From positions 310,001 to 374,000 of the forward strand of contig NZ_JAAIXY010000011.1 of assembly GCF_010894455.1 (NCBI RefSeq): 64,000 bases of DNA, written 5' to 3'. Below are positions 1 through 64,000 of the stretch, piece after piece. This DNA is from Myxococcus eversor (GTDB lineage: Bacteria > Myxococcota > Myxococcia > Myxococcales > Myxococcaceae). Position 1 is the first letter of the stretch. Every line of letters starts with the position of its first letter. The notes under the pieces are model-generated. The model was not told where the DNA came from. It worked only from the letters and a program-made list of their open reading frames with translations, and did not search any database. The position numbers were made by a program, and so were the translations under genes.

Positions 1-7
1 CGGTCCG

Positions 8-52
8 AAAAAACGATGGGGTGGAAGGCGCCCCCCGGGCCTTCCACCCCAT
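8..52 (-). terminator. Rho-independent terminator of the VWA lipoprotein gene
   Basis: A perfect 13-bp stem (16-28 pairing with 40-52) encloses an 11-nt loop. Read on the minus strand it is followed by a run of six T, 27 nt past the stop codon of the VWA lipoprotein gene. This is the classic intrinsic-terminator layout. Confidence 0.85.
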
Positions 53-78
53 TCCCCCTGCAACCTGCTTGGGCCTGC

Positions 79-1941
79 CTACTCGCCGCGGGCGGAAGCG
101 CCGGACAGCGCGCGGGCCTGCGACACCAGCTTGACGAACTCGTTGCGGTCCGCGTCACCAGCGGCGGCGCCCTCGGCGAGCTTCTGCGTGGTGGCCAGGC
201 TCCAGCCCTCGGCGGCCGGGTTGCCCCGGAGGATGTCCGCGGTGGAGGCGACGGCCAGGGCGAAGCGGAAGTCAGGCGAGGAGGCCTCCACCGAGGCGCG
301 CAGCAACGAGCGCTCGAAGGGGAAGGACTGCTCGGCGGCCTCGGTGCCGTTGGGCGCCTTGGCGCGCACTCGCACGGTGGCGAGCGACTCCTTCGAGTCC
401 TTCACCAGCTCCACCTCGTACAGCGCGGTGACGTTGTGGCCCGCGCCAATCTCACCCGCGTCCACCTTGTCGTTGCGGAAGTCGTTGTCCGCCACGTCCC
501 GGTTCTCGTAGCCCATCAGGCGGTAGCGGCGCACGGCGGCGGGGTTGAACTCCACCTGGAGCTTCACGTCCTTGGCGATGACCTCCAGCGTGCCGGTGAG
601 CTGCGTCTCGAAGACCTTCTTCGCCTCCTTGAAGCTGTCCACGTAGAAGCAGTTGCCGTTCCCCTTGTCCGCGAGCTTCTCCATCATGTCGTCGCGGTAG
701 TTGCCCATGCCGAAGCCCACGGCGGTGAGGGTGACGCCCTCGGCCACGTACTTGTGGATGCTCTCCAGCATCGCCTGCGGGCTCAGCGTGGGGCCGATGT
801 TGGCGTCGCCGTCGGTGAGGACGATGACTCGGGAGACGACCTTGCCAGAGGCCTTCTTCACCGCGTGCTTGTAGGCCAGCTCCATGCCGGTGCCCATCGC
901 GGTGCCGCCACCGGACTGGAGCGTGTCCAGCGCGGCGTGGATGGTCTTCACGTCCGTGGCCGGCGTCGGCGCCAGCACCTCACGCGTGGAGCCCGCGTAG
1001 GTGACGATGGCCACCGTGTCGTTCTCGTTGAGGTTCTTCACGGCGATCTTGATGGCCTCCTTGGCGAGCGGCAGCTTGTCCTGCGACGCCATGGAGCCGC
1101 TGGTGTCCACCAGGAACACCAGGTGCGCCTGCTTGCGCTGCGAGCGCGAGACGACCTTGCCCTGCACGCCCACGCGCACGAAGTGGCGCTTCGAGTCGAA
1201 GGGCGACGGCGCGGCCTCCAGGTGCACCGTGAAGGCGCCCGTCTCCGGCGGGGTGTAGCGGTACTTGAAGTAGTTGACGAACTCCTCGACGCGCACGGCG
1301 GAGGAGGGCGGCAGGTTGCCGTTCTGGAGGTAGCGGCGGGCCACCGTGTACGACGCGGTGTCGACGTCCGCGGCGAACGTGGACAGCGGGTCCTTGCTCG
1401 TCTCGGTGAAGCTGTTGGGCTTCCAGGCCTCGAAGGTGTTGCCCTGCCGCGGGCCACCGGTGTCCACCCCGTCCAGGTCCTTCTCCGTGAGGCGGGCGCT
1501 GGCCTCGAGCTTCTTCGTGGGGGCCATCCGGGAGGGCTTCGCCGGCGGAGGACCCTGGACACTTCCGATGACGCCACCGGCCACCGCGCCTCCTCCCAGC
1601 GTGGCGGTGGCGGGCGCGGCCATCATGGGCTCGGGGGCGGGTGCCTCACGCATCATCTCCGCCTCGATGCCTCGGGGCGCCTTCATGGCCCGGTCCTCTT
1701 TGGGCTGCGCGGCCACGGTCTTCCTCTGGTCCGTGCTCCCCTCGTCGGCGGCGAAGTCCTGGGGCGAGGCGCTCGGAGGCGGGGCCGCCTCGGCGTTGGC
1801 CTGGGCGGTGGGGCGCGCTTCGGCGGCCCTCAGGCCCTGCTTCTCGTTCTGGGATGAGGAGGAGCATGCCGGCAGGACACAGGCGACGAGCAGGGCACTT
1901 CCCCACTGGGTCAAACGGCGCTTCAGGAAGGTCTGGGACAT
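79..1941 (-). CDS. VWA domain lipoprotein, YfbK-like
   Basis: Predicted 620-aa lipoprotein with a von Willebrand factor A domain. The ATG at 1941 is chosen because a GGAG lies just upstream and a lipoprotein signal follows directly, with a lipobox ending PAC near residue 26. A Pro/Ala-rich linker comes next, then a segment typical of the N-terminal part of YfbK-like proteins (TFAADVDTASY). The VWA domain carries the MIDAS motif DTSGSM at about residues 279-284. The C-terminal part resembles the DUF3520 region of this family. Family members are membrane-anchored, metal-dependent binding proteins of poorly known role. The gene stands alone, diverges from the VOC gene and has its own terminator. 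Domain assignment is firm; the biological role is not known. Confidence 0.9.
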   Translation of the reverse strand: MSQTFLKRRLTQWGSALLVACVLPACSSSSQNEKQGLRAAEARPTAQANAEAAPPPSASPQDFAADEGSTDQRKTVAAQPKEDRAMKAPRGIEAEMMREAPAPEPMMAAPATATLGGGAVAGGVIGSVQGPPPAKPSRMAPTKKLEASARLTEKDLDGVDTGGPRQGNTFEAWKPNSFTETSKDPLSTFAADVDTASYTVARRYLQNGNLPPSSAVRVEEFVNYFKYRYTPPETGAFTVHLEAAPSPFDSKRHFVRVGVQGKVVSRSQRKQAHLVFLVDTSGSMASQDKLPLAKEAIKIAVKNLNENDTVAIVTYAGSTREVLAPTPATDVKTIHAALDTLQSGGGTAMGTGMELAYKHAVKKASGKVVSRVIVLTDGDANIGPTLSPQAMLESIHKYVAEGVTLTAVGFGMGNYRDDMMEKLADKGNGNCFYVDSFKEAKKVFETQLTGTLEVIAKDVKLQVEFNPAAVRRYRLMGYENRDVADNDFRNDKVDAGEIGAGHNVTALYEVELVKDSKESLATVRVRAKAPNGTEAAEQSFPFERSLLRASVEASSPDFRFALAVASTADILRGNPAAEGWSLATTQKLAEGAAAGDADRNEFVKLVSQARALSGASARGE

Positions 1942-2039
1942 GTGTTCTCCGGGGGACGGAATCAACAGGCGCCGCATCGAAACGCACGACCTGACAAATG
2001 GGTCTATTCCCGCGATTTTTCCCGGTAGGTTCCAGGCCC

Positions 2040-2528
2040 ATGCAGACCTCGAGACCCTTCCGAATCCTGGGCATCCAGCAGATCGCCATCGGCGGCGCCG
2101 ACAAGGCCCCGCTCCGCAAGCTCTGGGTGGACCTGCTGGGCCTGACGCCGCACGGCACCTACCGCAGCGAGCGGGAGAACGTGGACGAGGACATCGTCAC
2201 CGCCGGCGCGGGGCCCTTCAAGGTGGAGGTGGACCTGATGCAGCCCGTCAATCTGGAGGGCAAGCCCCGGGTCCACGAGACGCCGCTCAACCACGTGGGC
2301 CTGTGGGTCGACGACCTGCCCGTCGCGGTGAAGTGGCTGGAAGCGCAGGGCCTGCGCTTCGCCCCCGGAGGCATCCGCAAGGGCGCCGCGGGCTTCGACA
2401 TCTGCTTCGTGCACCCCAAGGGCAACGAGCAGTTCCCCTACGGCGGCGAGGGCGTGCTCATCGAACTGGTCCAGGCTCCGCCGGAGGTCATCTCCGCGTT
2501 CGAGCGCCTCTCAACCGACGCTCACTGA
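2040..2528 (+). CDS. VOC (glyoxalase/epimerase) superfamily protein
   Basis: 162-aa single-domain protein of the vicinal oxygen chelate superfamily. It has the paired beta-alpha-beta modules: an opening [10 protein letters not shown] strand and a second [10 protein letters not shown] module carrying the metal-ligand-type His, and it ends with a [10 protein letters not shown] strand holding a likely ligand Glu. Family members include methylmalonyl-CoA epimerase, lactoylglutathione lyase and dioxygenases; the layout is closest to the epimerase/glyoxalase type, but substrate cannot be told from sequence. The ATG at 2040 is preferred to one 42 nt upstream because the fold starts there. It diverges from the VWA lipoprotein gene (98 bp between starts) and its 3' end overlaps the convergent membrane protein gene by 7 bp. 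Confidence 0.8.
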
Positions 2529-3622
2529 GGCACGGCGGGACGCAGCCTCCTGCCCAGGCTCCGGAGCGCCGTGCGCACGAGGTGCTCCAGCCGGTCCCAC
2601 GCCAGGCACAACATCCACGTGGCGACGATGAGCGCCGCGGTGAGCAGCCAGTACTGGCCCCAGCCACTGCGGTCTCCCCAGAAGCGCTGGAACGAGAAGA
2701 CGCCTCCAATCCGGTAGAACAGCAGCATCTCGTGGAAGAAGTAGGCGGAGAGCGACGACGTCCCGAAGACCTCGATGAACCGCCGCAGCCGCGAGGGCGC
2801 ATGGTCCCCGGGCACCCGGGCCTCCAGCGCCATCAGCCCGAGCAGCACGGCGCAGACCCACGCGAAGCGGGCCGCCGAGTTCGACGGGTTGGAGACGAAG
2901 AAGCGGTGGTGCGGGTAGAGCTGGAAGAGGAAGTCTCCCGACGCCGCAGCGATGGCGCCCACCGCGACGAGCATGAGCAGCGCCACGGCCAGGGGACGCC
3001 GGCCCCATGCGCCCGCGAGGCTCCCGGCGAACGCGCCCAGCCACGCGAAGCCCATCCATGGCAGCAGGGGGAAGGGCGCGAAGGAGGACTTGTTGGTGAG
3101 CGTGGCCAAGGGCTCGGGCACGTGCTCACCGAAGGGCGCCACGGCGAAGACGATGAAGGCCAGCGCCAGGCTCAGCCCCGCCAGTCCCCGAGGCCGCGAG
3201 GCCAGCGCGGAGACCCCTGGCAGCATGAGCATCAGGCACAGGCCCACGCACTGGAGGATGTCCATGCGGAAGAGCCACTTCGGCTCGCTCAGCAACGGGA
3301 ACCACGCCCAGTTGACCAGGGATGCGACGAGGAGGACCTCGCAGGTGCGGCGGAAGTTCTTGGGCACGCGCTCGCGCAGGCGACCGCTGGCGGCGCTGCG
3401 CACCATGACGAGCGCGAGCGCGAAGCCGGCGGAGAAGATGAACGCGGGGGCGACCAGCCCGTCCACCTTGAGCAGGCGGCCCACCCAGACGCTCTTGCGC
3501 AGCTCCGGGGTGAGCAGCGCCAGCGAGTGCGTCTGGACCATGAACAGCACGGCGATGCCGCGCAGCCAGTCGATGGCGCGCACGCGCTCTTGGGACACGG
3601 GGAGGGACGGGGAGGGGGTCAA
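2522..3622 (-). CDS. Multi-pass membrane acyltransferase-like protein
   Basis: 366-aa integral membrane protein with about nine to ten hydrophobic segments. The N-terminal signature [18 protein letters not shown] resembles the first helix of the heparan-alpha-glucosaminide N-acetyltransferase/DUF1624 and YeiB-like families, where a conserved Asp-Arg pair and a His lie at the membrane face. The C-terminal part ([15 protein letters not shown]) has the Ser-x-Tyr-x-x-His pattern seen in membrane acyltransferases. It may transfer an acyl group to a cell-surface glycan, but this is inference. It is convergent with the VOC gene and followed by no clear terminator. Confidence 0.7.
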
Positions 3623-3753
3623 GGCGGGCGCACCCTACGGCAAGTCCGGGCCCGCGTGTATGGGGAGGAGGGATGAGCGGGCTGGCGGGCCCGGGGACAT
3701 GAAAGGATGCGCCCCGTTCATGCCAGGATTACAGCCTGGAGACGGCGTCATGC

Positions 3754-4914
<1,161 letters not shown>

Positions 4915-5055
4915 CGAGTCCCTCGCGCCCTGGCCGTTGCCCCAGCGAGCCAGGGCCCGATGCCCGCCTCCCTGGCTCCTTCGGGAGCAGGGGGGCCCCC
5001 GGACGGAGTGTCGTCGAGCGTGACAGGCGCGGGGCCACATGTGCATAGAAGAGGG

Positions 5056-6492
5056 GTGTCCGACTCCCCTGGCTCCTCTCCACCTGGCTCGCCGCCCGCG
5101 TCCGCCAACAGAGGCTCCCGGCTCGCGTCCATCGCCGTGGCGAGCGCGCTGTTCATGGAGTTCGTCGACTCCACCGCGCTGTCCACCGCGCTGCCGACGC
5201 TGTCCGTGGCCTTCGGCACGGACCCCATCCACCTCAAGCTCGCGCTGACGTCCTACATCCTGGCGCTGGCGGTGCTCGCGCCCGCGAGTGGCTGGATTGC
5301 CGACCGCTTCGGTCCCCGCCGCGTCTTCATGCTCGCGATGGGGGTGTTCCTCATCGCCTCGGTGCTGTGCGGCTTCTCCCGGACGCTGCCCCAGCTCGTC
5401 ATCTTCCGCACACTCCAGGGCCTGGGGGGCGCGCTGATGACGCCGGTGGGGCGGCTCATCGTGGTGGGCTCGGCGCCCAGGGATCAGCTGGTGTCGGCGC
5501 TGAGCTGGTTCACGATGCCGGCGCTGGTGGGGCCGCTCATCGGTCCACCGCTGGCGGGCCTCATCCTCGGCGTGGCGGACTGGCCGTGGATCTTCTTCAT
5601 CAACGTGCCGGTGGGCCTGTTGGGCATGCTCGCGGTGTCGCGCTTCGTGCCGGAGCTGCCCCAGCCGCACCCGGGCCCGTTCGACTGGCGGGGGTATGCC
5701 ATCGCCGCGGTGGCCATCACCCTGACGATTGGCGCGGCGGAGACGCTGGGCGTGGGGCTGGTGCCCGTCCACATCCAGATGGGCATGGCGCTGGTGGCCG
5801 TGGGGGCGATTGCGCTCTACGTGTCGCACGCGCTGCGGATGAAGAAGCCGGTGTTGGACGTGCGGCTCTTGACGCTGTCGACGTTCAGGGCCAGCACGGC
5901 GGGGGGCGGGCTGGTGCGGATGGGGTTGGGCGCGACGCCGTTCCTCCTGCCCCTCCTGCTCCAGGTGGGCCTGGGGTGGGGGCCGTTCGAGGCGGGCCTG
6001 GTCACGATTGGCACGGGGCTGGGGGCCATGTCCTGCAAGCCCGTGGCGCCCTGGGTCATCAGGCGGCTGGGCTTCCGGACGACGCTGGTGGGCTCCAACC
6101 TGGCGGCGGCGGTGCTGACGGCGCTGCCAGCGCTCTTCCGCAACTCCACGCCCATTCCGCTCATCGTCGCCACGCTGATGATCAGCGGCTTCGTGCGCTC
6201 GCTGCAGTTCACCGCCATCAACGCCGTGGCCTATGCGGACATCCCCCGGGAAAAGATGAGCCAGGCCTCCACGGTGGCGGTGGTGACGCAGCAGATGGCG
6301 CTGAGCGTGGGCATCAGCCTGGGCGCGCTCATGCTGCACCTGGCGCGAGGCAGTGGGGATGCGCCGCTGACCCCGGACCGCTTCCTGTTGCCGTTCCTCG
6401 CCGTGGGCGTGGTGTCTTCGTTGGCGGGGCCGCTGTTCAGCCGGTTGCCGGAGGACGCGGGTTCGCGCATCGGTGGACGCGCGGCGCGTTGA
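5056..6492 (+). CDS. MFS efflux transporter, DHA2 (EmrB/QacA) type
   Basis: About 478-aa major facilitator protein with roughly 14 hydrophobic segments. Motif A between helices 2 and 3 reads GWIADRFGPRRVF, and the motif C-type segment of helix 5 reads GPLIGPPLAGLIL, both typical of drug:proton antiporters. Helix 1 contains FMEFVDSTALSTALP, in which an acidic residue is characteristic of DHA2 members. Export of toxic compounds is the likely role; substrate unknown. The start is uncertain: the GTG at 5056 is used, but its GAGG is only about 1-2 nt away, and an in-frame ATG exists at 4960 that would add a Pro/Gly/Ser-rich leader. It is convergent with the next gene. Confidence 0.85.
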   Translation: MSDSPGSSPPGSPPASANRGSRLASIAVASALFMEFVDSTALSTALPTLSVAFGTDPIHLKLALTSYILALAVLAPASGWIADRFGPRRVFMLAMGVFLIASVLCGFSRTLPQLVIFRTLQGLGGALMTPVGRLIVVGSAPRDQLVSALSWFTMPALVGPLIGPPLAGLILGVADWPWIFFINVPVGLLGMLAVSRFVPELPQPHPGPFDWRGYAIAAVAITLTIGAAETLGVGLVPVHIQMGMALVAVGAIALYVSHALRMKKPVLDVRLLTLSTFRASTAGGGLVRMGLGATPFLLPLLLQVGLGWGPFEAGLVTIGTGLGAMSCKPVAPWVIRRLGFRTTLVGSNLAAAVLTALPALFRNSTPIPLIVATLMISGFVRSLQFTAINAVAYADIPREKMSQASTVAVVTQQMALSVGISLGALMLHLARGSGDAPLTPDRFLLPFLAVGVVSSLAGPLFSRLPEDAGSRIGGRAAR

Positions 6493-6498
6493 AACGCA

Positions 6499-6528
6499 GC
6501 TGCCCGGGCTGGAGGGACCCCGGGCAGC
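6499..6528. terminator. Probable bidirectional terminator hairpin
   Basis: A perfect 10-bp GC-rich stem (6499-6508 with 6519-6528) sits between the convergent transporter and Cys-rich lipoprotein genes. There is no strong U tract on either side, so intrinsic termination is inferred from position and stem strength. Confidence 0.5.
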
Positions 6529-6549
6529 GAACGCCCCGACTCACGTTTG

Positions 6550-7740
6550 TTACAGGCCGTCGGGGTAGCAGAAGCCGTAGGTGCGGTCGAAGCCGCCACC
6601 GGCGCGGCCGTAGCTCATGTAGCCCAGCTCCTCGCCCGGGCCGCAGTTGCTGCGAGCGCGCTCGTATGCGTAGCAGGTGCCCTTGCCCGTGCGGGACAGG
6701 TCCAGGCACGCGCCGCGCGCGCCCTCGGTGCCGCAGAACTCGGCGTAGCCCACGCTGCACTGTTCGCCAATCTGGGCGGAGTCGAAGTCGAAGCCGAGCG
6801 GCTGGAGCACGGACTGCTCGATGCACAGACCGTAGACGCCGCAGAGGGTGCCCGAGGGGCAGCCCGGGTTGGCCGCCATGAAGTCACACGTCTTCAGGCA
6901 CTGGGCATCGTCGGAGAGCAGGTCCGTGCAGGTGAAGCCCTGCTCGCAGTCCGTCGAGGCGAGCTCGTACTCGCTCGCCGCGGGGGTGGTGGTGCACGCC
7001 TGGCCCTGCGTCTTGGTGCCCAGCGCGCGCTCCAGTGTGCCGTCGCTGGCGGCGTAGTTGTCGGGCACGCAGGTGGTGTCCGGCAGGTTCGCCGTCAGCG
7101 AGCCCTCGCGCGGATCACAGCCTCCGGGGCGCACGGTGTTCCACGTCGCGAAGCGGATCCACTTGCACTCGCCGCCCGGAACCACGGCGCTGCCCCAGTA
7201 GGGCGCGTTGAGCGGCGGGGCGTCCACGGACTCGCGGAGCGTCACGTTCGCCAGCGCTCCAATCGTCTGGTCCGGAGACACCTTCAGCGCCAGGAGCATC
7301 GTCCCGGAGTCGGCGACGAGGTACTTCTCCGTCGGCGCACCGGAGTCCTGGTAGGCCATCACGCAGCGATCACACGTGAAGGTGTTGCCTCCACCCACGG
7401 ACAAGTCATACAGCCCGGGCGCAGTGTTCACGTCCAGCCGGAGGTACGCCAGGTTCTCGGCGGTGGGGGCGGCCGGGTTGTGGAACGTGCCCCGGTACGT
7501 CGGCTGCTGCGAGTACATCACCGGCGTCAGCTCCATGCCGTTGCTCAGGTCTCCCAGCGTGATTTCGGTACAGCCTGGGGGCGGCGTCAGGGATTTGGCC
7601 TGCTCCTCGATGGAGCCCACCTCCTCCTGATTCGCCGCGGGCTCCTTCGGGGTGGTGGGCCCACAGCCCACCAGTCCCGCGAGCACCACCACACCCCAAC
7701 GCAAACCCTTCACAGAAGCATCGCCGAGACGGGACGCCAT
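6550..7740 (-). CDS. Cysteine-rich lipoprotein of unknown function
   Basis: 396-aa exported protein. A short signal with lipobox LVGC near residue 26 indicates lipidation. The N-terminal half looks like a beta-rich domain containing a CDRC pair; the C-terminal third is Cys-rich (for example CEQGFTCTDL, CLKTCDF and CGVYGLC), likely disulfide-bonded, a pattern often met in myxobacterial surface lipoproteins. GGAGAG precedes the ATG with good spacing. It is probably monocistronic. I do not recognise a family. Confidence 0.75.
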   Translation of the reverse strand: MASRLGDASVKGLRWGVVVLAGLVGCGPTTPKEPAANQEEVGSIEEQAKSLTPPPGCTEITLGDLSNGMELTPVMYSQQPTYRGTFHNPAAPTAENLAYLRLDVNTAPGLYDLSVGGGNTFTCDRCVMAYQDSGAPTEKYLVADSGTMLLALKVSPDQTIGALANVTLRESVDAPPLNAPYWGSAVVPGGECKWIRFATWNTVRPGGCDPREGSLTANLPDTTCVPDNYAASDGTLERALGTKTQGQACTTTPAASEYELASTDCEQGFTCTDLLSDDAQCLKTCDFMAANPGCPSGTLCGVYGLCIEQSVLQPLGFDFDSAQIGEQCSVGYAEFCGTEGARGACLDLSRTGKGTCYAYERARSNCGPGEELGYMSYGRAGGGFDRTYGFCYPDGL

Positions 7741-8106
7741 GTTCTCTCCAATGGTTGTCAGTCAGGCACTCACGCGTGCCGCCAGCCGGGAACTCCCGGG
7801 GGCCTGGGAGATACTTGCAAATGTGAAACTGGTGCAACTCAATTTCGACCGGTGTCGGAAGGGCGCGAGATGACCTTCAAACGGCAAGTAAGTCCGCCCG
7901 TTCGAGGATTGAACGGAGCGTGTCTGGTGAGGTCGCATCAATTCTTTCGAGCCCCAAGGTGCACCATGCGCACGGGAAATTCACAGGGACATGGATGCCC
8001 GGACGGGCGTGACGCCACGGGTCGAAGGGGGAGGGCGCATTCCCACACCAAGGTCCGAGAGGGAATGTGCTCTCATTCAGGCTCCCCTTGTGGAAGGAGT
8101 GACACC
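7741..8106. other. Divergent intergenic region, no gene seen
   Basis: 366 bp between the starts of two divergent lipoprotein genes. The part nearest the left gene is less GC-rich (around 7805-7900) and probably holds the promoters. No ORF with convincing codon use, hairpin or RNA gene was found. Confidence 0.5.
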
Positions 8107-8442
8107 ATGAAGACCACCCTGAGTGGTTTCGCCGTGCTGGCCGCGGGCTTCCTGATGGCGTGTGGCGCTGAGCCCCAGTTGCCCTCGGACGAGTCCGCGC
8201 CTCCGGTCGTCTCCGAAGGAGCGCCCACGGAGGGCACCGCTGGCGACGTGTCAGCCCAGGCCTGTGTGCAGCTCTACCGCCCCCGGTACAGCTCCTATTA
8301 CAACTCGCTCCCCTACAGCGAGGAGGGGTGGGTGGCCTCCTGCTATACGGACGACAACTGCGTCACGGAGTGTTTTGGCCCGGGAGGGGATGGGCCGTAC
8401 GCCTCGCACTCTGATTTCTTCTACTGCACCTACTGCCCCTGA
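8107..8442 (+). CDS. Small lipoprotein of unknown function
   Basis: 111-aa protein with a clear lipoprotein signal: charged MKTT start, hydrophobic core, lipobox LMAC at residues 16-19. A Ser/Pro-rich spacer leads to a short Tyr- and Cys-rich C-terminal domain ending CTYCP. GGAAGGAG lies just upstream of the ATG. It resembles the many short Cys-containing lipoproteins of myxobacteria, but no family is recognised. Confidence 0.75.
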   Translation: MKTTLSGFAVLAAGFLMACGAEPQLPSDESAPPVVSEGAPTEGTAGDVSAQACVQLYRPRYSSYYNSLPYSEEGWVASCYTDDNCVTECFGPGGDGPYASHSDFFYCTYCP

Positions 8443-8450
8443 CGGGCAGC

Positions 8451-8481
8451 GGGGCCGAGCGCTTTCAGGGCACTCGGCCCC
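8451..8481 (+). terminator. Likely terminator hairpin of the small lipoprotein gene
   Basis: A perfect 9-bp stem (8451-8459 with 8473-8481) starts 8 nt after the stop codon. The following sequence lacks a clean T run, so confidence is moderate. Confidence 0.5.
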
Positions 8482-8577
8482 ACCGTCGTCAGTTCTCATC
8501 GCAATCCAATCACACACAAGTGCTGCGATGGTCCGTGAGGCCTGGAGTTCCCCGTAAGGGGAGCCCGTGTCCCATGT

Positions 8578-9093
8578 CTACTTCGACGCCGGCGTGAGCA
8601 GGCTGTTGACCGTGTTGACCACCGCGGCGCCCTGGGCGACGAAGGGCACGGGCAGGGCCGCGACGAACGCCGAGGAGGCGTCGATGGCGGCGCGGGTCTT
8701 CTGCGCCGGCGTGGATGCCGGGTTGCTGAAGACGCCGTGCGCGTTGGAGGCGGAGGCCACCGCGCTGGCGATGTTCAGCCCGGGCACGAACCGGCCCAGC
8801 GTCTTGCCGACGAACGTGCTGGGCATCGAAGTGGGAACCACGCCGCCCGCCAGCTTCGCCACCGCGCGGCCACCGCTCTCGAAGGTGTCCGCCACGCTGA
8901 CGATATTGCCCGCCGTGCCAGACAGGCTGCCGACCTTCTCCAGCACCTGCTGCGGCGTCTTCACCGGCGCGGGCGCCGTGTTCTTGTTGCCCACGCTCTT
9001 GGCGGCATTGGCCTCGAGCGCGACCGCGTTCATCGTCCGGTCCAACGACTCCATGACAACAGCGCCCGTCTTCGGTCCGTTGATTCGGCCCAT
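8578..9093 (-). CDS. Hypothetical protein with hydrophobic C-terminal half
   Basis: 171-aa protein starting MGRINGPKTG; the ATG at 9093 is chosen over one seven codons upstream because GGAGAG lies at the right distance. The N-terminal part is polar and Ala-rich. The C-terminal half has two Ala/Val/Gly-rich hydrophobic stretches (FVPGLNIASAVASA; FVAALPVPFVAQGAAVV) that could insert into a membrane. There is no signal peptide. No family recognised. Confidence 0.6.
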   Translation of the reverse strand: MGRINGPKTGAVVMESLDRTMNAVALEANAAKSVGNKNTAPAPVKTPQQVLEKVGSLSGTAGNIVSVADTFESGGRAVAKLAGGVVPTSMPSTFVGKTLGRFVPGLNIASAVASASNAHGVFSNPASTPAQKTRAAIDASSAFVAALPVPFVAQGAAVVNTVNSLLTPASK

Positions 9094-9269
9094 GGTGTCT
9101 CTCCGTGAATGCAATTGCTGCGTACAAAGGGTTTATCGGAGGTGGGATGGAGGAGTTTCGCCCACCTTTCCGCTGATGCGACGGTTGACCGATGCGCTCG
9201 AATCCGTGTGGGGACCTCGGCGATCGGCACGAGGCTCCGAGGATTCACCTTGTGGTAACGGGTGGTGGG

Positions 9270-9755
9270 ATGAACTCACTGCCTCATCCCAGCGCGCTGC
9301 TCGTCACTGCGTTCAATGGACTGGTCGTCGCCTATGACCGCGCGAGCGGCGGCACCGCGTGGACCTTCTCCGTCCCTGGCAAGTCAGTCCCAGGTGTTCG
9401 GCCGCGCCCGACACACGTGGAGGTGCATGATGGGCGGGTGTTCGTGTTCGCGGCCGGCTCCGAAGGCGTATTGAAGAAGCGCGTCTTCGTCGATGTCCAC
9501 GCGCTCGACCATGAGAGCGGGCGCCCGCTTTGGACTCAGCGCGTGGCGGCGGCCCATGCGCCGGACTTCACGAGCGCGGTGGTACTGGTCGATGCGGGAC
9601 AGGTCATCGTCTCCTACCATGAGGTCCTCGTGGCGTTCGCGGCGGATACCGGCGAGCCCCAATGGACGCGAAGCAGCGAACATGGAGACGGGGGCGTCTA
9701 CTCGCTCCAACTGCAGATGGGTGTCCATGGCGGGCGGGGACGGCCGTTGACATGA
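9270..9755 (+). CDS. Short PQQ-like beta-propeller repeat protein
   Basis: 161-aa protein with PQQ-type repeat strands: LVTAFNGLVVAYDRASGGTA, then a second repeat with ALDHESGRPLWTQRV and a third with VAFAADTGEPQWTR. Full beta-propellers need seven or eight blades; only about three are present, so this is either a small repeat protein or a 3' truncated copy. The last ten residues (Gly/Arg-rich) do not continue the repeat pattern. No signal peptide is visible. The ATG at 9270 is taken because the first blade starts right after it. Confidence 0.6.
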   Translation: MNSLPHPSALLVTAFNGLVVAYDRASGGTAWTFSVPGKSVPGVRPRPTHVEVHDGRVFVFAAGSEGVLKKRVFVDVHALDHESGRPLWTQRVAAAHAPDFTSAVVLVDAGQVIVSYHEVLVAFAADTGEPQWTRSSEHGDGGVYSLQLQMGVHGGRGRPLT

Positions 9756-9822
9756 TAGAAGCCATCCGCCAAATCGCCTCGCGACCTCCCGCGCAGCGCG
9801 CACAGAACTGAGCCTTTTCGGA

Positions 9823-10275
9823 ATGATCCTCCGCACTGTCACAGATGAAGACCTCCCGATCTTCTTCGAACACCAGCGCGACCCGGAAGCGCTGCGCATG
9901 GCCGCGTTTTCATCGCGGGAGCGCGATGCGTTCATGACCCACTGGCGCACCAACGTTCTCCGCCCTGGAAATCTCTCCCGCGCCATCGTCGTGGGCGGCG
10001 TGGTCGTCGGGAACATCGGCAGTTGGGAGCAGGATGGCAAACGCCTCGTCGGCTATTGGATCGGTCGCGAGCACTGGGGCAAAGGACTCGCCACCCGGGC
10101 CCTCTCTGAGTTTCTTGGGGTCGAGCCCGCACGGCCGCTTCACGCGTGGGTCGCGCTCCACAACGTCGCGTCGATCCGCGTCCTCGAGAAGTGTGGCTTC
10201 CAGACCGTCGTCGACGAGACCCAGGATCATCCGGATGGAGTCGCCGAAGTCCTCCTGAGACTTGGTTCGACGTAG
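9823..10275 (+). CDS. GNAT family N-acetyltransferase
   Basis: 150-aa single-domain acetyltransferase of the RimJ/RimL-like GNAT type. Acetyl-CoA-binding motif A is seen as WIGREHWGKGLATRAL, and motif B as the HNVASIRVLEKCGF segment typical of this subgroup. It would transfer an acetyl group from acetyl-CoA to an amine; the substrate is unknown. It lies 67 bp after the PQQ-repeat gene and is probably independent. Confidence 0.85.
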   Translation: MILRTVTDEDLPIFFEHQRDPEALRMAAFSSRERDAFMTHWRTNVLRPGNLSRAIVVGGVVVGNIGSWEQDGKRLVGYWIGREHWGKGLATRALSEFLGVEPARPLHAWVALHNVASIRVLEKCGFQTVVDETQDHPDGVAEVLLRLGST

Positions 10276-10406
10276 TGAGTGTGGCTGCGCATGGGCTGCT
10301 CTGATTTCTTGGATTCAAATATTGATACATCCTCAATCAATCGTAATTGACCCGGTGTTTCAAGCCTGATCCGAGTCATTGGAGAGGGTGATTCAATGGC
10401 TGTGGT

Positions 10407-10647
10407 GTGGATGTCTATTGGATTGGGGAAGCATCTCCGACCCCGCGGGCTCCATCGGCCTGGCGCAGTCTGCTGTTCATTCCCCAGTTCGCTTTCTCGC
10501 GCGCGGCCTCGTTGCCAGCGGACTGTTTCATCATCGACCTGCAGGATGCCGTGCCGCTGGCCGCCAAGGCCGCCGCTCGGGCCGGTCTCATGGAAGCCTT
10601 GAAGGGCGGAGTCTTCTCGGGCCGGCCCGTCGTCCCCGAACGAGGGA
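10407..10647 (+). pseudogene. Remnant of a CitE/HpcH-type lyase (N-terminal part)
   Basis: The frame from 10407 encodes a segment very like the start of the HpcH/HpaI aldolase/citrate lyase beta family: WRSLLFIPQF, then CFIIDLQDAVPLAAKAAARA and a GRPVV strand end. It then breaks at about 10635. The sequence continuing in another frame, GMAIVDGQLIGPPHLKAAHR from about 10645, is typical of the C-terminus of the same family. About 190 central residues are missing and the frame is shifted, so this looks like an internal deletion. The family cleaves or condenses acyl-CoA esters; this copy cannot be active. Confidence 0.65.
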
Positions 10648-11868
10648 ATGGCCATCGTGGATGGACAGCTCATCGGCCCGCCTCACCTGAAGGCGGCGCA
10701 CCGGTTGCTCGCGCTCGCGACGCTTCCGTCCACGGATGCGAGCCAGGTCGTCGTCGGCCGTCACGTCTCGCACGCGCTCGACAGCTCCACCCGCGTGGAC
10801 GACCGGCTCCCCAATCCCTACGAAATGACGGCGACGTCGGGGATGCGCGACCTCTGGGTCCAGTGCTTCTACTCACACGACCGCATCGTGACGAGTGCCC
10901 CCTTCGCGGCCCGGCTCGGACTCACCTCTGCCAATACGATGCCCGTGCCGTTCATGATGGGCCTCTACCTCGCCGTCCGCATGTCGGCCACCCACGGCGC
11001 CATCTACCATCTCGGGTTCCGCAACGCGCGCCAGCTCGCGCCGCTGCGCGTGGGTGACACCTACCGGCAGGACATCCAGGTCCGCGAGGTCCGCAACACG
11101 GGCGATGGGAAACGCGCGGTGGTGACGACCCATCGTCAGCTCATCCGCGTGGGCGATGGCGTGCCGGTCTTCACCGTCGACAAGCGGGAGCTCTATCGCC
11201 GCCAGCCCGAGTCCTTCTCCGCCTCCCCGGCGGCCCACCAGCGCGACCTGGAGGAACAGGAGAAGGCCCAGGCCTTCCGAGCGGAGCTCCTCCGGCGGGT
11301 GAGTGATGTGCCACCGGGAGCGGGAACCGAGCGTCCCTGCCTGGAGGGAGAGCTGCTCCTTCACGGCTTCGCGCGCCCCATGGGCGTCACCGCCAATCTC
11401 GCGCTGTCGACCCAGTTCCTGGTGACGCACCCCATCCACCTGGACCACCACCGGTACGACCTGGGCCAGGCGAATGGCATCGTCGTGAGTGGGGGCCTCG
11501 TGGTGGCCATGACGCTGGCCGCCGCCGCCAGGGACTTGCATGAAGTCGTCTGGGAGGAGCTGCTCGCGGCGGACAACCTCCGTCCCGTGTCGCCCACCCA
11601 GACGGTGGGCGCGCTGTCCTACGTGCTCTCGCGCCCCCCTGTTGAAGGCCTGGATGGCGTCGAGGAGCTCGTCGTGAAGACGCTCGGAGTCCTCGACCTG
11701 ACGCCTTCCGCGGAGCTCGCGGAGGTGCCGCTACCGCGAGCCCTCTTCACGCTCGAAAGCGAGCGCCCCTCCGCCTATGACGAACTCTGCCGGCGGCATG
11801 GGCTGCATGCGCTCGAGGGGCGCGTGGTGTGCGTGGCGACGCGGCGAATCCTGCGGCTCCGAGCCTGA
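10648..11868 (+). CDS. MaoC-like double hotdog dehydratase with CitE-derived N-terminus
   Basis: 406-aa frame. Residues 1 to about 25 look like a CitE C-terminal tail; the rest is a two-domain MaoC-like (R)-hydratase-type protein. The first hotdog starts around VDDRLPNPYEMTATSGMRDL; the second contains FARPMGVTANLALSTQF and ends with VEELVVKTLGVLDL. MaoC-like enzymes hydrate enoyl-CoA-type substrates and often sit next to CitE-like lyases, as in mesaconyl-CoA metabolism, which fits the adjoining remnant. The true start is uncertain: ATG 10648 lies inside the CitE-like tail, and an in-frame ATG at 10828 is possible. Activity after the deletion is unknown. Confidence 0.65.
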   Translation: MAIVDGQLIGPPHLKAAHRLLALATLPSTDASQVVVGRHVSHALDSSTRVDDRLPNPYEMTATSGMRDLWVQCFYSHDRIVTSAPFAARLGLTSANTMPVPFMMGLYLAVRMSATHGAIYHLGFRNARQLAPLRVGDTYRQDIQVREVRNTGDGKRAVVTTHRQLIRVGDGVPVFTVDKRELYRRQPESFSASPAAHQRDLEEQEKAQAFRAELLRRVSDVPPGAGTERPCLEGELLLHGFARPMGVTANLALSTQFLVTHPIHLDHHRYDLGQANGIVVSGGLVVAMTLAAAARDLHEVVWEELLAADNLRPVSPTQTVGALSYVLSRPPVEGLDGVEELVVKTLGVLDLTPSAELAEVPLPRALFTLESERPSAYDELCRRHGLHALEGRVVCVATRRILRLRA

Positions 11869-11968
11869 CCTGCGAGGAGACGCGTGGAGAGCAGGAGACG
11901 AGGGCGGGCCGCGTGAGCTTCGCTCGTAGGCGGAGACTCATGGCGGCTCAGCCCTCGTCGTCGGTTCC

Positions 11969-12553
11969 TTACTTCTCCTCTTTGATGAGCTGCTTCGTGA
12001 GCTTGAGGTCCCACTTCAGATAGCTCGTGAAGTCCTTGAACCGCTCCTCTTCCCTGGCCAGGTCGAACAGGACGAAGTCCATCTCTCCCGTCCGGCGAGT
12101 CTTCGATGGGTCCAGGACGAGGTAGTTGCGGATGGTCTTCCCAATCATCACGGGCAAGGCGCCTGCCTTGAATGGGTCGCTGTCTCCTTCTTCCTCGAAA
12201 TGTCCCCCGAGGCTCGCGACACGCTTCTTCACCCAGGACTTCGACTGGTCCTCGATGGAGAGGATGGCTCCGTCGCCGTCGAAATCGGCCCATCCATCAT
12301 GGAGCTCGAGGAACGCGCGGTAGCTCGGAGGGAGCGGCCTGCCGAGCCTCTTCTCCAGTGCGGCGAGTTGCCTGGCGCTCGCCGGGTCTCCGACGTGTTG
12401 CTCCTCCTCGTCTTCCACGAGCAGGCTGTATTCACGCTTTGCCGCGATGAGGTTCTCCACCAGCTTTCGGACGTCGTCCTTGCTCACGGAAAGTGCCTTT
12501 CGGATCCAGTTCCGCTCGGTGGCATAGGCAGTGTGGTTGTCCAGAGTCCACAT
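11969..12553 (-). CDS. SMI1/KNR4 (SUKH) family protein with DUF2169-like N-terminus
   Basis: 194-aa protein. From about residue 45 on it has the SUKH fold signature: LAALEKRLGRPLPPSYRAFL followed by HDGWADFDGDGAI. SUKH proteins are often immunity proteins for secreted toxins. The first 17 residues (MWTLDNHTAYATERNWI) instead look like the start of DUF2169, a family linked to type VI secretion and other contractile systems. A GTG at 12487 would start the SUKH part alone. It lies 34 bp after the last gene of the tail operon on the same strand. Whether it is co-transcribed, and whether it protects from a toxin, is inference. Confidence 0.7.
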   Translation of the reverse strand: MWTLDNHTAYATERNWIRKALSVSKDDVRKLVENLIAAKREYSLLVEDEEEQHVGDPASARQLAALEKRLGRPLPPSYRAFLELHDGWADFDGDGAILSIEDQSKSWVKKRVASLGGHFEEEGDSDPFKAGALPVMIGKTIRNYLVLDPSKTRRTGEMDFVLFDLAREEERFKDFTSYLKWDLKLTKQLIKEEK

Positions 12554-12587
12554 CTTCCGGAGCAGCGCGCGCGTCCAGCTTCGACCT

Positions 12588-13355
12588 CTACGTCTCCCGC
12601 CGCACCTCGAGGATGATGCCTTCCAGCTCCGGCGTCCCCAGGGAGATGAGCTGCTCCAGTTCGCCCCGGACGATGAAGTTCGCCTGGGCGCGGCTGAAGA
12701 GCGTCTCGCCCGCGGGCTCCATGGCGCGCTGGATGTCCAGGAGGCTCGCCACGGGCTGAAGCAAGCGCATCCTCACGCCCGACTCCTCGGGATACGTGTC
12801 CTCATCCTCCAGGTTCCCCATGTCCGCGGAGGCGGCCAGGGCCGCGGCCAGCGCGCGCGAGAGCAGCGGCGCGGCGTTGCCCGGAGCCTTCACCCAGGCG
12901 CGGATGGAGAGCGACAGCTCGCACCGACGTCGCTCCAGGAACCCCTCGGCGCGGTCTCCGCGCAGGAAGGCGACCACGGCCTCGTTGGCCACTGCTGGAG
13001 CGCGATAGAGACGCAGTGTGCTCGCATCGACCGCGTAGTCATCTCCCCGGCGCAGCGGGTGCCCAGGAGGTGACTCCACCTCGACCACCTGTCCGCGCGC
13101 ATTCGCGGGGAGCGTGAAGTCCTTCGTCGTCCCGTTGCCAGCCCAGCGGTGGACCTGTGCGAAGTAGGACGGCTGCCGCTGCGCCGCCAGGTCATCGCCT
13201 TCGGGCACCGCCAGCTTCAGTCGAGAGGCATAGACCTCGACGAGCGCCTCCGCGTCGGCGGCGGGCCCTCGGGACGGTCCCGTTGAGACCTCCACCGTCT
13301 CGGGGACGGCGGGGCGCAGGGCATCGTGGAAGTAGGACTCGATGGCGAGCAGCAT
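12588..13355 (-). CDS. Last gene of tail operon, possible tail terminator-like protein
   Basis: 255-aa protein starting MLLAIESYFHDALRPAVPET. A short N-terminal helix followed by a strand of the form EVSTGP is reminiscent of tail-terminator or tail-completion proteins (as in the DUF4255 family of contractile injection systems), but similarity is weak and the call rests mostly on context. A later segment (DDYAVDASTLRLYRAP) looks beta-rich. It starts 15 bp after the stop of the 568-aa gene, so it belongs to the same operon. Treat as an unknown structural or accessory component. Confidence 0.55.
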   Translation of the reverse strand: MLLAIESYFHDALRPAVPETVEVSTGPSRGPAADAEALVEVYASRLKLAVPEGDDLAAQRQPSYFAQVHRWAGNGTTKDFTLPANARGQVVEVESPPGHPLRRGDDYAVDASTLRLYRAPAVANEAVVAFLRGDRAEGFLERRRCELSLSIRAWVKAPGNAAPLLSRALAAALAASADMGNLEDEDTYPEESGVRMRLLQPVASLLDIQRAMEPAGETLFSRAQANFIVRGELEQLISLGTPELEGIILEVRRET

Positions 13356-13370
13356 GGGGTAGGGGTCTCG

Positions 13371-15077
13371 CTATCTCGGGAAGAGCGCATAGGTGTCCCG
13401 CCGGGGGATGACCACCTGGAGCCCGGAGAGGGTGATGTCGCCGGCCACGCGCGACTGGACCAGGACCTCCAGCGGCGGTGGGCTTCCCGTGCTGCCTCCA
13501 GGCGGCGTGAGGGAGGCCAGGGCCTTGGCATCCAGCGCGACGGTGCCGTCACTGCCCGCTGTCACCTCCAGCACCTTCGTGCCCCAGCGCAGTTGCAGGC
13601 GAGGCGGCGGCGGAGGCACGGTGGTGAGGGGACGCAGGTGCGGACGCGCGCAGCCCCAGAGCGGCTCCGCGTCCTCTTCGGCTCCTGGGAGGCCATTCTC
13701 CCGAGGCAGCCAGGGCCCCATCGCCTCGGTGCGATGCAGCGCGGTGCCGGGCGTCAGCGTGCCCGGCGCGGGCGCGGTCTCCGCATGGTCCGTGAGGCTC
13801 CAGAGCACATCCCCTTCGTCCACCGTGAGGACGACCCACCACGGGCCCGTCCCGAGCGCGAGCGGCTTGCCAGGCGTGAAGGTGACCCAGCGCGAGGCCC
13901 ACGGCGCGGCACCCTCCTGCTCCAGCAACAGGGGAATGGAGGCGCCAGCCAGGGGCGCGTCATGGGGGCGGTCATGCACGTCGGCATGGAAGGAGAGGGT
14001 GCCCACCACGCGCCGGGTCAGCGGCCGCAAGTGAAGGTCCAGGGCCGCGAGCGGGCCCGTGGGGCGCGTCGCGCGGAAGGCCTGCGCGGCGGAGTACCCG
14101 GAGCCGCAGTGGTGCGACAGCGGCGGCAGCGAAGGTGGCCGCGGCGCGAGGGGAAGGTCCTCGTCGCGCAGTTGATGCCGGACGTGGAAGCGCACCTCGG
14201 AGAGCGCGCGGTCCCTGGGCACGGTGACGTGCGCGGACACCAGGCTGTCCGTGTCCACCGCCAGCGCCTGGCTCTCCGCGCCGTCGCTCCAGCGCTGGAT
14301 GACCTCCAGCGTGTCCAGGACGAGCTGGACGCGGTCGAACATGCCCAGCCCCGACGAGCGCAGCGCCACCGCCACCGCGCCGGACTTGAGCTCCACCGGC
14401 CACGCGCGCTGGAGCGCGTCGCTCAACGCATCTTCCAGCACCAGCTCCTGCCGGGGCAGCATGGGCAGCGCATGGTGGAAGAACAACGCGCCCGCGCCCA
14501 CGCCCACCGTCGCGGTGAGGTCGGGAGGCCGCGCGGGCGCGCGCAGGGCGATGCTCGCCACCTGGGTCGCCGCCAGCGTCTTCGGCGTGCCCACCGGAGG
14601 CGGCGCGCTGCTCGCCTCCACGAACTCCACCAACAGGCGACTGGCGAGGATGCCGGGCAGCGGCGCCACCGCGTTCACGGCCACCGTGTCGGACGGCGTC
14701 GGGGGATACCAGGCGCCACCCTCCGCGACGCTCAAGCGCCCCTTCTTCTCCGTCTGCGTGGGCGTCGCCGGCAGCCGCACGTCCACCGAGGACAGGGGAC
14801 GCCGCGCCCCCCAGTCCAGGCTGAGCCAGGTGATGGACTGCCCGGGGTCCAGGACCGTCTGGCCGCTACTGGTGGCCAGCGTGGCGGTGGGCGCCAGGTT
14901 CACCGTCACGTCATCCGACGGCGCGCGGACGGTGAGTGCCGCGCGCACCAGCGCCACGCCCGCCGGCACGTCCAGGCCGACGACGAGGCCGGCGGTGTCC
15001 ACCGGAACCTGTGCGGCCGTGGGAGGCGTGGCCGTCCCGGTATAGGTCAGCGTGGCACCGACGCGCGTATCACTCAT
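13371..15077 (-). CDS. 568-aa beta-rich unknown protein of the tail operon
   Basis: Large Pro/Ala/Val-rich protein with no recognised domain. The composition and alternating hydrophobic pattern suggest several beta-sandwich modules (for example SSVDVRLPATPTQTEKKG and WWVVLTVDEGDVLWSL). It follows the tail fibre and coiled-coil genes and is followed closely by the last operon gene. Its late position, after the fibre, is where phages place additional fibres, receptor-binding or decoration proteins, so a surface-exposed role is a reasonable guess. AGGAC precedes the ATG. No signal peptide, so export would be by particle release. Confidence 0.7.
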   Translation of the reverse strand: MSDTRVGATLTYTGTATPPTAAQVPVDTAGLVVGLDVPAGVALVRAALTVRAPSDDVTVNLAPTATLATSSGQTVLDPGQSITWLSLDWGARRPLSSVDVRLPATPTQTEKKGRLSVAEGGAWYPPTPSDTVAVNAVAPLPGILASRLLVEFVEASSAPPPVGTPKTLAATQVASIALRAPARPPDLTATVGVGAGALFFHHALPMLPRQELVLEDALSDALQRAWPVELKSGAVAVALRSSGLGMFDRVQLVLDTLEVIQRWSDGAESQALAVDTDSLVSAHVTVPRDRALSEVRFHVRHQLRDEDLPLAPRPPSLPPLSHHCGSGYSAAQAFRATRPTGPLAALDLHLRPLTRRVVGTLSFHADVHDRPHDAPLAGASIPLLLEQEGAAPWASRWVTFTPGKPLALGTGPWWVVLTVDEGDVLWSLTDHAETAPAPGTLTPGTALHRTEAMGPWLPRENGLPGAEEDAEPLWGCARPHLRPLTTVPPPPPRLQLRWGTKVLEVTAGSDGTVALDAKALASLTPPGGSTGSPPPLEVLVQSRVAGDITLSGLQVVIPRRDTYALFPR

Positions 15078-15104
15078 GGGGAAGTCCTGACGTCGTGCGA
15101 GGAA

Positions 15105-15317
15105 TCAGCGAGCCGCTTCCTTGATGTCCGTCACCGTGGCGGCGGCGCCCTCGTTCTTCGCGGGCAGCAGCTCCTGGAGCACCTGCATGGCGCCCTCGAT
15201 TCGAAGCATCGTCTGCACCAGGTGCGAGCGCTTCGCCTCCAGCTCCGCCATCATCTTCTGTCCGGCTTCGTGCTCGGCCCGGAGGTCCGCGAGGCGCTTC
15301 TCAATCGCATCCATCAT
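15105..15317 (-). CDS. Small coiled-coil protein after the tail fibre
   Basis: 70-aa protein, almost entirely helical with heptad-like spacing (MDAIEKRLADLRAEHEAGQK and LQELLPAKNE). It overlaps the fibre stop codon by 4 nt (ATGA), so it is translationally coupled to the fibre. Small genes in this position in contractile phages are often fibre-assembly helpers, but sequence alone does not show this. Confidence 0.7.
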   Translation of the reverse strand: MMDAIEKRLADLRAEHEAGQKMMAELEAKRSHLVQTMLRIEGAMQVLQELLPAKNEGAAATVTDIKEAAR

Positions 15318-17071
15318 GACTTCAGCTCCTGGTTCTGGAGACGCTGCTCGAGCGCCGCCAACCGTTCGTCGTACTGCTGCTTGAGTTCCTTGAGGGCCGC
15401 GATGGCGAGCACGCTGAAGGCCTGGTGGGCCAGGCCCTTGATGACCTTGCCGCCCGCGGACTCCAGCTTCAGCTCGCTGACCAGCTCGGGGAACACGGTC
15501 TCCACCTCCTGCGCCACCAGGCCCAGGTTGAGGTCCCCGGTGTTCTTCCAGTTGAAGCTCACCGGCCGCAGCGCCAGCACGCGCGGGAGCACGTCCTGGA
15601 GCGACGTGATGTTGTCCTTCAGCGACGCGTCGGACGGGCCGCGCCAGATGCCGTCCTGCTGCATCCACTGGCCAAGGCCGTTGCTGTGGAACAGGTGGAA
15701 GTTGCCCTGGCCCTCGTAGCAGATGTCCATGAAGCGTCCGGAGCCGTTCTCCTGGATGCGCAGGCCCGAGTTGGAGGCCTGCTGGAGGATGTGCAACGGC
15801 GTGGACGGGCGGGGCGTCCCGATGCCGATGAAGCCATTGACCATCGTCATCCGGTCCGCGCCGGATTGATTGAAGATGATGGAGTCGCCCGGCTCGTTCG
15901 TGCAGGCGATGACCAGCCGGCCGTTCTCCTCCTCACCCGGCAGCGGGTTGGGCACGCGGTAGTAGCGGATGAAGGCCGCGTCTCCCGTGCCGCCCCACGC
16001 GTCCTCGGGGAACTGGATGCCATTGCCATTGGCGTTGCCGATGGAGGGCATGATGGCGCCGCTGACGCGCAGGCTGCCGCCCTGGACGTCCAGGCGGACC
16101 CCCGGCGTCGCGGTCGTGGTGCCGATGCCGACGCTGCCGTCCGCGCCCATCCACATCGTCTGGGTGCCGTTCACGATGAAGGAGAACGCGTTGCCCACCC
16201 GGGCGCCCACGTCCCAGAACAGGCCCGTGGCGACGCCGCCGCTCAGGCCGTAGCGGATGGACGCGCGGTTCTCCGTCTTGTGCCAGACGACGTGGGGGTT
16301 GTTGACCATCAGGCCCGAGCCGCCGCCGGCGCCGATGGTCACATGCGGCCCCCCGGCGCCCCAGTCATTCGTCGTGTTCACCACGAAGCGGTCGAACCCG
16401 GCGGCGGCCCCGGAGAGGCGGATGTCCAGCGCGCCCTGGGGGTCCGTCGTGTTGAGGCCCACGTTGCCGCCGGCCTTGATGTGGATGCGCGGCGTGCCCA
16501 GGCCCGAGCCCGTGTCCACGTCGCCTCCGTCCTCGGTGATTTGCAGACCGGTGGAGGCGGCGCCCTGCTCACCGCGGAGCTGCCAGCTCTTGGCGCGGCT
16601 CCTGAGCACCAGCCCCGCGCCCTCCGTGCCGCCGGTGGTCCGGATGACGGCGCCAATGCCCCAGCCCGCGGCATCGCCACTGTTCCTCAACTCCAGCGCC
16701 GCGTTGTTGCCACCTCCCGGCGCCACGACGAGCAGTCGCTTGGTCCCCGCCGCCGCTCCGATGCCCACGTTGGCCGTCACCGACAGCGCGCCCGTGAGGT
16801 TGCCACCCGCGAGGGCCAGCTTCTGGGTGTCCAGGGCGGTCAGCTTGCTGGCCAGGTCCACGCCAGCCACTGACAGGGAGACGGCCGCGTCCACCCGGCT
16901 CACCTTCAGCCAGGCGGTGGCGGAGATGCTGTCGCCATCCAGTTGCCGGCCGTCGTCGGAGCCCTTGTGGGTGTGCGCGCGAATCTCGTCGCGCGTCTTG
17001 ATCTGCATGTTGTTCCAGGTGTCCGCCAGGATGGGGTCACCGGACTTCGCGGGGTAGAAGGGATCACTCAT
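15314..17071 (-). CDS. Tail fibre with S74 intramolecular chaperone domain
   Basis: 585-aa tail fibre/spike-like protein. The N-terminus (MSDPFYPAKSGDPILADTWN; then HTHKGSDDGRQLDGDSI) is a typical baseplate-attachment segment. The body is Gly-rich with repeated short modules such as VGIGAAAGTKRLLV, VGLNTTDPQGALDI and VGIGTTTATPGVRLDV, characteristic of trimeric beta-helical fibres. From about residue 480, SDASLKDNI and LGLVAQEVETVFPELV mark a peptidase S74 chaperone domain, which in phage endosialidase-type fibres assists trimer folding and cleaves itself off. It ends in a coiled coil. It overlaps the preceding gene by 4 nt. It should decide what the particle binds. Confidence 0.9.
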   Translation of the reverse strand: MSDPFYPAKSGDPILADTWNNMQIKTRDEIRAHTHKGSDDGRQLDGDSISATAWLKVSRVDAAVSLSVAGVDLASKLTALDTQKLALAGGNLTGALSVTANVGIGAAAGTKRLLVVAPGGGNNAALELRNSGDAAGWGIGAVIRTTGGTEGAGLVLRSRAKSWQLRGEQGAASTGLQITEDGGDVDTGSGLGTPRIHIKAGGNVGLNTTDPQGALDIRLSGAAAGFDRFVVNTTNDWGAGGPHVTIGAGGGSGLMVNNPHVVWHKTENRASIRYGLSGGVATGLFWDVGARVGNAFSFIVNGTQTMWMGADGSVGIGTTTATPGVRLDVQGGSLRVSGAIMPSIGNANGNGIQFPEDAWGGTGDAAFIRYYRVPNPLPGEEENGRLVIACTNEPGDSIIFNQSGADRMTMVNGFIGIGTPRPSTPLHILQQASNSGLRIQENGSGRFMDICYEGQGNFHLFHSNGLGQWMQQDGIWRGPSDASLKDNITSLQDVLPRVLALRPVSFNWKNTGDLNLGLVAQEVETVFPELVSELKLESAGGKVIKGLAHQAFSVLAIAALKELKQQYDERLAALEQRLQNQELKS

Positions 17072-18462
17072 GACTGGAACCTCGAGGTATCGAAGCGGGT
17101 CGCGGAGAAGACGCCGTCCCAGGCGAGCTTCTCCTGGGGTTCGGGGAACTGTTCGTGCAACTCGATGGTGGAACCGAACGAGGTGAGCGCGTCCTTCGGC
17201 TCCAGCTTCTCGGCCAGGGACATGTCGACCTCCATCCGGAGGGTGCCCTCGCTCGCGACGAGCGTCTCGGGCGGCAGGGGGAGCGTGAACTCGATGCGCG
17301 TGCGCACTCCGGCGCAGCGGCCGTACTCCAGCGCCGCGGAGAGCTCCTTCACCAGTCCGGGCAGCCCGGGCACCACCTGGTCCTCGTTGGGCACCTGAAG
17401 GTGCGGCGGGACATGGTCGATGGGGATGCGCAGCGTGCAGGTCGCGGGCGTTATCTCCGTCCAGTCGAGGCGCAGGTCCGAGCGCGGCGTGTTTCGTTGC
17501 GGAAGGGCCTGGGCCACGGCGGCCGCGCGCTCCTCGGCGGACCAGCTGGTCAGATAGGAGGCGACCTGGTTCTGGTCCAGCGTGTCGTAGCGCCAGTGGT
17601 TCTCGCCCAGCACCAGGTCCGGGACGCGCTGGTTGTTCTCGAACACGGAGAAGCGGGCGTCGCGGGTGTCGAAGCGCGTCAAGACGCCCGGGTCCTCCAG
17701 GCTGGAGAAGCGGGTGGGGTGGGCCCGGATGACGGGATTCGCCACGGGGCTTCCGTCGATGAAAGCCGGTCGCTCATGCCGCAGGAGCAGCGTGGAGCCG
17801 AGGGGAACCTTGCCCAGGAAGATGAGATCGAGCCCCGCCTGCTCGTGGCGGAGGATGGGCACGGCGATCTCCCGCTCCGTCGCCTTGAGGGAGATGGCCG
17901 GCGATGCGACCTTCAGCCCTCCGTTGGTGGCGAGCACCCGCTGGCCGCCGCTCACGTTGCGGAAGCTCGCGCTCGAGGGCGTCGACGGGTTGTCCTCCAG
18001 CTCGACGCGGATGGTCCGCCAGGTGCCGTCCATGCGCGGCACGGAGAAGAGGCCGACCGCCAGGTCTTTCTCCCAGAAGATCTCCGGAGGCTGCCGCGCC
18101 ATGTAGACCAGCGACACGAGCCTCAGCAGTGCGGGCGCGGAGGCCATGCCGGTGCGGTGCAACTCCACCACCGTGGCGACCCGCTGACGGAGATAGTCGG
18201 AGGACTCTCCCGGTCGAGGCGCCAGGCCGTAGAGCGCGGCGAGCCGCGCCAGCTCCGAGCCCTCCTTGTCCTCCAGTGAGTCCTCGACGGGGAAGCCCCG
18301 CGCGAGCGCATGCCAGCGCGAACGCATCAGCCGCGTCAGGCCTCCCTCCATCTGCTCCAGCTCACGGGCGAGCGTGGAGAAGAAGAGGTTGATCTTCGTT
18401 CCCGACTGGAGAACGGGTGGGAGGTAGCCCACCATGCGACGGCTGCGTTGGTCCGCGCTCAT
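17068..18462 (-). CDS. Baseplate wedge/tail protein, P2 GpI or Mu gp48-like
   Basis: 464-aa protein starting MSADQRSRRMVGYLPPVLQS, with the early segment FFSTLARELEQMEGGLTRL, typical of the GpI-type wedge protein that ties the baseplate to the fibres. It is longer than P2 GpI (about 180 aa), with an added beta-rich C-terminal region. The order GpJ, GpI, fibre is the standard one in contractile tails. Start and stop overlap both neighbours by 4 nt (ATGA), showing a compact operon. Confidence 0.75.
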   Translation of the reverse strand: MSADQRSRRMVGYLPPVLQSGTKINLFFSTLARELEQMEGGLTRLMRSRWHALARGFPVEDSLEDKEGSELARLAALYGLAPRPGESSDYLRQRVATVVELHRTGMASAPALLRLVSLVYMARQPPEIFWEKDLAVGLFSVPRMDGTWRTIRVELEDNPSTPSSASFRNVSGGQRVLATNGGLKVASPAISLKATEREIAVPILRHEQAGLDLIFLGKVPLGSTLLLRHERPAFIDGSPVANPVIRAHPTRFSSLEDPGVLTRFDTRDARFSVFENNQRVPDLVLGENHWRYDTLDQNQVASYLTSWSAEERAAAVAQALPQRNTPRSDLRLDWTEITPATCTLRIPIDHVPPHLQVPNEDQVVPGLPGLVKELSAALEYGRCAGVRTRIEFTLPLPPETLVASEGTLRMEVDMSLAEKLEPKDALTSFGSTIELHEQFPEPQEKLAWDGVFSATRFDTSRFQS

Positions 18463-20039
18463 CCGACACCCACCAGCTCCGCCCCGCCGAACATCAGCTG
18501 GACGCCGGCCCGCACCGCGATCTGCGTCACCTGCGCGGGCAAGGTGTTGACGGGCGTCTGCGCCACGACCAGGGACACGGTGAGGCCGGTGTCCAGGGTG
18601 ACGTCGCAGCCCAGCAGCGCCTCGATGCGCGCCTGGGTCTTCAGGCTCTGCTGCAAGGAGTCGAAGGTGAGCTTCGCCTCGCGGCCCAGCTGTGCGTCCT
18701 CGGAGAGCCGCGCCGCATACACCTCCAGCGCGCCTCGCAGGGCCTCGCGCACCTGCTCCGGCGTGCGAGCCTCGCCATTGGACAGCGAGACGACCAGGCT
18801 CAGCCGCCACGTCGGCGCGCGCAGGCGGGTGATGCGCGGCGGCTTCAGGTCCAGGTCGATGCGCGCGGCCTCCAGGGGCTCCATCTTCCAGTCGCGGTTG
18901 GCGCCGTACTCGCGGCCCCCTGGCTCGAGCACGAGGACCTTCTGGAGGGAGGTCTCGGAGTCCGTGCCCCAGACAAACGTGGCCGCCAGCAGCTCGCTCA
19001 CCCGGCGCACCGCGGGGTTGCCGAAGAGGAGGGCCTCCAGCTTGCGACGGCTCACCGAAGCGCCCACGGCCAGCTCCCGCATGTAGAGCGCGAGCGTCTG
19101 CTGGAGCTCGCGGCGGAGCCGGTCGAACGTCGCCTCGTCCATCTCCGGATTGGTGGGCTCCACCTGGAAGTCCAACTGGAAGAAGATGGTCTTCGCGTAC
19201 TGGATGCGGACGTGGATGCCGGCGGCCTTCGTCTCCTGGATGGCGGCCTTGACGCGGAGCACGCCCTCGACGTCCGATTCGAAGTCGGTGTCGCCGACGA
19301 GGACATCGACCACGCCCGGAGGCGCGTCCGCGGGCTCCCTCACCGTGACCTGCTGCACGCCCTGCTGGCGCACGGCGGCGGCGATGGACTCCAGCGTGCC
19401 CTTCTCGCCGTCCCGCAGCGCCGTGCGCGCGCGCGCGCGGAGGTTCTCGTCCGTCTCATCGTCCGAGCCGCGCCGCAGGGGCGCCGGGTTGGTGACGGCC
19501 TCGATTCCCAGGATGGGCCTGGGCATCAGCGTCAGCCGGAAGGGATTGATGACGGGAGGCGACTCGACCGCGGCGCCCGAGTCGTCCTGGATCTCCTGCA
19601 CGGGGATGAGGACCCGCGTGTCGCCCTTGCTCAGGGTGGCGTCCTCGAGCGTCTCGAAGAGGGGCAGGGGCTTGCCGTCCGCCGCGAGGCCCGTCAACTG
19701 CCGCCCCGCGGGGATGCCGATGTCCTCTGGCGCGGGCGCGGCGCGGCTGAGCTCCACCTCTCCGGTGAGGCGTCCAGCGCGTGCGCGCTTCAGGCCCAGC
19801 ACGGCGACGACGTTGTCCAGCGCGGCGCCTTCCGCCGTGTCGAGGTAGCCGGAGCGGTGGGCCAGCTCCATCATGGCGTAGAAGGTCGCCATCTCCCGTG
19901 CATAGGCTTCGGCCAGGGTTCGCGCCATGCCACCGGCGTTGGGGTCCGTTCCCGGCCCCATGTTCTCCAGCAGCCGTTCGACGATGGCGCTGAAGGTGGT
20001 TGTCTCGGGAGGGATGAGGCTCAAAAGGAGATCTCCCAC
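18459..20039 (-). CDS. Baseplate wedge protein, GpJ (Mu gp47)-like
   Basis: 526-aa GpJ/baseplate_J family protein, a main wedge component of contractile tails. The N-terminal helical part (FSAIVERLLENMGPGTDPNA, then ARTLAEAYAREMATFYAMME) is followed by SGYLDTAEGAALDNVVAVLG, characteristic of the family (the LD...G...D.... lead into a beta domain with GIPAGRQLTG). GTG start at 20039; it begins 19 bp inside the upstream gene. It overlaps the GpI-like gene by 4 nt. Confidence 0.9.
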   Translation of the reverse strand: MGDLLLSLIPPETTTFSAIVERLLENMGPGTDPNAGGMARTLAEAYAREMATFYAMMELAHRSGYLDTAEGAALDNVVAVLGLKRARAGRLTGEVELSRAAPAPEDIGIPAGRQLTGLAADGKPLPLFETLEDATLSKGDTRVLIPVQEIQDDSGAAVESPPVINPFRLTLMPRPILGIEAVTNPAPLRRGSDDETDENLRARARTALRDGEKGTLESIAAAVRQQGVQQVTVREPADAPPGVVDVLVGDTDFESDVEGVLRVKAAIQETKAAGIHVRIQYAKTIFFQLDFQVEPTNPEMDEATFDRLRRELQQTLALYMRELAVGASVSRRKLEALLFGNPAVRRVSELLAATFVWGTDSETSLQKVLVLEPGGREYGANRDWKMEPLEAARIDLDLKPPRITRLRAPTWRLSLVVSLSNGEARTPEQVREALRGALEVYAARLSEDAQLGREAKLTFDSLQQSLKTQARIEALLGCDVTLDTGLTVSLVVAQTPVNTLPAQVTQIAVRAGVQLMFGGAELVGVG

Positions 20040-20509
20040 GTCATCTTCATGACCATGTTGGAGCCGCGATTGACCTCCTCGAAGCGGACCCGGTTGAAGA
20101 GGATCTTGGTGTTCTCCCCCAGGGTGACCTGGATGCCGGCCTCGGTGAGCGGCTGCACCGTGGCATCGGTGAGGGCGGGCAGGGTGGCGGTCACGAGGGC
20201 GCGCACCAGGCTGGGGTTGTCGCCCTGGTCGATGACCTCCACCTTGGGCGCCGGGTCCACGGCCTCGGCCGCCGGGCCCTTCAGCGCGATGTCATCCGTG
20301 GACGGCGCCGCGGTGCCCGTGCCCACGACGATGGACCAGTTGACGGGCAGCCCATTGACCCGGCCCATCAGCAGCTCGGCCACCAACCGCTTGCCCGCGG
20401 TGGTGATGAGGTTGGGGACCCGACGGCGCTCCATCAGCGAGCCATCCAGGTTGAGCAGCTCGAGGGTCAGCACTCCGTTCATGCCCTGCTTTTCCTTGCC
20501 GTTCATCAC
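20021..20509 (-). CDS. Small beta-rich baseplate-associated protein
   Basis: 162-aa protein with the pattern RRVPNLITTAGKRLVAELL followed by IVVGTGTAAPS, found in many phage tail-region proteins of unknown role. The C-terminal part is a run of beta strands. It sits between the gp25-like and GpJ-like wedge genes and overlaps the latter by 19 bp. No enzymatic motif is visible. A structural role in the baseplate is inferred from context. Confidence 0.65.
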   Translation of the reverse strand: MMNGKEKQGMNGVLTLELLNLDGSLMERRRVPNLITTAGKRLVAELLMGRVNGLPVNWSIVVGTGTAAPSTDDIALKGPAAEAVDPAPKVEVIDQGDNPSLVRALVTATLPALTDATVQPLTEAGIQVTLGENTKILFNRVRFEEVNRGSNMVMKMTWEISF

Positions 20510-20554
20510 GCTCTCCCGAAGTCGTGTCCGTACCCGTTGCCCACGCCGCCGCGC

Positions 20555-20965
20555 TCAACCCAGGTCGAGCGCCAGTCCCAGCTCCACCGCTTCACCGGTG
20601 ATGGCCTTGATGCGGGCCCGCACATCCACCGCGCCCGGCACATCCGGCCGGGCCGTGACGCTCAACTGCGTCACCTCGTCCACGCGAGGGTCTTCCTTGA
20701 TGGCCTGCCGCACGTACCGGCGCAGCAGCTCCAGATTGGCGCGGTCCATCGGCTCGCCGATGAGGTCCGCCACGCGGCTGCCGTAGCGCTGGTGCCCCAA
20801 CTGCTCCAGGTGTCCCCGGTAGACGATGAGCCGCATCGTCAGGGCCTGGATGAGGTTGTCCTTGCCGCTCACCGTCGTCGCGCCGGTGTCGGTGGACCAG
20901 TCCAGGTCCACGCCGCCCGATTCGCTGAACTTCAGGCGCAGGTCCGTCTTGAGCTCGTCCGCCAT
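20555..20965 (-). CDS. Baseplate wedge protein, gp25/GpW-like
   Basis: 136-aa protein of the GPW/gp25 family. Recognisable pieces are DNLIQALTMRLIVYRGHLEQ and QRYGSRVADLIGEPM, followed by RRYVRQAIKEDPRVDEV. In T4 and related tails this subunit connects the wedge to the first sheath ring and starts sheath assembly. It overlaps the upstream gene by one base (TGATG), consistent with coupled translation. Confidence 0.9.
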   Translation of the reverse strand: MADELKTDLRLKFSESGGVDLDWSTDTGATTVSGKDNLIQALTMRLIVYRGHLEQLGHQRYGSRVADLIGEPMDRANLELLRRYVRQAIKEDPRVDEVTQLSVTARPDVPGAVDVRARIKAITGEAVELGLALDLG

Positions 20966-21615
20966 CAGAGCAACCTCCCCGGGCCCGCCGTCGCCCCGGG
21001 CGAGCTGGGAATGCCCGGGGACACCTTGAGGCGCGTCATCATCTGCGTGAGCGCGTTGGACAACGTCTCTGCCATGGCGCCCGCGAGGTCCGGCGCGTTC
21101 TCGCCCCGGATGCCGCCGGCCATGAGGAAGCCCAATGCAATCGGCTGGAGCATCGGCTTGGCGGGCGCGGCGCCCATGAGGCTGCCGGGCGACGACGTCA
21201 CGAAGCCGGCGATGGCGATTCCCGGCGCCACCATCACCTGCACGGTGAAGAGGATGAGGGCCTGCTCCACTGTCTGCGCGATCGCCTTCGCCAGCGCGTC
21301 CCGCTGCTCGCCGTTGATCTTGTTCGACGCGAGCAGGCCCTTGGCGATGGGCTCTATCTGCGACGCCCCGGGGCCACCGGCGGGCGGAGGCAGCATCATT
21401 CCGGGCCCGGCGGTGCTGCCCGCGCCCGGCGGCGGCGGCGCTGCGGCGGGGATACCCGGCGTCACCATGGCCATGGAGGCGAAGAGCGTGAAGGCCTGAC
21501 CGCAGGCGTCACCGAGCGCGGTGGCCAGGTCCGGGGCGTTCTCTCCCCGGAGGCTCGCGGACTGCATCGCGCTCTTCGCCAGGGCGCCTATTTCGCTTCC
21601 GCTCGGTGCAGGCAT
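20965..21615 (-). CDS. Baseplate-region protein with three internal repeats
   Basis: 216-aa protein without a recognised family, built of three homologous units of about 40 residues joined by Pro/Gly/Ala linkers. The unit signatures are RGENAPDLATAL...MVTPGIP, INGEQRDALAKAI...MVAPGIA and RGENAPDLAGAM...KVSPGIP. Each unit looks like a helix pair ending in a PGI turn. It lies directly between the GpV-like spike and gp25-like wedge genes (2-bp gap and 1-bp overlap). In eCIS and T6SS the PAAR tip or hub proteins occupy this region, but no PAAR motif is seen. A structural role at the baseplate centre is inferred. Confidence 0.7.
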   Translation of the reverse strand: MPAPSGSEIGALAKSAMQSASLRGENAPDLATALGDACGQAFTLFASMAMVTPGIPAAAPPPPGAGSTAGPGMMLPPPAGGPGASQIEPIAKGLLASNKINGEQRDALAKAIAQTVEQALILFTVQVMVAPGIAIAGFVTSSPGSLMGAAPAKPMLQPIALGFLMAGGIRGENAPDLAGAMAETLSNALTQMMTRLKVSPGIPSSPGATAGPGRLL

Positions 21616-21617
21616 GG

Positions 21618-22250
21618 TTACTTGGCCTTCACGTCCTTGGAGCCCTTAAGCGGAGCGCCGGTGAAGTAGCACTTGTGGCTCATCTCGGTGATGACGCCAC
21701 TGCCTCCCTTGCCCAGGTCGATCTTCCCGGACGCGTCCACCGTGCAGTCCGTGCACTTGAGCTGCACGTTGCCTTCCACCTCCAGCGTCAGGTCCGTCTT
21801 GCCCTTGATGGTGATGACGTCGTCCTGCTTCACCGTCACCACCGTCTCACCGGCGGTGATGACCACCGACTGCTCCTGGTCGATGGCGATGGACGTCTTG
21901 CCATTCGGAGGCGAGACGACGCGCCACTCGTCCGCCTCGTGGATGGGCGGGTTGAGCTTGTCCGAGTAGAGGCGTCCGGTGATGACCGGGCGGTTGGGGT
22001 CGCCGTTCAGGTAGGTGATGACGACGAGGTCCCCGGCGTGCGGCGCGCTCACCATGCCGATGTGCGGCGTGGCGATGGGGACGCGGCGCAGCTCCAGGCC
22101 GCTCTCGCGCAGCTTCACGTGGCACTCGTGGTTGTTCGCGTCGCCGTCCGCGTGAGGGAAGGCGCTCGTCACCACGCCCAGGTCGCCCAGGCGCAGCGAG
22201 GCCAGCTCGTCCCGGATGATGGAACGGATGATGGTGACCAGGTCGCTCAC
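21618..22250 (-). CDS. Baseplate spike, GpV (Mu gp45)-like
   Basis: 210-aa protein of the phage baseplate assembly protein V/gp5 type. An N-terminal helix (DLVTIIRSIIRDELASLRLG) leads into an OB-fold with the hallmark AGDLVVITYLNGDPNRPVIT, then GRLYSDKLNPP. The C-terminal part (SVVITAGETVVTVKQDDVIT and on) is a repetitive beta-helix stalk, as in membrane-piercing spikes. GTG start at 22250 overlapping the preceding stop by 4 nt (GTGA). No lysozyme domain is present, so this spike only punctures. Confidence 0.9.
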   Translation of the reverse strand: MSDLVTIIRSIIRDELASLRLGDLGVVTSAFPHADGDANNHECHVKLRESGLELRRVPIATPHIGMVSAPHAGDLVVITYLNGDPNRPVITGRLYSDKLNPPIHEADEWRVVSPPNGKTSIAIDQEQSVVITAGETVVTVKQDDVITIKGKTDLTLEVEGNVQLKCTDCTVDASGKIDLGKGGSGVITEMSHKCYFTGAPLKGSKDVKAK

Positions 22251-22801
22251 GTCGTGCCTCCCGCGAGCAGCGGCATCGTCCCAGCACCCAGCGACGGGGT
22301 GGACGGCGTGGCCGGCGGCGCGGCGAGCAGCGCCTCACCGAGCGCCTTGAGCGTCGCCTTGACGGCGACGACGGACTCGCGAAGGGACGCGAGGGACTGC
22401 TTGGGCAGGTAGCCCTGGAGGATGACGACGGCGCCGGCGCGCAGCTTCTCGAGGACCAGGTGCGCCGCGTGGGCCGCGCCAGCGAGCGGGGCGAGCGCCT
22501 CCATGCCCATGTCGCGCATCTCCGCCTCGGACTTGTCGCCGATGGCCTTCAGGCCCTCCAGCGCGGGGTCCAGTTGCTCCAGCAGGTCGGGGATGGCCGC
22601 GACCTGCTCCAGCTTGGCGATCCACCCGATGATGAGCTCCAGCGCGCTGCCCAGCGCGTCGACGCCCACCTTCACGGGGGCGCCGATGCCGAACCTGCGC
22701 ACCAGGCTGACGATGGCGTTCACCGTGTCCGTCTTGAGCAGGTTGTCCACGGCGATGACGAGTCGGGTGATGCTGTCGACGATGTCGGCGGTCGTGCTCA
22801 C
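22247..22801 (-). CDS. Helical protein of unknown role in tail operon
   Basis: 184-aa, almost wholly alpha-helical, amphipathic protein (ITRLVIAVDNLLKTDTVNAI; LGSALELIIGWIAKLEQVA) ending in a Pro/Ser/Thr-rich tail. It lies between the GpU/GpN-like and spike genes and overlaps both by 4 nt (GTGA), so it is certainly part of the operon. It has no family I recognise. It could be a hub accessory, an assembly factor or a cargo protein. Confidence 0.7.
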   Translation of the reverse strand: MSTTADIVDSITRLVIAVDNLLKTDTVNAIVSLVRRFGIGAPVKVGVDALGSALELIIGWIAKLEQVAAIPDLLEQLDPALEGLKAIGDKSEAEMRDMGMEALAPLAGAAHAAHLVLEKLRAGAVVILQGYLPKQSLASLRESVVAVKATLKALGEALLAAPPATPSTPSLGAGTMPLLAGGTT

Positions 22802-23682
22802 GGGAGGTTCTCCAAATCCTTGAAGGGCCCGAGCGGATCGAAACTGCCGATGGCCGAGCCCAGGGCGCCGGCTTCCTTGCCCACGGCCTGGAGCTTCGCG
22901 AGGAAGTCCCCGGCGCCGGCGATGCCCTTGACGATGTCGAGCGCGGCGCCCAGGTCCAGGCCCGTCATCTGCTCCAGGATGTTGATGCCCTCGGTGGCGA
23001 GCTTCTCGATGAACTCGCCCAGGCTGCCGGCCTGACTGAGCGACTGCACGAAGCCGATGATGGCGCCGGGGTTCACCTTGCCGAGCGCTCCCATCAGGCT
23101 CCCGAAGCTCTTCCCCGACAGCGAGCCCTTGGTGCCGTTGACCACCGAGCCCAGCTCGTCTGGTGAAAGGTGGCTGAGCAGGTCCGGATTCTCACCGACG
23201 GCGTCCATCAGCGACTCGGGGTTCTGGAGCACTCCCGCGGCGTCCGTGGAGCCCTTGGCCCAGGACTGCGCGTCGCCCGCCACGGCGTTGTCCACCGCGC
23301 CGACGCCCGCGTCCTGGGTGGCGGGGGGCTCGACGTACTCCTTGACGCGCAGGAAGAAGCTGAAGCGGTTCTGGTGGCCGGCGAGCTGACGGACCTGGAA
23401 GTCCGCGATGAGCACGTCGGTGAGGTCCGCGCCGGCGATGGCGTCCGAGGCGAACGACATCGGCGTCGCCTTCATCTGCGCCTGTCGCAGCTCCTCCAAT
23501 GCGGCCTGCGGGTCGTCGCCGAGCAGCAGGCCTTCCATGACGACGGTGACGGGCTCGCGGCCCAGGTCCTGGAAGACGCTGCCGGATTGACCGGGCACGC
23601 GCTGCTGCACGAGGTTGCGCGCGTCCTCGGTGTAGATCTGCGTGAGCCCGATGAGCTCGATTTTTCCGATACGGACGGGCAT
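22798..23682 (-). CDS. Tail protein with GpU / Mu GpN-like N-terminus
   Basis: 294-aa protein. The N-terminal 100 residues (MPVRIGKIELIGLTQIYTED; GREPVTVVMEGLLLGDD; LTDVLIADFQVRQLAG) look like the beta domain shared by P2 GpU-type tail proteins and the Mu GpN 'DNA circularisation' tail protein. The C-terminal 190 residues are low-complexity and helical (Gly/Ala/Leu). The ATG at 23682 is used because the domain begins there, 1 nt after the hub gene stop. In Mu the corresponding gene lies next to the hub gene, as here. Confidence 0.65.
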   Translation of the reverse strand: MPVRIGKIELIGLTQIYTEDARNLVQQRVPGQSGSVFQDLGREPVTVVMEGLLLGDDPQAALEELRQAQMKATPMSFASDAIAGADLTDVLIADFQVRQLAGHQNRFSFFLRVKEYVEPPATQDAGVGAVDNAVAGDAQSWAKGSTDAAGVLQNPESLMDAVGENPDLLSHLSPDELGSVVNGTKGSLSGKSFGSLMGALGKVNPGAIIGFVQSLSQAGSLGEFIEKLATEGINILEQMTGLDLGAALDIVKGIAGAGDFLAKLQAVGKEAGALGSAIGSFDPLGPFKDLENLP

Positions 23683-23683
23683 G

Positions 23684-24712
23684 TCAGAGTTCCATCCGGG
23701 TGGTGAAGCCCGTGAGGGCATTCAGGGTGTGACGCACCGAGCGGACGCGAAGCACCTTCCCGGACAGCAGGGCCTCCACGGGGTGGCCCTCCGGGATGTC
23801 GTCCACCTTCACGAGGTCGCCTGGCTTCACGGCTGGCGCCCCCAGCACTTCGATGAAGCCATGCAGCGGACGCGCGGCCAGCGCGCCCACGCGGGCCTTG
23901 GCTTGCGCGGACGCATCCGCTCCAGCGCGGACCGAGCCGTCCTTCACTTCGCGCGAGCTCTTGCCCGTGGAGCCCGCCTGCACCTTGCCGGTGGTGCCCA
24001 GCGCGGCCTTGCCATGGATGGAGGCCAGGTCGTCCACCAGCCAGTGCGCCTTCTTCTCTCCCTGGGAGCTGGCCGCGCCTTCGCCCCAGACCTCGAAGCC
24101 GTCGATGGCGGCGAGCGGCTTCGCCACCTGCGTGCGCAGCACCTGGGAGTCGTAGACGAAGGTGTGGTCCGCGCCGCCCTGCTTGGGCGCAGTGAAGTGC
24201 ACCTTGCCCTGTCCGTCCGTGAAGACGTCGAAGCCGCTCTGCTCCGCGAGCCGGAGGATGTGCCGCAGGGCGCGCGGGCCGCGATGGAGTACGTAGCTTG
24301 GGAAGCTGGGGCCGTCGTCGATGGTGCCCGGTGTGCCGCCTGCCTTGTTCACCAGCTCGCGGACGATGGAGCCCGCGGACATCTGCTCATAGGCGCCCGA
24401 CACGTCCAGCCGCGCGAGCTTCGCCAGGGCGTCGCCGCCGATGACGAGGGACGTATCCGTCGAGCCTCGGGCTTCCAGCACCAGGCCGGTGAAGACGGTG
24501 ACGGCGCCGTTGCCGCCATCCATTTCGATGGTCGTCTTGTCGCCCGGCGTGGGGAGGCCCGCGTCGGAGGGCACCAGCTCGACGGTGCACCGGCCGCCCG
24601 CGCCGTCCATGGTCAGCTCGCTGGTGATGGAGCGGATGAAGGCCTGCCCCTGGCGGGCCTTGTTGGAGGCTCGGAGCGAGCCGATGGTCACGGAGTATCC
24701 GATGCCGGCCAT
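23684..24712 (-). CDS. Tail hub protein, GpD (Mu gp44)-like
   Basis: 342-aa late control gene D family protein, the trimeric hub on which the spike sits. It shows the family layout: an N-terminal beta-barrel with TPGDKTTIEMDGGNGAVTVF and FTGLVLEARG; a middle domain with MSAGSIVRELVNKAGG and LRHILRLAEQSGFDVFTDG; and a C-terminal barrel with PAVKPGDLVKVDDIPEGHPV. It lies 4 nt downstream of the repeat-rich gene and 1 nt before the next. Length agrees with stand-alone GpD proteins rather than VgrG fusions. Confidence 0.9.
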   Translation of the reverse strand: MAGIGYSVTIGSLRASNKARQGQAFIRSITSELTMDGAGGRCTVELVPSDAGLPTPGDKTTIEMDGGNGAVTVFTGLVLEARGSTDTSLVIGGDALAKLARLDVSGAYEQMSAGSIVRELVNKAGGTPGTIDDGPSFPSYVLHRGPRALRHILRLAEQSGFDVFTDGQGKVHFTAPKQGGADHTFVYDSQVLRTQVAKPLAAIDGFEVWGEGAASSQGEKKAHWLVDDLASIHGKAALGTTGKVQAGSTGKSSREVKDGSVRAGADASAQAKARVGALAARPLHGFIEVLGAPAVKPGDLVKVDDIPEGHPVEALLSGKVLRVRSVRHTLNALTGFTTRMEL

Positions 24713-24716
24713 GGGC

Positions 24717-26411
24717 TCAGACCTCCAGTCCGTGACGGCGTGCCGTCTCGCGAAGGATGTCCACCAGCGTGTCTTCCAGCGTGCGCCGGTCCATGCCCGA
24801 CGTCGCGGTGTCGGTGCCCACCTGCACGTTCACGTTGAACGTGTTGCGAACCGCCGCGTTGGCGCCAGAGTCCGCGCTCGGAGCGGTGGTGGAGCGCGAG
24901 GAGCGGTCGATGGTGAGTGACTCGTGCGTGAGCTGCTGCGCTCGTTCGAGCACGGGCGTCACGCCCTGGTTGACCTGCCGCGCGACGTGCGACGTGGCCA
25001 GCGACGCCGGAGGCACCGCGCGCTCCGGCTCGGGCGACGACGAGGGAGCCACGGGCTCGGGCGGGGTGAAGGTGAGCCGGGCCTTGGGCCGTGGACCCGA
25101 GGGCGCGACGGGGCGCACCGTGGGCCTCGTCGCCACGGCCTCTGCCGGAGCGTGAGCCGCGGCGGGTGTCGTCGGGACGGCGGCCGGAGAATGGAGGGCG
25201 GCGGGCGTCGTGGACAGCACGCGCAAGACGGGGAGCACTGGCGCGATGCTCGTGCGCGTCTCGTTGGTGGCTTCGACGGGCGAGGCGGGGGGGCGTGGCG
25301 TGGCGCTCGTCGAGGTGACTCCCTCGTAGTGAGGGCCGACCACGGCTTCCGGAGCGTCGTGGCGCGGAGCGTCCGCGAGGCGCGCGGTGGGAGGACCGAC
25401 GCGCTGGACCGTGGGGCCGCTCTCCGTTGCTGGAGCCTCGGAGGGAGGCGGCAACGGCTGCATCAATCGGACGACCTTCTTCTGGAGGGGTCGTGGCTCC
25501 GGGGACTTGACGGAGACGCGGAGCCCGGAGGGCGCATCGCTGCTCGTGGCGGAGTGCTCCTCGGGCGCTCTGTGCGGTGACGGCGCGGACGCTGTCTCGG
25601 CGGTGTGACTCGAAGCAGGCGCGCCCTTGTCCGGGAGCTCCGAACGTCGCGAGGCGCCCGCCGAGAAGTCCGAGGGCAACGAGGACGCGTGCCGAGCACC
25701 CGACTCGGGCCACGTCGGATGGGGCGCTTGAGAAGTCTCGGGGCTCGCGTCGGCCGCATGCGCCAGTCCAGAGTCGCGCGGGCCGCTGGCCAAATGCCGC
25801 CCGATGCTCGTCGAAGAAGGCGTGAGGTCGCTGGCTGAAACGGGCGCGATGCTGTTCGTGGAAGGCGCCGACGGGTGCGCGAGGCTCTTCGAGGAAGGCG
25901 TCAGGTCGCTGGCCGAAGCGTGCGCGAGGCTCTTCGCGGAAGATGCGAGGTCGTTGGCCGAGGACAGCCCGGTCCGCTTCGAGGAAGGCGCCAGATCCAG
26001 AGGTGATGCGACCCACTCCTCGGACGCAGGACTCACGGACCCACTGACCTCGGAAGCGCGCGGGGCACTCGGCGTGACGGGGATGCGCGAAGACACGACG
26101 GACCTGGGCGCGGTGTCGGCGAGTGCCGTGGAGGCACCGGCGGCTCCAGGCCGAACCACCGGAGAGGACCGCGGCGCGAGCGGGCCCGAGGCCGCGTGGC
26201 CATGCGAAGCCGTGGCCCGCGTCTCCTCCACGGAGGGCCCCTGCGCGGCGTCGCCGCCAGGAGTCGCCCGCGAGGACTCCTCATGCGAATCAGCGTCCCG
26301 CGCTTGAGCGGGCAGCTTGACGCCGAGCTGTCGAGCGACCCCTTCGAGTGCTCGAAACGCCGGGCGGGCGAGTCGCGAGGTCAGCTCGGAGGTGGTGAAC
26401 GTCGTGCGCAT
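24717..26411 (-). CDS. Ser/Pro/Ala-rich protein, tape-measure position
   Basis: 564-aa protein. The ATG at 26411 overlaps the preceding stop by one base. Residues 1-30 form a short helix (TTSELTSRLARPAFRALEG); the middle about 450 residues are low-complexity Ser/Pro/Ala/Thr, including several 15-residue tandem repeats; the last 50 residues form a conserved-looking end (NTFNVNVQVGTDT, then RRTLEDTLVDILRETARRHG). It occupies the slot of the tape-measure gene, between assembly chaperone and hub, but lacks the long helical sequence normal for tape measures. Either it is an unusual length-determining protein or a disordered hub-associated or cargo protein. The function is not established. Confidence 0.6.
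   Translation of the reverse strand: MRTTFTTSELTSRLARPAFRALEGVARQLGVKLPAQARDADSHEESSRATPGGDAAQGPSVEETRATASHGHAASGPLAPRSSPVVRPGAAGASTALADTAPRSVVSSRIPVTPSAPRASEVSGSVSPASEEWVASPLDLAPSSKRTGLSSANDLASSAKSLAHASASDLTPSSKSLAHPSAPSTNSIAPVSASDLTPSSTSIGRHLASGPRDSGLAHAADASPETSQAPHPTWPESGARHASSLPSDFSAGASRRSELPDKGAPASSHTAETASAPSPHRAPEEHSATSSDAPSGLRVSVKSPEPRPLQKKVVRLMQPLPPPSEAPATESGPTVQRVGPPTARLADAPRHDAPEAVVGPHYEGVTSTSATPRPPASPVEATNETRTSIAPVLPVLRVLSTTPAALHSPAAVPTTPAAAHAPAEAVATRPTVRPVAPSGPRPKARLTFTPPEPVAPSSSPEPERAVPPASLATSHVARQVNQGVTPVLERAQQLTHESLTIDRSSRSTTAPSADSGANAAVRNTFNVNVQVGTDTATSGMDRRTLEDTLVDILRETARRHGLEV
25800..25995 (-). repeat. 45-bp in-frame tandem repeat inside the Ser/Pro-rich gene
   Basis: About four degenerate units of 45 bp encode 15-residue blocks such as HASASDLTPSSKSLA, LSSANDLASSAKSLA and PVSASDLTPSSTSIG. 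Units keep the frame, so changes in copy number would lengthen or shorten the protein without breaking it. Confidence 0.7.
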
Positions 26412-27271
26412 CAGTCGTCCTCCACCTGAATGACCACCGCGTCGGGAAAGTCGGAGAGTCCCCTCGGCCTCGGAGTCGGGGCCGGGGTGGGAGCACGAGG
26501 CTCCGTGAGCTGCAACATCGCGAGCAACCGGTCCACCTCGGCGGCGGGAGTCGCCCACACCTGGGAAGGCGTCCACCCCAGGGCACGACAGAGCTTCAAC
26601 GTCACTTCAGCGAGGACGCGGGACTCCTTGTCGGAGGCGCGCAGGGTGCGGTCTTCATCGCGCTCGTCCCCCGCGTTGAGCGCGACCACGGCCTCCAGCA
26701 GCGCGGCGGTGCTCGCGCCATCCAGCGTCTCCAGTGGCGCCGAGGGAATCCGCTCCACGACGGACACGGCGAGCATCGAGCGCAGGTAGCGCTCCAGGCT
26801 CAGCTCCTTCGAACCATCTGGCTGTGCGGTGAGGCTGTCCTCGAGCGCCCGGGAGCGCTCGGAGAAGGTCCAGGGCCGCAGCCGGGCACGCACGTCACCC
26901 GCCCGCACCCAACCCGGCGGCGGCGCCTGGGTGGAAGGCTCCTTCGCCCCACCCACGGCCCACCACAGCGCGAGCGGTGCCAGCTCCGCGTGGAGCGACT
27001 CCGGCACCCCCGAGTCCCGCAGCACATCGAAGGCGAAGCCCTCGGTATCGAAGGCCAGGCCCGCGCCATCCAGCCGCGCGTGCAGGTCGAGCGCCCGCAG
27101 GTGCGCCTCGAAGCTCCACGGATGGAGTGCGAGACGCTCGCCGGTGGAGCACTCCACCTCCAGCGCCCCGGAGCTGACTCCGGGGTGGAGGTGGAAGGTC
27201 CGGCCGTCGATCTCCAGGGAGATCGGCGCCGCACCGGACTCCGTGCTTGAGCTGGCGGGCGCCTCCCTCAC
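26411..27271 (-). CDS. Probable tail assembly chaperone-like protein
   Basis: 286-aa protein located directly after the tube gene, where contractile phages encode tail assembly chaperones. The N-terminal part is beta-rich (ISLEIDGRTFHLHPGV; STGERLALHPWSFEAHL). The C-terminal 100 residues are helical and contain VTLKLCRALGWTPSQVWATP, similar to the short helical motif of phage gpG-like/DUF6760 proteins. Ends with a Pro-rich tail. The stop overlaps the start of the next gene (TGATG). Function rests on position plus weak motif similarity. Confidence 0.6.
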   Translation of the reverse strand: MREAPASSSTESGAAPISLEIDGRTFHLHPGVSSGALEVECSTGERLALHPWSFEAHLRALDLHARLDGAGLAFDTEGFAFDVLRDSGVPESLHAELAPLALWWAVGGAKEPSTQAPPPGWVRAGDVRARLRPWTFSERSRALEDSLTAQPDGSKELSLERYLRSMLAVSVVERIPSAPLETLDGASTAALLEAVVALNAGDERDEDRTLRASDKESRVLAEVTLKLCRALGWTPSQVWATPAAEVDRLLAMLQLTEPRAPTPAPTPRPRGLSDFPDAVVIQVEDD

Positions 27272-27274
27272 GGC

Positions 27275-27664
27275 CTACTCCTCGCGGATGCGCGTCGCCG
27301 TGAAGGCGTACGTCGTGGCGGCGCTGCCGTGTGCGTCCATCTGGAACGACTTGCCCTCGACGAAGCAGTCGTCGAAGGACAGGGTGCGCGTGTCGTCCGT
27401 GCCCTCGGTGCGCTTGAGGTTCGCCACGAGCTGGAACTTGCCGCGCTCGGAGAGCAGGGTGTCCAGCTTCACGGCCGCGGAGCGGATGACCAGCTCACCG
27501 ATGACGGTGCGCAGGCCGAAGATGACGTCGACGCGCTCGTTGGAACCGATGGCGCGGATGTCCTCGCGCTCGGTGACCACTCGGAATGCGATGGATTGGA
27601 GGCCGTCCACGGCCTCTCCGTCGACGAGGATGCTGCTACGGTTGGCAGAGAATACCGTTGGCAT
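27275..27664 (-). CDS. Tail tube protein
   Basis: 129-aa beta-rich protein immediately downstream of the sheath gene, which is the invariant place of the tube subunit. It starts MPTVFSANRSSILVDGEAVD, followed by strands such as GLRTVIGELVIRSAAVKLDT and ends in SAATTYAFTATRIRE. This is like the single-barrel tube proteins of Mu/XkdM type, which polymerise as stacked hexamers to form the inner channel. 15 bp from the sheath stop codon. Confidence 0.75.
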   Translation of the reverse strand: MPTVFSANRSSILVDGEAVDGLQSIAFRVVTEREDIRAIGSNERVDVIFGLRTVIGELVIRSAAVKLDTLLSERGKFQLVANLKRTEGTDDTRTLSFDDCFVEGKSFQMDAHGSAATTYAFTATRIREE

Positions 27665-27679
27665 CGGTGCGTTCCTTCA

Positions 27680-29050
27680 TCAGACCTGGACCGTGATGGT
27701 CGCGTAGATGTAGTCGATGGCGCGCACGGGTCTGACGGCCATGTTGACCCTGACGATTCCGAGCGCGAAGTCCGCCTGCGAGGAATAGACCTCCACCTTG
27801 AAGGCGGGATCCTTCCCGTCGGTGGAGGGGACGATGGCGCCGTCCTTCTGCATCTGCACCAGCGCCTCCACCAGCTTCTGCTTCAGGGCACTGCGCCCGT
27901 CGGCGTTGTTGAGCAACCCGATGAACAGGTCACCCACCATCTTCAGCGTGCGCACCGCGCGGTCCGCCACGCGGCGGACGTTGATCTGGTCGCCGTCCGT
28001 CGTCAGGCCGCGCACCACGATGGTGCCCCGGCCGCGCTCCGTGACGACGGGGACCGTGAAGGCACGCAACAGCGCCTTCTGGTCCTCCACGCTCACCAGC
28101 GTCTCGTTCAGGCCGGAGACGCGCTTGAACGTGGGCGACTGGTGCGGCGCCAGGCTTCCCACCAGGCCGGCGACCGCGCCCACCGTGCCGTGGGGCGCGA
28201 CGAGCACGAACCTGTCGCTGACCAGGTTGGAGGCGAGCTGGGCGTTCTCCACCAGCGTCCCGGCGGGCGGGACCTGCCCGAAGCCGAGCCGGCCCTTGCT
28301 CTCGCCGCTCAGCGTGTTGCAGTGGCTGATGACGTCGCCGTAGATGCGCGTCAGCTTGGCCCGGTCGGAGAAGTCCTGCACCGCCGCGAGCACCAGGTCC
28401 ACGTCCGGCTGGTCCTTCAGGCGCCCCAGCGCGGTGGCATAGTCGTCCGGCGTGGCGTCCTTGCCCGTGGCGAGCGTGTACGTGCCCGCGGTGGGCCAGC
28501 CCACGCCCTTCGTGGTGTCCACCTTGATGAACGACGAGGTGTCCAGCGTCGACGTCAGCGACGCCGAGTTGACGTTGCGCAGCACCTCCACCGAACCGCT
28601 GGCGGGGTGGGTGACCTCCACGTCGAACGAAACCGTCAGGTCGATGTTGTTCCGGTAGGTGACCTTCAGCGTGATTCCGTTGGCCCACAGGCCCGGAGCT
28701 CTCGCGATGAACGTGGCGCCGAACTTGTCGCCAACGTGCCCCGGCGGATACTTGCTGTTGTCGGCCGCGACGGCGATCGACGCGACAGCACCGGCCGTGG
28801 CGGGCAGGGGCGAAATCACCAGCTCGGAGACGCCATTGTCCAACGCCTGGCGCGCCTCCGGGAGGCTGTAGGCGCTCGCGCGTCCGGCCACCTCCAGGAA
28901 GCGAGACCAGCTGCTGGCGCGGACGACCGTGCCGTTGGCTGACTCCAAGAAGCCTGTGATTCCAAGAACCCCAGACGGTGCAAGCTGTTGGGGCAACACT
29001 TCCTTGACGACCGTGACCTGGACACCAGGAATGATGAGACCTGTGGCCAT
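27680..29050 (-). CDS. Contractile tail sheath protein
   Basis: 456-aa phage tail sheath-type protein. The start MATGLIIPGVQVTVVKEVLP shows the typical PGVYV-like sheath N-terminus; the central part has VDLVLAAVQDFSDRAKLTRI and SDRFVLVAPHG; the C-terminal domain that interlocks the rings includes RGRGTIVVRGLTTDGDQINV and a terminal VRPVRAIDYIYATITV. ATG 29050 has GGGGAG at the right distance. It is the first gene of the operon. Sheath contraction would drive the tube and spike through a target envelope. Confidence 0.92.
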   Translation of the reverse strand: MATGLIIPGVQVTVVKEVLPQQLAPSGVLGITGFLESANGTVVRASSWSRFLEVAGRASAYSLPEARQALDNGVSELVISPLPATAGAVASIAVAADNSKYPPGHVGDKFGATFIARAPGLWANGITLKVTYRNNIDLTVSFDVEVTHPASGSVEVLRNVNSASLTSTLDTSSFIKVDTTKGVGWPTAGTYTLATGKDATPDDYATALGRLKDQPDVDLVLAAVQDFSDRAKLTRIYGDVISHCNTLSGESKGRLGFGQVPPAGTLVENAQLASNLVSDRFVLVAPHGTVGAVAGLVGSLAPHQSPTFKRVSGLNETLVSVEDQKALLRAFTVPVVTERGRGTIVVRGLTTDGDQINVRRVADRAVRTLKMVGDLFIGLLNNADGRSALKQKLVEALVQMQKDGAIVPSTDGKDPAFKVEVYSSQADFALGIVRVNMAVRPVRAIDYIYATITVQV

Positions 29051-29061
29051 ACGCTCCCCGA

Positions 29062-29077
29062 CCCTCGCATGCGAGGG
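29062..29077. promoter_or_regulatory. 16-bp palindrome in the sheath leader
   Basis: The perfect palindrome CCCTCGCATGCGAGGG lies a few bases upstream of the sheath ribosome binding site. In RNA it can form a hairpin next to the Shine-Dalgarno; in DNA it could be an operator. Which role it has, if any, is not known. Confidence 0.5.
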
Positions 29078-29277
29078 GGTCGAAAACCCTGCTCCGGGTG
29101 CAGGTTCCCTGGACCGCGTACCTGGGCTCACGCCCACCCCTGGCGGGGCACGGTCCTATTCATAGACACTGGATTGAGAAAAGCGTGCGCAGGGCCGTGA
29201 CGACACGCTGAATACACTGGCGGCGAGCCAAGACGCCCGCGACACACCAGGAACCGTGACAGACGACTGGGGTTGAA

Positions 29278-29784
29278 TCAGGGATTGGTGGCGGGAATCT
29301 GCACACCCGTCTTGCGGAGCGCGGCGATGGTGGCGGCCGCCAGCGTGGAGACCTCGCCGATGATCGCCTTGCCCACGTTGAGCAGCAGGTCGACGATGGC
29401 GACGATGTGCTCGACGCCGGCTCCCACGAAGTCGACGATGATGTTCAGGAACCGCTGCCCCGTCAGCGCCAGGTTCCGCGCGGAGTCCGGCAGCAAGTCC
29501 AACGTGGAGTTCACCAGGTCTCGGCCCGCCTCCAGCACGTCCTTGATGGAGGTGACGACCGCCGGGTCCATCAGCGGCTTGATGAGACCTTCGACTTGTT
29601 TGAGCACCGAGCTCAGCACGTTGCGTACCGGCGTCCAGATGACGGCAATCTTGTCGGTGATGGACTTGAAACCCGTACCGCTCACCGCCAGATACAGTTT
29701 GTACAGCGCCTGTTCGACCTGGATGGCGATGTTGTCAACCGTGGCCAGGGCGTCGGAAACGTTCGTCGCTGCGTCTGCTGCCAT
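29278..29784 (-). CDS. Helical hypothetical protein upstream of the tail operon
   Basis: 168-aa protein composed of long amphipathic helices (ALATVDNIAIQVEQALYKLY; VGAGVEHIVAIVDLLLNVGK) and ending in ALRKTGVQIPATNP. No signal peptide, no family recognised. It has a strong GAGGGGG ribosome binding site and a plausible promoter, and lies 227 bp upstream of the sheath gene on the same strand. In style it resembles the 184-aa helical protein inside the operon. It could be a particle-associated or cargo protein, but nothing in the sequence proves a link. Confidence 0.6.
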   Translation of the reverse strand: MAADAATNVSDALATVDNIAIQVEQALYKLYLAVSGTGFKSITDKIAVIWTPVRNVLSSVLKQVEGLIKPLMDPAVVTSIKDVLEAGRDLVNSTLDLLPDSARNLALTGQRFLNIIVDFVGAGVEHIVAIVDLLLNVGKAIIGEVSTLAAATIAALRKTGVQIPATNP

Positions 29785-29841
29785 GGAATGTCCCCCTCAT
29801 GTGAAAATGAGTGCGCCCATGCGAAACATGAACGCATGCGC

Positions 29842-29871
29842 ACAGTATGTTAGCGAACACACCGGTTTCAA
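29842..29871 (-). promoter_or_regulatory. Candidate sigma-70-like promoter
   Basis: Read on the minus strand, TTGAAA and TACTGT are separated by 18 bp, about 60 nt upstream of the ATG of the 168-aa gene, within a locally AT-richer patch. No experiment supports it; the -10 element is a weak match. Confidence 0.4.
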
Positions 29872-29881
29872 GGGTTTATCA

Positions 29882-29913
29882 GGTAGGGCCCGAAACAGCG
29901 GAATGGCCCTACC
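29882..29913. terminator. Hairpin between the DUF1501 and helical genes
   Basis: A perfect 9-bp stem (29882-29890 with 29905-29913) is located about 110 bp after the DUF1501 stop codon. An alternative overlapping stem (GCCCGAAA with TTTCGGGC) is also possible. No clean U tract is present on the minus strand, so termination is only suggested. Confidence 0.4.
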
Positions 29914-30020
29914 ATTTTCGGGCTGTCATTGTTGACACCGGAGTGAGGTGACGCAGGAGGTCGAGGGGCGCGGGGTGGATGAAGGGGGAAGTGATCCCGC
30001 GCCCCTCTGGAAACGGCCGC

Positions 30021-31562
30021 TCAGGGGTCCGACAGGAGGAACGGAATCCGGTAGGCGCGCGCGGCGGCGGGGAAGCCTCCGGAGGTCGCGGCGGCGACGT
30101 AGTTGGTGAGGTTGGGGAAGGCGTGGTCGCGATCAGCCACGCCGCCCAGTCCCAGCCACGTCGCCAGGGTGAAGCCGTACTGGTCCACGGAGAGTGAAGG
30201 CAACCAGCGGCCCTTGGCGTCGACGGAGTCCGGGTTGCTCGCGGCGCCGGAGGACAGGTCCAGGCTGGGGAAGGTGCCATGGAGCCGGCGGCCCTGGACG
30301 CGATCTCCCAGGACGATGGCGTGGCTGCCCCAGCCGTGGTCGGAGCCCTTGTCTGAGTTCTCCGCCAGCGTCCTCCCGAAGTCGCTCATGGTGAAGAGCG
30401 TGGCCTGGGGAGGATTCACGCCGAAGAGCCCCTCGGTCTTCAAGCGGGTCATCGCTTGCTGGAAGGCGTCCAGCGCGAAGTCGACCTGGAGGAGCAGGGC
30501 GTTCTGCGTGGCCTCCTGGCCCACGTGCGTGTCGAAGCCGCCGAGCCCCACGGAGAACATCTGGCGGCGCACACCCAGGCCTCCGCTCGCGGACGGCGCC
30601 GCGCCGGCGATGAGGTCCCGGACCACCTGGTAGAGCTGCGTGTGCAGCGTCCAGCCCGTCACGCCCTGGGGCGCGGTGAAGAGGCCGTCGATGTGCTCGC
30701 GCGTCGCCAGGGGCAGCGCGTTCCAGGCGGCGTCGCGCGCGGCGGCGCGAGCGGCGGAGAACGTCTGCGCGGTGGTGAAGACGCCGCCGTAGGACGCCTC
30801 CAGCGTGACGTTGTTGTGGAGCGCCACCACGTCCGCGAGCGCCTCCGTGCGCAGGGTGTTGAAGTCCGCGTCGGACGTCTGCTTCATCTCGAGGATTCCC
30901 GAGGAGGACACCATCATCGCCTGGCGCTCGGCGCCCGTGGTGTACAGGGCCTTGCCGCCGAAGGACGTCACCTCCGGGTAGTCGCCGGGGTTGAGCGTGT
31001 GGAGGCGGTCCGCGGTGCGTCCGCCCCAGCCGGTGGCCTTGCCCTCGAGCGCCGCTGGCAGGTCCACGGTGGAGGGGTTGGAGATGCCGCTGGCCCAGGC
31101 GTCCTGCTGGTCGCTGTGGGAGAAGAGGTTGTCGGGCCGGGGGACGGCGCCGCTCTCGTAGTCCGCCTTGCGCATGGGCAGGGTGAGCGGTCCCACGTTG
31201 CAGACGAAGGCCGCGCGCTCCTGCTCGAACAGCGCCTGGAGCTTCTGGAGCGAGGGGTGGAGTCCATACGCGCCCGCCGCCATGTTCACGGGGCTGATGG
31301 GGCGCAGCTCGGCCAGGGGAATGCCGAGCGTGGACCGCGCGTCCAGGTACTGCGCGTGGCCGGTGCTGTCCCGGGGGACGAGGACGTTGTTGGTGTCATT
31401 GCCACCCAGCAGGAAGACACACACCGTCGCGCGGTAGCCGGCATAGCCAGACAGCGTCGCGGCGGCGGCGTTGCCGAGCCAGCCGGGCATGGGGGAGGAG
31501 ACGGCGAGATATCCCAGGCCCAGCGAGGTGCCTCGGAGGAATGTTCGTCGTGAGAAGCTCAT
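30021..31562 (-). CDS. DUF1501 protein with Tat signal
   Basis: 513-aa exported DUF1501 protein. The N-terminus SRRTFLRGTSLGLGYLAVSS is a clear twin-arginine signal. The body has the family hallmarks CVFLLGGNDTNNVLVPRD, HPSLQKLQALFEQERAAFV, NLFSHSDQQDAW and, near the end, FTMSDFGRTLAENSDKGSDH, a region related to the alkaline phosphatase fold. It follows the DUF1800 gene by 3 bp; the two families are commonly paired and probably act together in the periplasm or at the surface, but their biochemical role is unknown. Confidence 0.92.
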   Translation of the reverse strand: MSFSRRTFLRGTSLGLGYLAVSSPMPGWLGNAAAATLSGYAGYRATVCVFLLGGNDTNNVLVPRDSTGHAQYLDARSTLGIPLAELRPISPVNMAAGAYGLHPSLQKLQALFEQERAAFVCNVGPLTLPMRKADYESGAVPRPDNLFSHSDQQDAWASGISNPSTVDLPAALEGKATGWGGRTADRLHTLNPGDYPEVTSFGGKALYTTGAERQAMMVSSSGILEMKQTSDADFNTLRTEALADVVALHNNVTLEASYGGVFTTAQTFSAARAAARDAAWNALPLATREHIDGLFTAPQGVTGWTLHTQLYQVVRDLIAGAAPSASGGLGVRRQMFSVGLGGFDTHVGQEATQNALLLQVDFALDAFQQAMTRLKTEGLFGVNPPQATLFTMSDFGRTLAENSDKGSDHGWGSHAIVLGDRVQGRRLHGTFPSLDLSSGAASNPDSVDAKGRWLPSLSVDQYGFTLATWLGLGGVADRDHAFPNLTNYVAAATSGGFPAAARAYRIPFLLSDP

Positions 31563-31565
31563 GGG

Positions 31566-33236
31566 CTACCTCTGGATCTGGAATTCGGGAGCGAGGGACG
31601 TGAGGTAGACGGCGAGCTTCTTCCTGCGCAGGGTGTCGCCGGCATCGGGGTGGGAGATGGCATTGAGGACGACGTCCCGCAGCTCTGGCGACATGGTGCC
31701 GTGCAGGAAGTAGCGGTTGAGCCACTGCACGGTGTCGCTGGAGCTGATGGGGAGGACGCTCAAGTCGATGAGGACTCCCGCGGTCGCCGTGGCGCCCACG
31801 AAGAGCAGGTCATGTGTCACATTGCCGCGCGCGGTGATGGTGGCGGTGTCCAGGATGGCGAACTCGGGACCGAGCAGGCCGCCACCGCCCGGAGCGGGCG
31901 CGTTGGGCGGGTAGTAGCTGAAGACAGACGGAGGCTGGGGCACGTACTGGCCCATGGACTGGCTCCAGGAGTTCAGCTTCGCGCCGGGGTCCACCGTGCC
32001 CGAAGTGTCGAGCGTTCCCTTCAAGCCCCGGACGAGCGTGGTGACGTGGAGCGCGGGGGAGCGCAGGTGGCCGAACGTCGCCAGTTGCGTGGGGGGCGCC
32101 GTGGGGCCGCGGGCCTCGTCGTGCTGGAGGATTCGACGAATCACCGCGCGCAGGTCACCCCGGGCGCCGCTGCCGTTGTTCTTGAAGATGTTGACCACGT
32201 CCTGGACGTACTCGGGACTGGGGTTGCTGGTGACCAGGTGTTGGATGAGCTGCTTGCAGATGAACGGGGGCAGGTTCGGGTCGTCGAAGACGTTGTCGAG
32301 CGCCTCCTTCAGGTGCTGGCGAGGCGTGCCGTTGGGGGTGGTCCACACGCCCCGGAGCAGCTCCTTCGACGTGCCGTCGTGGTTCACCGCGCAGTCCATC
32401 ATCTGGGCCGCGTACGAAGGCGGATTCGTCCGGCCGACGGTGGGGCAGGTGGGGCCGGCATAGGTCCAACCGGAGAGCGCGTGGGCGAACGCCTGGACCT
32501 GGGCCTCGGTGTACGAGGGCGTCGTGCGGCCCAGGTTGTCGAGAACCGGGGTGCCGTTCTCATTCAGCTTGTGGAGGCCGAGGGTGAAGAGCTGGAGCAT
32601 CTCCCGCGCGTAGTTCTCGTTGGGCTCGATGGGCTGGCCGTTGGGCTTGAAGGCCCGGTTGTTGGCCATGTCCAGGTAGGTGCCCATGGCGGGGTGCAGC
32701 GTCACGTCCTCCATGAGCTGGCGGAAGTTGCCGAACGCGCGCTGGGACAGGAGGTTGAGGTAGCTGGCCATCGCCAGGCGCGGCTCGGGCTCCGGCGTGG
32801 ACATGACATTGGGGATGCCATTCTGGGAGACGACGAGAATCTGGCTCAGCGCGAAGGCGACGCGCAGCCGGAGCTGATCCTGTCCGTTGATGGCGTGGAA
32901 GAAGAACTGCGAGCCCAGGTCATTCGGCGCCAGGCCGTCGAAGGTGGAGCGCGGCGCGGCGATCTGGTCGGTGATGGCCTGACGGATGCCCACCGTCATG
33001 ACGTGCTCGACGGTGTCGATGGGCGGCGTCGGGGCGCCAAAGGCCTGCCGGGGTCCGAAGGTCGCCTGCTCCAGGAACCGCAGGGCGTTGGGCTCGGTGG
33101 GCGTATCGAGTGGCTCGGCGCGTTGCGCCTGCTGTCCTGGTGCGTCGAGGGTGGGGGTGTGGGGTGTGGGTGGGCCCTCGTCGGGTGCGCATGCGGCCAC
33201 GCACACGGCGAGGGTGAGAGTGAGGCGTCGAATCAT
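31566..33236 (-). CDS. DUF1800 lipoprotein
   Basis: 556-aa DUF1800 protein. The ATG at 33236 is chosen because a lipoprotein signal (MIRRLTLTLAVCVAAC) follows; GGAG sits about 10 nt upstream. Family features include RFLEQATFGPRQAFGAP at the start of the mature domain, a long helical region with NENYAREMLQLFTLGLHKLN, and VFSYYPPNAPAPGGG towards the end. It is the first gene of a two-gene operon with the DUF1501 gene. Role unknown; paired families of this kind are exported. Confidence 0.92.
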   Translation of the reverse strand: MIRRLTLTLAVCVAACAPDEGPPTPHTPTLDAPGQQAQRAEPLDTPTEPNALRFLEQATFGPRQAFGAPTPPIDTVEHVMTVGIRQAITDQIAAPRSTFDGLAPNDLGSQFFFHAINGQDQLRLRVAFALSQILVVSQNGIPNVMSTPEPEPRLAMASYLNLLSQRAFGNFRQLMEDVTLHPAMGTYLDMANNRAFKPNGQPIEPNENYAREMLQLFTLGLHKLNENGTPVLDNLGRTTPSYTEAQVQAFAHALSGWTYAGPTCPTVGRTNPPSYAAQMMDCAVNHDGTSKELLRGVWTTPNGTPRQHLKEALDNVFDDPNLPPFICKQLIQHLVTSNPSPEYVQDVVNIFKNNGSGARGDLRAVIRRILQHDEARGPTAPPTQLATFGHLRSPALHVTTLVRGLKGTLDTSGTVDPGAKLNSWSQSMGQYVPQPPSVFSYYPPNAPAPGGGGLLGPEFAILDTATITARGNVTHDLLFVGATATAGVLIDLSVLPISSSDTVQWLNRYFLHGTMSPELRDVVLNAISHPDAGDTLRRKKLAVYLTSLAPEFQIQR

Positions 33237-33767
33237 CCGGAGGTACTCCTTCAGTTGGTTCGCGAAGGGGGAAGAGACTCCCCCAAGGGCCGAAACACTG
33301 AAGTCCGGAAATAGTTGCGCTCCTTGGTGCGAATTCCGGCGCGATTGTGCGGGAGGTCGTGACCCGCATGAAGGTTGAGGAGCACGCCGGCACGGGATGA
33401 GTGGGGAGCGGGAGCAGGGCCCCCCCCCTTTCTCCCCTTCGGTTCTATGTGCGCAGAAACCTGAGAGCGAGGCGCTCAATCCGAGGGCAAAGGTAGGGCG
33501 GTATCCGCCGGGGCGCGCGTGCCTCGCGCAACGCCACCACCCGGTGGCTGTGTCTGGACCTCAAGAGATGAAGGTGCCCGCAGATTGCCTTGTCCTGCGG
33601 AACTCCAGAGCGCGATAGATGCGTGTCTATCATTCTGTGGGCGTGAAATACTTCACCCTCGTCATATGTAATCGCAATACGTGGTTCGCATTGCCAAAGT
33701 CGCCGCGCAATGAGAGGCTTGGTTGGCCGCCAATTCGGGCTGGCTAGCTCATCGGGACGGACTTCTC
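33237..33767. other. Divergent intergenic region, no gene seen
   Basis: 531 bp between the DUF1800 start and the next lipoprotein gene. The right part (about 33600-33720) is clearly AT-richer than the surroundings and probably contains the promoter of the rightward gene. I see no ORF with normal codon use and no RNA gene. Confidence 0.5.
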
Positions 33768-34196
33768 ATGGCAAAGCAATGGATGCGCGCACTGTTCCTG
33801 GTATGCCTCGCAACCGCGTGTGGCGGCGGTGAGTTGAGTGACAATCCAGATGACTTGATAGGACATCGGTCCGATGCCGTTCTCTCTCCTGGGGACCCGC
33901 TCATCGGGACATGGTGCGCCGGCAGTTGGGGATGCATCACGATCTACGCAGACGGCACGGGGAAGATGGTGAGTGGAGGTGACGGCTGCTGGCTCGTTGG
34001 CGACACAAAGTTCACCGGCCTCACCTACAACAGCACAACAGGAACATATACGGGAACACGACGCATGTACGGTACGGGCAGTTGTCCCGGAAGTCCCCCT
34101 CCCGAGAGTGTGGTAATTACAATCAGCTACGACAGCATGGACAGATTCAACGAAGTGACCTCTGGCGGGTTCATGGCGGAGTGGTATCCCTTGTAG
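33768..34196 (+). CDS. Small lipoprotein, lipocalin-like size
   Basis: 142-aa protein with signal MAKQWMRALFLVCLATAC and lipobox TAC at about residues 16-18. The mature part starts Gly/Asp-rich and then shows short beta strands with LIGTWCAGSWGCITIYADGT and ISYDSMDRFNEV, a pattern similar to small lipocalin-like or WG-repeat-type domains, though no family match is claimed. Codon use is less GC-biased than neighbours, and the promoter region is AT-rich, hinting at recent acquisition. Confidence 0.65.
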   Translation: MAKQWMRALFLVCLATACGGGELSDNPDDLIGHRSDAVLSPGDPLIGTWCAGSWGCITIYADGTGKMVSGGDGCWLVGDTKFTGLTYNSTTGTYTGTRRMYGTGSCPGSPPPESVVITISYDSMDRFNEVTSGGFMAEWYPL

Positions 34197-34342
34197 CTCT
34201 TGGCGTAATCAGGTCGCCCAGTTGAATTGGGCGGACTGGGTAGTGTCCCTGATTGAGCCGCATTCGAGTGCAGGTGAAATGAATTCGGGCGAGGTCGTTG
34301 CGAGCCGTCTTCTCATCGGGGCTCGCGGCGGTAGTGAAGGGC

Positions 34343-34374
34343 AAAGAGCCTCTGCGCTTCGGGAGAGGCTCTTT
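34343..34374. terminator. Tandem hairpin, left element
   Basis: A perfect 11-bp stem (34343-34353 with 34364-34374), in the convergent region between the small lipoprotein and MEKHLA genes. The stem ends carry AAA/TTT, giving a short U run on the plus strand, so it can terminate rightward transcription. Confidence 0.6.
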
Positions 34375-34414
34375 GGCGGATGCGCCCTCGGCGAGCGATG
34401 AGGGCGCATCCGCC
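34375..34414. terminator. Tandem hairpin, right element
   Basis: A perfect 15-bp stem (34375-34389 with 34400-34414) with a 10-nt loop directly abuts the left hairpin. It lies 62 bp after the stop of the MEKHLA gene, on the opposite strand, and probably blocks read-through there. Confidence 0.6.
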
Positions 34415-34476
34415 ACGGTCTTCAAGTCGCTGAATGCTGGGGGGGCCTGTTCGGGCCGCGGGACTGCTGGGCTCCT

Positions 34477-34953
34477 CTAGTAAGGGGTGGGCCAGACGAG
34501 GGCGCCCATGCCGATGCGCGCATCGTCCTTGTCGTGCAGCAGGAACAGCTCCCCGTCGCGAAGGCGGAAGAGCTTTCCCGCCTTGGTGATGCGGACGCCG
34601 CCATAGCCGATGCGAGCGCCCTTCGTGAGCACCTCGTTCACCGCGGCGTTGCGGTCCTCCTGGCCTTCGGCGGTGGCGCTGAGCCGGGAGGGCAGGGAGA
34701 GGAACTCCTCGGGGGTGTAGCCGAAGTGATGGGAGGCGGAGGCGTTGGTGTAGATGAAGACGGGGTCCGCGCTCACATCCTGGGCGAGCAGCATGAAGGG
34801 GGCCTGGTCGTGGACCCACTCCAAGCGTGCCTCTTGCGGTGCCTTTTCCAGAGGGGGAGGACAGAAGCCGCTGCCCAGGGGTTTGCCTCGCTGTCGTTGG
34901 TAGGACGCATCGATCATCTTGAGGACGGGCAGGACGAGTCGCGGTTCTCTCAT
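34477..34953 (-). CDS. MEKHLA domain protein
   Basis: 158-aa protein of the MEKHLA/PAS-like family. Typical features are VFIYTNASASHHFGYTPEEF, LPSRLSATAEGQEDRNAAVN and GYGGVRITKAGKLFRLRDGE. The domain was first noted at the end of plant HD-ZIP III factors and also occurs alone in bacteria; it is thought to sense small molecules or redox state. The ATG at 34953 is preferred because AAGGAG lies just upstream. It starts 32 bp after the ThDP enzyme stop and is probably co-transcribed with it. Confidence 0.85.
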   Translation of the reverse strand: MREPRLVLPVLKMIDASYQRQRGKPLGSGFCPPPLEKAPQEARLEWVHDQAPFMLLAQDVSADPVFIYTNASASHHFGYTPEEFLSLPSRLSATAEGQEDRNAAVNEVLTKGARIGYGGVRITKAGKLFRLRDGELFLLHDKDDARIGMGALVWPTPY

Positions 34954-34985
34954 CGGGTGTTCTCCTTGGGGTGGAGGGCTGAACC

Positions 34986-36722
34986 TCAGAGGTTGTTGGC
35001 GCGGGGATTGAGTCCGAGGAGCTGCTCGGTATCCACGGGCACCGTGACGAGGATGGACTTGCCGTGCTGCCCCTGATGCAGGCGGAGGAGCTCCCCGAGG
35101 TTCGCGAGGTCTGGCTTCAGGTCGAACGCCGACCAGCCGCACGCGCGAGCGATGTCTCCAAAGTCCATCGCCGTGAGCCGGGTGTGGCGGCGGGAGGGCT
35201 CCAGGCCAGGGAGGACGGTGGGCAGGGCCTGCTCGACGATGCCGTAGCTCGCGTTGTCGAGTACGAACAGCAGGAGGTCCAGGTCGCTCGCCTCGGACAG
35301 ACATCCGGCGAAGAGGCGGAAGCAGCCATCACCAGTGAAGGCCACGACATGGCTCTCGGGAGAGGCCAGCTTGGCGCCGATGCCCAGGCCCAGGACATTG
35401 CCCATCGCGGAGCCCCGGTAGAGCGAGAAGAAGCGTGCATTCGGATGGGGGCGCTGGGTGACGTACTGGCGATCCTTGTAGGAAAGACAGACGTCATCGA
35501 AGCCGAGCGTACCGGGGGCCCACAGCGAGTCGAGCTGGTTGAAGAACTGGCGCATGTCCACGAAGCCGGGGCGAGGGGGCTTGCGCTCGGAGGTGTTGAG
35601 GTTGCGAGGGGCGGGGCGACTCCTCAGCGTGCGTACAGGATGGCGCTCCAGGTGCTCGACGAGAGCGTGAAGCGCGCTCTCCAGGGGGGTCACCCATTGA
35701 CGGAAGCCATGGCGCGCGCGGTGGGCGAAGCTTCCATGGTGTTGCCCGTACCCGTCCTCCACGGAGGTGAGCACGAAGGTCTGCCCGGCCTGATACTTCT
35801 CCAGATTCACGGTGTACTCATCCGGGCTGGCGCCGAGGACGAGCAGCACGTCGTCCTCGCCCAGGCTCTTCCACACCGCCATGGCCGCATCGTTCCCGCC
35901 GAAGGAGATGTAGCCGTGGCCCATCGGGTTGCCGCGTTCGACGCCATTGGCGCCGTTGATGCTCCACACGAGCGGAGCGCCCAGTTGTTCGCACAGCCGC
36001 GTCGTGAGTCGCTGGGCCTGGCGGACGCGGGCCAGCTCCTCTCCGGCCAGGATGACGACCCGGCGCCCGTCCAACTCGGAGCGGATGGACTCCACCATCT
36101 CCTGGACCTGGGCGGGGTTGGCCTCGACGGGACGGATGGCGGAGAAGCGGCAGCGCTCCGTGCCGGTGGGGCGGTTGAGGACGGTGGGCTCGATGACGAG
36201 CACGACGGGTTTGTAGTTCTGGAGCTCTCGCTGGGCTCGGAGGAGCTGCTCGACGAGTATCCCCGGCTGGTCGAGCATGAAGACACCCTGGGGCAACTCC
36301 GCCTGCAACTGCTGGACGATGTTGTTGCCGAGCGCGGAGGTATCCTGGAGCGGGCTGAGCCCCTCGCTGGCCGCTGACGAGGTGGGCACCAGGAAGACGG
36401 ACGGGATGTCGTGCATCTTGGCGTCGGTCAGCCCGCATGTGAGCAGCTTCGTCGCCGCTCCTGTCGTGGCGACACAGCAGCCCAGCTCTCCGGTCGCCAG
36501 GTAGCTGCCCAGCGGCACGAAGCCGGCGACGTACTCGCCGATGGTGAGGTGGCGCAGCGCCCCGTTGGACGAAGGAGCCGCCGAGCCGGGATGAGGCTCG
36601 AGGTTCCTCAGGAAGTGCAGCAGACCTCCCCCCGTGACGCCGGTACAGGTCGTGATGCCCCACGCGCTCAGGGCATTCAAGAGGACTTCGTAGCCACTCA
36701 TCCCGCGATTCGATGTGCTCAT
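34986..36722 (-). CDS. Thiamine diphosphate-dependent enzyme
   Basis: 578-aa ThDP enzyme of the acetolactate synthase/decarboxylase type with the usual three domains: PYR (about 1-170, with a candidate cofactor-activating Glu in the LTIGEYVAGF segment), a central domain with RRVVILAGEELARV, and PP (about 380-560) carrying the ThDP-Mg motif GDGCFRLFAG...LFVLDNASYG near residues 461-490. It diverges from true acetolactate synthases, so a decarboxylase or C-C ligating role in secondary metabolism is possible. The start at 36722 has no clear Shine-Dalgarno; an alternative ATG lies 21 nt downstream. Likely operon with the MEKHLA gene. Confidence 0.85.
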   Translation of the reverse strand: MSTSNRGMSGYEVLLNALSAWGITTCTGVTGGGLLHFLRNLEPHPGSAAPSSNGALRHLTIGEYVAGFVPLGSYLATGELGCCVATTGAATKLLTCGLTDAKMHDIPSVFLVPTSSAASEGLSPLQDTSALGNNIVQQLQAELPQGVFMLDQPGILVEQLLRAQRELQNYKPVVLVIEPTVLNRPTGTERCRFSAIRPVEANPAQVQEMVESIRSELDGRRVVILAGEELARVRQAQRLTTRLCEQLGAPLVWSINGANGVERGNPMGHGYISFGGNDAAMAVWKSLGEDDVLLVLGASPDEYTVNLEKYQAGQTFVLTSVEDGYGQHHGSFAHRARHGFRQWVTPLESALHALVEHLERHPVRTLRSRPAPRNLNTSERKPPRPGFVDMRQFFNQLDSLWAPGTLGFDDVCLSYKDRQYVTQRPHPNARFFSLYRGSAMGNVLGLGIGAKLASPESHVVAFTGDGCFRLFAGCLSEASDLDLLLFVLDNASYGIVEQALPTVLPGLEPSRRHTRLTAMDFGDIARACGWSAFDLKPDLANLGELLRLHQGQHGKSILVTVPVDTEQLLGLNPRANNL

Positions 36723-36958
36723 GTGGCGACAAGCTAGATGTCGTGTTTCTGGTTTGCATGGAAAAGCACCAGGGATTGAGTCTCCTGTGTGAGAGTGATT
36801 GCCCGCAGGATGTATTGGTGCGGGGAGTGGTGGTTGTGATTGAAGGGGAGGGGCTTCCGGCGAGTGCGGGGCGAGGTCGAGCCACCGTGAATCCCCGCCC
36901 CGCAGGCGCCTCGGGCTGCGGGGGATTCTGGCCTGTCGGGTGGTAGGGAAGACAACCA

Positions 36959-37016
36959 GGGCCGGGAGCGAGCGCGCGGTGGAGAGGTTCCACCACCGGG
37001 CCCGGCTCCCCGGCCC
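36959..37016 (-). terminator. Likely terminator of the secreted two-domain protein gene
   Basis: GGGCCGGGAGC at 36959-36969 pairs with 37005-37016 (one bulged C), with a smaller nested hairpin in the loop. On the minus strand it begins 8 nt past the stop of the gene starting at 38905. The U tract is weak (GTTGTCTT). Confidence 0.5.
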
Positions 37017-37024
37017 CGAGAGGA

Positions 37025-38905
37025 CTACCAGCCGATGCCGTCCAGGTGGACGGTGCCCGTCCAGCCGCTGTTCGTCGTGAACTCGACGCCGAGCTGGTAG
37101 AGCGGCGTGGTGCTGTTGGAGGGCAGGGGCACCGTCACGGTGTTCCACGTCCCTGGCTGGAGGCTGCTGATCGCCGTCCACGTCCCCGTGTAGCGCCAGC
37201 CGCCTGTCTCACCTTCCAGCGCGAAGGGCTGGAGGGCGGTGATGCCGCTGCCGCTGGGAATCCAGACGCGGAACGTCACGGTGGCGCCGCGAGGAACCGG
37301 GGCGGTGCGCACGGAGACGACGCCCGTGCCCGCGGTTCCGCTGAAGGGCACCGCGAGGGAGCGAGTCCCCGCCTGGGCCCGCGCGGTGGACGACGTCGCC
37401 GCCTTGATGGGAGCGCCCGAGGACGACCAGCCCTCGGTGCCGGTCTCGAAGCCGTAGCCGCGAGTGGTGCCGCCGCTGCCAGCGTCACTCGTGCCCGCGT
37501 CGGAGCCGCCATCGCGAGTGCCACCGTCGGCGCCGCCGTCGCGAGTGCCTGCATCCGTGCCAGCATCCCGGGGGCCACCATCCGGACCCGCGTCGGTACC
37601 TCCGCCCGTGCCGCCATCGGTGCCAGCGTCGGTGCCGCCGCCTCCGCCGCCAGGAAGCGTCGTGCCCGTGGCGGGCAGGGTCAGCCCGCCCGCGAGGAGG
37701 AACGGCGAGGCGCGCGTCTTGAGGTACGGCTGTCCATCCGAGCCCAGGTCATTCGGATACGAGCTCTGTCCGCCCGCGCCCGCGCCGAAGAGGAGCGCGA
37801 TGACACCCGTGTTGGCGAACTTGCGCCGGTGGGCATCGCCACTCGGGCCGAAGAAGTACTCGGCGCGGTTGTCGCGGTAGCCCGCGCGAGCGCTTCCGTC
37901 GTTGTTGATGTTGCGGTGCTGGGAGTTGCCGAGCGGAATCTGCCAGAGCACCCAGCGCTTGCCGGAGGTCTGGTTCATCAGCGTCAACCACTGCGCGTAG
38001 CGGTTGAAGGAGCGCGAGGAGACGGAGGCGTTGTCGCTGGCGTCCCACCAGACGTCCTGCGCGCGCGTCAGCTTGTAGAAGTCCGCGTCCCTGTCCAACG
38101 GGTCTCCGACGAGCACGTCATACGTGGCACCCGTCGAATTGGCGCCGAGTCCCAGGGGCTTGAGGAAGTTGACGACCTTGTCCACCTCCGGCTGGAGCGG
38201 GTCGGTGACGGAGCAGCAGGAGATGTCCTTGCCGCTGGCCCATGCGGAGATGTGCATGCCGAGGATGACGTTGTTGGCCCCCACGGACTTGCGGAGCTGG
38301 AGGAAGGCGAGGCCCCAGCCGGCCACGGTGTTGGGGAGGCCCGCAAGTTCGGGTATGCCCGAGGCCGCGACGGCGGCATACGTGTTGGGATTGGAGTTCG
38401 TATAGAACTGGAGGAGCCCAACGGCGTCCGGTTCCACGAGGAGCAGCACGGGCCGTCCGAACTCCGTCGCGCGCTGGAGGAGGATCTTCAGGTCGCCGAA
38501 GTAGCTCTTCATCGTCGCGGCGTTCTGGACCTTGGCGAGTGACTCACTCTCACCGCCGCCGGGCTCGGCGAACAGTTGGTAGAAGACGGGCGCGGGGATG
38601 AAGCCCTGCGTCCTGGACTCATCCAGGAACGTCTTCCCCCAGCTCCCATCGCGCTGTCCCCAGCCCCAGTTGTCCACCCAGCCCTTGGTGAAGTAGCGGT
38701 AGCGCACGTCCCAGGGGACGCCGCTGTCGCGCATCCAGTTCTGGCCCGCCTCCTCGAAGAGTCCCACGGCGAGGCGATTGGGCATGCCCGTGGGAACGGG
38801 GCCCTTGACGCCGGGTGGTTGTGATTGGGCGAGCGCGGGTGACACGGTGACTGTCATCCACGCCACTGCCAACAGGACGAGGGTTCGTCGGAGCGTTGGT
38901 TTCAT
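37025..38905 (-). CDS. Secreted protein with catalytic-like barrel, TDAG linker and CBM-like end
   Basis: 626-aa secreted protein. A signal peptide ends near ALAQS (residue about 27). Residues about 40-450 look like a TIM-barrel-type hydrolase (LLLVEPDAVGLLQFYTNSNP; NNVILGMHISAWASGKDI; RWVLWQIPLGNSQH), family not identified. A linker of Gly/Thr/Asp/Ala repeats (GGTDAGTDGGTGGG and similar) follows, common in Myxococcales surface proteins. The C-terminal 150 residues (GYGFETGTEGWSSSG ... QLGVEFTTNSGWTGTVHLDG) form a jelly-roll carbohydrate-binding-like module. A polysaccharide-degrading role is likely but not proven. The ATG at 38905 is used because the signal peptide starts there. Confidence 0.8.
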   Translation of the reverse strand: MKPTLRRTLVLLAVAWMTVTVSPALAQSQPPGVKGPVPTGMPNRLAVGLFEEAGQNWMRDSGVPWDVRYRYFTKGWVDNWGWGQRDGSWGKTFLDESRTQGFIPAPVFYQLFAEPGGGESESLAKVQNAATMKSYFGDLKILLQRATEFGRPVLLLVEPDAVGLLQFYTNSNPNTYAAVAASGIPELAGLPNTVAGWGLAFLQLRKSVGANNVILGMHISAWASGKDISCCSVTDPLQPEVDKVVNFLKPLGLGANSTGATYDVLVGDPLDRDADFYKLTRAQDVWWDASDNASVSSRSFNRYAQWLTLMNQTSGKRWVLWQIPLGNSQHRNINNDGSARAGYRDNRAEYFFGPSGDAHRRKFANTGVIALLFGAGAGGQSSYPNDLGSDGQPYLKTRASPFLLAGGLTLPATGTTLPGGGGGGTDAGTDGGTGGGTDAGPDGGPRDAGTDAGTRDGGADGGTRDGGSDAGTSDAGSGGTTRGYGFETGTEGWSSSGAPIKAATSSTARAQAGTRSLAVPFSGTAGTGVVSVRTAPVPRGATVTFRVWIPSGSGITALQPFALEGETGGWRYTGTWTAISSLQPGTWNTVTVPLPSNSTTPLYQLGVEFTTNSGWTGTVHLDGIGW

Positions 38906-39079
38906 GCCCCTGACTACAAATGGCTGGCAGCCGACATACCGATTGCCCGCACCCAGCGTCGGGACGCCCGCTAGCCACGCAACAGGGCGAGCCCTCGCAT
39001 TCGAGGCACCGCCTTGAGAGACGACTGGCACTCGCCGGAGCCGGGCGAGGGCTCCGGGCGGGGAGTCAGGCGCCGGGTT

Positions 39080-39640
39080 TCACTGGCCCGGGCAGGCGAG
39101 GCCAGGCTCGGGTGCGTCCGCGTCTTGGTGGGCGAGGAGGCAGCGCAGGGCCTCCGGGTCCGCGGAGTCGGCCAGATACGTGCGTCGCCACAGCAGTGCC
39201 GCCACGCGCTGGGGCATGAGCGGGTCCTGAGCCACGAGCGCGCGACGCACGCCGTTGGCGCCCGTGGGCACGGTGGCCGCGACGGCCTCGAGCTTCGCCA
39301 CTTCATCGGGGCAGCCGTCCGGGCAGTTGTAGAGAAACACCGCGTGCCCGTGCTCCAGGTTGTGGACGTACAGACAGCGAGACACGGGCTCGCTGTAGAC
39401 GCCACAGCGCGCCACGCTGCCGCAATGCGGGCCGGAGTTCGGAGGATTCTCGCCGTTGCCGCAGGCCGGGCTGTCACAGACGGCCAGGTGGCCTGACGAC
39501 GTCTGGGCGGAGAGCGGAAAGCTGAACTGCTCGCAGTCGCGAGGCTCAGGGTCATCCGAGGAGTCGCATGCGGACAGCGCCACGAGCGCGAGCAGCGAGG
39601 GAAGCACGAGGGCGTGTTTGATGGGCACGGCCCACGTCAT
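39080..39640 (-). CDS. DUF3105 lipoprotein
   Basis: 186-aa protein with a lipoprotein signal (lipobox LSAC near residues 22-25). The family signature is visible as YVHNLEHGHAVFLYNCPDG, which holds the conserved His and Cys residues, followed by DEVAKLEAVAA. DUF3105 proteins are small, mostly exported and of unknown function. It starts 6 bp after the stop of the DHH-like gene and probably shares its transcript. Confidence 0.85.
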   Translation of the reverse strand: MTWAVPIKHALVLPSLLALVALSACDSSDDPEPRDCEQFSFPLSAQTSSGHLAVCDSPACGNGENPPNSGPHCGSVARCGVYSEPVSRCLYVHNLEHGHAVFLYNCPDGCPDEVAKLEAVAATVPTGANGVRRALVAQDPLMPQRVAALLWRRTYLADSADPEALRCLLAHQDADAPEPGLACPGQ

Positions 39641-39646
39641 ACCGCA

Positions 39647-40747
39647 TCAGCCAGGGAATGCGCCTCGACGCTCCACGTCTTGTGCTCGCAGCCCGGGCAG
39701 GCCCACGGCCGCGGCGAACCGGACGAAGTCGGGCTGGGACAAGCTCCCACCCATGGCGTGCGGGCGACTCGCCGCGAGCAGCTCTTCAGCGAGTGAGGGC
39801 TCCAAGCCCTGGAGGAGGGGCGCGAGGTCGATGGGTGTCTGGCTTCGCAGCGCGAAGTCCACGCGTCCGGGCAGATAGCCCGTGTTGGCGGCGATGACGA
39901 CGTGCTCGGGAAGTCGCTGGGCCCACCGGATCGCGACCAGTGGATGCACCTGGGCCTCGGAACTGAACAAGAGGAGCGCCACGCTCGTAGCGAGGCGGGG
40001 AGGTGTCCTCGCGCATCGTTCGACTTCCCGACGGACCTCCAGCCGGCAGTCGCGCAGTTCGTCCACACCGGGCACGCGGCCCTCCGAGATGTCCTTCGCG
40101 TTCCTGGCGCGCAGCAGGACCTCCAGGGCCCTGGGCGCTGCGAAGCGCGCGGACCGTCGCGCCGCGTGCACCAGGGACACCGCCTCCACCACGGCCTTGC
40201 GGTTCGCGCGTCGCAGCGCGTCCTTGAGGAAGGGAATGGGCGCATCCGTGCCGAACGCGCCCACGGTGCCGAGCACCGCCAGCCACTCCAGCGGGCCGGG
40301 CACCACGAGCGGCGACACGAGCACGTAGGAGAGCAGGCTGGTGCTGACCGGGGGCTCCTGTCCGTGCGCGGAGAGGACGTGGACGCCGGAAGGCCATGGC
40401 TCGGGGAGGTGGCGATCCACGACGAGCGTGGGGAGGGAGGGCAGGCGCGGTATCGCCCGGCCGTCCGTGTCGAGCGCGATGAGGGCTTCTGGCGCGGAGG
40501 CGCGGACCCGCTCCAGGAATCCGGCCGAGTGGGCGTGCTCTCCCTTTCCTGGCACGCGCAGGGCCCCGGAGGCGCGCAGTGTCTCCAGGGCGCGGACCAG
40601 GAGGACGCCGGACGCGAGCCCATCGACCTCCGGGTGGGGCGCGACGAGCACCCGCTTCCCGCGCTGTTGCTCCAGGAAGCGACGGGCCTCGGCGAGTGCG
40701 TCCTCGGCCGCGGGCCAGGTCGGGTCCTTCGTGTGTCCGAGCAGCAT
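39647..40747 (-). CDS. DHH superfamily-like protein
   Basis: About 366-aa protein resembling the RecJ/DHH phosphoesterase superfamily: GKRVLVAPHPEVDGLASGVL corresponds to the first motif with its Asp, followed by EALIALDTDGRAIP and LPTLVVDRHLPEPWPSGVHV, where the usual DHH triad is changed (DRH), then VSTSLLSYVLVSPLV. The C-terminal part ends in a DHHA1-like region with a Gly-rich GGSLSQPDF. The altered triad suggests altered or lost catalytic activity. The start is uncertain: ATG 40747 lacks a good Shine-Dalgarno, and a TTG at 40861 would add 38 residues. Confidence 0.7.
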   Translation of the reverse strand: MLLGHTKDPTWPAAEDALAEARRFLEQQRGKRVLVAPHPEVDGLASGVLLVRALETLRASGALRVPGKGEHAHSAGFLERVRASAPEALIALDTDGRAIPRLPSLPTLVVDRHLPEPWPSGVHVLSAHGQEPPVSTSLLSYVLVSPLVVPGPLEWLAVLGTVGAFGTDAPIPFLKDALRRANRKAVVEAVSLVHAARRSARFAAPRALEVLLRARNAKDISEGRVPGVDELRDCRLEVRREVERCARTPPRLATSVALLLFSSEAQVHPLVAIRWAQRLPEHVVIAANTGYLPGRVDFALRSQTPIDLAPLLQGLEPSLAEELLAASRPHAMGGSLSQPDFVRFAAAVGLPGLRAQDVERRGAFPG

Positions 40748-41032
40748 GTCTTGAATGCTGTAACGCGGTCCCCGGGCGCGGGAGGGAGCCGGCAGGGGGC
40801 TCGGCTGCTCCACGCACGGGCGGGCCTTCGATGCCGCGAGGTGCCGATGTCCCAAAGACAACTCATCTGGCGAGGCGCGCGGCCAGATGGCACCGAGCCC
40901 AGGTGACGGCGTCTGTTTCGCGTCGCGTCAGGTGGGGATCGCCGGAGGTGGACGTGGCGGGGAGGGAGGAGTGGTGCGACAGGGCCTACTTTCGGGATGT
41001 GTTCGGCCGACGGTTCCTCTACGGTCCGCCCC

Positions 41033-42865
41033 ATGAAACGGACCCGACTCCCGCAGTCGTTGTTGCGTTCGGCCCTCGCGGCCATGGTGTTGACCGCTGT
41101 CCCCGGCTTCGCCCAGGCGCCCGCCGCCAAGGCCACGCCCGAGGAGGCGAAGCAGTTCGTCGAAAAGGTGAACGCGGACCTCAAGCGGCTGTGGACGAAG
41201 CAGGCCACCGCCGAGTGGATCAAGTCCACGTACATCACCGACGACACCGAGCGGAACGCCGCCTACGTCAACGAAGAGGTGCTCGGCTACGTCAACGGCG
41301 CCATCAAGGACTCGCGCCGCTTCGACGGCCTGAAGCTCGACGCGGACACCGCGCGCATGCTGCACCTGTTGCGCGTGTCGCAGGCGCTGCCGGCGCCCTC
41401 GGACGCCAAGAAGCGCGCGGAGCTGGCGACGACGGCCGCGAAGCTGGAGGGCATCTACGGCAAGGGCAAGTACTGCGGCCCCGACGGCAAGGGCGAGTGC
41501 CGCGACCTGGAGGTGCTGTCCGACGTCATGGCGGAGAGCCGTGACTACGACAAGCTGCTGGATGCGTGGCAGGGCTGGCACTCCATCTCCAAGCCCATGC
41601 GCCCGCTGTACCAGCAGTTGGTGAGCATCTCCAACGATGGCGCGAAGGACATCGGCTTCAATGACCTGGGCACCCTGTGGCGCTCCGGCTACGACATGCA
41701 GCCCGCCGAGTTCGAGAAGGAGGCCCAGCGCCTGTGGGGCCAGGTGAAGCCGCTGTATGACGACCTGCACTGCTATGTGCGCGGTCGGCTGGCGAAGCAG
41801 TACGGCGCGGAGAAGGTGCCCTCGGGCAAGCCGATTCCGGCGCACCTGCTGGGCAACATGTGGGCCCAGGAGTGGAACAACATCTATCCCCTGGTGGAGC
41901 CGTTCCCCGGTCAGGCGAGCCTGGACGTGGACTCCGCGCTGAAGACGCAGGGCTACGAGCCGCTGAAGATGGTGCGTCTGGGTGAGAAGTTCTTCACCTC
42001 GCTGGGCCTCAAGCCGCTGCCGGAGACCTTCTTCGAGCGCTCCCAGTTCACCAAGCCCAGGGACCGCGAGGTCGTCTGCCACGCGAGCGCCTGGGACGTG
42101 ACGTACGAGAACGACCTGCGCATCAAGATGTGCATCAAGCCCACGGAGGAGGACCTCGTCACCATCCACCATGAGCTGGGTCACAACTACTACTTCACCT
42201 ACTATTACAACCTGCCTGTGCTGTATCAGGCCGGCGCGAACGACGGCTTCCACGAGGCCATTGGCGACGCGCTGACGCTGTCGATCACGCCTGCCTATCT
42301 CCAGCAGATCGGCCTGCTGAAGGAAGTGGCGAAGAACGACAAGAACCTCATCAACCTCCAGATGAAGGACGCGTTGGAGAAGGTGGCGTTCCTGCCCTTC
42401 GGCCTGCTGGTGGACCAGTGGCGCTGGGAGGTCTTCTCCGGCCGCGTGAAGCCGGCGGACTACAACAAGTCCTGGTGGACGCTGCGGCAGAAGTACCAGG
42501 GCGTGGCGGCGCCAGTGGCGCGCTCCGAGCAGGACTTCGACCCGGGCGCCAAGTACCACGTGCCGGCGAACGTTCCTTACACGCGGTACTTCCTGGCCCG
42601 CATCCTCCAGTTCCAGTTCCACAAGGCGCTGTGCGAGGCGGCGGGTCACAAGGGCCCCCTCCACGAGTGCTCCATCTACGGCAACAAGGACGCCGGAAAG
42701 CGGCTCCAGGCGATGCTGGAAATGGGCGCGAGCAAGCCCTGGCCGGATGCGCTCCAGGTGGTGACGGGAACGCGCAAGATGGATGCGACTCCACTGCTGG
42801 ATTACTTCAGCCCGCTGCGTCAGTGGTTGAAGGCGCAGAACAAAGGTCAGAAGTGCGGCTGGTAG
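41033..42865 (+). CDS. M2 family (ACE-like) peptidyl-dipeptidase
   Basis: 610-aa secreted zinc peptidase. A signal peptide ends near GFAQA (residue about 28). The zinc motif HELGH is at residues 380-384, with the third ligand Glu at 408 ([11 protein letters not shown]), the spacing known for angiotensin-converting enzyme. Other M2 hallmarks are [18 protein letters not shown] and the C-terminal [20 protein letters not shown]. Bacterial ACE homologues remove C-terminal dipeptides; here probably periplasmic or extracellular peptide use. The ATG at 41033 is taken because the signal peptide begins there. A terminator follows 12 nt after the stop. Confidence 0.92.
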
Positions 42866-42876
42866 CGTGCTGAAGT

Positions 42877-42917
42877 GGACTTCCCGGGGAAAGGACGTCT
42901 AGATTCCCCGGGTCCTT
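42877..42917 (+). terminator. Terminator of the M2 peptidase gene
   Basis: GGAC plus CCCGGGGAA pair with TTCCCCGGG plus GTCC (two bulged T), then TTTAG follows. It is located shortly after the peptidase stop codon and before the cold-shock gene. Confidence 0.6.
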
Positions 42918-42982
42918 TAGGGTTCGCTCGGTAGGACCGGACGGCGGATTTTCGCGTCCGTGACGAAAGAAGAAGAAATCGA

Positions 42983-43186
42983 ATGGCTACTGGTACCGTG
43001 AAGTGGTTCAACGATGCGAAGGGCTTTGGCTTCATCACCCAGGACGGCGGTGGTGAGGACGTGTTCTGCCACCACACCGCCATCAACATGGATGGCTTCC
43101 GCACCCTCCAGGAGGGGCAGAAGGTGGAGTTCGAAGTCGCCCGTGGCCCGAAGGGTCTGCAGGCGCAGAACGTCCGCGCTGGCTGA
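42983..43186 (+). CDS. Cold-shock domain protein, CspA family
   Basis: 67-aa cold-shock protein that binds single-stranded RNA and DNA and prevents RNA secondary structure. Both RNA-binding motifs are intact: KGFGFI (RNP1) and VFCHH (RNP2, usually VFVHF; here with Cys-His-His). It opens with [20 protein letters not shown]. It is preceded by a purine-rich AAAGAAGAAGAA ribosome-binding stretch and has its own flanking terminators, so it is monocistronic. Confidence 0.95.
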
Positions 43187-43227
43187 TTCCTGGCGTCGTT
43201 TGTAACGACTTCCTGGATGCATCATGA

Positions 43228-43253
43228 GGGTCCGGCCTGCCAAGGTCGGGCCC
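43228..43253 (+). terminator. Terminator of the cold-shock gene
   Basis: A 10-bp stem with two wobble pairs (43228-43237 with 43244-43253) is followed by TTCGTGCTTT, 41 nt past the cold-shock stop codon. Confidence 0.55.
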
Positions 43254-43274
43254 TTCGTGCTTTCTGGAGCCCTC

Positions 43275-45383
43275 ATGTCCTCTCCGAAGCCGCGTCTCGT
43301 TTCCGCCGTCTGTTCCTGTTGGCCCCTGGTGTTGGCATTGGGCTGTGCCACGACTCAGCCTTCGGCTCCAACCCAAGCTCCGGTGGAGGCCCGCGCCATG
43401 AAGCCCGCGTATGACGTGTCCGCCGTGAAGGCGGAGCTGGTGGCGAAGCATGGCGAGGCGTCGCGCGCGCGCATCGAGCGGGGCGTCGACCAGGTCGCCC
43501 TGCAGTGGCGGGCCGGGGACGGAGACCTGACCGCCTTCGTGCGTGAGCAGTTCGTGTCGGACGCGCGGGTGTTGGACGCGACGTTCGCCCGGCTGGAGCG
43601 GCTGTTCGAGCAGTTGGATGGGCACATGCTGGAGCTGGGCCGTGAGACGCAGTGGTACACGGACCTGGACCTGGGGCCGCTGTTGCCGGTGGAGCCGCTG
43701 GTGGCGGCGTATGACCCGGCCGCGCATGTCGCCGAAGACTTGTTCCGCGCGAAGGTCGCCTTCGTGGTGCTGCTCAACTTCCCGCTGACGACGCTGGCGG
43801 AGCGCACGGAGAAGGGCCCCACGTGGACGCGCAGGCAGTGGGCGGAGGCGCGGCTCGCTGGACGCTTCGCCATGCGGGTGCCGGCGGAGATTGAGCAGGA
43901 GTCCTCACAAGCGGTGGCGGCGGCGAACCTCTACATCGCCGAGTACAACGTGTGGATGCACCACCTGGTGGACGAGCGCGGTGAGCGGCTCTTCCCGAAG
44001 GGGCTGCGGCTCATCAGCCATTGGAACCTGCGCGACGAGCTGAAGGCGGACTACGCGGACCCGCGAGGGCGCGAGAAGCAACGCATGATCGTCCAGGTGA
44101 TGGAGCGCATCATCACCCAGACGATTCCGGCGGCGGTCATCGACAACCCGAGGCTGGACTGGAACCCGTACACCAACGTCGTGACGGTGGCTCCGGCCGA
44201 CACGGTGGAGGCGGACGCGCCGTCGAAGGAGGCGAAGGCGGACGCGACGCGCGAGCAGGACGTGCGCTATGCGCGGCTGCTCGCCATCTTCCAGGCCGCG
44301 CGCAAGGCGGATGCGTTCGTGCCCATCGCGCCCACGCGCATCGCTCGGGCCTTCGAGCTGGGACGCGAGCTGCCCGAGGCGCGGGTGAAGGCGCTGCTGA
44401 CGCAGGTGTTGGAGTCTCCGCTGGTGCCGCGCGTGGCGAAGGAGATCGAGTCACGGCTGGGCCGGAAGCTGGAGCCACAGGATGTCTGGTACGCGGGGTT
44501 CAAGCCGGGGGCGCAGCGGCCGGAGTCGGAGCTGGATGCACTGACGCGCAAGCGCTACCCGAGCGCGGAGTCGTTCGCGAAGGACATGCCTCGCATCCTT
44601 CGTGGCATGGGGTTCAGCGCGCAGAAGGCGGACTGGCTCGCGGAGCACATCCGCGTGGATGCCTCGCGAGGCGCGGGACATGCCCAGCAGGCGATGCGTC
44701 GGGGAGACTTTCCTCGGCTGCGCACGCGCGTCGAGAAGGAGGGCATGAGCTACAAGGGCTACAACATCGCGGTGCACGAGCTGGGGCACAATGTGGAGCA
44801 GGCCTTCGGCCTCTACGGCGTGGACCACACGTTGCTCACGGGTGTGCCCAACAACGCCTTCACGGAGGCGCTGGCCTTCGTGTTCCAGGCGCGCGACCTG
44901 GAGCTGCTCGGGTTGGGCAAGCCGGATGCGGCCAGCGAGCGCGAGCGGGTGCTCGGAGACTTCTGGCAGACGTGGGAGCGCTCGGGCATCGCGATGGTGG
45001 ACATGGGTGTGTGGCATTGGCTGTACGCGCATCCCGAGGCCACCGCGGCGGAGCTGGCCGAGGCGGTGGTGTCCATCTCCCGCGACGTGTGGGCTCGCTA
45101 CTTCGCGCCGGTGCTGGGAGGCGAGGGCACCACGCTGCTCGCCGTCTACAGCCACATGATCAGCTATCCGCTGTACCTGCCGGACTATCCGCTCGGGCAC
45201 CTCATCGCGTTCCAGATTGAAGAGCACCTGTCGCGCAAGGGGCCACTGGGCGCGGAGTTCGAGCGGATGGCCACGTATGGCGCGGTGACGCCGGACCTGT
45301 GGATGTCGCACGCGACGGGCGCGCCGGTGAGCGCGGAGCCGTTGCTGCGCGCGACGGAGGCCGCGCTGAAGGCGAAGCCGTAG
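43275..45383 (+). CDS. Zinc metallopeptidase-like lipoprotein
   Basis: 702-aa protein with a lipoprotein signal (lipobox LGC near residues 23-25). It carries HELGH at residues 501-505 (NIAVHELGHNVEQAF) and a Glu at 531 in FTEALAFVFQARDLELL, the arrangement of a gluzincin-type zinc site (HEXXH plus downstream Glu). The N-terminal half is helical. The family is not identified; architecture is reminiscent of M2/M3-like helical peptidases. The ATG at 43275 has GGAG 8 nt upstream and begins the signal peptide. Confidence 0.8.
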   Translation: MSSPKPRLVSAVCSCWPLVLALGCATTQPSAPTQAPVEARAMKPAYDVSAVKAELVAKHGEASRARIERGVDQVALQWRAGDGDLTAFVREQFVSDARVLDATFARLERLFEQLDGHMLELGRETQWYTDLDLGPLLPVEPLVAAYDPAAHVAEDLFRAKVAFVVLLNFPLTTLAERTEKGPTWTRRQWAEARLAGRFAMRVPAEIEQESSQAVAAANLYIAEYNVWMHHLVDERGERLFPKGLRLISHWNLRDELKADYADPRGREKQRMIVQVMERIITQTIPAAVIDNPRLDWNPYTNVVTVAPADTVEADAPSKEAKADATREQDVRYARLLAIFQAARKADAFVPIAPTRIARAFELGRELPEARVKALLTQVLESPLVPRVAKEIESRLGRKLEPQDVWYAGFKPGAQRPESELDALTRKRYPSAESFAKDMPRILRGMGFSAQKADWLAEHIRVDASRGAGHAQQAMRRGDFPRLRTRVEKEGMSYKGYNIAVHELGHNVEQAFGLYGVDHTLLTGVPNNAFTEALAFVFQARDLELLGLGKPDAASERERVLGDFWQTWERSGIAMVDMGVWHWLYAHPEATAAELAEAVVSISRDVWARYFAPVLGGEGTTLLAVYSHMISYPLYLPDYPLGHLIAFQIEEHLSRKGPLGAEFERMATYGAVTPDLWMSHATGAPVSAEPLLRATEAALKAKP

Positions 45384-45413
45384 GCCACGGCGGTGGTAGT
45401 CTGCGCGCCGCTC

Positions 45414-46364
45414 ATGCCCATCAAGCGTCGACTCAAGGAACTGTTGGCCCAGGGACTGGTGAACGGAGGCCGGCGGCTCGGGCTGCTCGATGATCCTCGG
45501 CTGTTCCAGGTCTTCGAGCGCAGCGGCTACCACGTCACGCCGAACCACTTCTACCAGCCCATCCCCGACACGGGCTCGCTGCCGGAGTCACTCTGGAGCG
45601 CGCGCTCGGAGATGGTGGGCGTGGACCTGCGCGCTTCGAGTCAGCTCGAACTGCTGGAGCGAATCTCCGCGAAGTACCGCGATGAGTACACGGGCTTCCC
45701 GCGCTCGCCCACGGGGGGGCCGCACGAGTTCCACCTGGACAACAGCGCGTTCGGGACGGTGGACACGGAGCTGCTGTACTGCCTGGTGCGGGAGTTGAAA
45801 CCGCGCCGGCTCTTCGAGATTGGTTCGGGCTGGTCCACGCGGCTGGCCGCGCAGGCGTGCCGGAAGAATGAGTCAGGGGGAGCGCCCGCGTGCGAACTGG
45901 TGGCGTTCGAGCCCTATCCCAGCGACGTGCTGCGTGAGGGCTTCCCCGGGCTGACGCGCCTCGAGCCCATGAAGGCGCAGGACATTCCGTTGTCGGAGGT
46001 GGCGAGGCTGGAGGAGAACGACATCCTCTTCATCGACTCCAGCCATGTGTTGAAGGTGGGCAGTGATGTCCAGGTGGAGTTCCTGGAGCTCCTGCCTCGG
46101 CTGAAGAAGGGCGTGGTGGTGCACATCCACGACATCTTCCTGCCCGCGGAGTATCCGAGGTCCTGGGTGATGGAGCACCGCCGCTTCTGGACCGAGCAGT
46201 ACCTGCTCCAGGCGTTCCTGTCCTTCAACGACAGCTTCGAGGTGCTCTGGGGCAGCAGCTTCATGCACCTGACGCAGCCGGAGCGACTGCGTCAGGCCTT
46301 CCCTTCGTACCAGGGCGCTCCCGTGGACTGGCCCGGGAGCTTCTGGATTCGTCGGGTGAAGTGA
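45414..46364 (+). CDS. Class I SAM-dependent methyltransferase
   Basis: 316-aa protein with a Rossmann methyltransferase core: RLFEIGSGWSTRLAAQAC (motif I, GSGWST), then VAFEPYPS (acidic end of strand 2, with Glu) and NDILFIDSSHVLKVGSDVQV (motif post-II with DSSH) and VVVHIHDIFLPAEYP. This layout is that of the methyltransferase_24 group, which includes O-methyltransferases acting on glycans or natural products. Substrate unknown. It begins 30 bp after the metallopeptidase stop and may be co-transcribed. Confidence 0.85.
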   Translation: MPIKRRLKELLAQGLVNGGRRLGLLDDPRLFQVFERSGYHVTPNHFYQPIPDTGSLPESLWSARSEMVGVDLRASSQLELLERISAKYRDEYTGFPRSPTGGPHEFHLDNSAFGTVDTELLYCLVRELKPRRLFEIGSGWSTRLAAQACRKNESGGAPACELVAFEPYPSDVLREGFPGLTRLEPMKAQDIPLSEVARLEENDILFIDSSHVLKVGSDVQVEFLELLPRLKKGVVVHIHDIFLPAEYPRSWVMEHRRFWTEQYLLQAFLSFNDSFEVLWGSSFMHLTQPERLRQAFPSYQGAPVDWPGSFWIRRVK

Positions 46365-46374
46365 GCCGCGCCGA

Positions 46375-47100
46375 CTACGGCTGCTTGGACGTATCGCCGG
46401 GGATGTCCACCAGCTCCACGTCGAAGATGAGGACGGCGTTGGGAGGGATTCGCGAGCCCGGAGGAGGGCGCTCGCCGTAAGCGGTGGCGCCGGGGCAGGT
46501 GAGCTTCGCCTTGCCGCCCACCTTCATCCGCGCGACGCCCTGGGTCCAACACGCGATGACGCCGTTGAGGGGGAACTCGACCGGGATGCCGCGCTTGGCG
46601 GACGTGTCGAACACGGAGCCATCCACCAGCCGTCCTTCGTAGTGGACCTTCACGGTGTCGGTGATGCGGGGGCTCTTGCCATTGCCCGCTTCCGTCTCCC
46701 GGTAGACGACGCCCGTGGGCAGCTTCACCGCGCCGGGCTCCTTGGCCGCGCGCTCCAGCGCCGCGCTGCCTGCCTGGGCCTGGCGCGACTTCGCGAACGC
46801 TTGAATCCTGGGCGCGTACTCCTTCGGCTCGAAGGTGGACGTGCCGGCCATGCCGTCGGCGACGCCGCGCTGGAGGATCTTCACTTCCTCGGGCGAGAGG
46901 GCGAAGAGCGAGAGGTCCTTCCCCACGCTGAGGCCCAGGGCGTAGATGGTCTTCCCGTCCTCGGAGAGTTCGTCGGGAGCAGTCGAGGCCGCGGGAGCCT
47001 TCGCGGTGGGCTCGGCCTTCTTCGCCGCGCCGCCAGCCTGGGCGTGTGCTCCGGTGGTGCCGAGCACCAGCGCGAGGGTCGCCATCCACATCGTTCGCAT
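46375..47100 (-). CDS. Exported FKBP-type peptidyl-prolyl isomerase
   Basis: 241-aa protein: signal peptide (MRTMWMATLALVLGTTGAHA), then an FKBP N-terminal dimerisation domain (YALGLSVGKDLSLFAL; LQRGVADGMAG) and a C-terminal FKBP domain (VKVHYEGRLVDGSVFDTS; IACWTQGVARMKVGGKAKLT; YGERPPPGSRIPPNAVLIFD). This is the FkpA/Mip architecture, a periplasmic folding helper. The ATG at 47100 is preferred because AAGGTGG lies upstream and the signal peptide follows. Convergent with the methyltransferase gene. Confidence 0.93.
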   Translation of the reverse strand: MRTMWMATLALVLGTTGAHAQAGGAAKKAEPTAKAPAASTAPDELSEDGKTIYALGLSVGKDLSLFALSPEEVKILQRGVADGMAGTSTFEPKEYAPRIQAFAKSRQAQAGSAALERAAKEPGAVKLPTGVVYRETEAGNGKSPRITDTVKVHYEGRLVDGSVFDTSAKRGIPVEFPLNGVIACWTQGVARMKVGGKAKLTCPGATAYGERPPPGSRIPPNAVLIFDVELVDIPGDTSKQP

Positions 47101-47264
47101 GCTTCCACCTTTCATCATGAGGACTGGAATATAGGTCCCGCGCGCCTACGCCCAGCACGGAGTGGTGGGTCGTTTTCTTGCGAGTTCAGCACGTGCCTCT
47201 ACCCTGCATCCAGGTTGCTTCAACCCCGGAGCAACCTGTTGCACGCAGCAGAGGAGACGGAGCG

Positions 47265-47615
47265 ATGAGCGACAAGCGCAAGGCGAAGCGGGCGCCCCTC
47301 GACATCTACCTGAACAAGTACATGGGCGGCGTGCCGTACATGTCGCGGGCCGCTGACATCAGCCCAGAAGGGGTGAGTCTGGCGCGGTTGATTGAACCCC
47401 AGCACGAGGCGAAGCGCGTAGGCCTCCAGTTCCAGCTCCCCGGTTCGGAGGAGATCATCTACGCGGAAGGCGAAGTCGTCCGTGAGTGGGTGGAGCTGTC
47501 CACCGCCAAGAAGGGCGAGCGCTCCGGCGTGAAGTTCACCCTCCTCACCGAGCGGCACCGGAAGATGATCGACGCCTACGTCGACCGTCACGGCCGCCCG
47601 GGCAGCGAGAACTGA
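47265..47615 (+). CDS. PilZ domain protein
   Basis: 116-aa single-domain PilZ protein. It has the basic N-terminal KRKAKRAPLDIYLNKY stretch corresponding to the RxxxR part and ADISPEGVSLARL matching the (D/N)xSxxG part of the c-di-GMP-binding signature; the RxxxR is imperfect, so c-di-GMP binding is not certain. PilZ proteins control motility, exopolysaccharide or chemotaxis in myxobacteria. GAGGAGACGG lies just upstream of the ATG. Confidence 0.85.
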   Translation: MSDKRKAKRAPLDIYLNKYMGGVPYMSRAADISPEGVSLARLIEPQHEAKRVGLQFQLPGSEEIIYAEGEVVREWVELSTAKKGERSGVKFTLLTERHRKMIDAYVDRHGRPGSEN

Positions 47616-47730
47616 CGCGACGCGTCGCTCCTCGGAGGTTGTCTTGACTTCCTGGGAGGCGGGCTCCTTGAATGGGCAGCGATTCTGCCCTGGGACTACC
47701 CAAGGTATCGGGTGAGACGGGAGGAGCTCC

Positions 47731-48534
47731 ATGAGGCATTCGCTATGGGGGTTGTTGCTGGCCGTGCCTCTGTCGGCGTTCGGTCAGGGCAGGGCGGCGA
47801 GGCCCGCCCCCACCGTCGAGGTAGTCCGTCCGGTGGGCAGTGTGGGAGTGAATTGGGAGGGGCAGGTGCTTCGGGCGACCGGGGCGGGTGCTCCCGACCT
47901 GAAGGCGGCGAATCCAGGCCAGGCACGCCTGGGGGCCGAGCGCTCCGCCAGGCAGGAAGCGTCCAAGAACCTCCTCGACCAGGTGCGCACGCTGCAGTTG
48001 AGCGCGGGGCGCAGCGTGGGCGACGAGATGGCGCGGGACGAGGTGCGTGGGCGCGTGGAGACGGCGGTCCGCGCCCACAAGGTCGTCGCCAAGCGTTTCT
48101 TCTCAGACAGTGGCGTGGAACTGGATGTGGAGGTGCCGCTGGCGGCGATTACCTCCGCGCTGGTGGTGCCCGCACCAGAGACCATCGTCTTCAACAGCGA
48201 GGGCGCGAAGAGGTACACGGGGCTGGTGGTGGACGCGCGAGGGCTGGGGCTCAAGCCCGTGCTCGCGCCCCGGCTCCTGGATGCGGCGGGCAAGGCGCTC
48301 TATGGCGCGGGCGCGCTGGCGAGTGAGATTCGCGAGTCCACCGGCGTCGCAGCGTGGTTCAACAGCCTGGATGCGGCGAAGAAGGCCGCGCTGGTGGGCG
48401 AGAAGCCCATGGTGGTGAAGGCCACCGGGCTGAAGGGCTCCGACCTGGTGCTCGGCTCGGATGACGTGAAGACGCTGGGCGAGGTCAACACGCGCTTCCT
48501 GGCCGAGGGTCGGGTCGTCATCGTCACGCAGTAG
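47731..48534 (+). CDS. LPP20-like exported protein
   Basis: 267-aa exported protein with a signal peptide ending around AFGQG. The conserved part (LGAERSARQEASKNLLDQVR; VELDVEVPLAAITSALV) resembles the LPP20 lipoprotein domain, a periplasmic domain in many proteobacterial envelope proteins, but there is no lipobox Cys here. GGGAGGAG precedes the ATG. The next gene, a PEGA lipoprotein, begins 17 bp later, so both are probably one transcript. Confidence 0.75.
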   Translation: MRHSLWGLLLAVPLSAFGQGRAARPAPTVEVVRPVGSVGVNWEGQVLRATGAGAPDLKAANPGQARLGAERSARQEASKNLLDQVRTLQLSAGRSVGDEMARDEVRGRVETAVRAHKVVAKRFFSDSGVELDVEVPLAAITSALVVPAPETIVFNSEGAKRYTGLVVDARGLGLKPVLAPRLLDAAGKALYGAGALASEIRESTGVAAWFNSLDAAKKAALVGEKPMVVKATGLKGSDLVLGSDDVKTLGEVNTRFLAEGRVVIVTQ

Positions 48535-48551
48535 CGAGGAAGGTCGGCACG

Positions 48552-48944
48552 GTGAGCGGTTCGCGGGTGGGATGGAGGTCGAGGCCTGCTGGCGCGGGCG
48601 TGTTCCTGCTGTTGTGGCTGGGGTGTTCGGGGCGGAAGGAGCCGGACTCGATGGCTCGGGCGCGCGAGATGATGGCCGGTGCCCAGAGCACGAGCGGTGA
48701 CGTGGCCCTTCGCTGCGACCCCGATGACGCCGAGGTGTATCTGGACGGTGTGCTCCAGGGTCTGTGCAGTGACTACTCGGGCAGTCCCCGAGGGCTCACG
48801 TTGGGCACGGGCCTGCACCAGATTGAAGTGAAGAAGCGGGGGTACTGGCCCTACACAACGTACTACGAGCCCAGTGGCGCTCGGGCGAGGCTGACCATCC
48901 AGCTCCGCTCCTCGGAGAGCGTGCCCGGTGGAAGCACGCCGTGA
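48552..48944 (+). CDS. PEGA domain lipoprotein
   Basis: 130-aa protein with GTG start; signal with lipobox LGC near residues 23-25. The mature part holds a PEGA-type beta domain: VALRCDPDDAEVYLDGVLQG, then GLTLGTGLHQIEVKKRGYWP. PEGA domains are found in surface-layer and envelope proteins. Probably co-transcribed with the LPP20-like gene. Confidence 0.8.
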   Translation: MSGSRVGWRSRPAGAGVFLLLWLGCSGRKEPDSMARAREMMAGAQSTSGDVALRCDPDDAEVYLDGVLQGLCSDYSGSPRGLTLGTGLHQIEVKKRGYWPYTTYYEPSGARARLTIQLRSSESVPGGSTP

Positions 48945-49226
48945 CGTGGGGGCTGCCCTCCTGGCCGCCGCGCGTCCAGCCAGGCTGCCTTGCATCAGAG
49001 TGGCCGTCGTGGTTTCCCCGAAAGCCTGGGCGATGATGGTCCGTGGACCAGCGTGGCCCTCGGGTGGGGCGGGTCGGGGACGGTTTCAGCGAAGCGCCTG
49101 GAGCCTGGACCCGGCGCTTTCGGGATGTGCAATGACGGCTTCAAGGAGCCGTAGGCCGCGGACGTCTCGCGGAAAGAGGAGTGGGTCATCGGACGCCGCA
49201 ACAACAAGAAGAGCAGCCCCGCCGCC

Positions 49227-50405
49227 ATGAGTCCCGCGCCGGCGCAGCCCATGCTGCACGCCGTGAAGGCGGAGGCCGTCGTGGTTCCGACGGTGGCTCC
49301 GGTGCTGGAGGGCGAGCTGACGGAGGTCGAGGCCCGACGCATCGACCTGTGGTGGTCGGCGGTGATGGTGGGCTCGTTGGGCCTGGTGTTCGCGCTGCTG
49401 GCGGTGTTCGGTGGCGTGGCGGTGCCGGTGCTGCTGGCGCTGGCCGGGGCGTACATCTTCAATCCCATCGTGACGACCCTGGAGCGACGGGGGTTGGACC
49501 GGACGTGGGGGACGACGCTCGTCTTCGCGGCCGGGACGCTGATGATGGTGGGCGCGTTCCTCTATCTCGTCCCGGTGTTTCGTGACGAGGCGCTGAAGCT
49601 GCCCGACTTCTTCAGTCGCGCGAGCACGCAGGTGGTGCCGCGCCTGGAGGCGTTGCTGGGGCGCTCGGTGCCGGACCTGGTGCGGCAGCGCACCACGGAG
49701 CTGGGACAGCAGGCGTCGGACCTGGTGCAGAGCGCGGGTCCCGCCGCGGCGCGGCTCCTGGCTGCCTTCGCGGGCAACACGGCTCGGTTCGTGGTGACGC
49801 TGCTGGGGCTCGCGGTGGTGCCGGTGCTGGCCTTCTTCTTCCTGCAGGACTACCCGCGATTGATGGGGCGGCTGAAGGACCTGTTGCCGCGTCGCGCGGT
49901 GGGACTGGTGGGGCGCCGCTTCGCGGAGGTGGACGAGGTGCTCTCCGCCTTCGTGCGCGGTCAGTTGACGGTGGGAGCGCTGCTGTCGGTCATCTACGCG
50001 GCGGGCTTGTCGGCGGGGCGCATCGACATGGCCATCGTCATCGGGGTGATTGCCGGCTTCGGCAACATGGTGCCGTACCTGGGGACGGGGGTGGGCATCC
50101 TGTTGTCGCTCGTGGGGGTGATGCTGTCGTGGCAGGGGCCCTGGCAGCTTGGCGTCGTGGCGGGCACGTTCATCTTCGGCCAGATGCTGGAGGGCTTCGT
50201 CATCACCCCGCGCATCGTCGGCGAGAAGGTGGGCCTGGCGCCGGTGGCGGTCATCATCGCGATTCTCGCCTTCGGTGAGCTGTTCGGCTTCGTGGGCATC
50301 CTCCTCGCGGTGCCGGTGGCGGCCATCCTCAAGGTCGTGCTGAGCGTGGTGGTGCAGCGCTACCAGCGGACCTCGCTGTACACGGGCGAGGCTCGCTCGA
50401 AGTGA
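49227..50405 (+). CDS. AI-2E family transporter
   Basis: 392-aa membrane protein of the AI-2E (PerM/TqsA) family with eight hydrophobic segments and a soluble loop after the third. Family features include PVLLALAGAYIFNPIVTTLE near the start and GFGNMVPYLGTGVGILLS plus EGFVITPRIVGEKVGLAPV in the C-terminal half. Members export small molecules or act as ion antiporters; substrate unknown. The ATG at 49227 is used, but the preceding in-frame codons also look coding without a normal start codon, so the true N-terminus may differ. Confidence 0.88.
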   Translation: MSPAPAQPMLHAVKAEAVVVPTVAPVLEGELTEVEARRIDLWWSAVMVGSLGLVFALLAVFGGVAVPVLLALAGAYIFNPIVTTLERRGLDRTWGTTLVFAAGTLMMVGAFLYLVPVFRDEALKLPDFFSRASTQVVPRLEALLGRSVPDLVRQRTTELGQQASDLVQSAGPAAARLLAAFAGNTARFVVTLLGLAVVPVLAFFFLQDYPRLMGRLKDLLPRRAVGLVGRRFAEVDEVLSAFVRGQLTVGALLSVIYAAGLSAGRIDMAIVIGVIAGFGNMVPYLGTGVGILLSLVGVMLSWQGPWQLGVVAGTFIFGQMLEGFVITPRIVGEKVGLAPVAVIIAILAFGELFGFVGILLAVPVAAILKVVLSVVVQRYQRTSLYTGEARSK

Positions 50406-51196
50406 TGGGCGTGGCGGTGTTGCTGGCGGCGGTGCTGGCGCAGGCTCCAGGCCCCGCCAGCCTCACGCTGTCCCGGTATCGCCTGAACCTGCTCGTGGAC
50501 GAGTCGGTGGATGCGGACACCCTGCGCTCCCTCGCTGGCAGTGGGACGGTGCTGTGGCTGAGCACGCGTTCGAACATGCCGCGCGACTCGACGCTGGATG
50601 CGCTCAAGAGCTTCCCCGAGGTCTGGCTTCAGGTCCGTCCACCGCTCGTCGAGGCCCATGCGCGGCAGCTCGCGCGGGCTCCCCGGGTGGGGCTCTGGGT
50701 GGACGCGACGACGCTCGACCTGTCGGGGTGGCACCATCGGCTGGGGCCCAGGCCGGTGGCGGTGGAGATTCGCGGGCCGATGGATGTGGACGTCGCCCGT
50801 CGCGTGTCGGCCGTGAGGCCCTCGCGGGTGGCGTGGTTCCCCAGGCCCGAGGAGGCGACGCTGGCGGGCTGGGGTGAGTTCGTGCAGCTCCCGGGCGCCA
50901 AGCTGATGGGGCCCCTCGCGATGGATGGGCCCGTGTCGGGTGGCGGCGCGTGGACGTGGCGCTCTCCAACCTCGAGGGGCGTGGTCTGGGTCGACTCGAA
51001 GGGGAGGGTGCCCGCGGGGGTGGTCCGGAGGATCCGCGTGAGGGAGCTGCTGGATGAGTCCGCCCTCGTGTCGTTGTTCGTCCAGGAGCCGGCCACGGAG
51101 CTGGAGATCGAAGTAGGCGCGGACCCGGAGTCCCTGGGTTATGCCCGGGCCTGGGTCGAGCGGCTGGAGGCCGCGGTGAGCGGGAGCGCGCGGTGA
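50405..51196 (+). CDS. Exported protein of unknown function
   Basis: 263-aa protein with a short hydrophobic N-terminus (MGVAVLLAAVLAQA) that may be a signal peptide. The rest is a mixed alpha/beta protein (LWLSTRSNMPRDSTLDALKS; LWVDATTLDLSGWHHRLGP; VAVEIRGPMDVDVARRV). The ATG overlaps the transporter stop (TGATG) and its 3' end overlaps the UDG gene by 4 nt, so all three are one operon. No family recognised. Confidence 0.7.
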   Translation: MGVAVLLAAVLAQAPGPASLTLSRYRLNLLVDESVDADTLRSLAGSGTVLWLSTRSNMPRDSTLDALKSFPEVWLQVRPPLVEAHARQLARAPRVGLWVDATTLDLSGWHHRLGPRPVAVEIRGPMDVDVARRVSAVRPSRVAWFPRPEEATLAGWGEFVQLPGAKLMGPLAMDGPVSGGGAWTWRSPTSRGVVWVDSKGRVPAGVVRRIRVRELLDESALVSLFVQEPATELEIEVGADPESLGYARAWVERLEAAVSGSAR

Positions 51197-51879
51197 CGAA
51201 GCTGGAGAAGCTGCATCAGGAGATCGCCGGGTGTCGGAGCTGTCCCCGGTTGGTGGAGTGGCGCGAGGAGGTCGCCCGGGTGAAGCGCCGTGCCTACCGC
51301 GAGTGGACCTACTGGGGTCGGCCGGTGCCGGGGTTCGGGGATGCGCGGGCCCGGCTCGTCATCGTCGGGCTGGCGCCGGCGGCGCATGGGGCCAACCGGA
51401 CAGGGCGGATGTTCACCGGAGACAGGTCCGGGGACTTCCTCTTCGCGGGGCTGCACCGGGCGGGGTTCGCGAACCAGGGGACCAGTGAGCACCGGGAGGA
51501 CGGGCTGGCGCTGAAGGACGCGTTCATCGTGGCGGCCGCCCGCTGCGCTCCTCCGGACAACAAGCCGCTGCCCGAGGAGCTGGCTCGCTGCGCGCCGTTC
51601 CTGGACCGGGAGATGGCCCTGTTGCCCGCCCGCGTGCTGCTCGCCCTGGGGGCCATCGGGTGGAACGCCGCGCTCGCGTCGCTGGAGCGGACCGGAATGA
51701 AGTTCGCGTCTCCGCGTCCCGCGTTCGGCCATGGGGCGGAGCTGGCGCTCCAGGACGGGCGGATCCTCCTGGGCTGCTACCACGTGAGCCAGCAGAACAC
51801 GCAGACGGGGAGGCTGACGCCGGCCATGTTCGACGCGGTGATGGCGAGGGTCCGGGCGCTGATCGCAGCGGAGCCATAG
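51193..51879 (+). CDS. Uracil-DNA glycosylase, family 5 (UDGb)-like
   Basis: 228-aa DNA repair enzyme. Motif 1 GLAPAAHGANRTGR (residues 59-72) is that of family 5 UDG, where the active-site Asp/Asn of other UDGs is replaced by Ala; motif 2 near the C-terminus is HVSQQNTQTGR. Cys14 and Cys17, with two later Cys (ARCAPPDN; LARCAPF), are positioned to hold a 4Fe-4S cluster. It removes uracil or other deaminated bases from DNA. GTG start overlapping the upstream stop by 4 nt. Confidence 0.88.
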   Translation: MTKLEKLHQEIAGCRSCPRLVEWREEVARVKRRAYREWTYWGRPVPGFGDARARLVIVGLAPAAHGANRTGRMFTGDRSGDFLFAGLHRAGFANQGTSEHREDGLALKDAFIVAAARCAPPDNKPLPEELARCAPFLDREMALLPARVLLALGAIGWNAALASLERTGMKFASPRPAFGHGAELALQDGRILLGCYHVSQQNTQTGRLTPAMFDAVMARVRALIAAEP

Positions 51880-51974
51880 TCCGCGCCGGGAAATGGGGAA
51901 GATCGGATGCGCTGTCGCGTGTTTGCTTGACAGCTACGGGAGCCCGCTGTTATTCCCCGCGCCACCTCAGCACC

Positions 51975-52046
<72 letters not shown>

Positions 52047-52067
52047 ACACAGTTGATGTGATCTCCA

Positions 52068-52110
52068 GCGGGCGGCACGGCTTTCAAGAGCCCTGCCGCC
52101 CGCGGTTTTT
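52068..52110 (+). terminator. Terminator after tRNA-Val, in the thrS leader
   Basis: A perfect 10-bp stem GCGGGCGGCA/TGCCGCCCGC (52068-52077 with 52094-52103) is followed by GGTTTTT. It ends only 12 nt before the thrS ATG, so it could also act as an attenuator or limit read-through from tRNA-Val into thrS. Confidence 0.8.
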
Positions 52111-52122
52111 CCGAGGTATCGC

Positions 52123-54051
52123 ATGTCCGAAATGATCACGGTCACCCTCCCCGACGGCAGTCAGAAGCAGGCCGCCCGGGGGACCACCATCGCGGACTTC
52201 GTTCGGGAGAGCATCGGTGCCGGCCTGGCGAAGGCCGCGCTGTTCGCTCGGGTGAACGGCCAGGACATGGATCTGGCCCGGACGCTCGACGAGGACGTGA
52301 AGCTGCAGATCTTCACGCCCAAGAGCCCGGAGTCGCTGGAGCTCATCCGGCACGACGCGGCCCACGTGGTGGCCAGCGCTGTCCAGAAGCTCTTCCCCGG
52401 CACGCAGGTGACCATCGGTCCCGCGACGGAGGAGGGCTTCTACTACGACTTCTTCCGCGAGAAGCCGTTCACGCCCGACGAGCTGGAGAAGATCGAGGCC
52501 GAGGCGAACGCCGAGCTGAAGCGGGACATGGCGTTCGTCCGCACCGAGATCTCCATGGACGACGCCATTCGCCTCTTCGAGGAGAAGGGCGAGAAGTTCA
52601 AGGTGGAGATCGTCAAGGACATCGCCGAGCGCGGCGCCAAGACGCTCACCCTCTACACCCACGGCGACTGGGTGGACTTCTGCCTGGGGCCCCACGCCCC
52701 GAGCACCGGGAAGATCGGCGTCATCAAGATCCTCTCCTCCAGCGGAGCCTACTGGCGCGGTGACCACCGCAACCCGATGCTCCAGCGTATCTACGGCACG
52801 GCCTTCTTCGACAAGAAGCAGTTGCAGGAGTACCTGACGCGCATCGAGGAGTCGAAGAAGCGCGACCACCGCAAGCTGGGCAAGGAGCTGGACCTCTTCC
52901 ACTTCCACCCGTACGCGCCGGGCGCCGCCTTCTGGACCCCGAAGGGCACGACGTTCTACCAGACGCTCTCCGACTGGATGCGCCGGCTCACGGCGAATGA
53001 CGGCTACGTGGAGATCAAGACGCCCCTGATGTTCAACAAGGGCCTCTGGGAGACGAGCGGCCACTGGGGCAAGTACAAGGAGAACATGTTCCTCGTGCTC
53101 GACAGCGAGTCGGGGGAGCATGACTTCTCGCTCAAGCCGATGAACTGCCCGTCGCACCACCTGTTCTACGGCTTCAAGAAGCACAGCTACCGCGACCTGC
53201 CGCTGCGCCTGCACACCCAGGACGTGCTGCACCGCAACGAGGCGGCGGGCTCGCTCGGCGGCCTCACCCGCGTGCGCCAGTTCGCCCAGGACGACGCGCA
53301 CATCTACTGCACCGAGGCGCAGATCACCGACGAGGTGAAGCGCTTCGTGAAGCTGCTGGACCACGTCTACAAGGCGGTGGGCCTGACGTACGCGGTGAAG
53401 CTGTCCACGCGTCCGGAGCAGCGGCTGGGGGATGACTCCCTGTGGGATCGCGCCGAGGCGGGCCTCAAGATGGCGCTCGAGTCGCTGGGCCTGGAGTACG
53501 AGCTGGCCCCGGGCGACGGCGCCTTCTACGGTCCGAAGATCGACTTCGCGGTGTCCGACAGCATCGGTCGCCGCTGGCAGTTGGGCACCATGCAGTTGGA
53601 CTACCTGGCCCCGGAGCGCTTCGACCTGACGTATGTGGGCGAGGACAACGCTCAGCACCGGCCCGTGGTCCTCCACCGCGCCATCTTCGGCTCCTTCGAG
53701 CGCTTCACCGCCATCCTCATCGAGCACTTCGCGGGGGCCTTCCCGGCGTGGCTGGCGCCCATCCAGGCGGTCATCGTGGTGGTGGCGGACCGTCAGGCGG
53801 ACTACGCCCGCAAGGTGCGCGACACGCTGCGGGCCAAGGGCTTCCGGGTGGACTTCGACGACCGCGGCCTGTCGCTCAACGCGAAGATCCGCGAGGCGCA
53901 GCTGCAGAAGATCCCCTTCACCCTGGTGGTGGGGGACAACGAGGTCGCCGCCGAGGGCGTGGCGCCGCGCCGGTACGGGGGCGAGGACCTCAAGAGCATG
54001 AAGCTCACCGACTTCGAGGCGCTGTTGGCCAAGGAGGCGGCCCTGCCGTAG
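52123..54051 (+). CDS. thrS: Threonyl-tRNA synthetase
   Basis: 642-aa class II synthetase with full domain set: TGS domain ([17 protein letters not shown]), the editing (TGS-linked second additional) domain with [17 protein letters not shown], catalytic core with class II motif 2 ([18 protein letters not shown]) and [18 protein letters not shown], and a C-terminal anticodon-binding domain ([17 protein letters not shown] then [14 protein letters not shown]). It charges tRNA-Thr. The length is standard. Read-through from tRNA-Val is limited by the hairpin in its leader. It is followed by its own terminator instead of the usual infC. Confidence 0.98.
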
Positions 54052-54104
54052 CGGGTTGGACCTGGGTGGCCCGGGCCTCGCGGACAGGTCTTGACTCCCA
54101 GTCA

Positions 54105-54130
54105 TGCCCAAGTATCTTGGGGCACTTTTT
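54105..54130 (+). terminator. thrS terminator
   Basis: TGCCCAAG pairs with CTTGGGGCA (one bulged base) around a 3-nt loop, followed by CTTTTT, starting 53 nt after the thrS stop. It separates thrS from rpmI. Confidence 0.75.
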
Positions 54131-54325
54131 GTAGGAATCGTCGCACGCATCCCGGGAGGGGTAGGGGCGCGGGGACGGTGGGTCGACGGCTTGGCGTGCG
54201 GTCGGCGGTAGCCATTCCAGTTGAAAAGAAATAGTGGTAGAGGCTGCCGGCTCCCGCCGTGGCCTTGAGTGAAAACGCCAGAGGCCGTGACGCTGACGGC
54301 ACGCTGTAAGGAAGGAATCAGGACG

Positions 54326-54532
54326 ATGCCGAAGTTGAAGACCCGCAGTGGCGCGAAGAAGCGCTTCCAGGTGAAGAAGAGCGGCAAGGTCAAGCACGGC
54401 AAGGCCTACGGCAAGCACCTCTTCACTCACGCCAAGACGCCGAAGCAGAAGCGCGGCAACCGCGGCACCAGCCATCTTCGCGACATGGATGCGAAGAAGG
54501 TCATCAAGGAAATGTTCCCCTACGGGGCCTGA
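54326..54532 (+). CDS. rpmI: Ribosomal protein bL35
   Basis: 68-aa bL35, starting MPKLKTRSGAKKRFQVKKSG, with the usual Lys/Arg-rich body and end VIKEMFPYGA. The ATG at 54326 is the conserved start, preceded by AAGGAAGG. Part of the 50S subunit. It is linked to rplT 95 bp downstream, as in most bacteria. The 195-bp leader after the thrS terminator probably contains its promoter and any bL20 autoregulatory site. Confidence 0.97.
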   Translation: MPKLKTRSGAKKRFQVKKSGKVKHGKAYGKHLFTHAKTPKQKRGNRGTSHLRDMDAKKVIKEMFPYGA

Positions 54533-54627
54533 GCCTCGGCTCGGCAACCTCGTGGCCCTTGGCGGAGCGGCGTGAAGCCGGCACCGCGCGGGGGCTGACA
54601 ACCTACGCAGTCCGGAGTGAGTGAAAC

Positions 54628-54975
54628 ATGCGCGTCAAGAAGGGTGTAAAGGCTCGTCGCCGTCGTAACAAGATCCTGAAGCTGGCCAAGGGTTTCCGTG
54701 GCCGCCGGAAGAACTGCTTCCGCCGGGCGAACCAGGCGGTTGAGCGCGCTCTGGACTACGCCAGCCGCGACCGCATGCAGCGCAAGCGGAACTTCCGCAG
54801 CCTGTGGATCGTCCGCATCAACGCGGCGGCTCGCACGGTCGGCCTGTCGTACTCGAAGCTGATCGCCGGGCTGGCGAAGGCGAAGATCAGCCTGGACCGC
54901 AAGGTGCTGTCGGACATGGCCATCGCGGACCCCTCGGGTTTCGCGGCCATCGCCAACATCGCGAAGGCGGCCTGA
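54628..54975 (+). CDS. rplT: Ribosomal protein bL20
   Basis: 115-aa bL20 with the conserved start [20 protein letters not shown] and the C-terminal NIAKAA. It binds 23S rRNA early in 50S assembly and, in other bacteria, represses its own operon. Length and sequence are typical. It follows rpmI and is separated from pheS by a terminator. Confidence 0.97.
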
Positions 54976-55054
54976 TTCACGCCGGTCCTCTTCGAGGGCC
55001 AGTGACAGAGCGGGTGAGGTGGCCTTCACGGGCCGCCCGCCTGCGTGAGTAAAC

Positions 55055-55085
55055 GGGCTGCCTCTCCAGGGCGGCCCTTTTTTTT
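55055..55085 (+). terminator. Terminator between rplT and pheS
   Basis: GGGCTGCC (55055-55062) pairs with GGCGGCCC (55070-55077), followed directly by eight T. An upstream GGGCCGCCC (55030-55038) is perfectly complementary to 55069-55077, so an alternative, larger stem ending at the same T run can also form. It is a good terminator and possibly an attenuator for pheST. Confidence 0.8.
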
Positions 55086-55135
55086 GCCCCGAAGGGCCGT
55101 GCGCCCAGGGGCCGTGCAACGGAGGCGACAAGGCC

Positions 55136-56185
55136 ATGCGGGACAGGTTGCAGGCGTTGGCGGAGGCCGCTCGGCGGGAGATCGCGGGGGCGTCCGAGTT
55201 GCCCGCGGTGGAAGCGCTTCGGGTCCGTTACCTGGGCAAGAAGGGCGAACTGTCCGGAGTCCTTGGCGGCATGGGCAAGCTGCCCCCCGAGGAGCGACGG
55301 GCGCTGGGTGAGGTGGCCAACACCGTCAAGGCGGAGCTGGAGAAGCTGCTCGCCGAGGCCACGCAGCGCGCCGAGGACGCCGCGATGGAGGCCCAGCTCC
55401 AGGGGCCCGGGCTGGACGTGACGTTGCCTGGACGCGCGGTGGCGCCCGGCAGCCGGCACCCGGTGTCGAGGACGATGGAGGACATCGTCCGGACCTTCTC
55501 CCGGCTCGGCTTCGACGTGGCCGCGGGCCCCGAAATCGAGCTGGACTACTTCAACTTCGAGGCGCTGAACCTCCCGAAGGACCACCCCGCGCGGGACATG
55601 CAGGACACGTTCTACGTGGACGAGCCGTCCCTGGGGCACGCGAAGAAGGCGGACAGCTCCGTGCTGTTGCGCACGCACACGTCGCCGGTGCAGGTGCGGT
55701 ACATGTTGCAGCGCAAGCCGCCCATCCGCGCGGTGATGCCGGGGCGGGTGTACCGCCGCGACTCGGACATCACCCATACGCCGATGTTCCACCAGGTGGA
55801 GGGCCTGCTGGTGGACAAGGACGTGACGTTCGCCGAGCTGAAGGGCTCGCTGGATGCGTTCGTGAAGGCGTTCTTCGGCTCGGACACGCGCACGCGCTTC
55901 CGTCCGTCGTTCTTCCCGTTCACCGAGCCGTCGGCGGAGGTGGACATCTCCTGCACCTCGTGTGGCGGCAAGGGCTGCCGCGTGTGCAAGCAGACGGGCT
56001 GGCTGGAGGTGCTGGGCAGCGGGATGGTGCACCCCAACGTGTTCACCTCGGCGGGGTATGACCCGGGCGAGGTGACGGGCTACGCGTTCGGCATGGGCGT
56101 GGAGCGCATCGCGATGCTGCGCTACCGCATCGACGACCTGCGGATGATGTTCGAGAACGACGCTCGGTTCCTCGAACAGTTCTGA
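55136..56185 (+). CDS. pheS: Phenylalanyl-tRNA synthetase alpha subunit
   Basis: 349-aa catalytic alpha subunit of the (alpha-beta)2 enzyme. It has the N-terminal coiled coil (RYLGKKGELSGVLGGMGKLP) and class II motifs: motif 2 with AVMPGRVYRRDSDITHTPMF and motif 3 with GMGVERIAMLRYRIDDLR. A CTSCGGKGCRVC stretch near residue 280 adds extra cysteines to the FEPSAEV region. Charges tRNA-Phe. It forms an operon with pheT, which begins 103 bp later. Confidence 0.97.
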   Translation: MRDRLQALAEAARREIAGASELPAVEALRVRYLGKKGELSGVLGGMGKLPPEERRALGEVANTVKAELEKLLAEATQRAEDAAMEAQLQGPGLDVTLPGRAVAPGSRHPVSRTMEDIVRTFSRLGFDVAAGPEIELDYFNFEALNLPKDHPARDMQDTFYVDEPSLGHAKKADSSVLLRTHTSPVQVRYMLQRKPPIRAVMPGRVYRRDSDITHTPMFHQVEGLLVDKDVTFAELKGSLDAFVKAFFGSDTRTRFRPSFFPFTEPSAEVDISCTSCGGKGCRVCKQTGWLEVLGSGMVHPNVFTSAGYDPGEVTGYAFGMGVERIAMLRYRIDDLRMMFENDARFLEQF

Positions 56186-56288
56186 GTCCCGTTCTGAGTC
56201 CTTCGAGCGCGGCTGCCCGGAGCCTCCCGCCTGGCGGGGTGGCGCGGCCGCGCTCCTGTCTTCGTCCCGAGAGCAAGAGGGTGGACCT

Positions 56289-58703
56289 GTGAAGATTTCG
56301 GTGAAGTGGCTTGGCGACTACGTGGCGCTGCCGCTGTCAGTGGACGAGCTGGCGCGCAAGTTGACCGCCGCGGGCCTGGAGATCGAAGGCCTGGAGCGTC
56401 CGGGCGAGGGGCTCCGAGGCGTGGTGGTGGCGCAGATCAAGGAGTCCGTGCAGCACCCCAACGCGGACAAGCTCTCCGTCACGAAGATTGACGCCGGGGG
56501 CGACGCGCTGGTGCAGGTGGTGTGCGGCGCGAAGAACTACAAGGTCGGCGACAAGGTTCCGCTGGCCACGGTGGGCACGAAGCTGCCCAACGGGATGGAG
56601 ATCAAACAGGCCGCGCTGCGAGGCGTGGACAGCTCCGGCATGCTCTGCTCCTCGAAGGAGCTGGGGCTGAGCGAGGAGTCGAGCGGCCTGCTCATCCTGT
56701 CGCCCGACTTGAAGCCGGGCACGCCCATCGCCGAGGCGCTGGGGCTGGACGACGTGGTCCTGGAGGTCAACATCACGCCGAACCGTCCGGACGCGCTCAG
56801 TCACCTGGGCGTGGCGCGCGAGGTGAGCGTGGTGACGGGGGCGGCGCTGAAGGTTCCGCAGCCGAAGCTGACGGAGTCGGGGACGCCCGCGTCCCAGAGC
56901 GCCAAGGTCCGTGTGGAGGACTCGGTGCGCTGCCCGCGTTATGCGGCGCGCGTGGTGGAGAACGTCACCATCAAGCCGTCGCCGCAGTGGATGCAGGACC
57001 GGCTGAAGGCCTGTGGTGTGCGGGCCATCAACAACGTGGTGGACATCACCAACTACGTGAACCTCGAGTTCGGGCAGCCGCTGCACGCGTTTGATTTGGA
57101 CAAGCTCGGGGGGCAGGAGATCGTCGTCCGCGCGGCGAAGAAGGGCGAGAAGCTCACCACCCTGGACGGCAAGGAGCGGACGCTGGACCAGGAGGAGCTG
57201 GTCATCTGTGACCGGGACCGGCCGCAGGCGCTCGCGGGCGTCATGGGTGGCGGCGACAGCGAGGTGACGGAGAAGACGACGCGCCTGTTGCTGGAGTCGG
57301 CGAACTTCCTGGGCTCGGGCGTGCGTCGGGCGGCGAAGCGTCATGCGCTGCACACGGAGGCGTCTCACCGCTTCGAGCGTGGGGCGGACCTGGACGCGGT
57401 GGTTCCGGCCATCGAGCGGGCGGCGCAGCTGCTCATCGAACTGGCGGGCGGTACGGTGGCGCCGGGGCTCATCGACATCTATCCGGCCGAGAAGCCGCCG
57501 CGTCAGGTGACGCTGCGCTTCGCGCGGGTGGAGAAGGTGCTGGGCGTCGCGGTGCCCGAGGCGGAGGTGCGGCGCATCCTGGAGGCGCTCGGGTTCCAGA
57601 AGCTGGCGGAGAGCGCGGGGCAGGCGACGTACTCGGTGCCCAGGGCGCGGGTGGACGTGGAGCGCGAGGAGGACCTGCTGGAGGAGGTCGCTCGTGTCTT
57701 CGGCTACGACAACATCCCGGCGAAGCTGCCGCGCGGACTGGCGTCACTGGCGCCGGAGCCGGCGCACTCGGAGGCGGAGCGGAGGCTTCGGCAGGCGATG
57801 TCAGGTGCGGGGCTGGACGAGGTGGTGAACTACTCGTTCGTCGCGCCGAAGAACCTGGAGGTGCTGGGCCTGAAGGAGCAGCCGGTGGCGCTGCTCAACC
57901 CGCTGAGTGTCGAGCAGTCGGTGATGCGCACCAGCTTGATTCCCGGGTTGCTGGAGAACCTGTCGCGCAGTGTCCGTCACCAGGTGGAGTCGGTGTGCCT
58001 CTACGAGACGGGCCGCGCCTACTTCCGTGACGCGGAGGGAGGGCAGGGGACCCGGCCGGCGGCGCGCGAGGTGAATCGCGTGGCGGGCCTGGTGTGGGGC
58101 CTGCGGGGTGGTGGCCGGAGCTGGACGCAGAAGGATGCCCGGGCGGACTTCTACGATGCCAAGGGCGCGGTGGAGGCGGTGCTGGGCGCGCTGCGGGTGG
58201 AGGGCGTCACCTGGTCGCCCGGCGGGCCGTCGGCGTACCACCCGCGTGCCAGCGCGGAGGTGAAGTTGGCGGACGGCACGGTGCTCGGCCATGTGGGTGA
58301 GCTGCACCCGCGCGTGGTGAAGGCGCTGGGGTTGCCCGAGGGCGTGTTCGTGTTCGAGCTGGACACGGAGCCGCTGTACTCGGCGGCTCGGCTGGTGCCC
58401 GAGTATCACTCGCTGCCGAAGTTCCCCGCGGTGCTGCGGGATTTGGCGGTGGTGGTGCCGGTGGAGCTGGCGAACGACTCGGTGCGGAAGGTGATCCTGG
58501 AGGTGGGGCGGCCGCTGGTGGAGGACGCGCTGGTGTTCGACGTGTACACGGGCAAGCCGATTCCCGAGGGGAAGAAGAACCTGGCGTACGCGCTGCGCTA
58601 CCGCTCGGCGGAGCGGACGTTGACCGACGTGGAAGTCACGGAGGCGCACCAGCGCATCATCAGCGAGGTGAACCAGCGCCTGGGTGCCGCGCTGCGTGCC
58701 TGA
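56289..58703 (+). CDS. pheT: Phenylalanyl-tRNA synthetase beta subunit
   Basis: 804-aa beta subunit with GTG start. Domains in order: tRNA-binding EMAP-like domain (VVVAQIKESVQHPNADKLSV), B3/B4 editing domain (NPNRPDALSHLGVAREVS-type segment; here ITPNRPDALSHLGVAREV), B5 domain and core (EDLLEEVARVFGYDNIP), and the C-terminal ferredoxin-fold anticodon-binding domain (LPKFPAVLRDLAVVVPVE; YRSAERTLTDVEVTEAH). Editing of mischarged Tyr resides here. Normal length; second gene of pheST. Confidence 0.97.
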   Translation: MKISVKWLGDYVALPLSVDELARKLTAAGLEIEGLERPGEGLRGVVVAQIKESVQHPNADKLSVTKIDAGGDALVQVVCGAKNYKVGDKVPLATVGTKLPNGMEIKQAALRGVDSSGMLCSSKELGLSEESSGLLILSPDLKPGTPIAEALGLDDVVLEVNITPNRPDALSHLGVAREVSVVTGAALKVPQPKLTESGTPASQSAKVRVEDSVRCPRYAARVVENVTIKPSPQWMQDRLKACGVRAINNVVDITNYVNLEFGQPLHAFDLDKLGGQEIVVRAAKKGEKLTTLDGKERTLDQEELVICDRDRPQALAGVMGGGDSEVTEKTTRLLLESANFLGSGVRRAAKRHALHTEASHRFERGADLDAVVPAIERAAQLLIELAGGTVAPGLIDIYPAEKPPRQVTLRFARVEKVLGVAVPEAEVRRILEALGFQKLAESAGQATYSVPRARVDVEREEDLLEEVARVFGYDNIPAKLPRGLASLAPEPAHSEAERRLRQAMSGAGLDEVVNYSFVAPKNLEVLGLKEQPVALLNPLSVEQSVMRTSLIPGLLENLSRSVRHQVESVCLYETGRAYFRDAEGGQGTRPAAREVNRVAGLVWGLRGGGRSWTQKDARADFYDAKGAVEAVLGALRVEGVTWSPGGPSAYHPRASAEVKLADGTVLGHVGELHPRVVKALGLPEGVFVFELDTEPLYSAARLVPEYHSLPKFPAVLRDLAVVVPVELANDSVRKVILEVGRPLVEDALVFDVYTGKPIPEGKKNLAYALRYRSAERTLTDVEVTEAHQRIISEVNQRLGAALRA

Positions 58704-58802
58704 ATTCCTGAATGAAGTCAGAGGGTTGACTTGCCTTCGGGAAGGCTGCCACAGTATTTGGGCGTTCACCGTGCTGAGGGTGGGGGCATCCCGAGGATTC
58801 GC

Positions 58803-59192
58803 ATGACGAAGGCGGACATCATCGAGGGCGTCTACGAGAAGGTCGGCTTCTCGAAGAAGGAGTCGGCCGAAATCGTGGAGCTCGTGTTCGACACGCTCAA
58901 GGAGACGCTGGAGCGTGGGGACAAGATCAAGGTCTCCGGGTTCGGCAACTTCCAGGTGCGCCAGAAGAAGGCGCGAGTGGGTCGCAACCCGCAGACGGGC
59001 AAGGAGATTGAAATCTCGGCCCGTCGGGTGCTGACCTTCCGGCCGAGCCAGGTGTTGAAGAGCGCCCTCAACGGGGAGGCCCCGCCGGAAGATCACGCGG
59101 AGATCGACGCTCGCGAGGAAGCAGCCGCCGACGCGGCCGAGGCTCGGGGCGAGGACTTCGACGAAGAGGGAATGGAAGATTCAGAAGGGTGA
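58803..59192 (+). CDS. ihfA: Integration host factor alpha-type protein
   Basis: 129-aa HU/IHF-family DNA-bending protein. MTKADIIEGVYEKVGFSKKE and GDKIKVSGFGNFQVRQKKAR followed by GRNPQTGKEIEISARRVLTF match IHF alpha, and its place after pheT is the usual one for ihfA. It has an added acidic C-terminal tail of about 35 residues (EIDAREEAAADAAEARGEDF), absent in the enterobacterial protein (about 99 aa). The ATG at 58803 is the conserved start. It shapes DNA for transcription and recombination. Confidence 0.93.
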   Translation: MTKADIIEGVYEKVGFSKKESAEIVELVFDTLKETLERGDKIKVSGFGNFQVRQKKARVGRNPQTGKEIEISARRVLTFRPSQVLKSALNGEAPPEDHAEIDAREEAAADAAEARGEDFDEEGMEDSEG

Positions 59193-59287
59193 GTTTTCCC
59201 AACGCGGCCTGCTGCTCCTGCTTGACCTGGGCGTTGTGTAGGGGCATAAGGGCGCACCGTTTCACGACGGCGGCAGCAACCGCGGTT

Positions 59288-59366
<79 letters not shown>

Positions 59367-59368
59367 TC

Positions 59369-59421
59369 GAAGGCCCTGGAGTCCCTGGCGAAAGCCTGGG
59401 AGTCCAGGGCCTTCACTTTTT
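59369..59421 (+). terminator. tRNA-Pro terminator
   Basis: A perfect 12-bp stem (GAAGGCCCTGGA with TCCAGGGCCTTC, 59369-59380 and 59403-59414) with an inner CCTGG/CCAGG-type extension is followed by ACTTTTT. Confidence 0.85.
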
Positions 59422-59548
59422 AGGGCCTCTGGCTCCAGCAGGAAACGCGTTCTCTCGCTGAACGCACCCTGGGGCGTTCATGGGTCCATGCCCGCTCCCT
59501 TCGGGGGGCATGGACCTATGTGAGCACTCCTGGCGCGGACGCCGCTCT

Positions 59549-62500
59549 TCAGGACTCCTCTTCCAACTCGGCCATCATCCGGCTCAGTTCCTCGGGGTCG
59601 ACCTGAGACGCGAGCGCGGCCTCGATGTGAGTGGAGAGGTTGGCGATGGTGGGGGTTTCGAAGATCTCTCTCAGCGGCAGTTGCACACCGAAGAGCTCAT
59701 CGACTCGCGAGATGGCTTGTGTGGCCAGCAGTGAGTGGCCGCCCAACTCGAAGAAGCTGTCGTTGCGGCCAACCTGCTCGACGCCCAGTAGCTCCATGAA
59801 GATGGCGCCGAGCTGCGTTTCGATTTCGCCCCGCGGTGGCTCGAAGTCCAATCCCTGCAGCAGGGCCCGGTCCGGAGCGGGCAGAGCGTTGCGGTCGAGC
59901 TTGTCGTTGGAGGTGAGGGGCAGGGCCTTCAGTGCGACGAAGGCGGAGGGCACCATGTACTCGGGCAACCGCTGGAGCAGGTGGGCGCGAAGCGCGGCCG
60001 TGTCCAACTCGTGGCCGTCAGCCAGCACGGCGTAGGCGACGAGGCGGCTGTCACCGGGCACGTCCTCACGCACGAGGGCGACGGCCTCGTGAATGGACGG
60101 GTGCTGAGCGAGCACGGCTTCGACTTCGCCCAACTCAATACGGAAGCCACGCAGCTTCACCTGAGAGTCGGCCCGACCGAGGAAGTCGAGCTCACCCGAG
60201 GCCAGCCACCGGACGCGGTCCCCGGTGCGGTACATGCGCGCGCCGGGCGTGGTGCTGAAGGGATGGGGGACGAAGCGCTCGGCGGTGAGGTCGGCGCGGT
60301 GCAGGTAGCCGCGGGCGAGGCCGGGGCCGCCGACGAAGAGCTCTCCCGGGACGCCGAGGGGCACCGGGTGCAGGGCGGAGTCGAGGACGTACAACTGCAC
60401 GTTGGGCAGTGCGCGACCAATGGTGAGGTGATTGGGATTGACGGGGCCGGGAGTCACCGAGGCGCAGACGGTGACTTCAGTGGGGCCGTAGGCGTTGAGA
60501 AGCAGGCGCCCCTGGCCCCAGCGCCGGGCCAATTCAGCGGGCAGGGCCTCACCGGCGGAGGCGAGCGTGCGCAGCGAGTCCAGGCCTTCGGGCGAAGTCT
60601 GCGCGAGCACCGAGGGCGTGAGGGTGGCGGTGGTGATGGCCTGCTTCTGCAGCAGCGAGTGCAGGGGCAGGCCGGGCATGAGGGCGTCGCGCGGCGCGAG
60701 GCAAAGCTGGGCGCCGCTGAGCAGGGCGGAGAAGCATTCCCATACCGAGGCGTCGAAGCCGAAGGCGGCGAATTGCAGTGCCTTCTGTCCCGGCTCCAGG
60801 CGCAGCGCGCCCGCGGCGGCGAGGGCGGTATTGCACAAGCCCCGGTGCGTCAGCAGCGTGCCCTTGGGCTGGCCGGTGGAGCCGGAGGTGAAGATGACGT
60901 AGGCGAGGTTCTCGCCGCCGCTGACAGAGGCCAGGTTGTCGTCGGGAAGCGAAGCGAGCTGGGCCCAGTCGGAGTCGAGGCAGAAGAGCATCTCACTCTG
61001 GCTGGGGAGTTCGTCCGCGAGGTGCTGCTGGGTGAGGAGCACGGGGACGGCGGCCTGCTGAAGCATGAAGGCCAGACGCTGGGCGGGGTAGCTGGAGTCC
61101 AGCGGGACATAGGCGCCACCGGCCTTGAGGACGCCGAGGATGCCCACCACCATGTCGAGGGAGCGCTCGACGCAAAGGCCGACGAGGGTATCGGGGCCGA
61201 CGCCGAGGGAGCGCAGGTGACGAGCGAGTTGGTTGGCGCGGGAGTTGAGCTGAAGGTAGGTGAGGGAGGAGGACTCGAAGCTGACGGCGGGAGCGTGGGG
61301 CGTGCGCTGCACCTGGGCTTCGAAGAGCTGGTGAGCGGTGGTGTCCGGACGCTCCTGGTGAGTCTGGTTCCAGTCCACCAGCACCTGCTGGCGTTCGGCG
61401 GCCGGCAGCATGGACAACTGGGAGAGGCGTTTGCTGGGAGCGGCCACGGCCGACTCCAGCAGCGTCTTCAGGTGGCCCACCATCCGCTCGATGGTCCGCG
61501 CCTCGAACAGGTCCGTGCTGTACTCGCAAGAAGCCGTGAGGCCTTGCTCGGTCTCATTGAATGACAGCGTGAGGTCGAACTTGGCGGTGCGGTGGTCCAC
61601 CGGCACCAGCTCCAGCGTGAGGCCTGGCAGCTCCAGTTTGGATTGAGGCTGGTTCTGGAGGACGAGCTTGACCTGGAAGAGGGGCGCGTGGCCGAGGCTG
61701 CGCTCGGGGTTGAGTTCGCGCACCAGCTCCTCGAAGGGCACGTCCTGGTGGGCGTAGGCACCCAGAGACGCCTCGCGCACCCGGCCGAGCAGCTCGCGGA
61801 AGGTGGGGTCACCGTCGAGCTTCGTCCGCATGACGAGCTGGTTGATGAAGAAGCCGATGAGGCCTTCGGTCTCCGCATGGGTGCGGTTGGCGATGTCGGT
61901 GCCGACGACGATGTCCGTTTGTCCGGAGTAGCGGGCCAGCAGCACGTCGAAGGCGGCCAGCAGCGTCATGTAGAGCGTGACGCCCTCGCGCTGGCTCATC
62001 GTCTTCATCGCGGTCACGAGCTCCACGGAGAGCCCGAACTGGTAGTTCTCTCCGCGGACGGTGCGGCTCGTCGGGCGCGGCTTGTCGGTGGGCAGTTCGA
62101 GCAACTGCGGGATGCCGTCGAGTTGCTGGCGCCACCAGCCGAGTTGACTCTGGAGCACCTCACCCGCCAGCCACTGGCGCTGCCACGCGGCGTAGTCGGC
62201 GTATTGGATGGCCAGCTCGGGCAGCGGCGAGGGCTGACCCGCGATGAGTGCCCCATAGCCCGTGGCCACCTCGCGCACGAGGATGCTCATGGACCAACCG
62301 TCCGAGATGATGTGGTGCATCGTCAGCAGCAGCACATGTCTGCGCTCGGCCAGTCGCAGCAGCGTGACGCGCATCAGCGGCGCCCGCGCCAACTCGAAGG
62401 GACGCTTTGCCTCTTCGTTGGAAAGTCGCTCTACCTCGGCCTCCAGCTCGGTGGACGGCACACCGGACAGGTCCAGCACAGGCAGAGGCAGCGTCAACTC

Positions 62501-64000
62501 GGGGGCGATGTGCTGCACCATGGAGCCCTGCTCCGCATGGAACGTGGCTCGCAGTCCCTCATGGCGGCGGATGAGCTCGTTGAAGCTCTTCTCCAGCGCG
62601 GAGGCGTCCAGCACGCCCTCCAGCCGCAGGACCGCCGGCATGTTGTAGAGCGGGCTGTCCGGCTCGAGCTGGTTGAGGAACAAGAGGCGGTGCTGCGCGA
62701 ACGACAGCGGCAATGCGCTCCCTCGCGCATGGGGTCGGATTGGCGGAGCCTGGACTCCATGCCCGGCCCGTGCCGCCGCCTCGACGCGCGCCGAGAGCGC
62801 TACCACGGTGCGCAGCTCGAAGAGGTCGCTCAGCGGCACTTCCACCTGGAAGGCATTGCGAATGCGGCTGATGACCTGGGTGGCCAGCAGTGAGTGGCCG
62901 CCAAGGTCGAAGAAGTCATCATCCGTGCTCATCACATTCACGGCCAGCAGCTCACGCCAGATGGCGGCGATGATCTCCTCCGCCGGCGTACGCGGAGCGA
63001 TGAAGGGCTTGGCCTTCTCCCGCGAAATCTCCGGAGCAGGCAGTGCGTTGCGGTCGAGCTTGTCGTTGGAAGTAAGGGGCAGGGCATCCAGTGCGACGAA
63101 GGCGGAGGGCACCATGTACTCGGGCAGCCGCTGGAGCAGGTGGGCTCGCAGCGCGGCCGTGTCCAACTCGTGGCCGCCCACCAGCACGGCGTAGGCGACG
63201 AGTCGGCTGTCACCGGGCACGTCCTCACGCACGAGGGCGACGGCCTCGTGGATGGACGGGTGCTGAGCGAGCACGGCTTCGACTTCACCCAACTCAATAC
63301 GGAAGCCCCGCAGCTTCACCTGAGAGTCGGCCCGGCCGAGGAAGTCGAGCTCACCCGAGGCCAGCCACCGGACGCGGTCCCCGGTGCGGTACAGGCGTGC
63401 GCCGGACGTGGTGCTGAAGGGATGGGGGACGAAGCGCTCGGCGGTGAGGTCGGCGCGGTGCAGGTAGCCACGGGCGAGGCCGGGGCCGCCGACGAAGAGC
63501 TCTCCCGGGACGCCGAGGGGCACGGGGTGCAGGGCGGAGTCGAGGACGTACAACTGCACGTTGGGCAGCGCGCGACCAATGGTGAGGTGATTGGGATTGA
63601 CGGGGCCGGGAGTCACCGAGGCGCAGACGGTGACTTCAGTGGGGCCGTAGGCGTTGAGAAGCAGGCGCCCCTGGCCCCAGCGCCGGGCCAATTCAGCGGG
63701 CAGGGCCTCACCGGCGGAGGCGAGCGTGCGCAGCGAGTCCAGGCCTTCGGGCGAAGTCTGCGCGAGCACCGAGGGCGTGAGGGTGGCGGTGGTGATGGCC
63801 TGCTTCTGCAGCAGCGAGTGCAGGGGCAGGCCGGGCATGAGGGCGTCGCGCGGCGCGAGGCAAAGCTGGGCGCCGCTGAGCAGGGCGGAGAAGCATTCCC
63901 ATACCGAGGCGTCGAAGCCGAAGGCGGCGAATTGCAGTGCCTTCTGTCCCGGCTCCAGGCGCAGCGCGCCCGCGGCGGCGAGGGCGGTATTGCACAAGCC
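59549..64000 (-). CDS. Non-ribosomal peptide synthetase, 3' part (A-T-C-A-T)
   Basis: The gene runs off the right edge; 1,483 codons are visible. Order in the protein: partial adenylation domain (from the A3-A4 region; FDASVWE), thiolation domain with DLGGHSLL, condensation domain with HHIISDGWS (active-site HHxxxDG), complete adenylation domain (A3 FTSGSTGQPKG), thiolation domain with ELGGHSLL, then only about 35 residues. No thioesterase, reductase or epimerase is present. Specificity residues read by eye against GrsA are D-A-W-T-A-A-A-V-C in both A domains, close to the Phe code, so phenylalanine or a similar residue is a tentative substrate. It makes part of a peptide natural product. Confidence 0.95.
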   Translation of the reverse strand, partial: GLCNTALAAAGALRLEPGQKALQFAAFGFDASVWECFSALLSGAQLCLAPRDALMPGLPLHSLLQKQAITTATLTPSVLAQTSPEGLDSLRTLASAGEALPAELARRWGQGRLLLNAYGPTEVTVCASVTPGPVNPNHLTIGRALPNVQLYVLDSALHPVPLGVPGELFVGGPGLARGYLHRADLTAERFVPHPFSTTSGARLYRTGDRVRWLASGELDFLGRADSQVKLRGFRIELGEVEAVLAQHPSIHEAVALVREDVPGDSRLVAYAVLVGGHELDTAALRAHLLQRLPEYMVPSAFVALDALPLTSNDKLDRNALPAPEISREKAKPFIAPRTPAEEIIAAIWRELLAVNVMSTDDDFFDLGGHSLLATQVISRIRNAFQVEVPLSDLFELRTVVALSARVEAAARAGHGVQAPPIRPHARGSALPLSFAQHRLLFLNQLEPDSPLYNMPAVLRLEGVLDASALEKSFNELIRRHEGLRATFHAEQGSMVQHIAPELTLPLPVLDLSGVPSTELEAEVERLSNEEAKRPFELARAPLMRVTLLRLAERRHVLLLTMHHIISDGWSMSILVREVATGYGALIAGQPSPLPELAIQYADYAAWQRQWLAGEVLQSQLGWWRQQLDGIPQLLELPTDKPRPTSRTVRGENYQFGLSVELVTAMKTMSQREGVTLYMTLLAAFDVLLARYSGQTDIVVGTDIANRTHAETEGLIGFFINQLVMRTKLDGDPTFRELLGRVREASLGAYAHQDVPFEELVRELNPERSLGHAPLFQVKLVLQNQPQSKLELPGLTLELVPVDHRTAKFDLTLSFNETEQGLTASCEYSTDLFEARTIERMVGHLKTLLESAVAAPSKRLSQLSMLPAAERQQVLVDWNQTHQERPDTTAHQLFEAQVQRTPHAPAVSFESSSLTYLQLNSRANQLARHLRSLGVGPDTLVGLCVERSLDMVVGILGVLKAGGAYVPLDSSYPAQRLAFMLQQAAVPVLLTQQHLADELPSQSEMLFCLDSDWAQLASLPDDNLASVSGGENLAYVIFTSGSTGQPKGTLLTHRGLCNTALAAAGALRLEPGQKALQFAAFGFDASVWECFSALLSGAQLCLAPRDALMPGLPLHSLLQKQAITTATLTPSVLAQTSPEGLDSLRTLASAGEALPAELARRWGQGRLLLNAYGPTEVTVCASVTPGPVNPNHLTIGRALPNVQLYVLDSALHPVPLGVPGELFVGGPGLARGYLHRADLTAERFVPHPFSTTPGARMYRTGDRVRWLASGELDFLGRADSQVKLRGFRIELGEVEAVLAQHPSIHEAVALVREDVPGDSRLVAYAVLADGHELDTAALRAHLLQRLPEYMVPSAFVALKALPLTSNDKLDRNALPAPDRALLQGLDFEPPRGEIETQLGAIFMELLGVEQVGRNDSFFELGGHSLLATQAISRVDELFGVQLPLREIFETPTIANLSTHIEAALASQVDPEELSRMMAELEEES
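59877..60841. repeat. NRPS A-domain repeat, copy 1 (last module)
   Basis: Direct repeat offset by 3,159 bp from 63036-64000, covering the core and C-terminal part of the adenylation domain. From about 60245 to 60841 the two copies differ at only a few bases; similarity falls off towards 59877. Such near-identity shows recent duplication or gene conversion between modules. Confidence 0.9.
63036..64000. repeat. NRPS A-domain repeat, copy 2 (preceding module)
   Basis: Second copy of the repeat seen at 59877-60841, running to the window edge and probably beyond. Right of about 63404 it is almost base-for-base the same as copy 1, including silent positions. Confidence 0.9.

Follow-up and report, generated by a model that had tools for sequence, protein, structure and literature searches.

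A protein of three similar units encoded between the spike and wedge genes of a myxobacterial contractile tail locus, and its likely counterpart in phages

What could a protein made of three similar units do beside a trimeric spike? The question is raised by a contractile tail locus of Myxococcus eversor, located in the window (the whole stretch of DNA analysed here, 64,000 nucleotides of a genome of 11.4 Mb), in which a gene here called X lies between the genes for a GpV-like spike (V) and a gp25-like sheath initiator/wedge protein (W). From this arrangement, the initial annotation had proposed X as a candidate symmetry adaptor, collar or spike cap that resembles no described family.

The tail locus and the triple unit of protein X

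The locus, on the minus strand, spans roughly 29.8 to 12.6 kb and is arranged in the order sheath, tube position, hub, spike V, X, W, 162-aa protein, J, I-position protein and S74 fibre (all window coordinates given below are on the minus strand). The contractile sheath (27680..29137) matches Phage_sheath_1C (E 3.4e-7), while the tube position (27275..27664) and the I-like protein position (17068..18435) are named from gene order, neither having a Pfam match. The GpD-like hub (23684..24712) is a weak match (E 0.01) with relatives in the myxobacterial loci L102-L104 and L107-L108, and is followed by a DUF6046/DNA_circ_N-like protein (22798..23721) slightly below the Pfam cut-offs. The 210-aa spike V (21618..22250) matches Phage_base_V (E 8.8e-7) and has Pvc8, Afp8 and VgrG among its sequence relatives in the PDB. 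W (20555..20965) matches Sheath_initiator under the Pfam cut-off (E 5e-6) and phrog_975 (E 3.2e-16). Downstream are the 162-aa protein (20021..20509), which matches phrog_5417 (function unknown), the baseplate J-like wedge (18459..20039; Baseplate_J, E 1.7e-11; phrog_6, E 7e-36) and a fibre (15314..17071) whose C-terminus carries, according to Pfam, a Peptidase_S74 domain, an intramolecular chaperone domain. Among the 20 window ORFs scanned, none has a Pfam match to capsid, portal or terminase families and, as far as these 20 ORFs indicate, this would be a tail locus without a head.

Several other features of the locus and of related genomes can be recorded here. A 619-aa frame rich in Pro, Ser and Ala (24717-26576), without Pfam match, lies at the place expected for a tape measure, between a 286-aa ORF and the hub gene. 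At its downstream end the locus carries, on the same strand, a SUKH/SMI1_KNR4 protein (11972-12487; PF09346, E 2.9e-11), a family often associated with toxin immunity; two other genomes (G122 and G141) have different genes at this end. The window genome contains six gp25-like matches, five above the Pfam cut-off and that of the present locus below it. Further contractile systems are present in myxobacterial genomes (L102, L103, L104 and L110-L114), with PAAR or other proteins between spike and W where the spike was seen.

X is an open frame of 216 aa with an ATG start (20965..21615). It starts 2 bases past the stop of V, and at its other end one base is shared between its stop and the start of W. 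The protein is identical, or nearly so, in M. llanfair... strain AM401 and in M. qinghaiensis. The triple repeat in X is real. Its units, of about 65-75 aa each, correspond to residues 1-75 (21391..21615), 84-147 (21175..21366) and 152-216 (20968..21162), and each includes a GE motif (starting at residues 24, 102 and 171) and a V.PGI motif (51, 129 and 198) that opens a conserved tail, V.PGI...PG.L. Local alignment of the units gave scores of 89 (units 1 and 2), 118 (units 1 and 3) and 103 (units 2 and 3), to be compared with shuffle maxima of 61, 58 and 46, respectively; no pair had its score equalled in any of 2000 shuffles, in agreement with the repeat originally described. The spacing of 75-85 residues given in that description holds for the first interval (78 residues) and not for the second (69 residues), both motifs giving the same values. 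Identity with unit 3 is 36-38%. X lacks histidine and has one cysteine. Values of dN/dS between 0.11 and 0.37, obtained for 11 chosen pairs among the 22 three-unit genes, point to purifying selection on the frame.

The structure predicted for a single unit, from an alignment of the three units only, consists of a helix, a GE-bearing loop, a long helix and an unordered tail, with pLDDT block means of 75-84 for residues 1-40 and below 50 in the tail. This bears out the helix attributed to the units in the initial annotation. The model of the whole monomer, a prediction suggested there, was of poor quality (mean pLDDT 42, from alignment rows that are all near-identical) and was set aside. Fold searches with the unit model returned no significant match, and profile searches of the PDB gave nothing. 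In Pfam, NCBIfam and PHROGs, no family matches X above the chance level; a Pfam hit to Xre_MbcA_ParS-like_N (E 0.05, below the cut-off) covers 19 residues only and was rejected. No credible homologue of X emerged from direct searches of phages, plasmids and IMG/VR. The literature search covered contractile injection systems or tailocins of Myxococcus and phrog_5576 (see below); none of the papers listed concerned X as judged from their titles and the beginning of their abstracts, and phrog_5576 yielded no paper.

X is present in 24 of 195 Myxococcota genomes, all from one family, and these loci represent a single lineage. In all 24 it is located between V and W, where spike tip, X and W directly abut one another, and a single-unit profile gives three matches per genome. 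This count leaves out weak matches in sets of 3, 3, 10 and 3, which fall in frames other than X, 106 to 1411 aa long; the dropped set of 10 (E 8e-4 to 0.0073) corresponds to 7 of 31 genomes tallied, and the last set of 3 came from a 27-genome tally. These 24 genomes also contain a W of the window type (E <= 6e-40), and weaker relatives occur both in them and in seven others. A search of the 195 genomes with the tip motif of the spike alone retrieved again the same 24, plus one weak match with an internal stop (G064, E 0.0067).

X is encoded as one 216-aa chain in 22 of these genomes. In the other two (G029 and G141), units 1 and 2 share one ORF of 147 aa (149 aa as called in G141). A separate ORF, which begins within the end of the first one, encodes unit 3 and is called at 70 aa in G029 and 69 aa in G141; this separate gene is the counterpart of unit 3 in loci L107 and L109. 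In a tree of the units, which is based on few columns and has many unresolved forks, units of both forms cluster by position (SH-aLRT 99 for unit 2 and 89 for unit 3, unit 1 not forming one branch), which suggests that three distinct units predate the parting of the one-chain and split forms.

Spike tip type and a small neighbouring protein in phages

The C-terminus of the window spike carries an unusual tip motif, SHKCYFTGAPLKGS; the corresponding feature at the end of V (21621..21698) reads GVITEMSHKCYFTGAPLKGSKDVKAK. The motif, HKCYFTGAP, is of a type that can be written CxFTGxP, and four columns (C, G, P and S) are invariant in 12 aligned tip regions, that of the window included. The apex domain of P2-type spikes (GpV Apex, PF18946) was not listed for this spike at E<=10.

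A search with the window tip produced a weak match (E 1) to a Helicobacter prophage, BK070047, whose spike ends in GVVTTECICAFTGSPHPQGS. After the spike gene of this prophage come a 69-aa ORF and, where W would be expected, a baseplate assembly protein. The 69-aa ORF is a member of phrog_5576 (E 1.3e-17), a family of unknown function that also includes gp17 of Vibrio phage VP882 and a counterpart in Vibrio phage VHML. In the VHML record this slot (the position between spike and W) holds an open 65-aa frame at 2246-2443 (L124) that is unannotated.

The association between tip and small neighbour was then counted in both directions. Sampling IMG/VR by the tip, we found a small helical neighbour of about 65 aa, of the phrog_5576 type, in 65 of 68 loci with tip-bearing spikes; two of the other loci (L312 and L324) are cut off at contig ends, and one (L302) has the tip without a slot-type ORF detectable by profile. 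Among the 65 slot-type ORFs identified by profile, 63 are downstream of the spike gene and two upstream, and in 60 loci, counted by eye, the start lies at most 40 bases from the spike stop. Sampling by the slot protein yielded 83 distinct proteins, 81 of them with a readable upstream ORF, and the tip type was present in all 81 (58 by the strict pattern, 23 as variants judged by eye). These two counts are not independent, since the tip query was built partly from phages found via the slot protein, which favours agreement, and since some of the 68 contigs recur in the slot sample; L312 and L320 share one contig, and no such duplicates were removed.

Departures from this rule were seen in individual phages. 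In four Helicobacter prophages (L117, L120, L266 and L269) the small helical gene precedes the spike gene instead of lying between spike and W; a terminase gene is located not far downstream in these elements. L270 has the tip and lacks an annotated slot gene, three loci (L121, L264 and L265, which were not searched by profile) have the tip without a recognisable small neighbour, L268 has a slot protein without the tip in the preceding ORF, and the slot of L275 is taken by a 219-aa protein that looks unrelated. Eight P2-type spikes ending in HxH (L118, L123, L125, L127 and L271-L274) have no small slot gene annotated between V and W, one of these loci (L272) having a GpU-like gene there. Since L302 and L270 show no slot gene and the eight P2-type spikes do without one, the slot protein is dispensable for some such spikes. 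Its presence largely tracks the spike tip type, and gene order thereby offers a hint at the function of a widespread phage protein without a name.

Two of the 68 tip-sampled loci, L305 and L320, encode slot proteins of 188 aa composed of three units, directly after a spike of the tip type. For five of the six unit pairs in these two proteins none of 1000 shuffles reached the observed score, and 2 of 1000 did so for the sixth. The phage slot profile clearly matches them, at E 1.2e-14 and 2.9e-17, respectively, and marks two units on L305 and three on L320, the third weakly. Sixty other tip-sampled slot proteins are single-unit by length, L368 (179 aa by frame) being kept out of the unit count as ambiguous. 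A search among named phages with the L305 protein yielded no such three-unit form.

Probable relationship between X and phrog_5576

Homology between X and phrog_5576 is likely rather than demonstrated, the comparisons of sequence profiles being suggestive. In the first comparison, 15 X units against 10 phage slot proteins gave E 0.0044 and a score of 18.2, which none of 200 column shuffles reached (maximum 17.5); single pairs were no better than shuffles (the best pair scored 56, a value attained in 2 of 300 shuffle sets, whereas no set attained the mean), and rotated phage profiles that keep the core together reached up to 19.3, the others giving 12.6-16.0. With 61 X units and 24 phage slot proteins the comparison gave E 8.5e-4, a probability of 24% and a score of 21.1, reached by none of 300 column shuffles (maximum 14.5), the reversed control scoring 15.1. 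When 12 families from the same loci were ranked by their score with the X profile, the slot family came first (19.2, the next 14.9); in this ranking 14 of the 133 frames of the slot cluster were foreign, and slot members only gave 20.1.

The X-unit profile was also run over 1039 ORFs from the 68 loci, in which all 17 matches at E<=1 were slot ORFs. Twenty column-shuffled X profiles gave 0-4 matches on the same ORFs, 0-3 of them slot ORFs. The reversed X profile gave eight matches at E<=1, seven of which were slot ORFs, so that helix composition explains part of this enrichment. In the opposite direction, the phrog_5576 model was not listed for the window X at E<=10, gave E 0.36 with a two-unit X homologue and, over the 195 Myxococcota genomes, picked out no X locus at E<=1 among many chance matches; direct sequence similarity of X to this family is thus below the usual level of significance. 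The view that X has no described family stands with respect to curated families, none in Pfam, NCBIfam or PHROGs matching X above chance, and has to be amended in that the one-unit phage family phrog_5576 occupies the same slot.

Proposed role and comparison with known spike systems

The reading that we favour, with a probability of roughly 0.55, is that X is a fused-trimer relative of the phage slot protein that works with the GpV-type spike on its threefold axis, either during assembly or in the particle. X would be a covalently fused trimer of a small module made of a helix-loop-helix and an extended tail. One-unit phage slot proteins would associate as three copies on the spike, and a single chain of X would fill these three positions. 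It would bind the spike trimer on the threefold axis, most likely while hub and tip assemble, where it could stop fresh spikes from sticking together or guide them into the wedge ring; it may also remain in the particle as a pseudo-threefold ring. The occurrence of the same tip type beside phage slot proteins, together with the two viral three-unit versions, is consistent with a three-unit chain serving a threefold partner. The initial idea of a symmetry adaptor gains partial support from these observations and from the linkage of X to the spike gene in 24 of 24 genomes, X being a putative contact of the spike. A collar role was dropped, as nothing links X to the head-proximal end or neck.

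X could also be a soluble chaperone for spike and hub assembly that is gone before the particle is done, its three units serving as arms for three spike subunits. Its small size, helical character, Pro/Gly-rich linkers and location 2 bases after the spike gene would all fit such a role, as would the related phages whose eight P2-type spikes lack such a gene. The good conservation of the tails, both those of the X units and those of the phage relatives, suits a fixed contact, although it is compatible with a chaperone, and we consider this account possible rather than probable.

A third account, in which the three units have nothing to do with spike symmetry and result from a drifted tandem duplication, X being a baseplate linker or a cargo-loading protein, seems unlikely to us. 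The nearly exclusive one-unit state of phage slot proteins and the low identity of the other X units with unit 3 speak for it; against it, exactly three units are found in 24 of 24 genomes, the 2+1 splits included, and the two viral multi-unit proteins also have three. We disfavour most the interpretation of X as a tip cap that replaces PAAR as a single pseudo-threefold chain on the spike end, the sense in which a spike cap had been proposed, and set it aside because the window spike has its own tip motif, which the examined PAAR-bearing spikes lack, and because X is without metal ligands (no His, one Cys), without a PAAR match and predicted to be helical, even though it occupies the slot of PAAR or PAAR-like genes (L039, L126, L276 and L110; weakly L102 and L103; L104 by likeness) and PAAR itself is described in PMC10715212 as pseudo-trimeric at the spike.

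The occurrence of three-unit forms in two settings predicts the stoichiometry of the phage slot protein ahead of any structure, and the question of which proteins form and guard the tip of contractile injection machines becomes accessible to tests.

A PAAR or PAAR-like gene between spike and W is clear in L110 (PF05488, E 1e-22) and under the cut-off in L103 (E 0.015) and L102 (E 0.008), and in the latter locus another gene, 250 aa long, separates the PAAR-like gene from W; the slot gene of L104 is a near copy of the PAAR-like gene of L103. PAAR is annotated in the slot in HRTV-11 (L039), Wolbachia phage WO (L126) and AcaML1 (L276). The spikes of these seven loci have no tip motif. Two other myxobacterial loci, L105 and L106, have a protein of more than 500 aa in the slot and likewise a spike without the tip. 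PAAR (PF05488) resembles X in occupying the same gene slot in related systems, and according to PMC10715212 it meets the trimeric spike as a single chain with pseudo-trimeric symmetry. X differs from it in having no PF05488 match at E<=10, no histidine, a single cysteine and a predicted helical structure, and in accompanying a spike with a tip motif of its own.

The self-sealed spikes of the P2 type (GpV Apex, PF18946) resemble the window spike in having their own C-terminal tip motif. In the P2 and R2-pyocin spikes a metal is held at the tip by histidines, as described in PMC10715212; the window spike departs from this type in that its motif is HKCYFTGAP and not an HxH end.

The closest counterparts of X are the phage slot proteins. 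A phrog_5576 protein is similar to an X unit in size (about 65-69 aa) and, as judged from sequence and not from a model, in its succession of helix, loop, long helix and G-rich tail; it is also encoded next to a GpV-type spike with a CxFTGxP-type tip, mostly between V and W. It differs in having one unit in nearly all cases and a tail that is mostly GSSAGTYKV instead of V.PGI...PG.L. The slot proteins of L305 and L320 share with X three units in one chain, after a spike of the same tip type, and differ from it by their clear match to the phage slot profile and the absence of V.PGI, W being unrecognised in these two loci. We tentatively consider that these proteins could point to a third, so far unnamed way of finishing a spike, beside the added PAAR cone and the HxH apex of the P2 type: a CxFTGxP apex would act jointly with three small helix-hairpin units, which myxobacteria and some phages would carry as a single pseudo-threefold chain, much like the single-chain PAAR.
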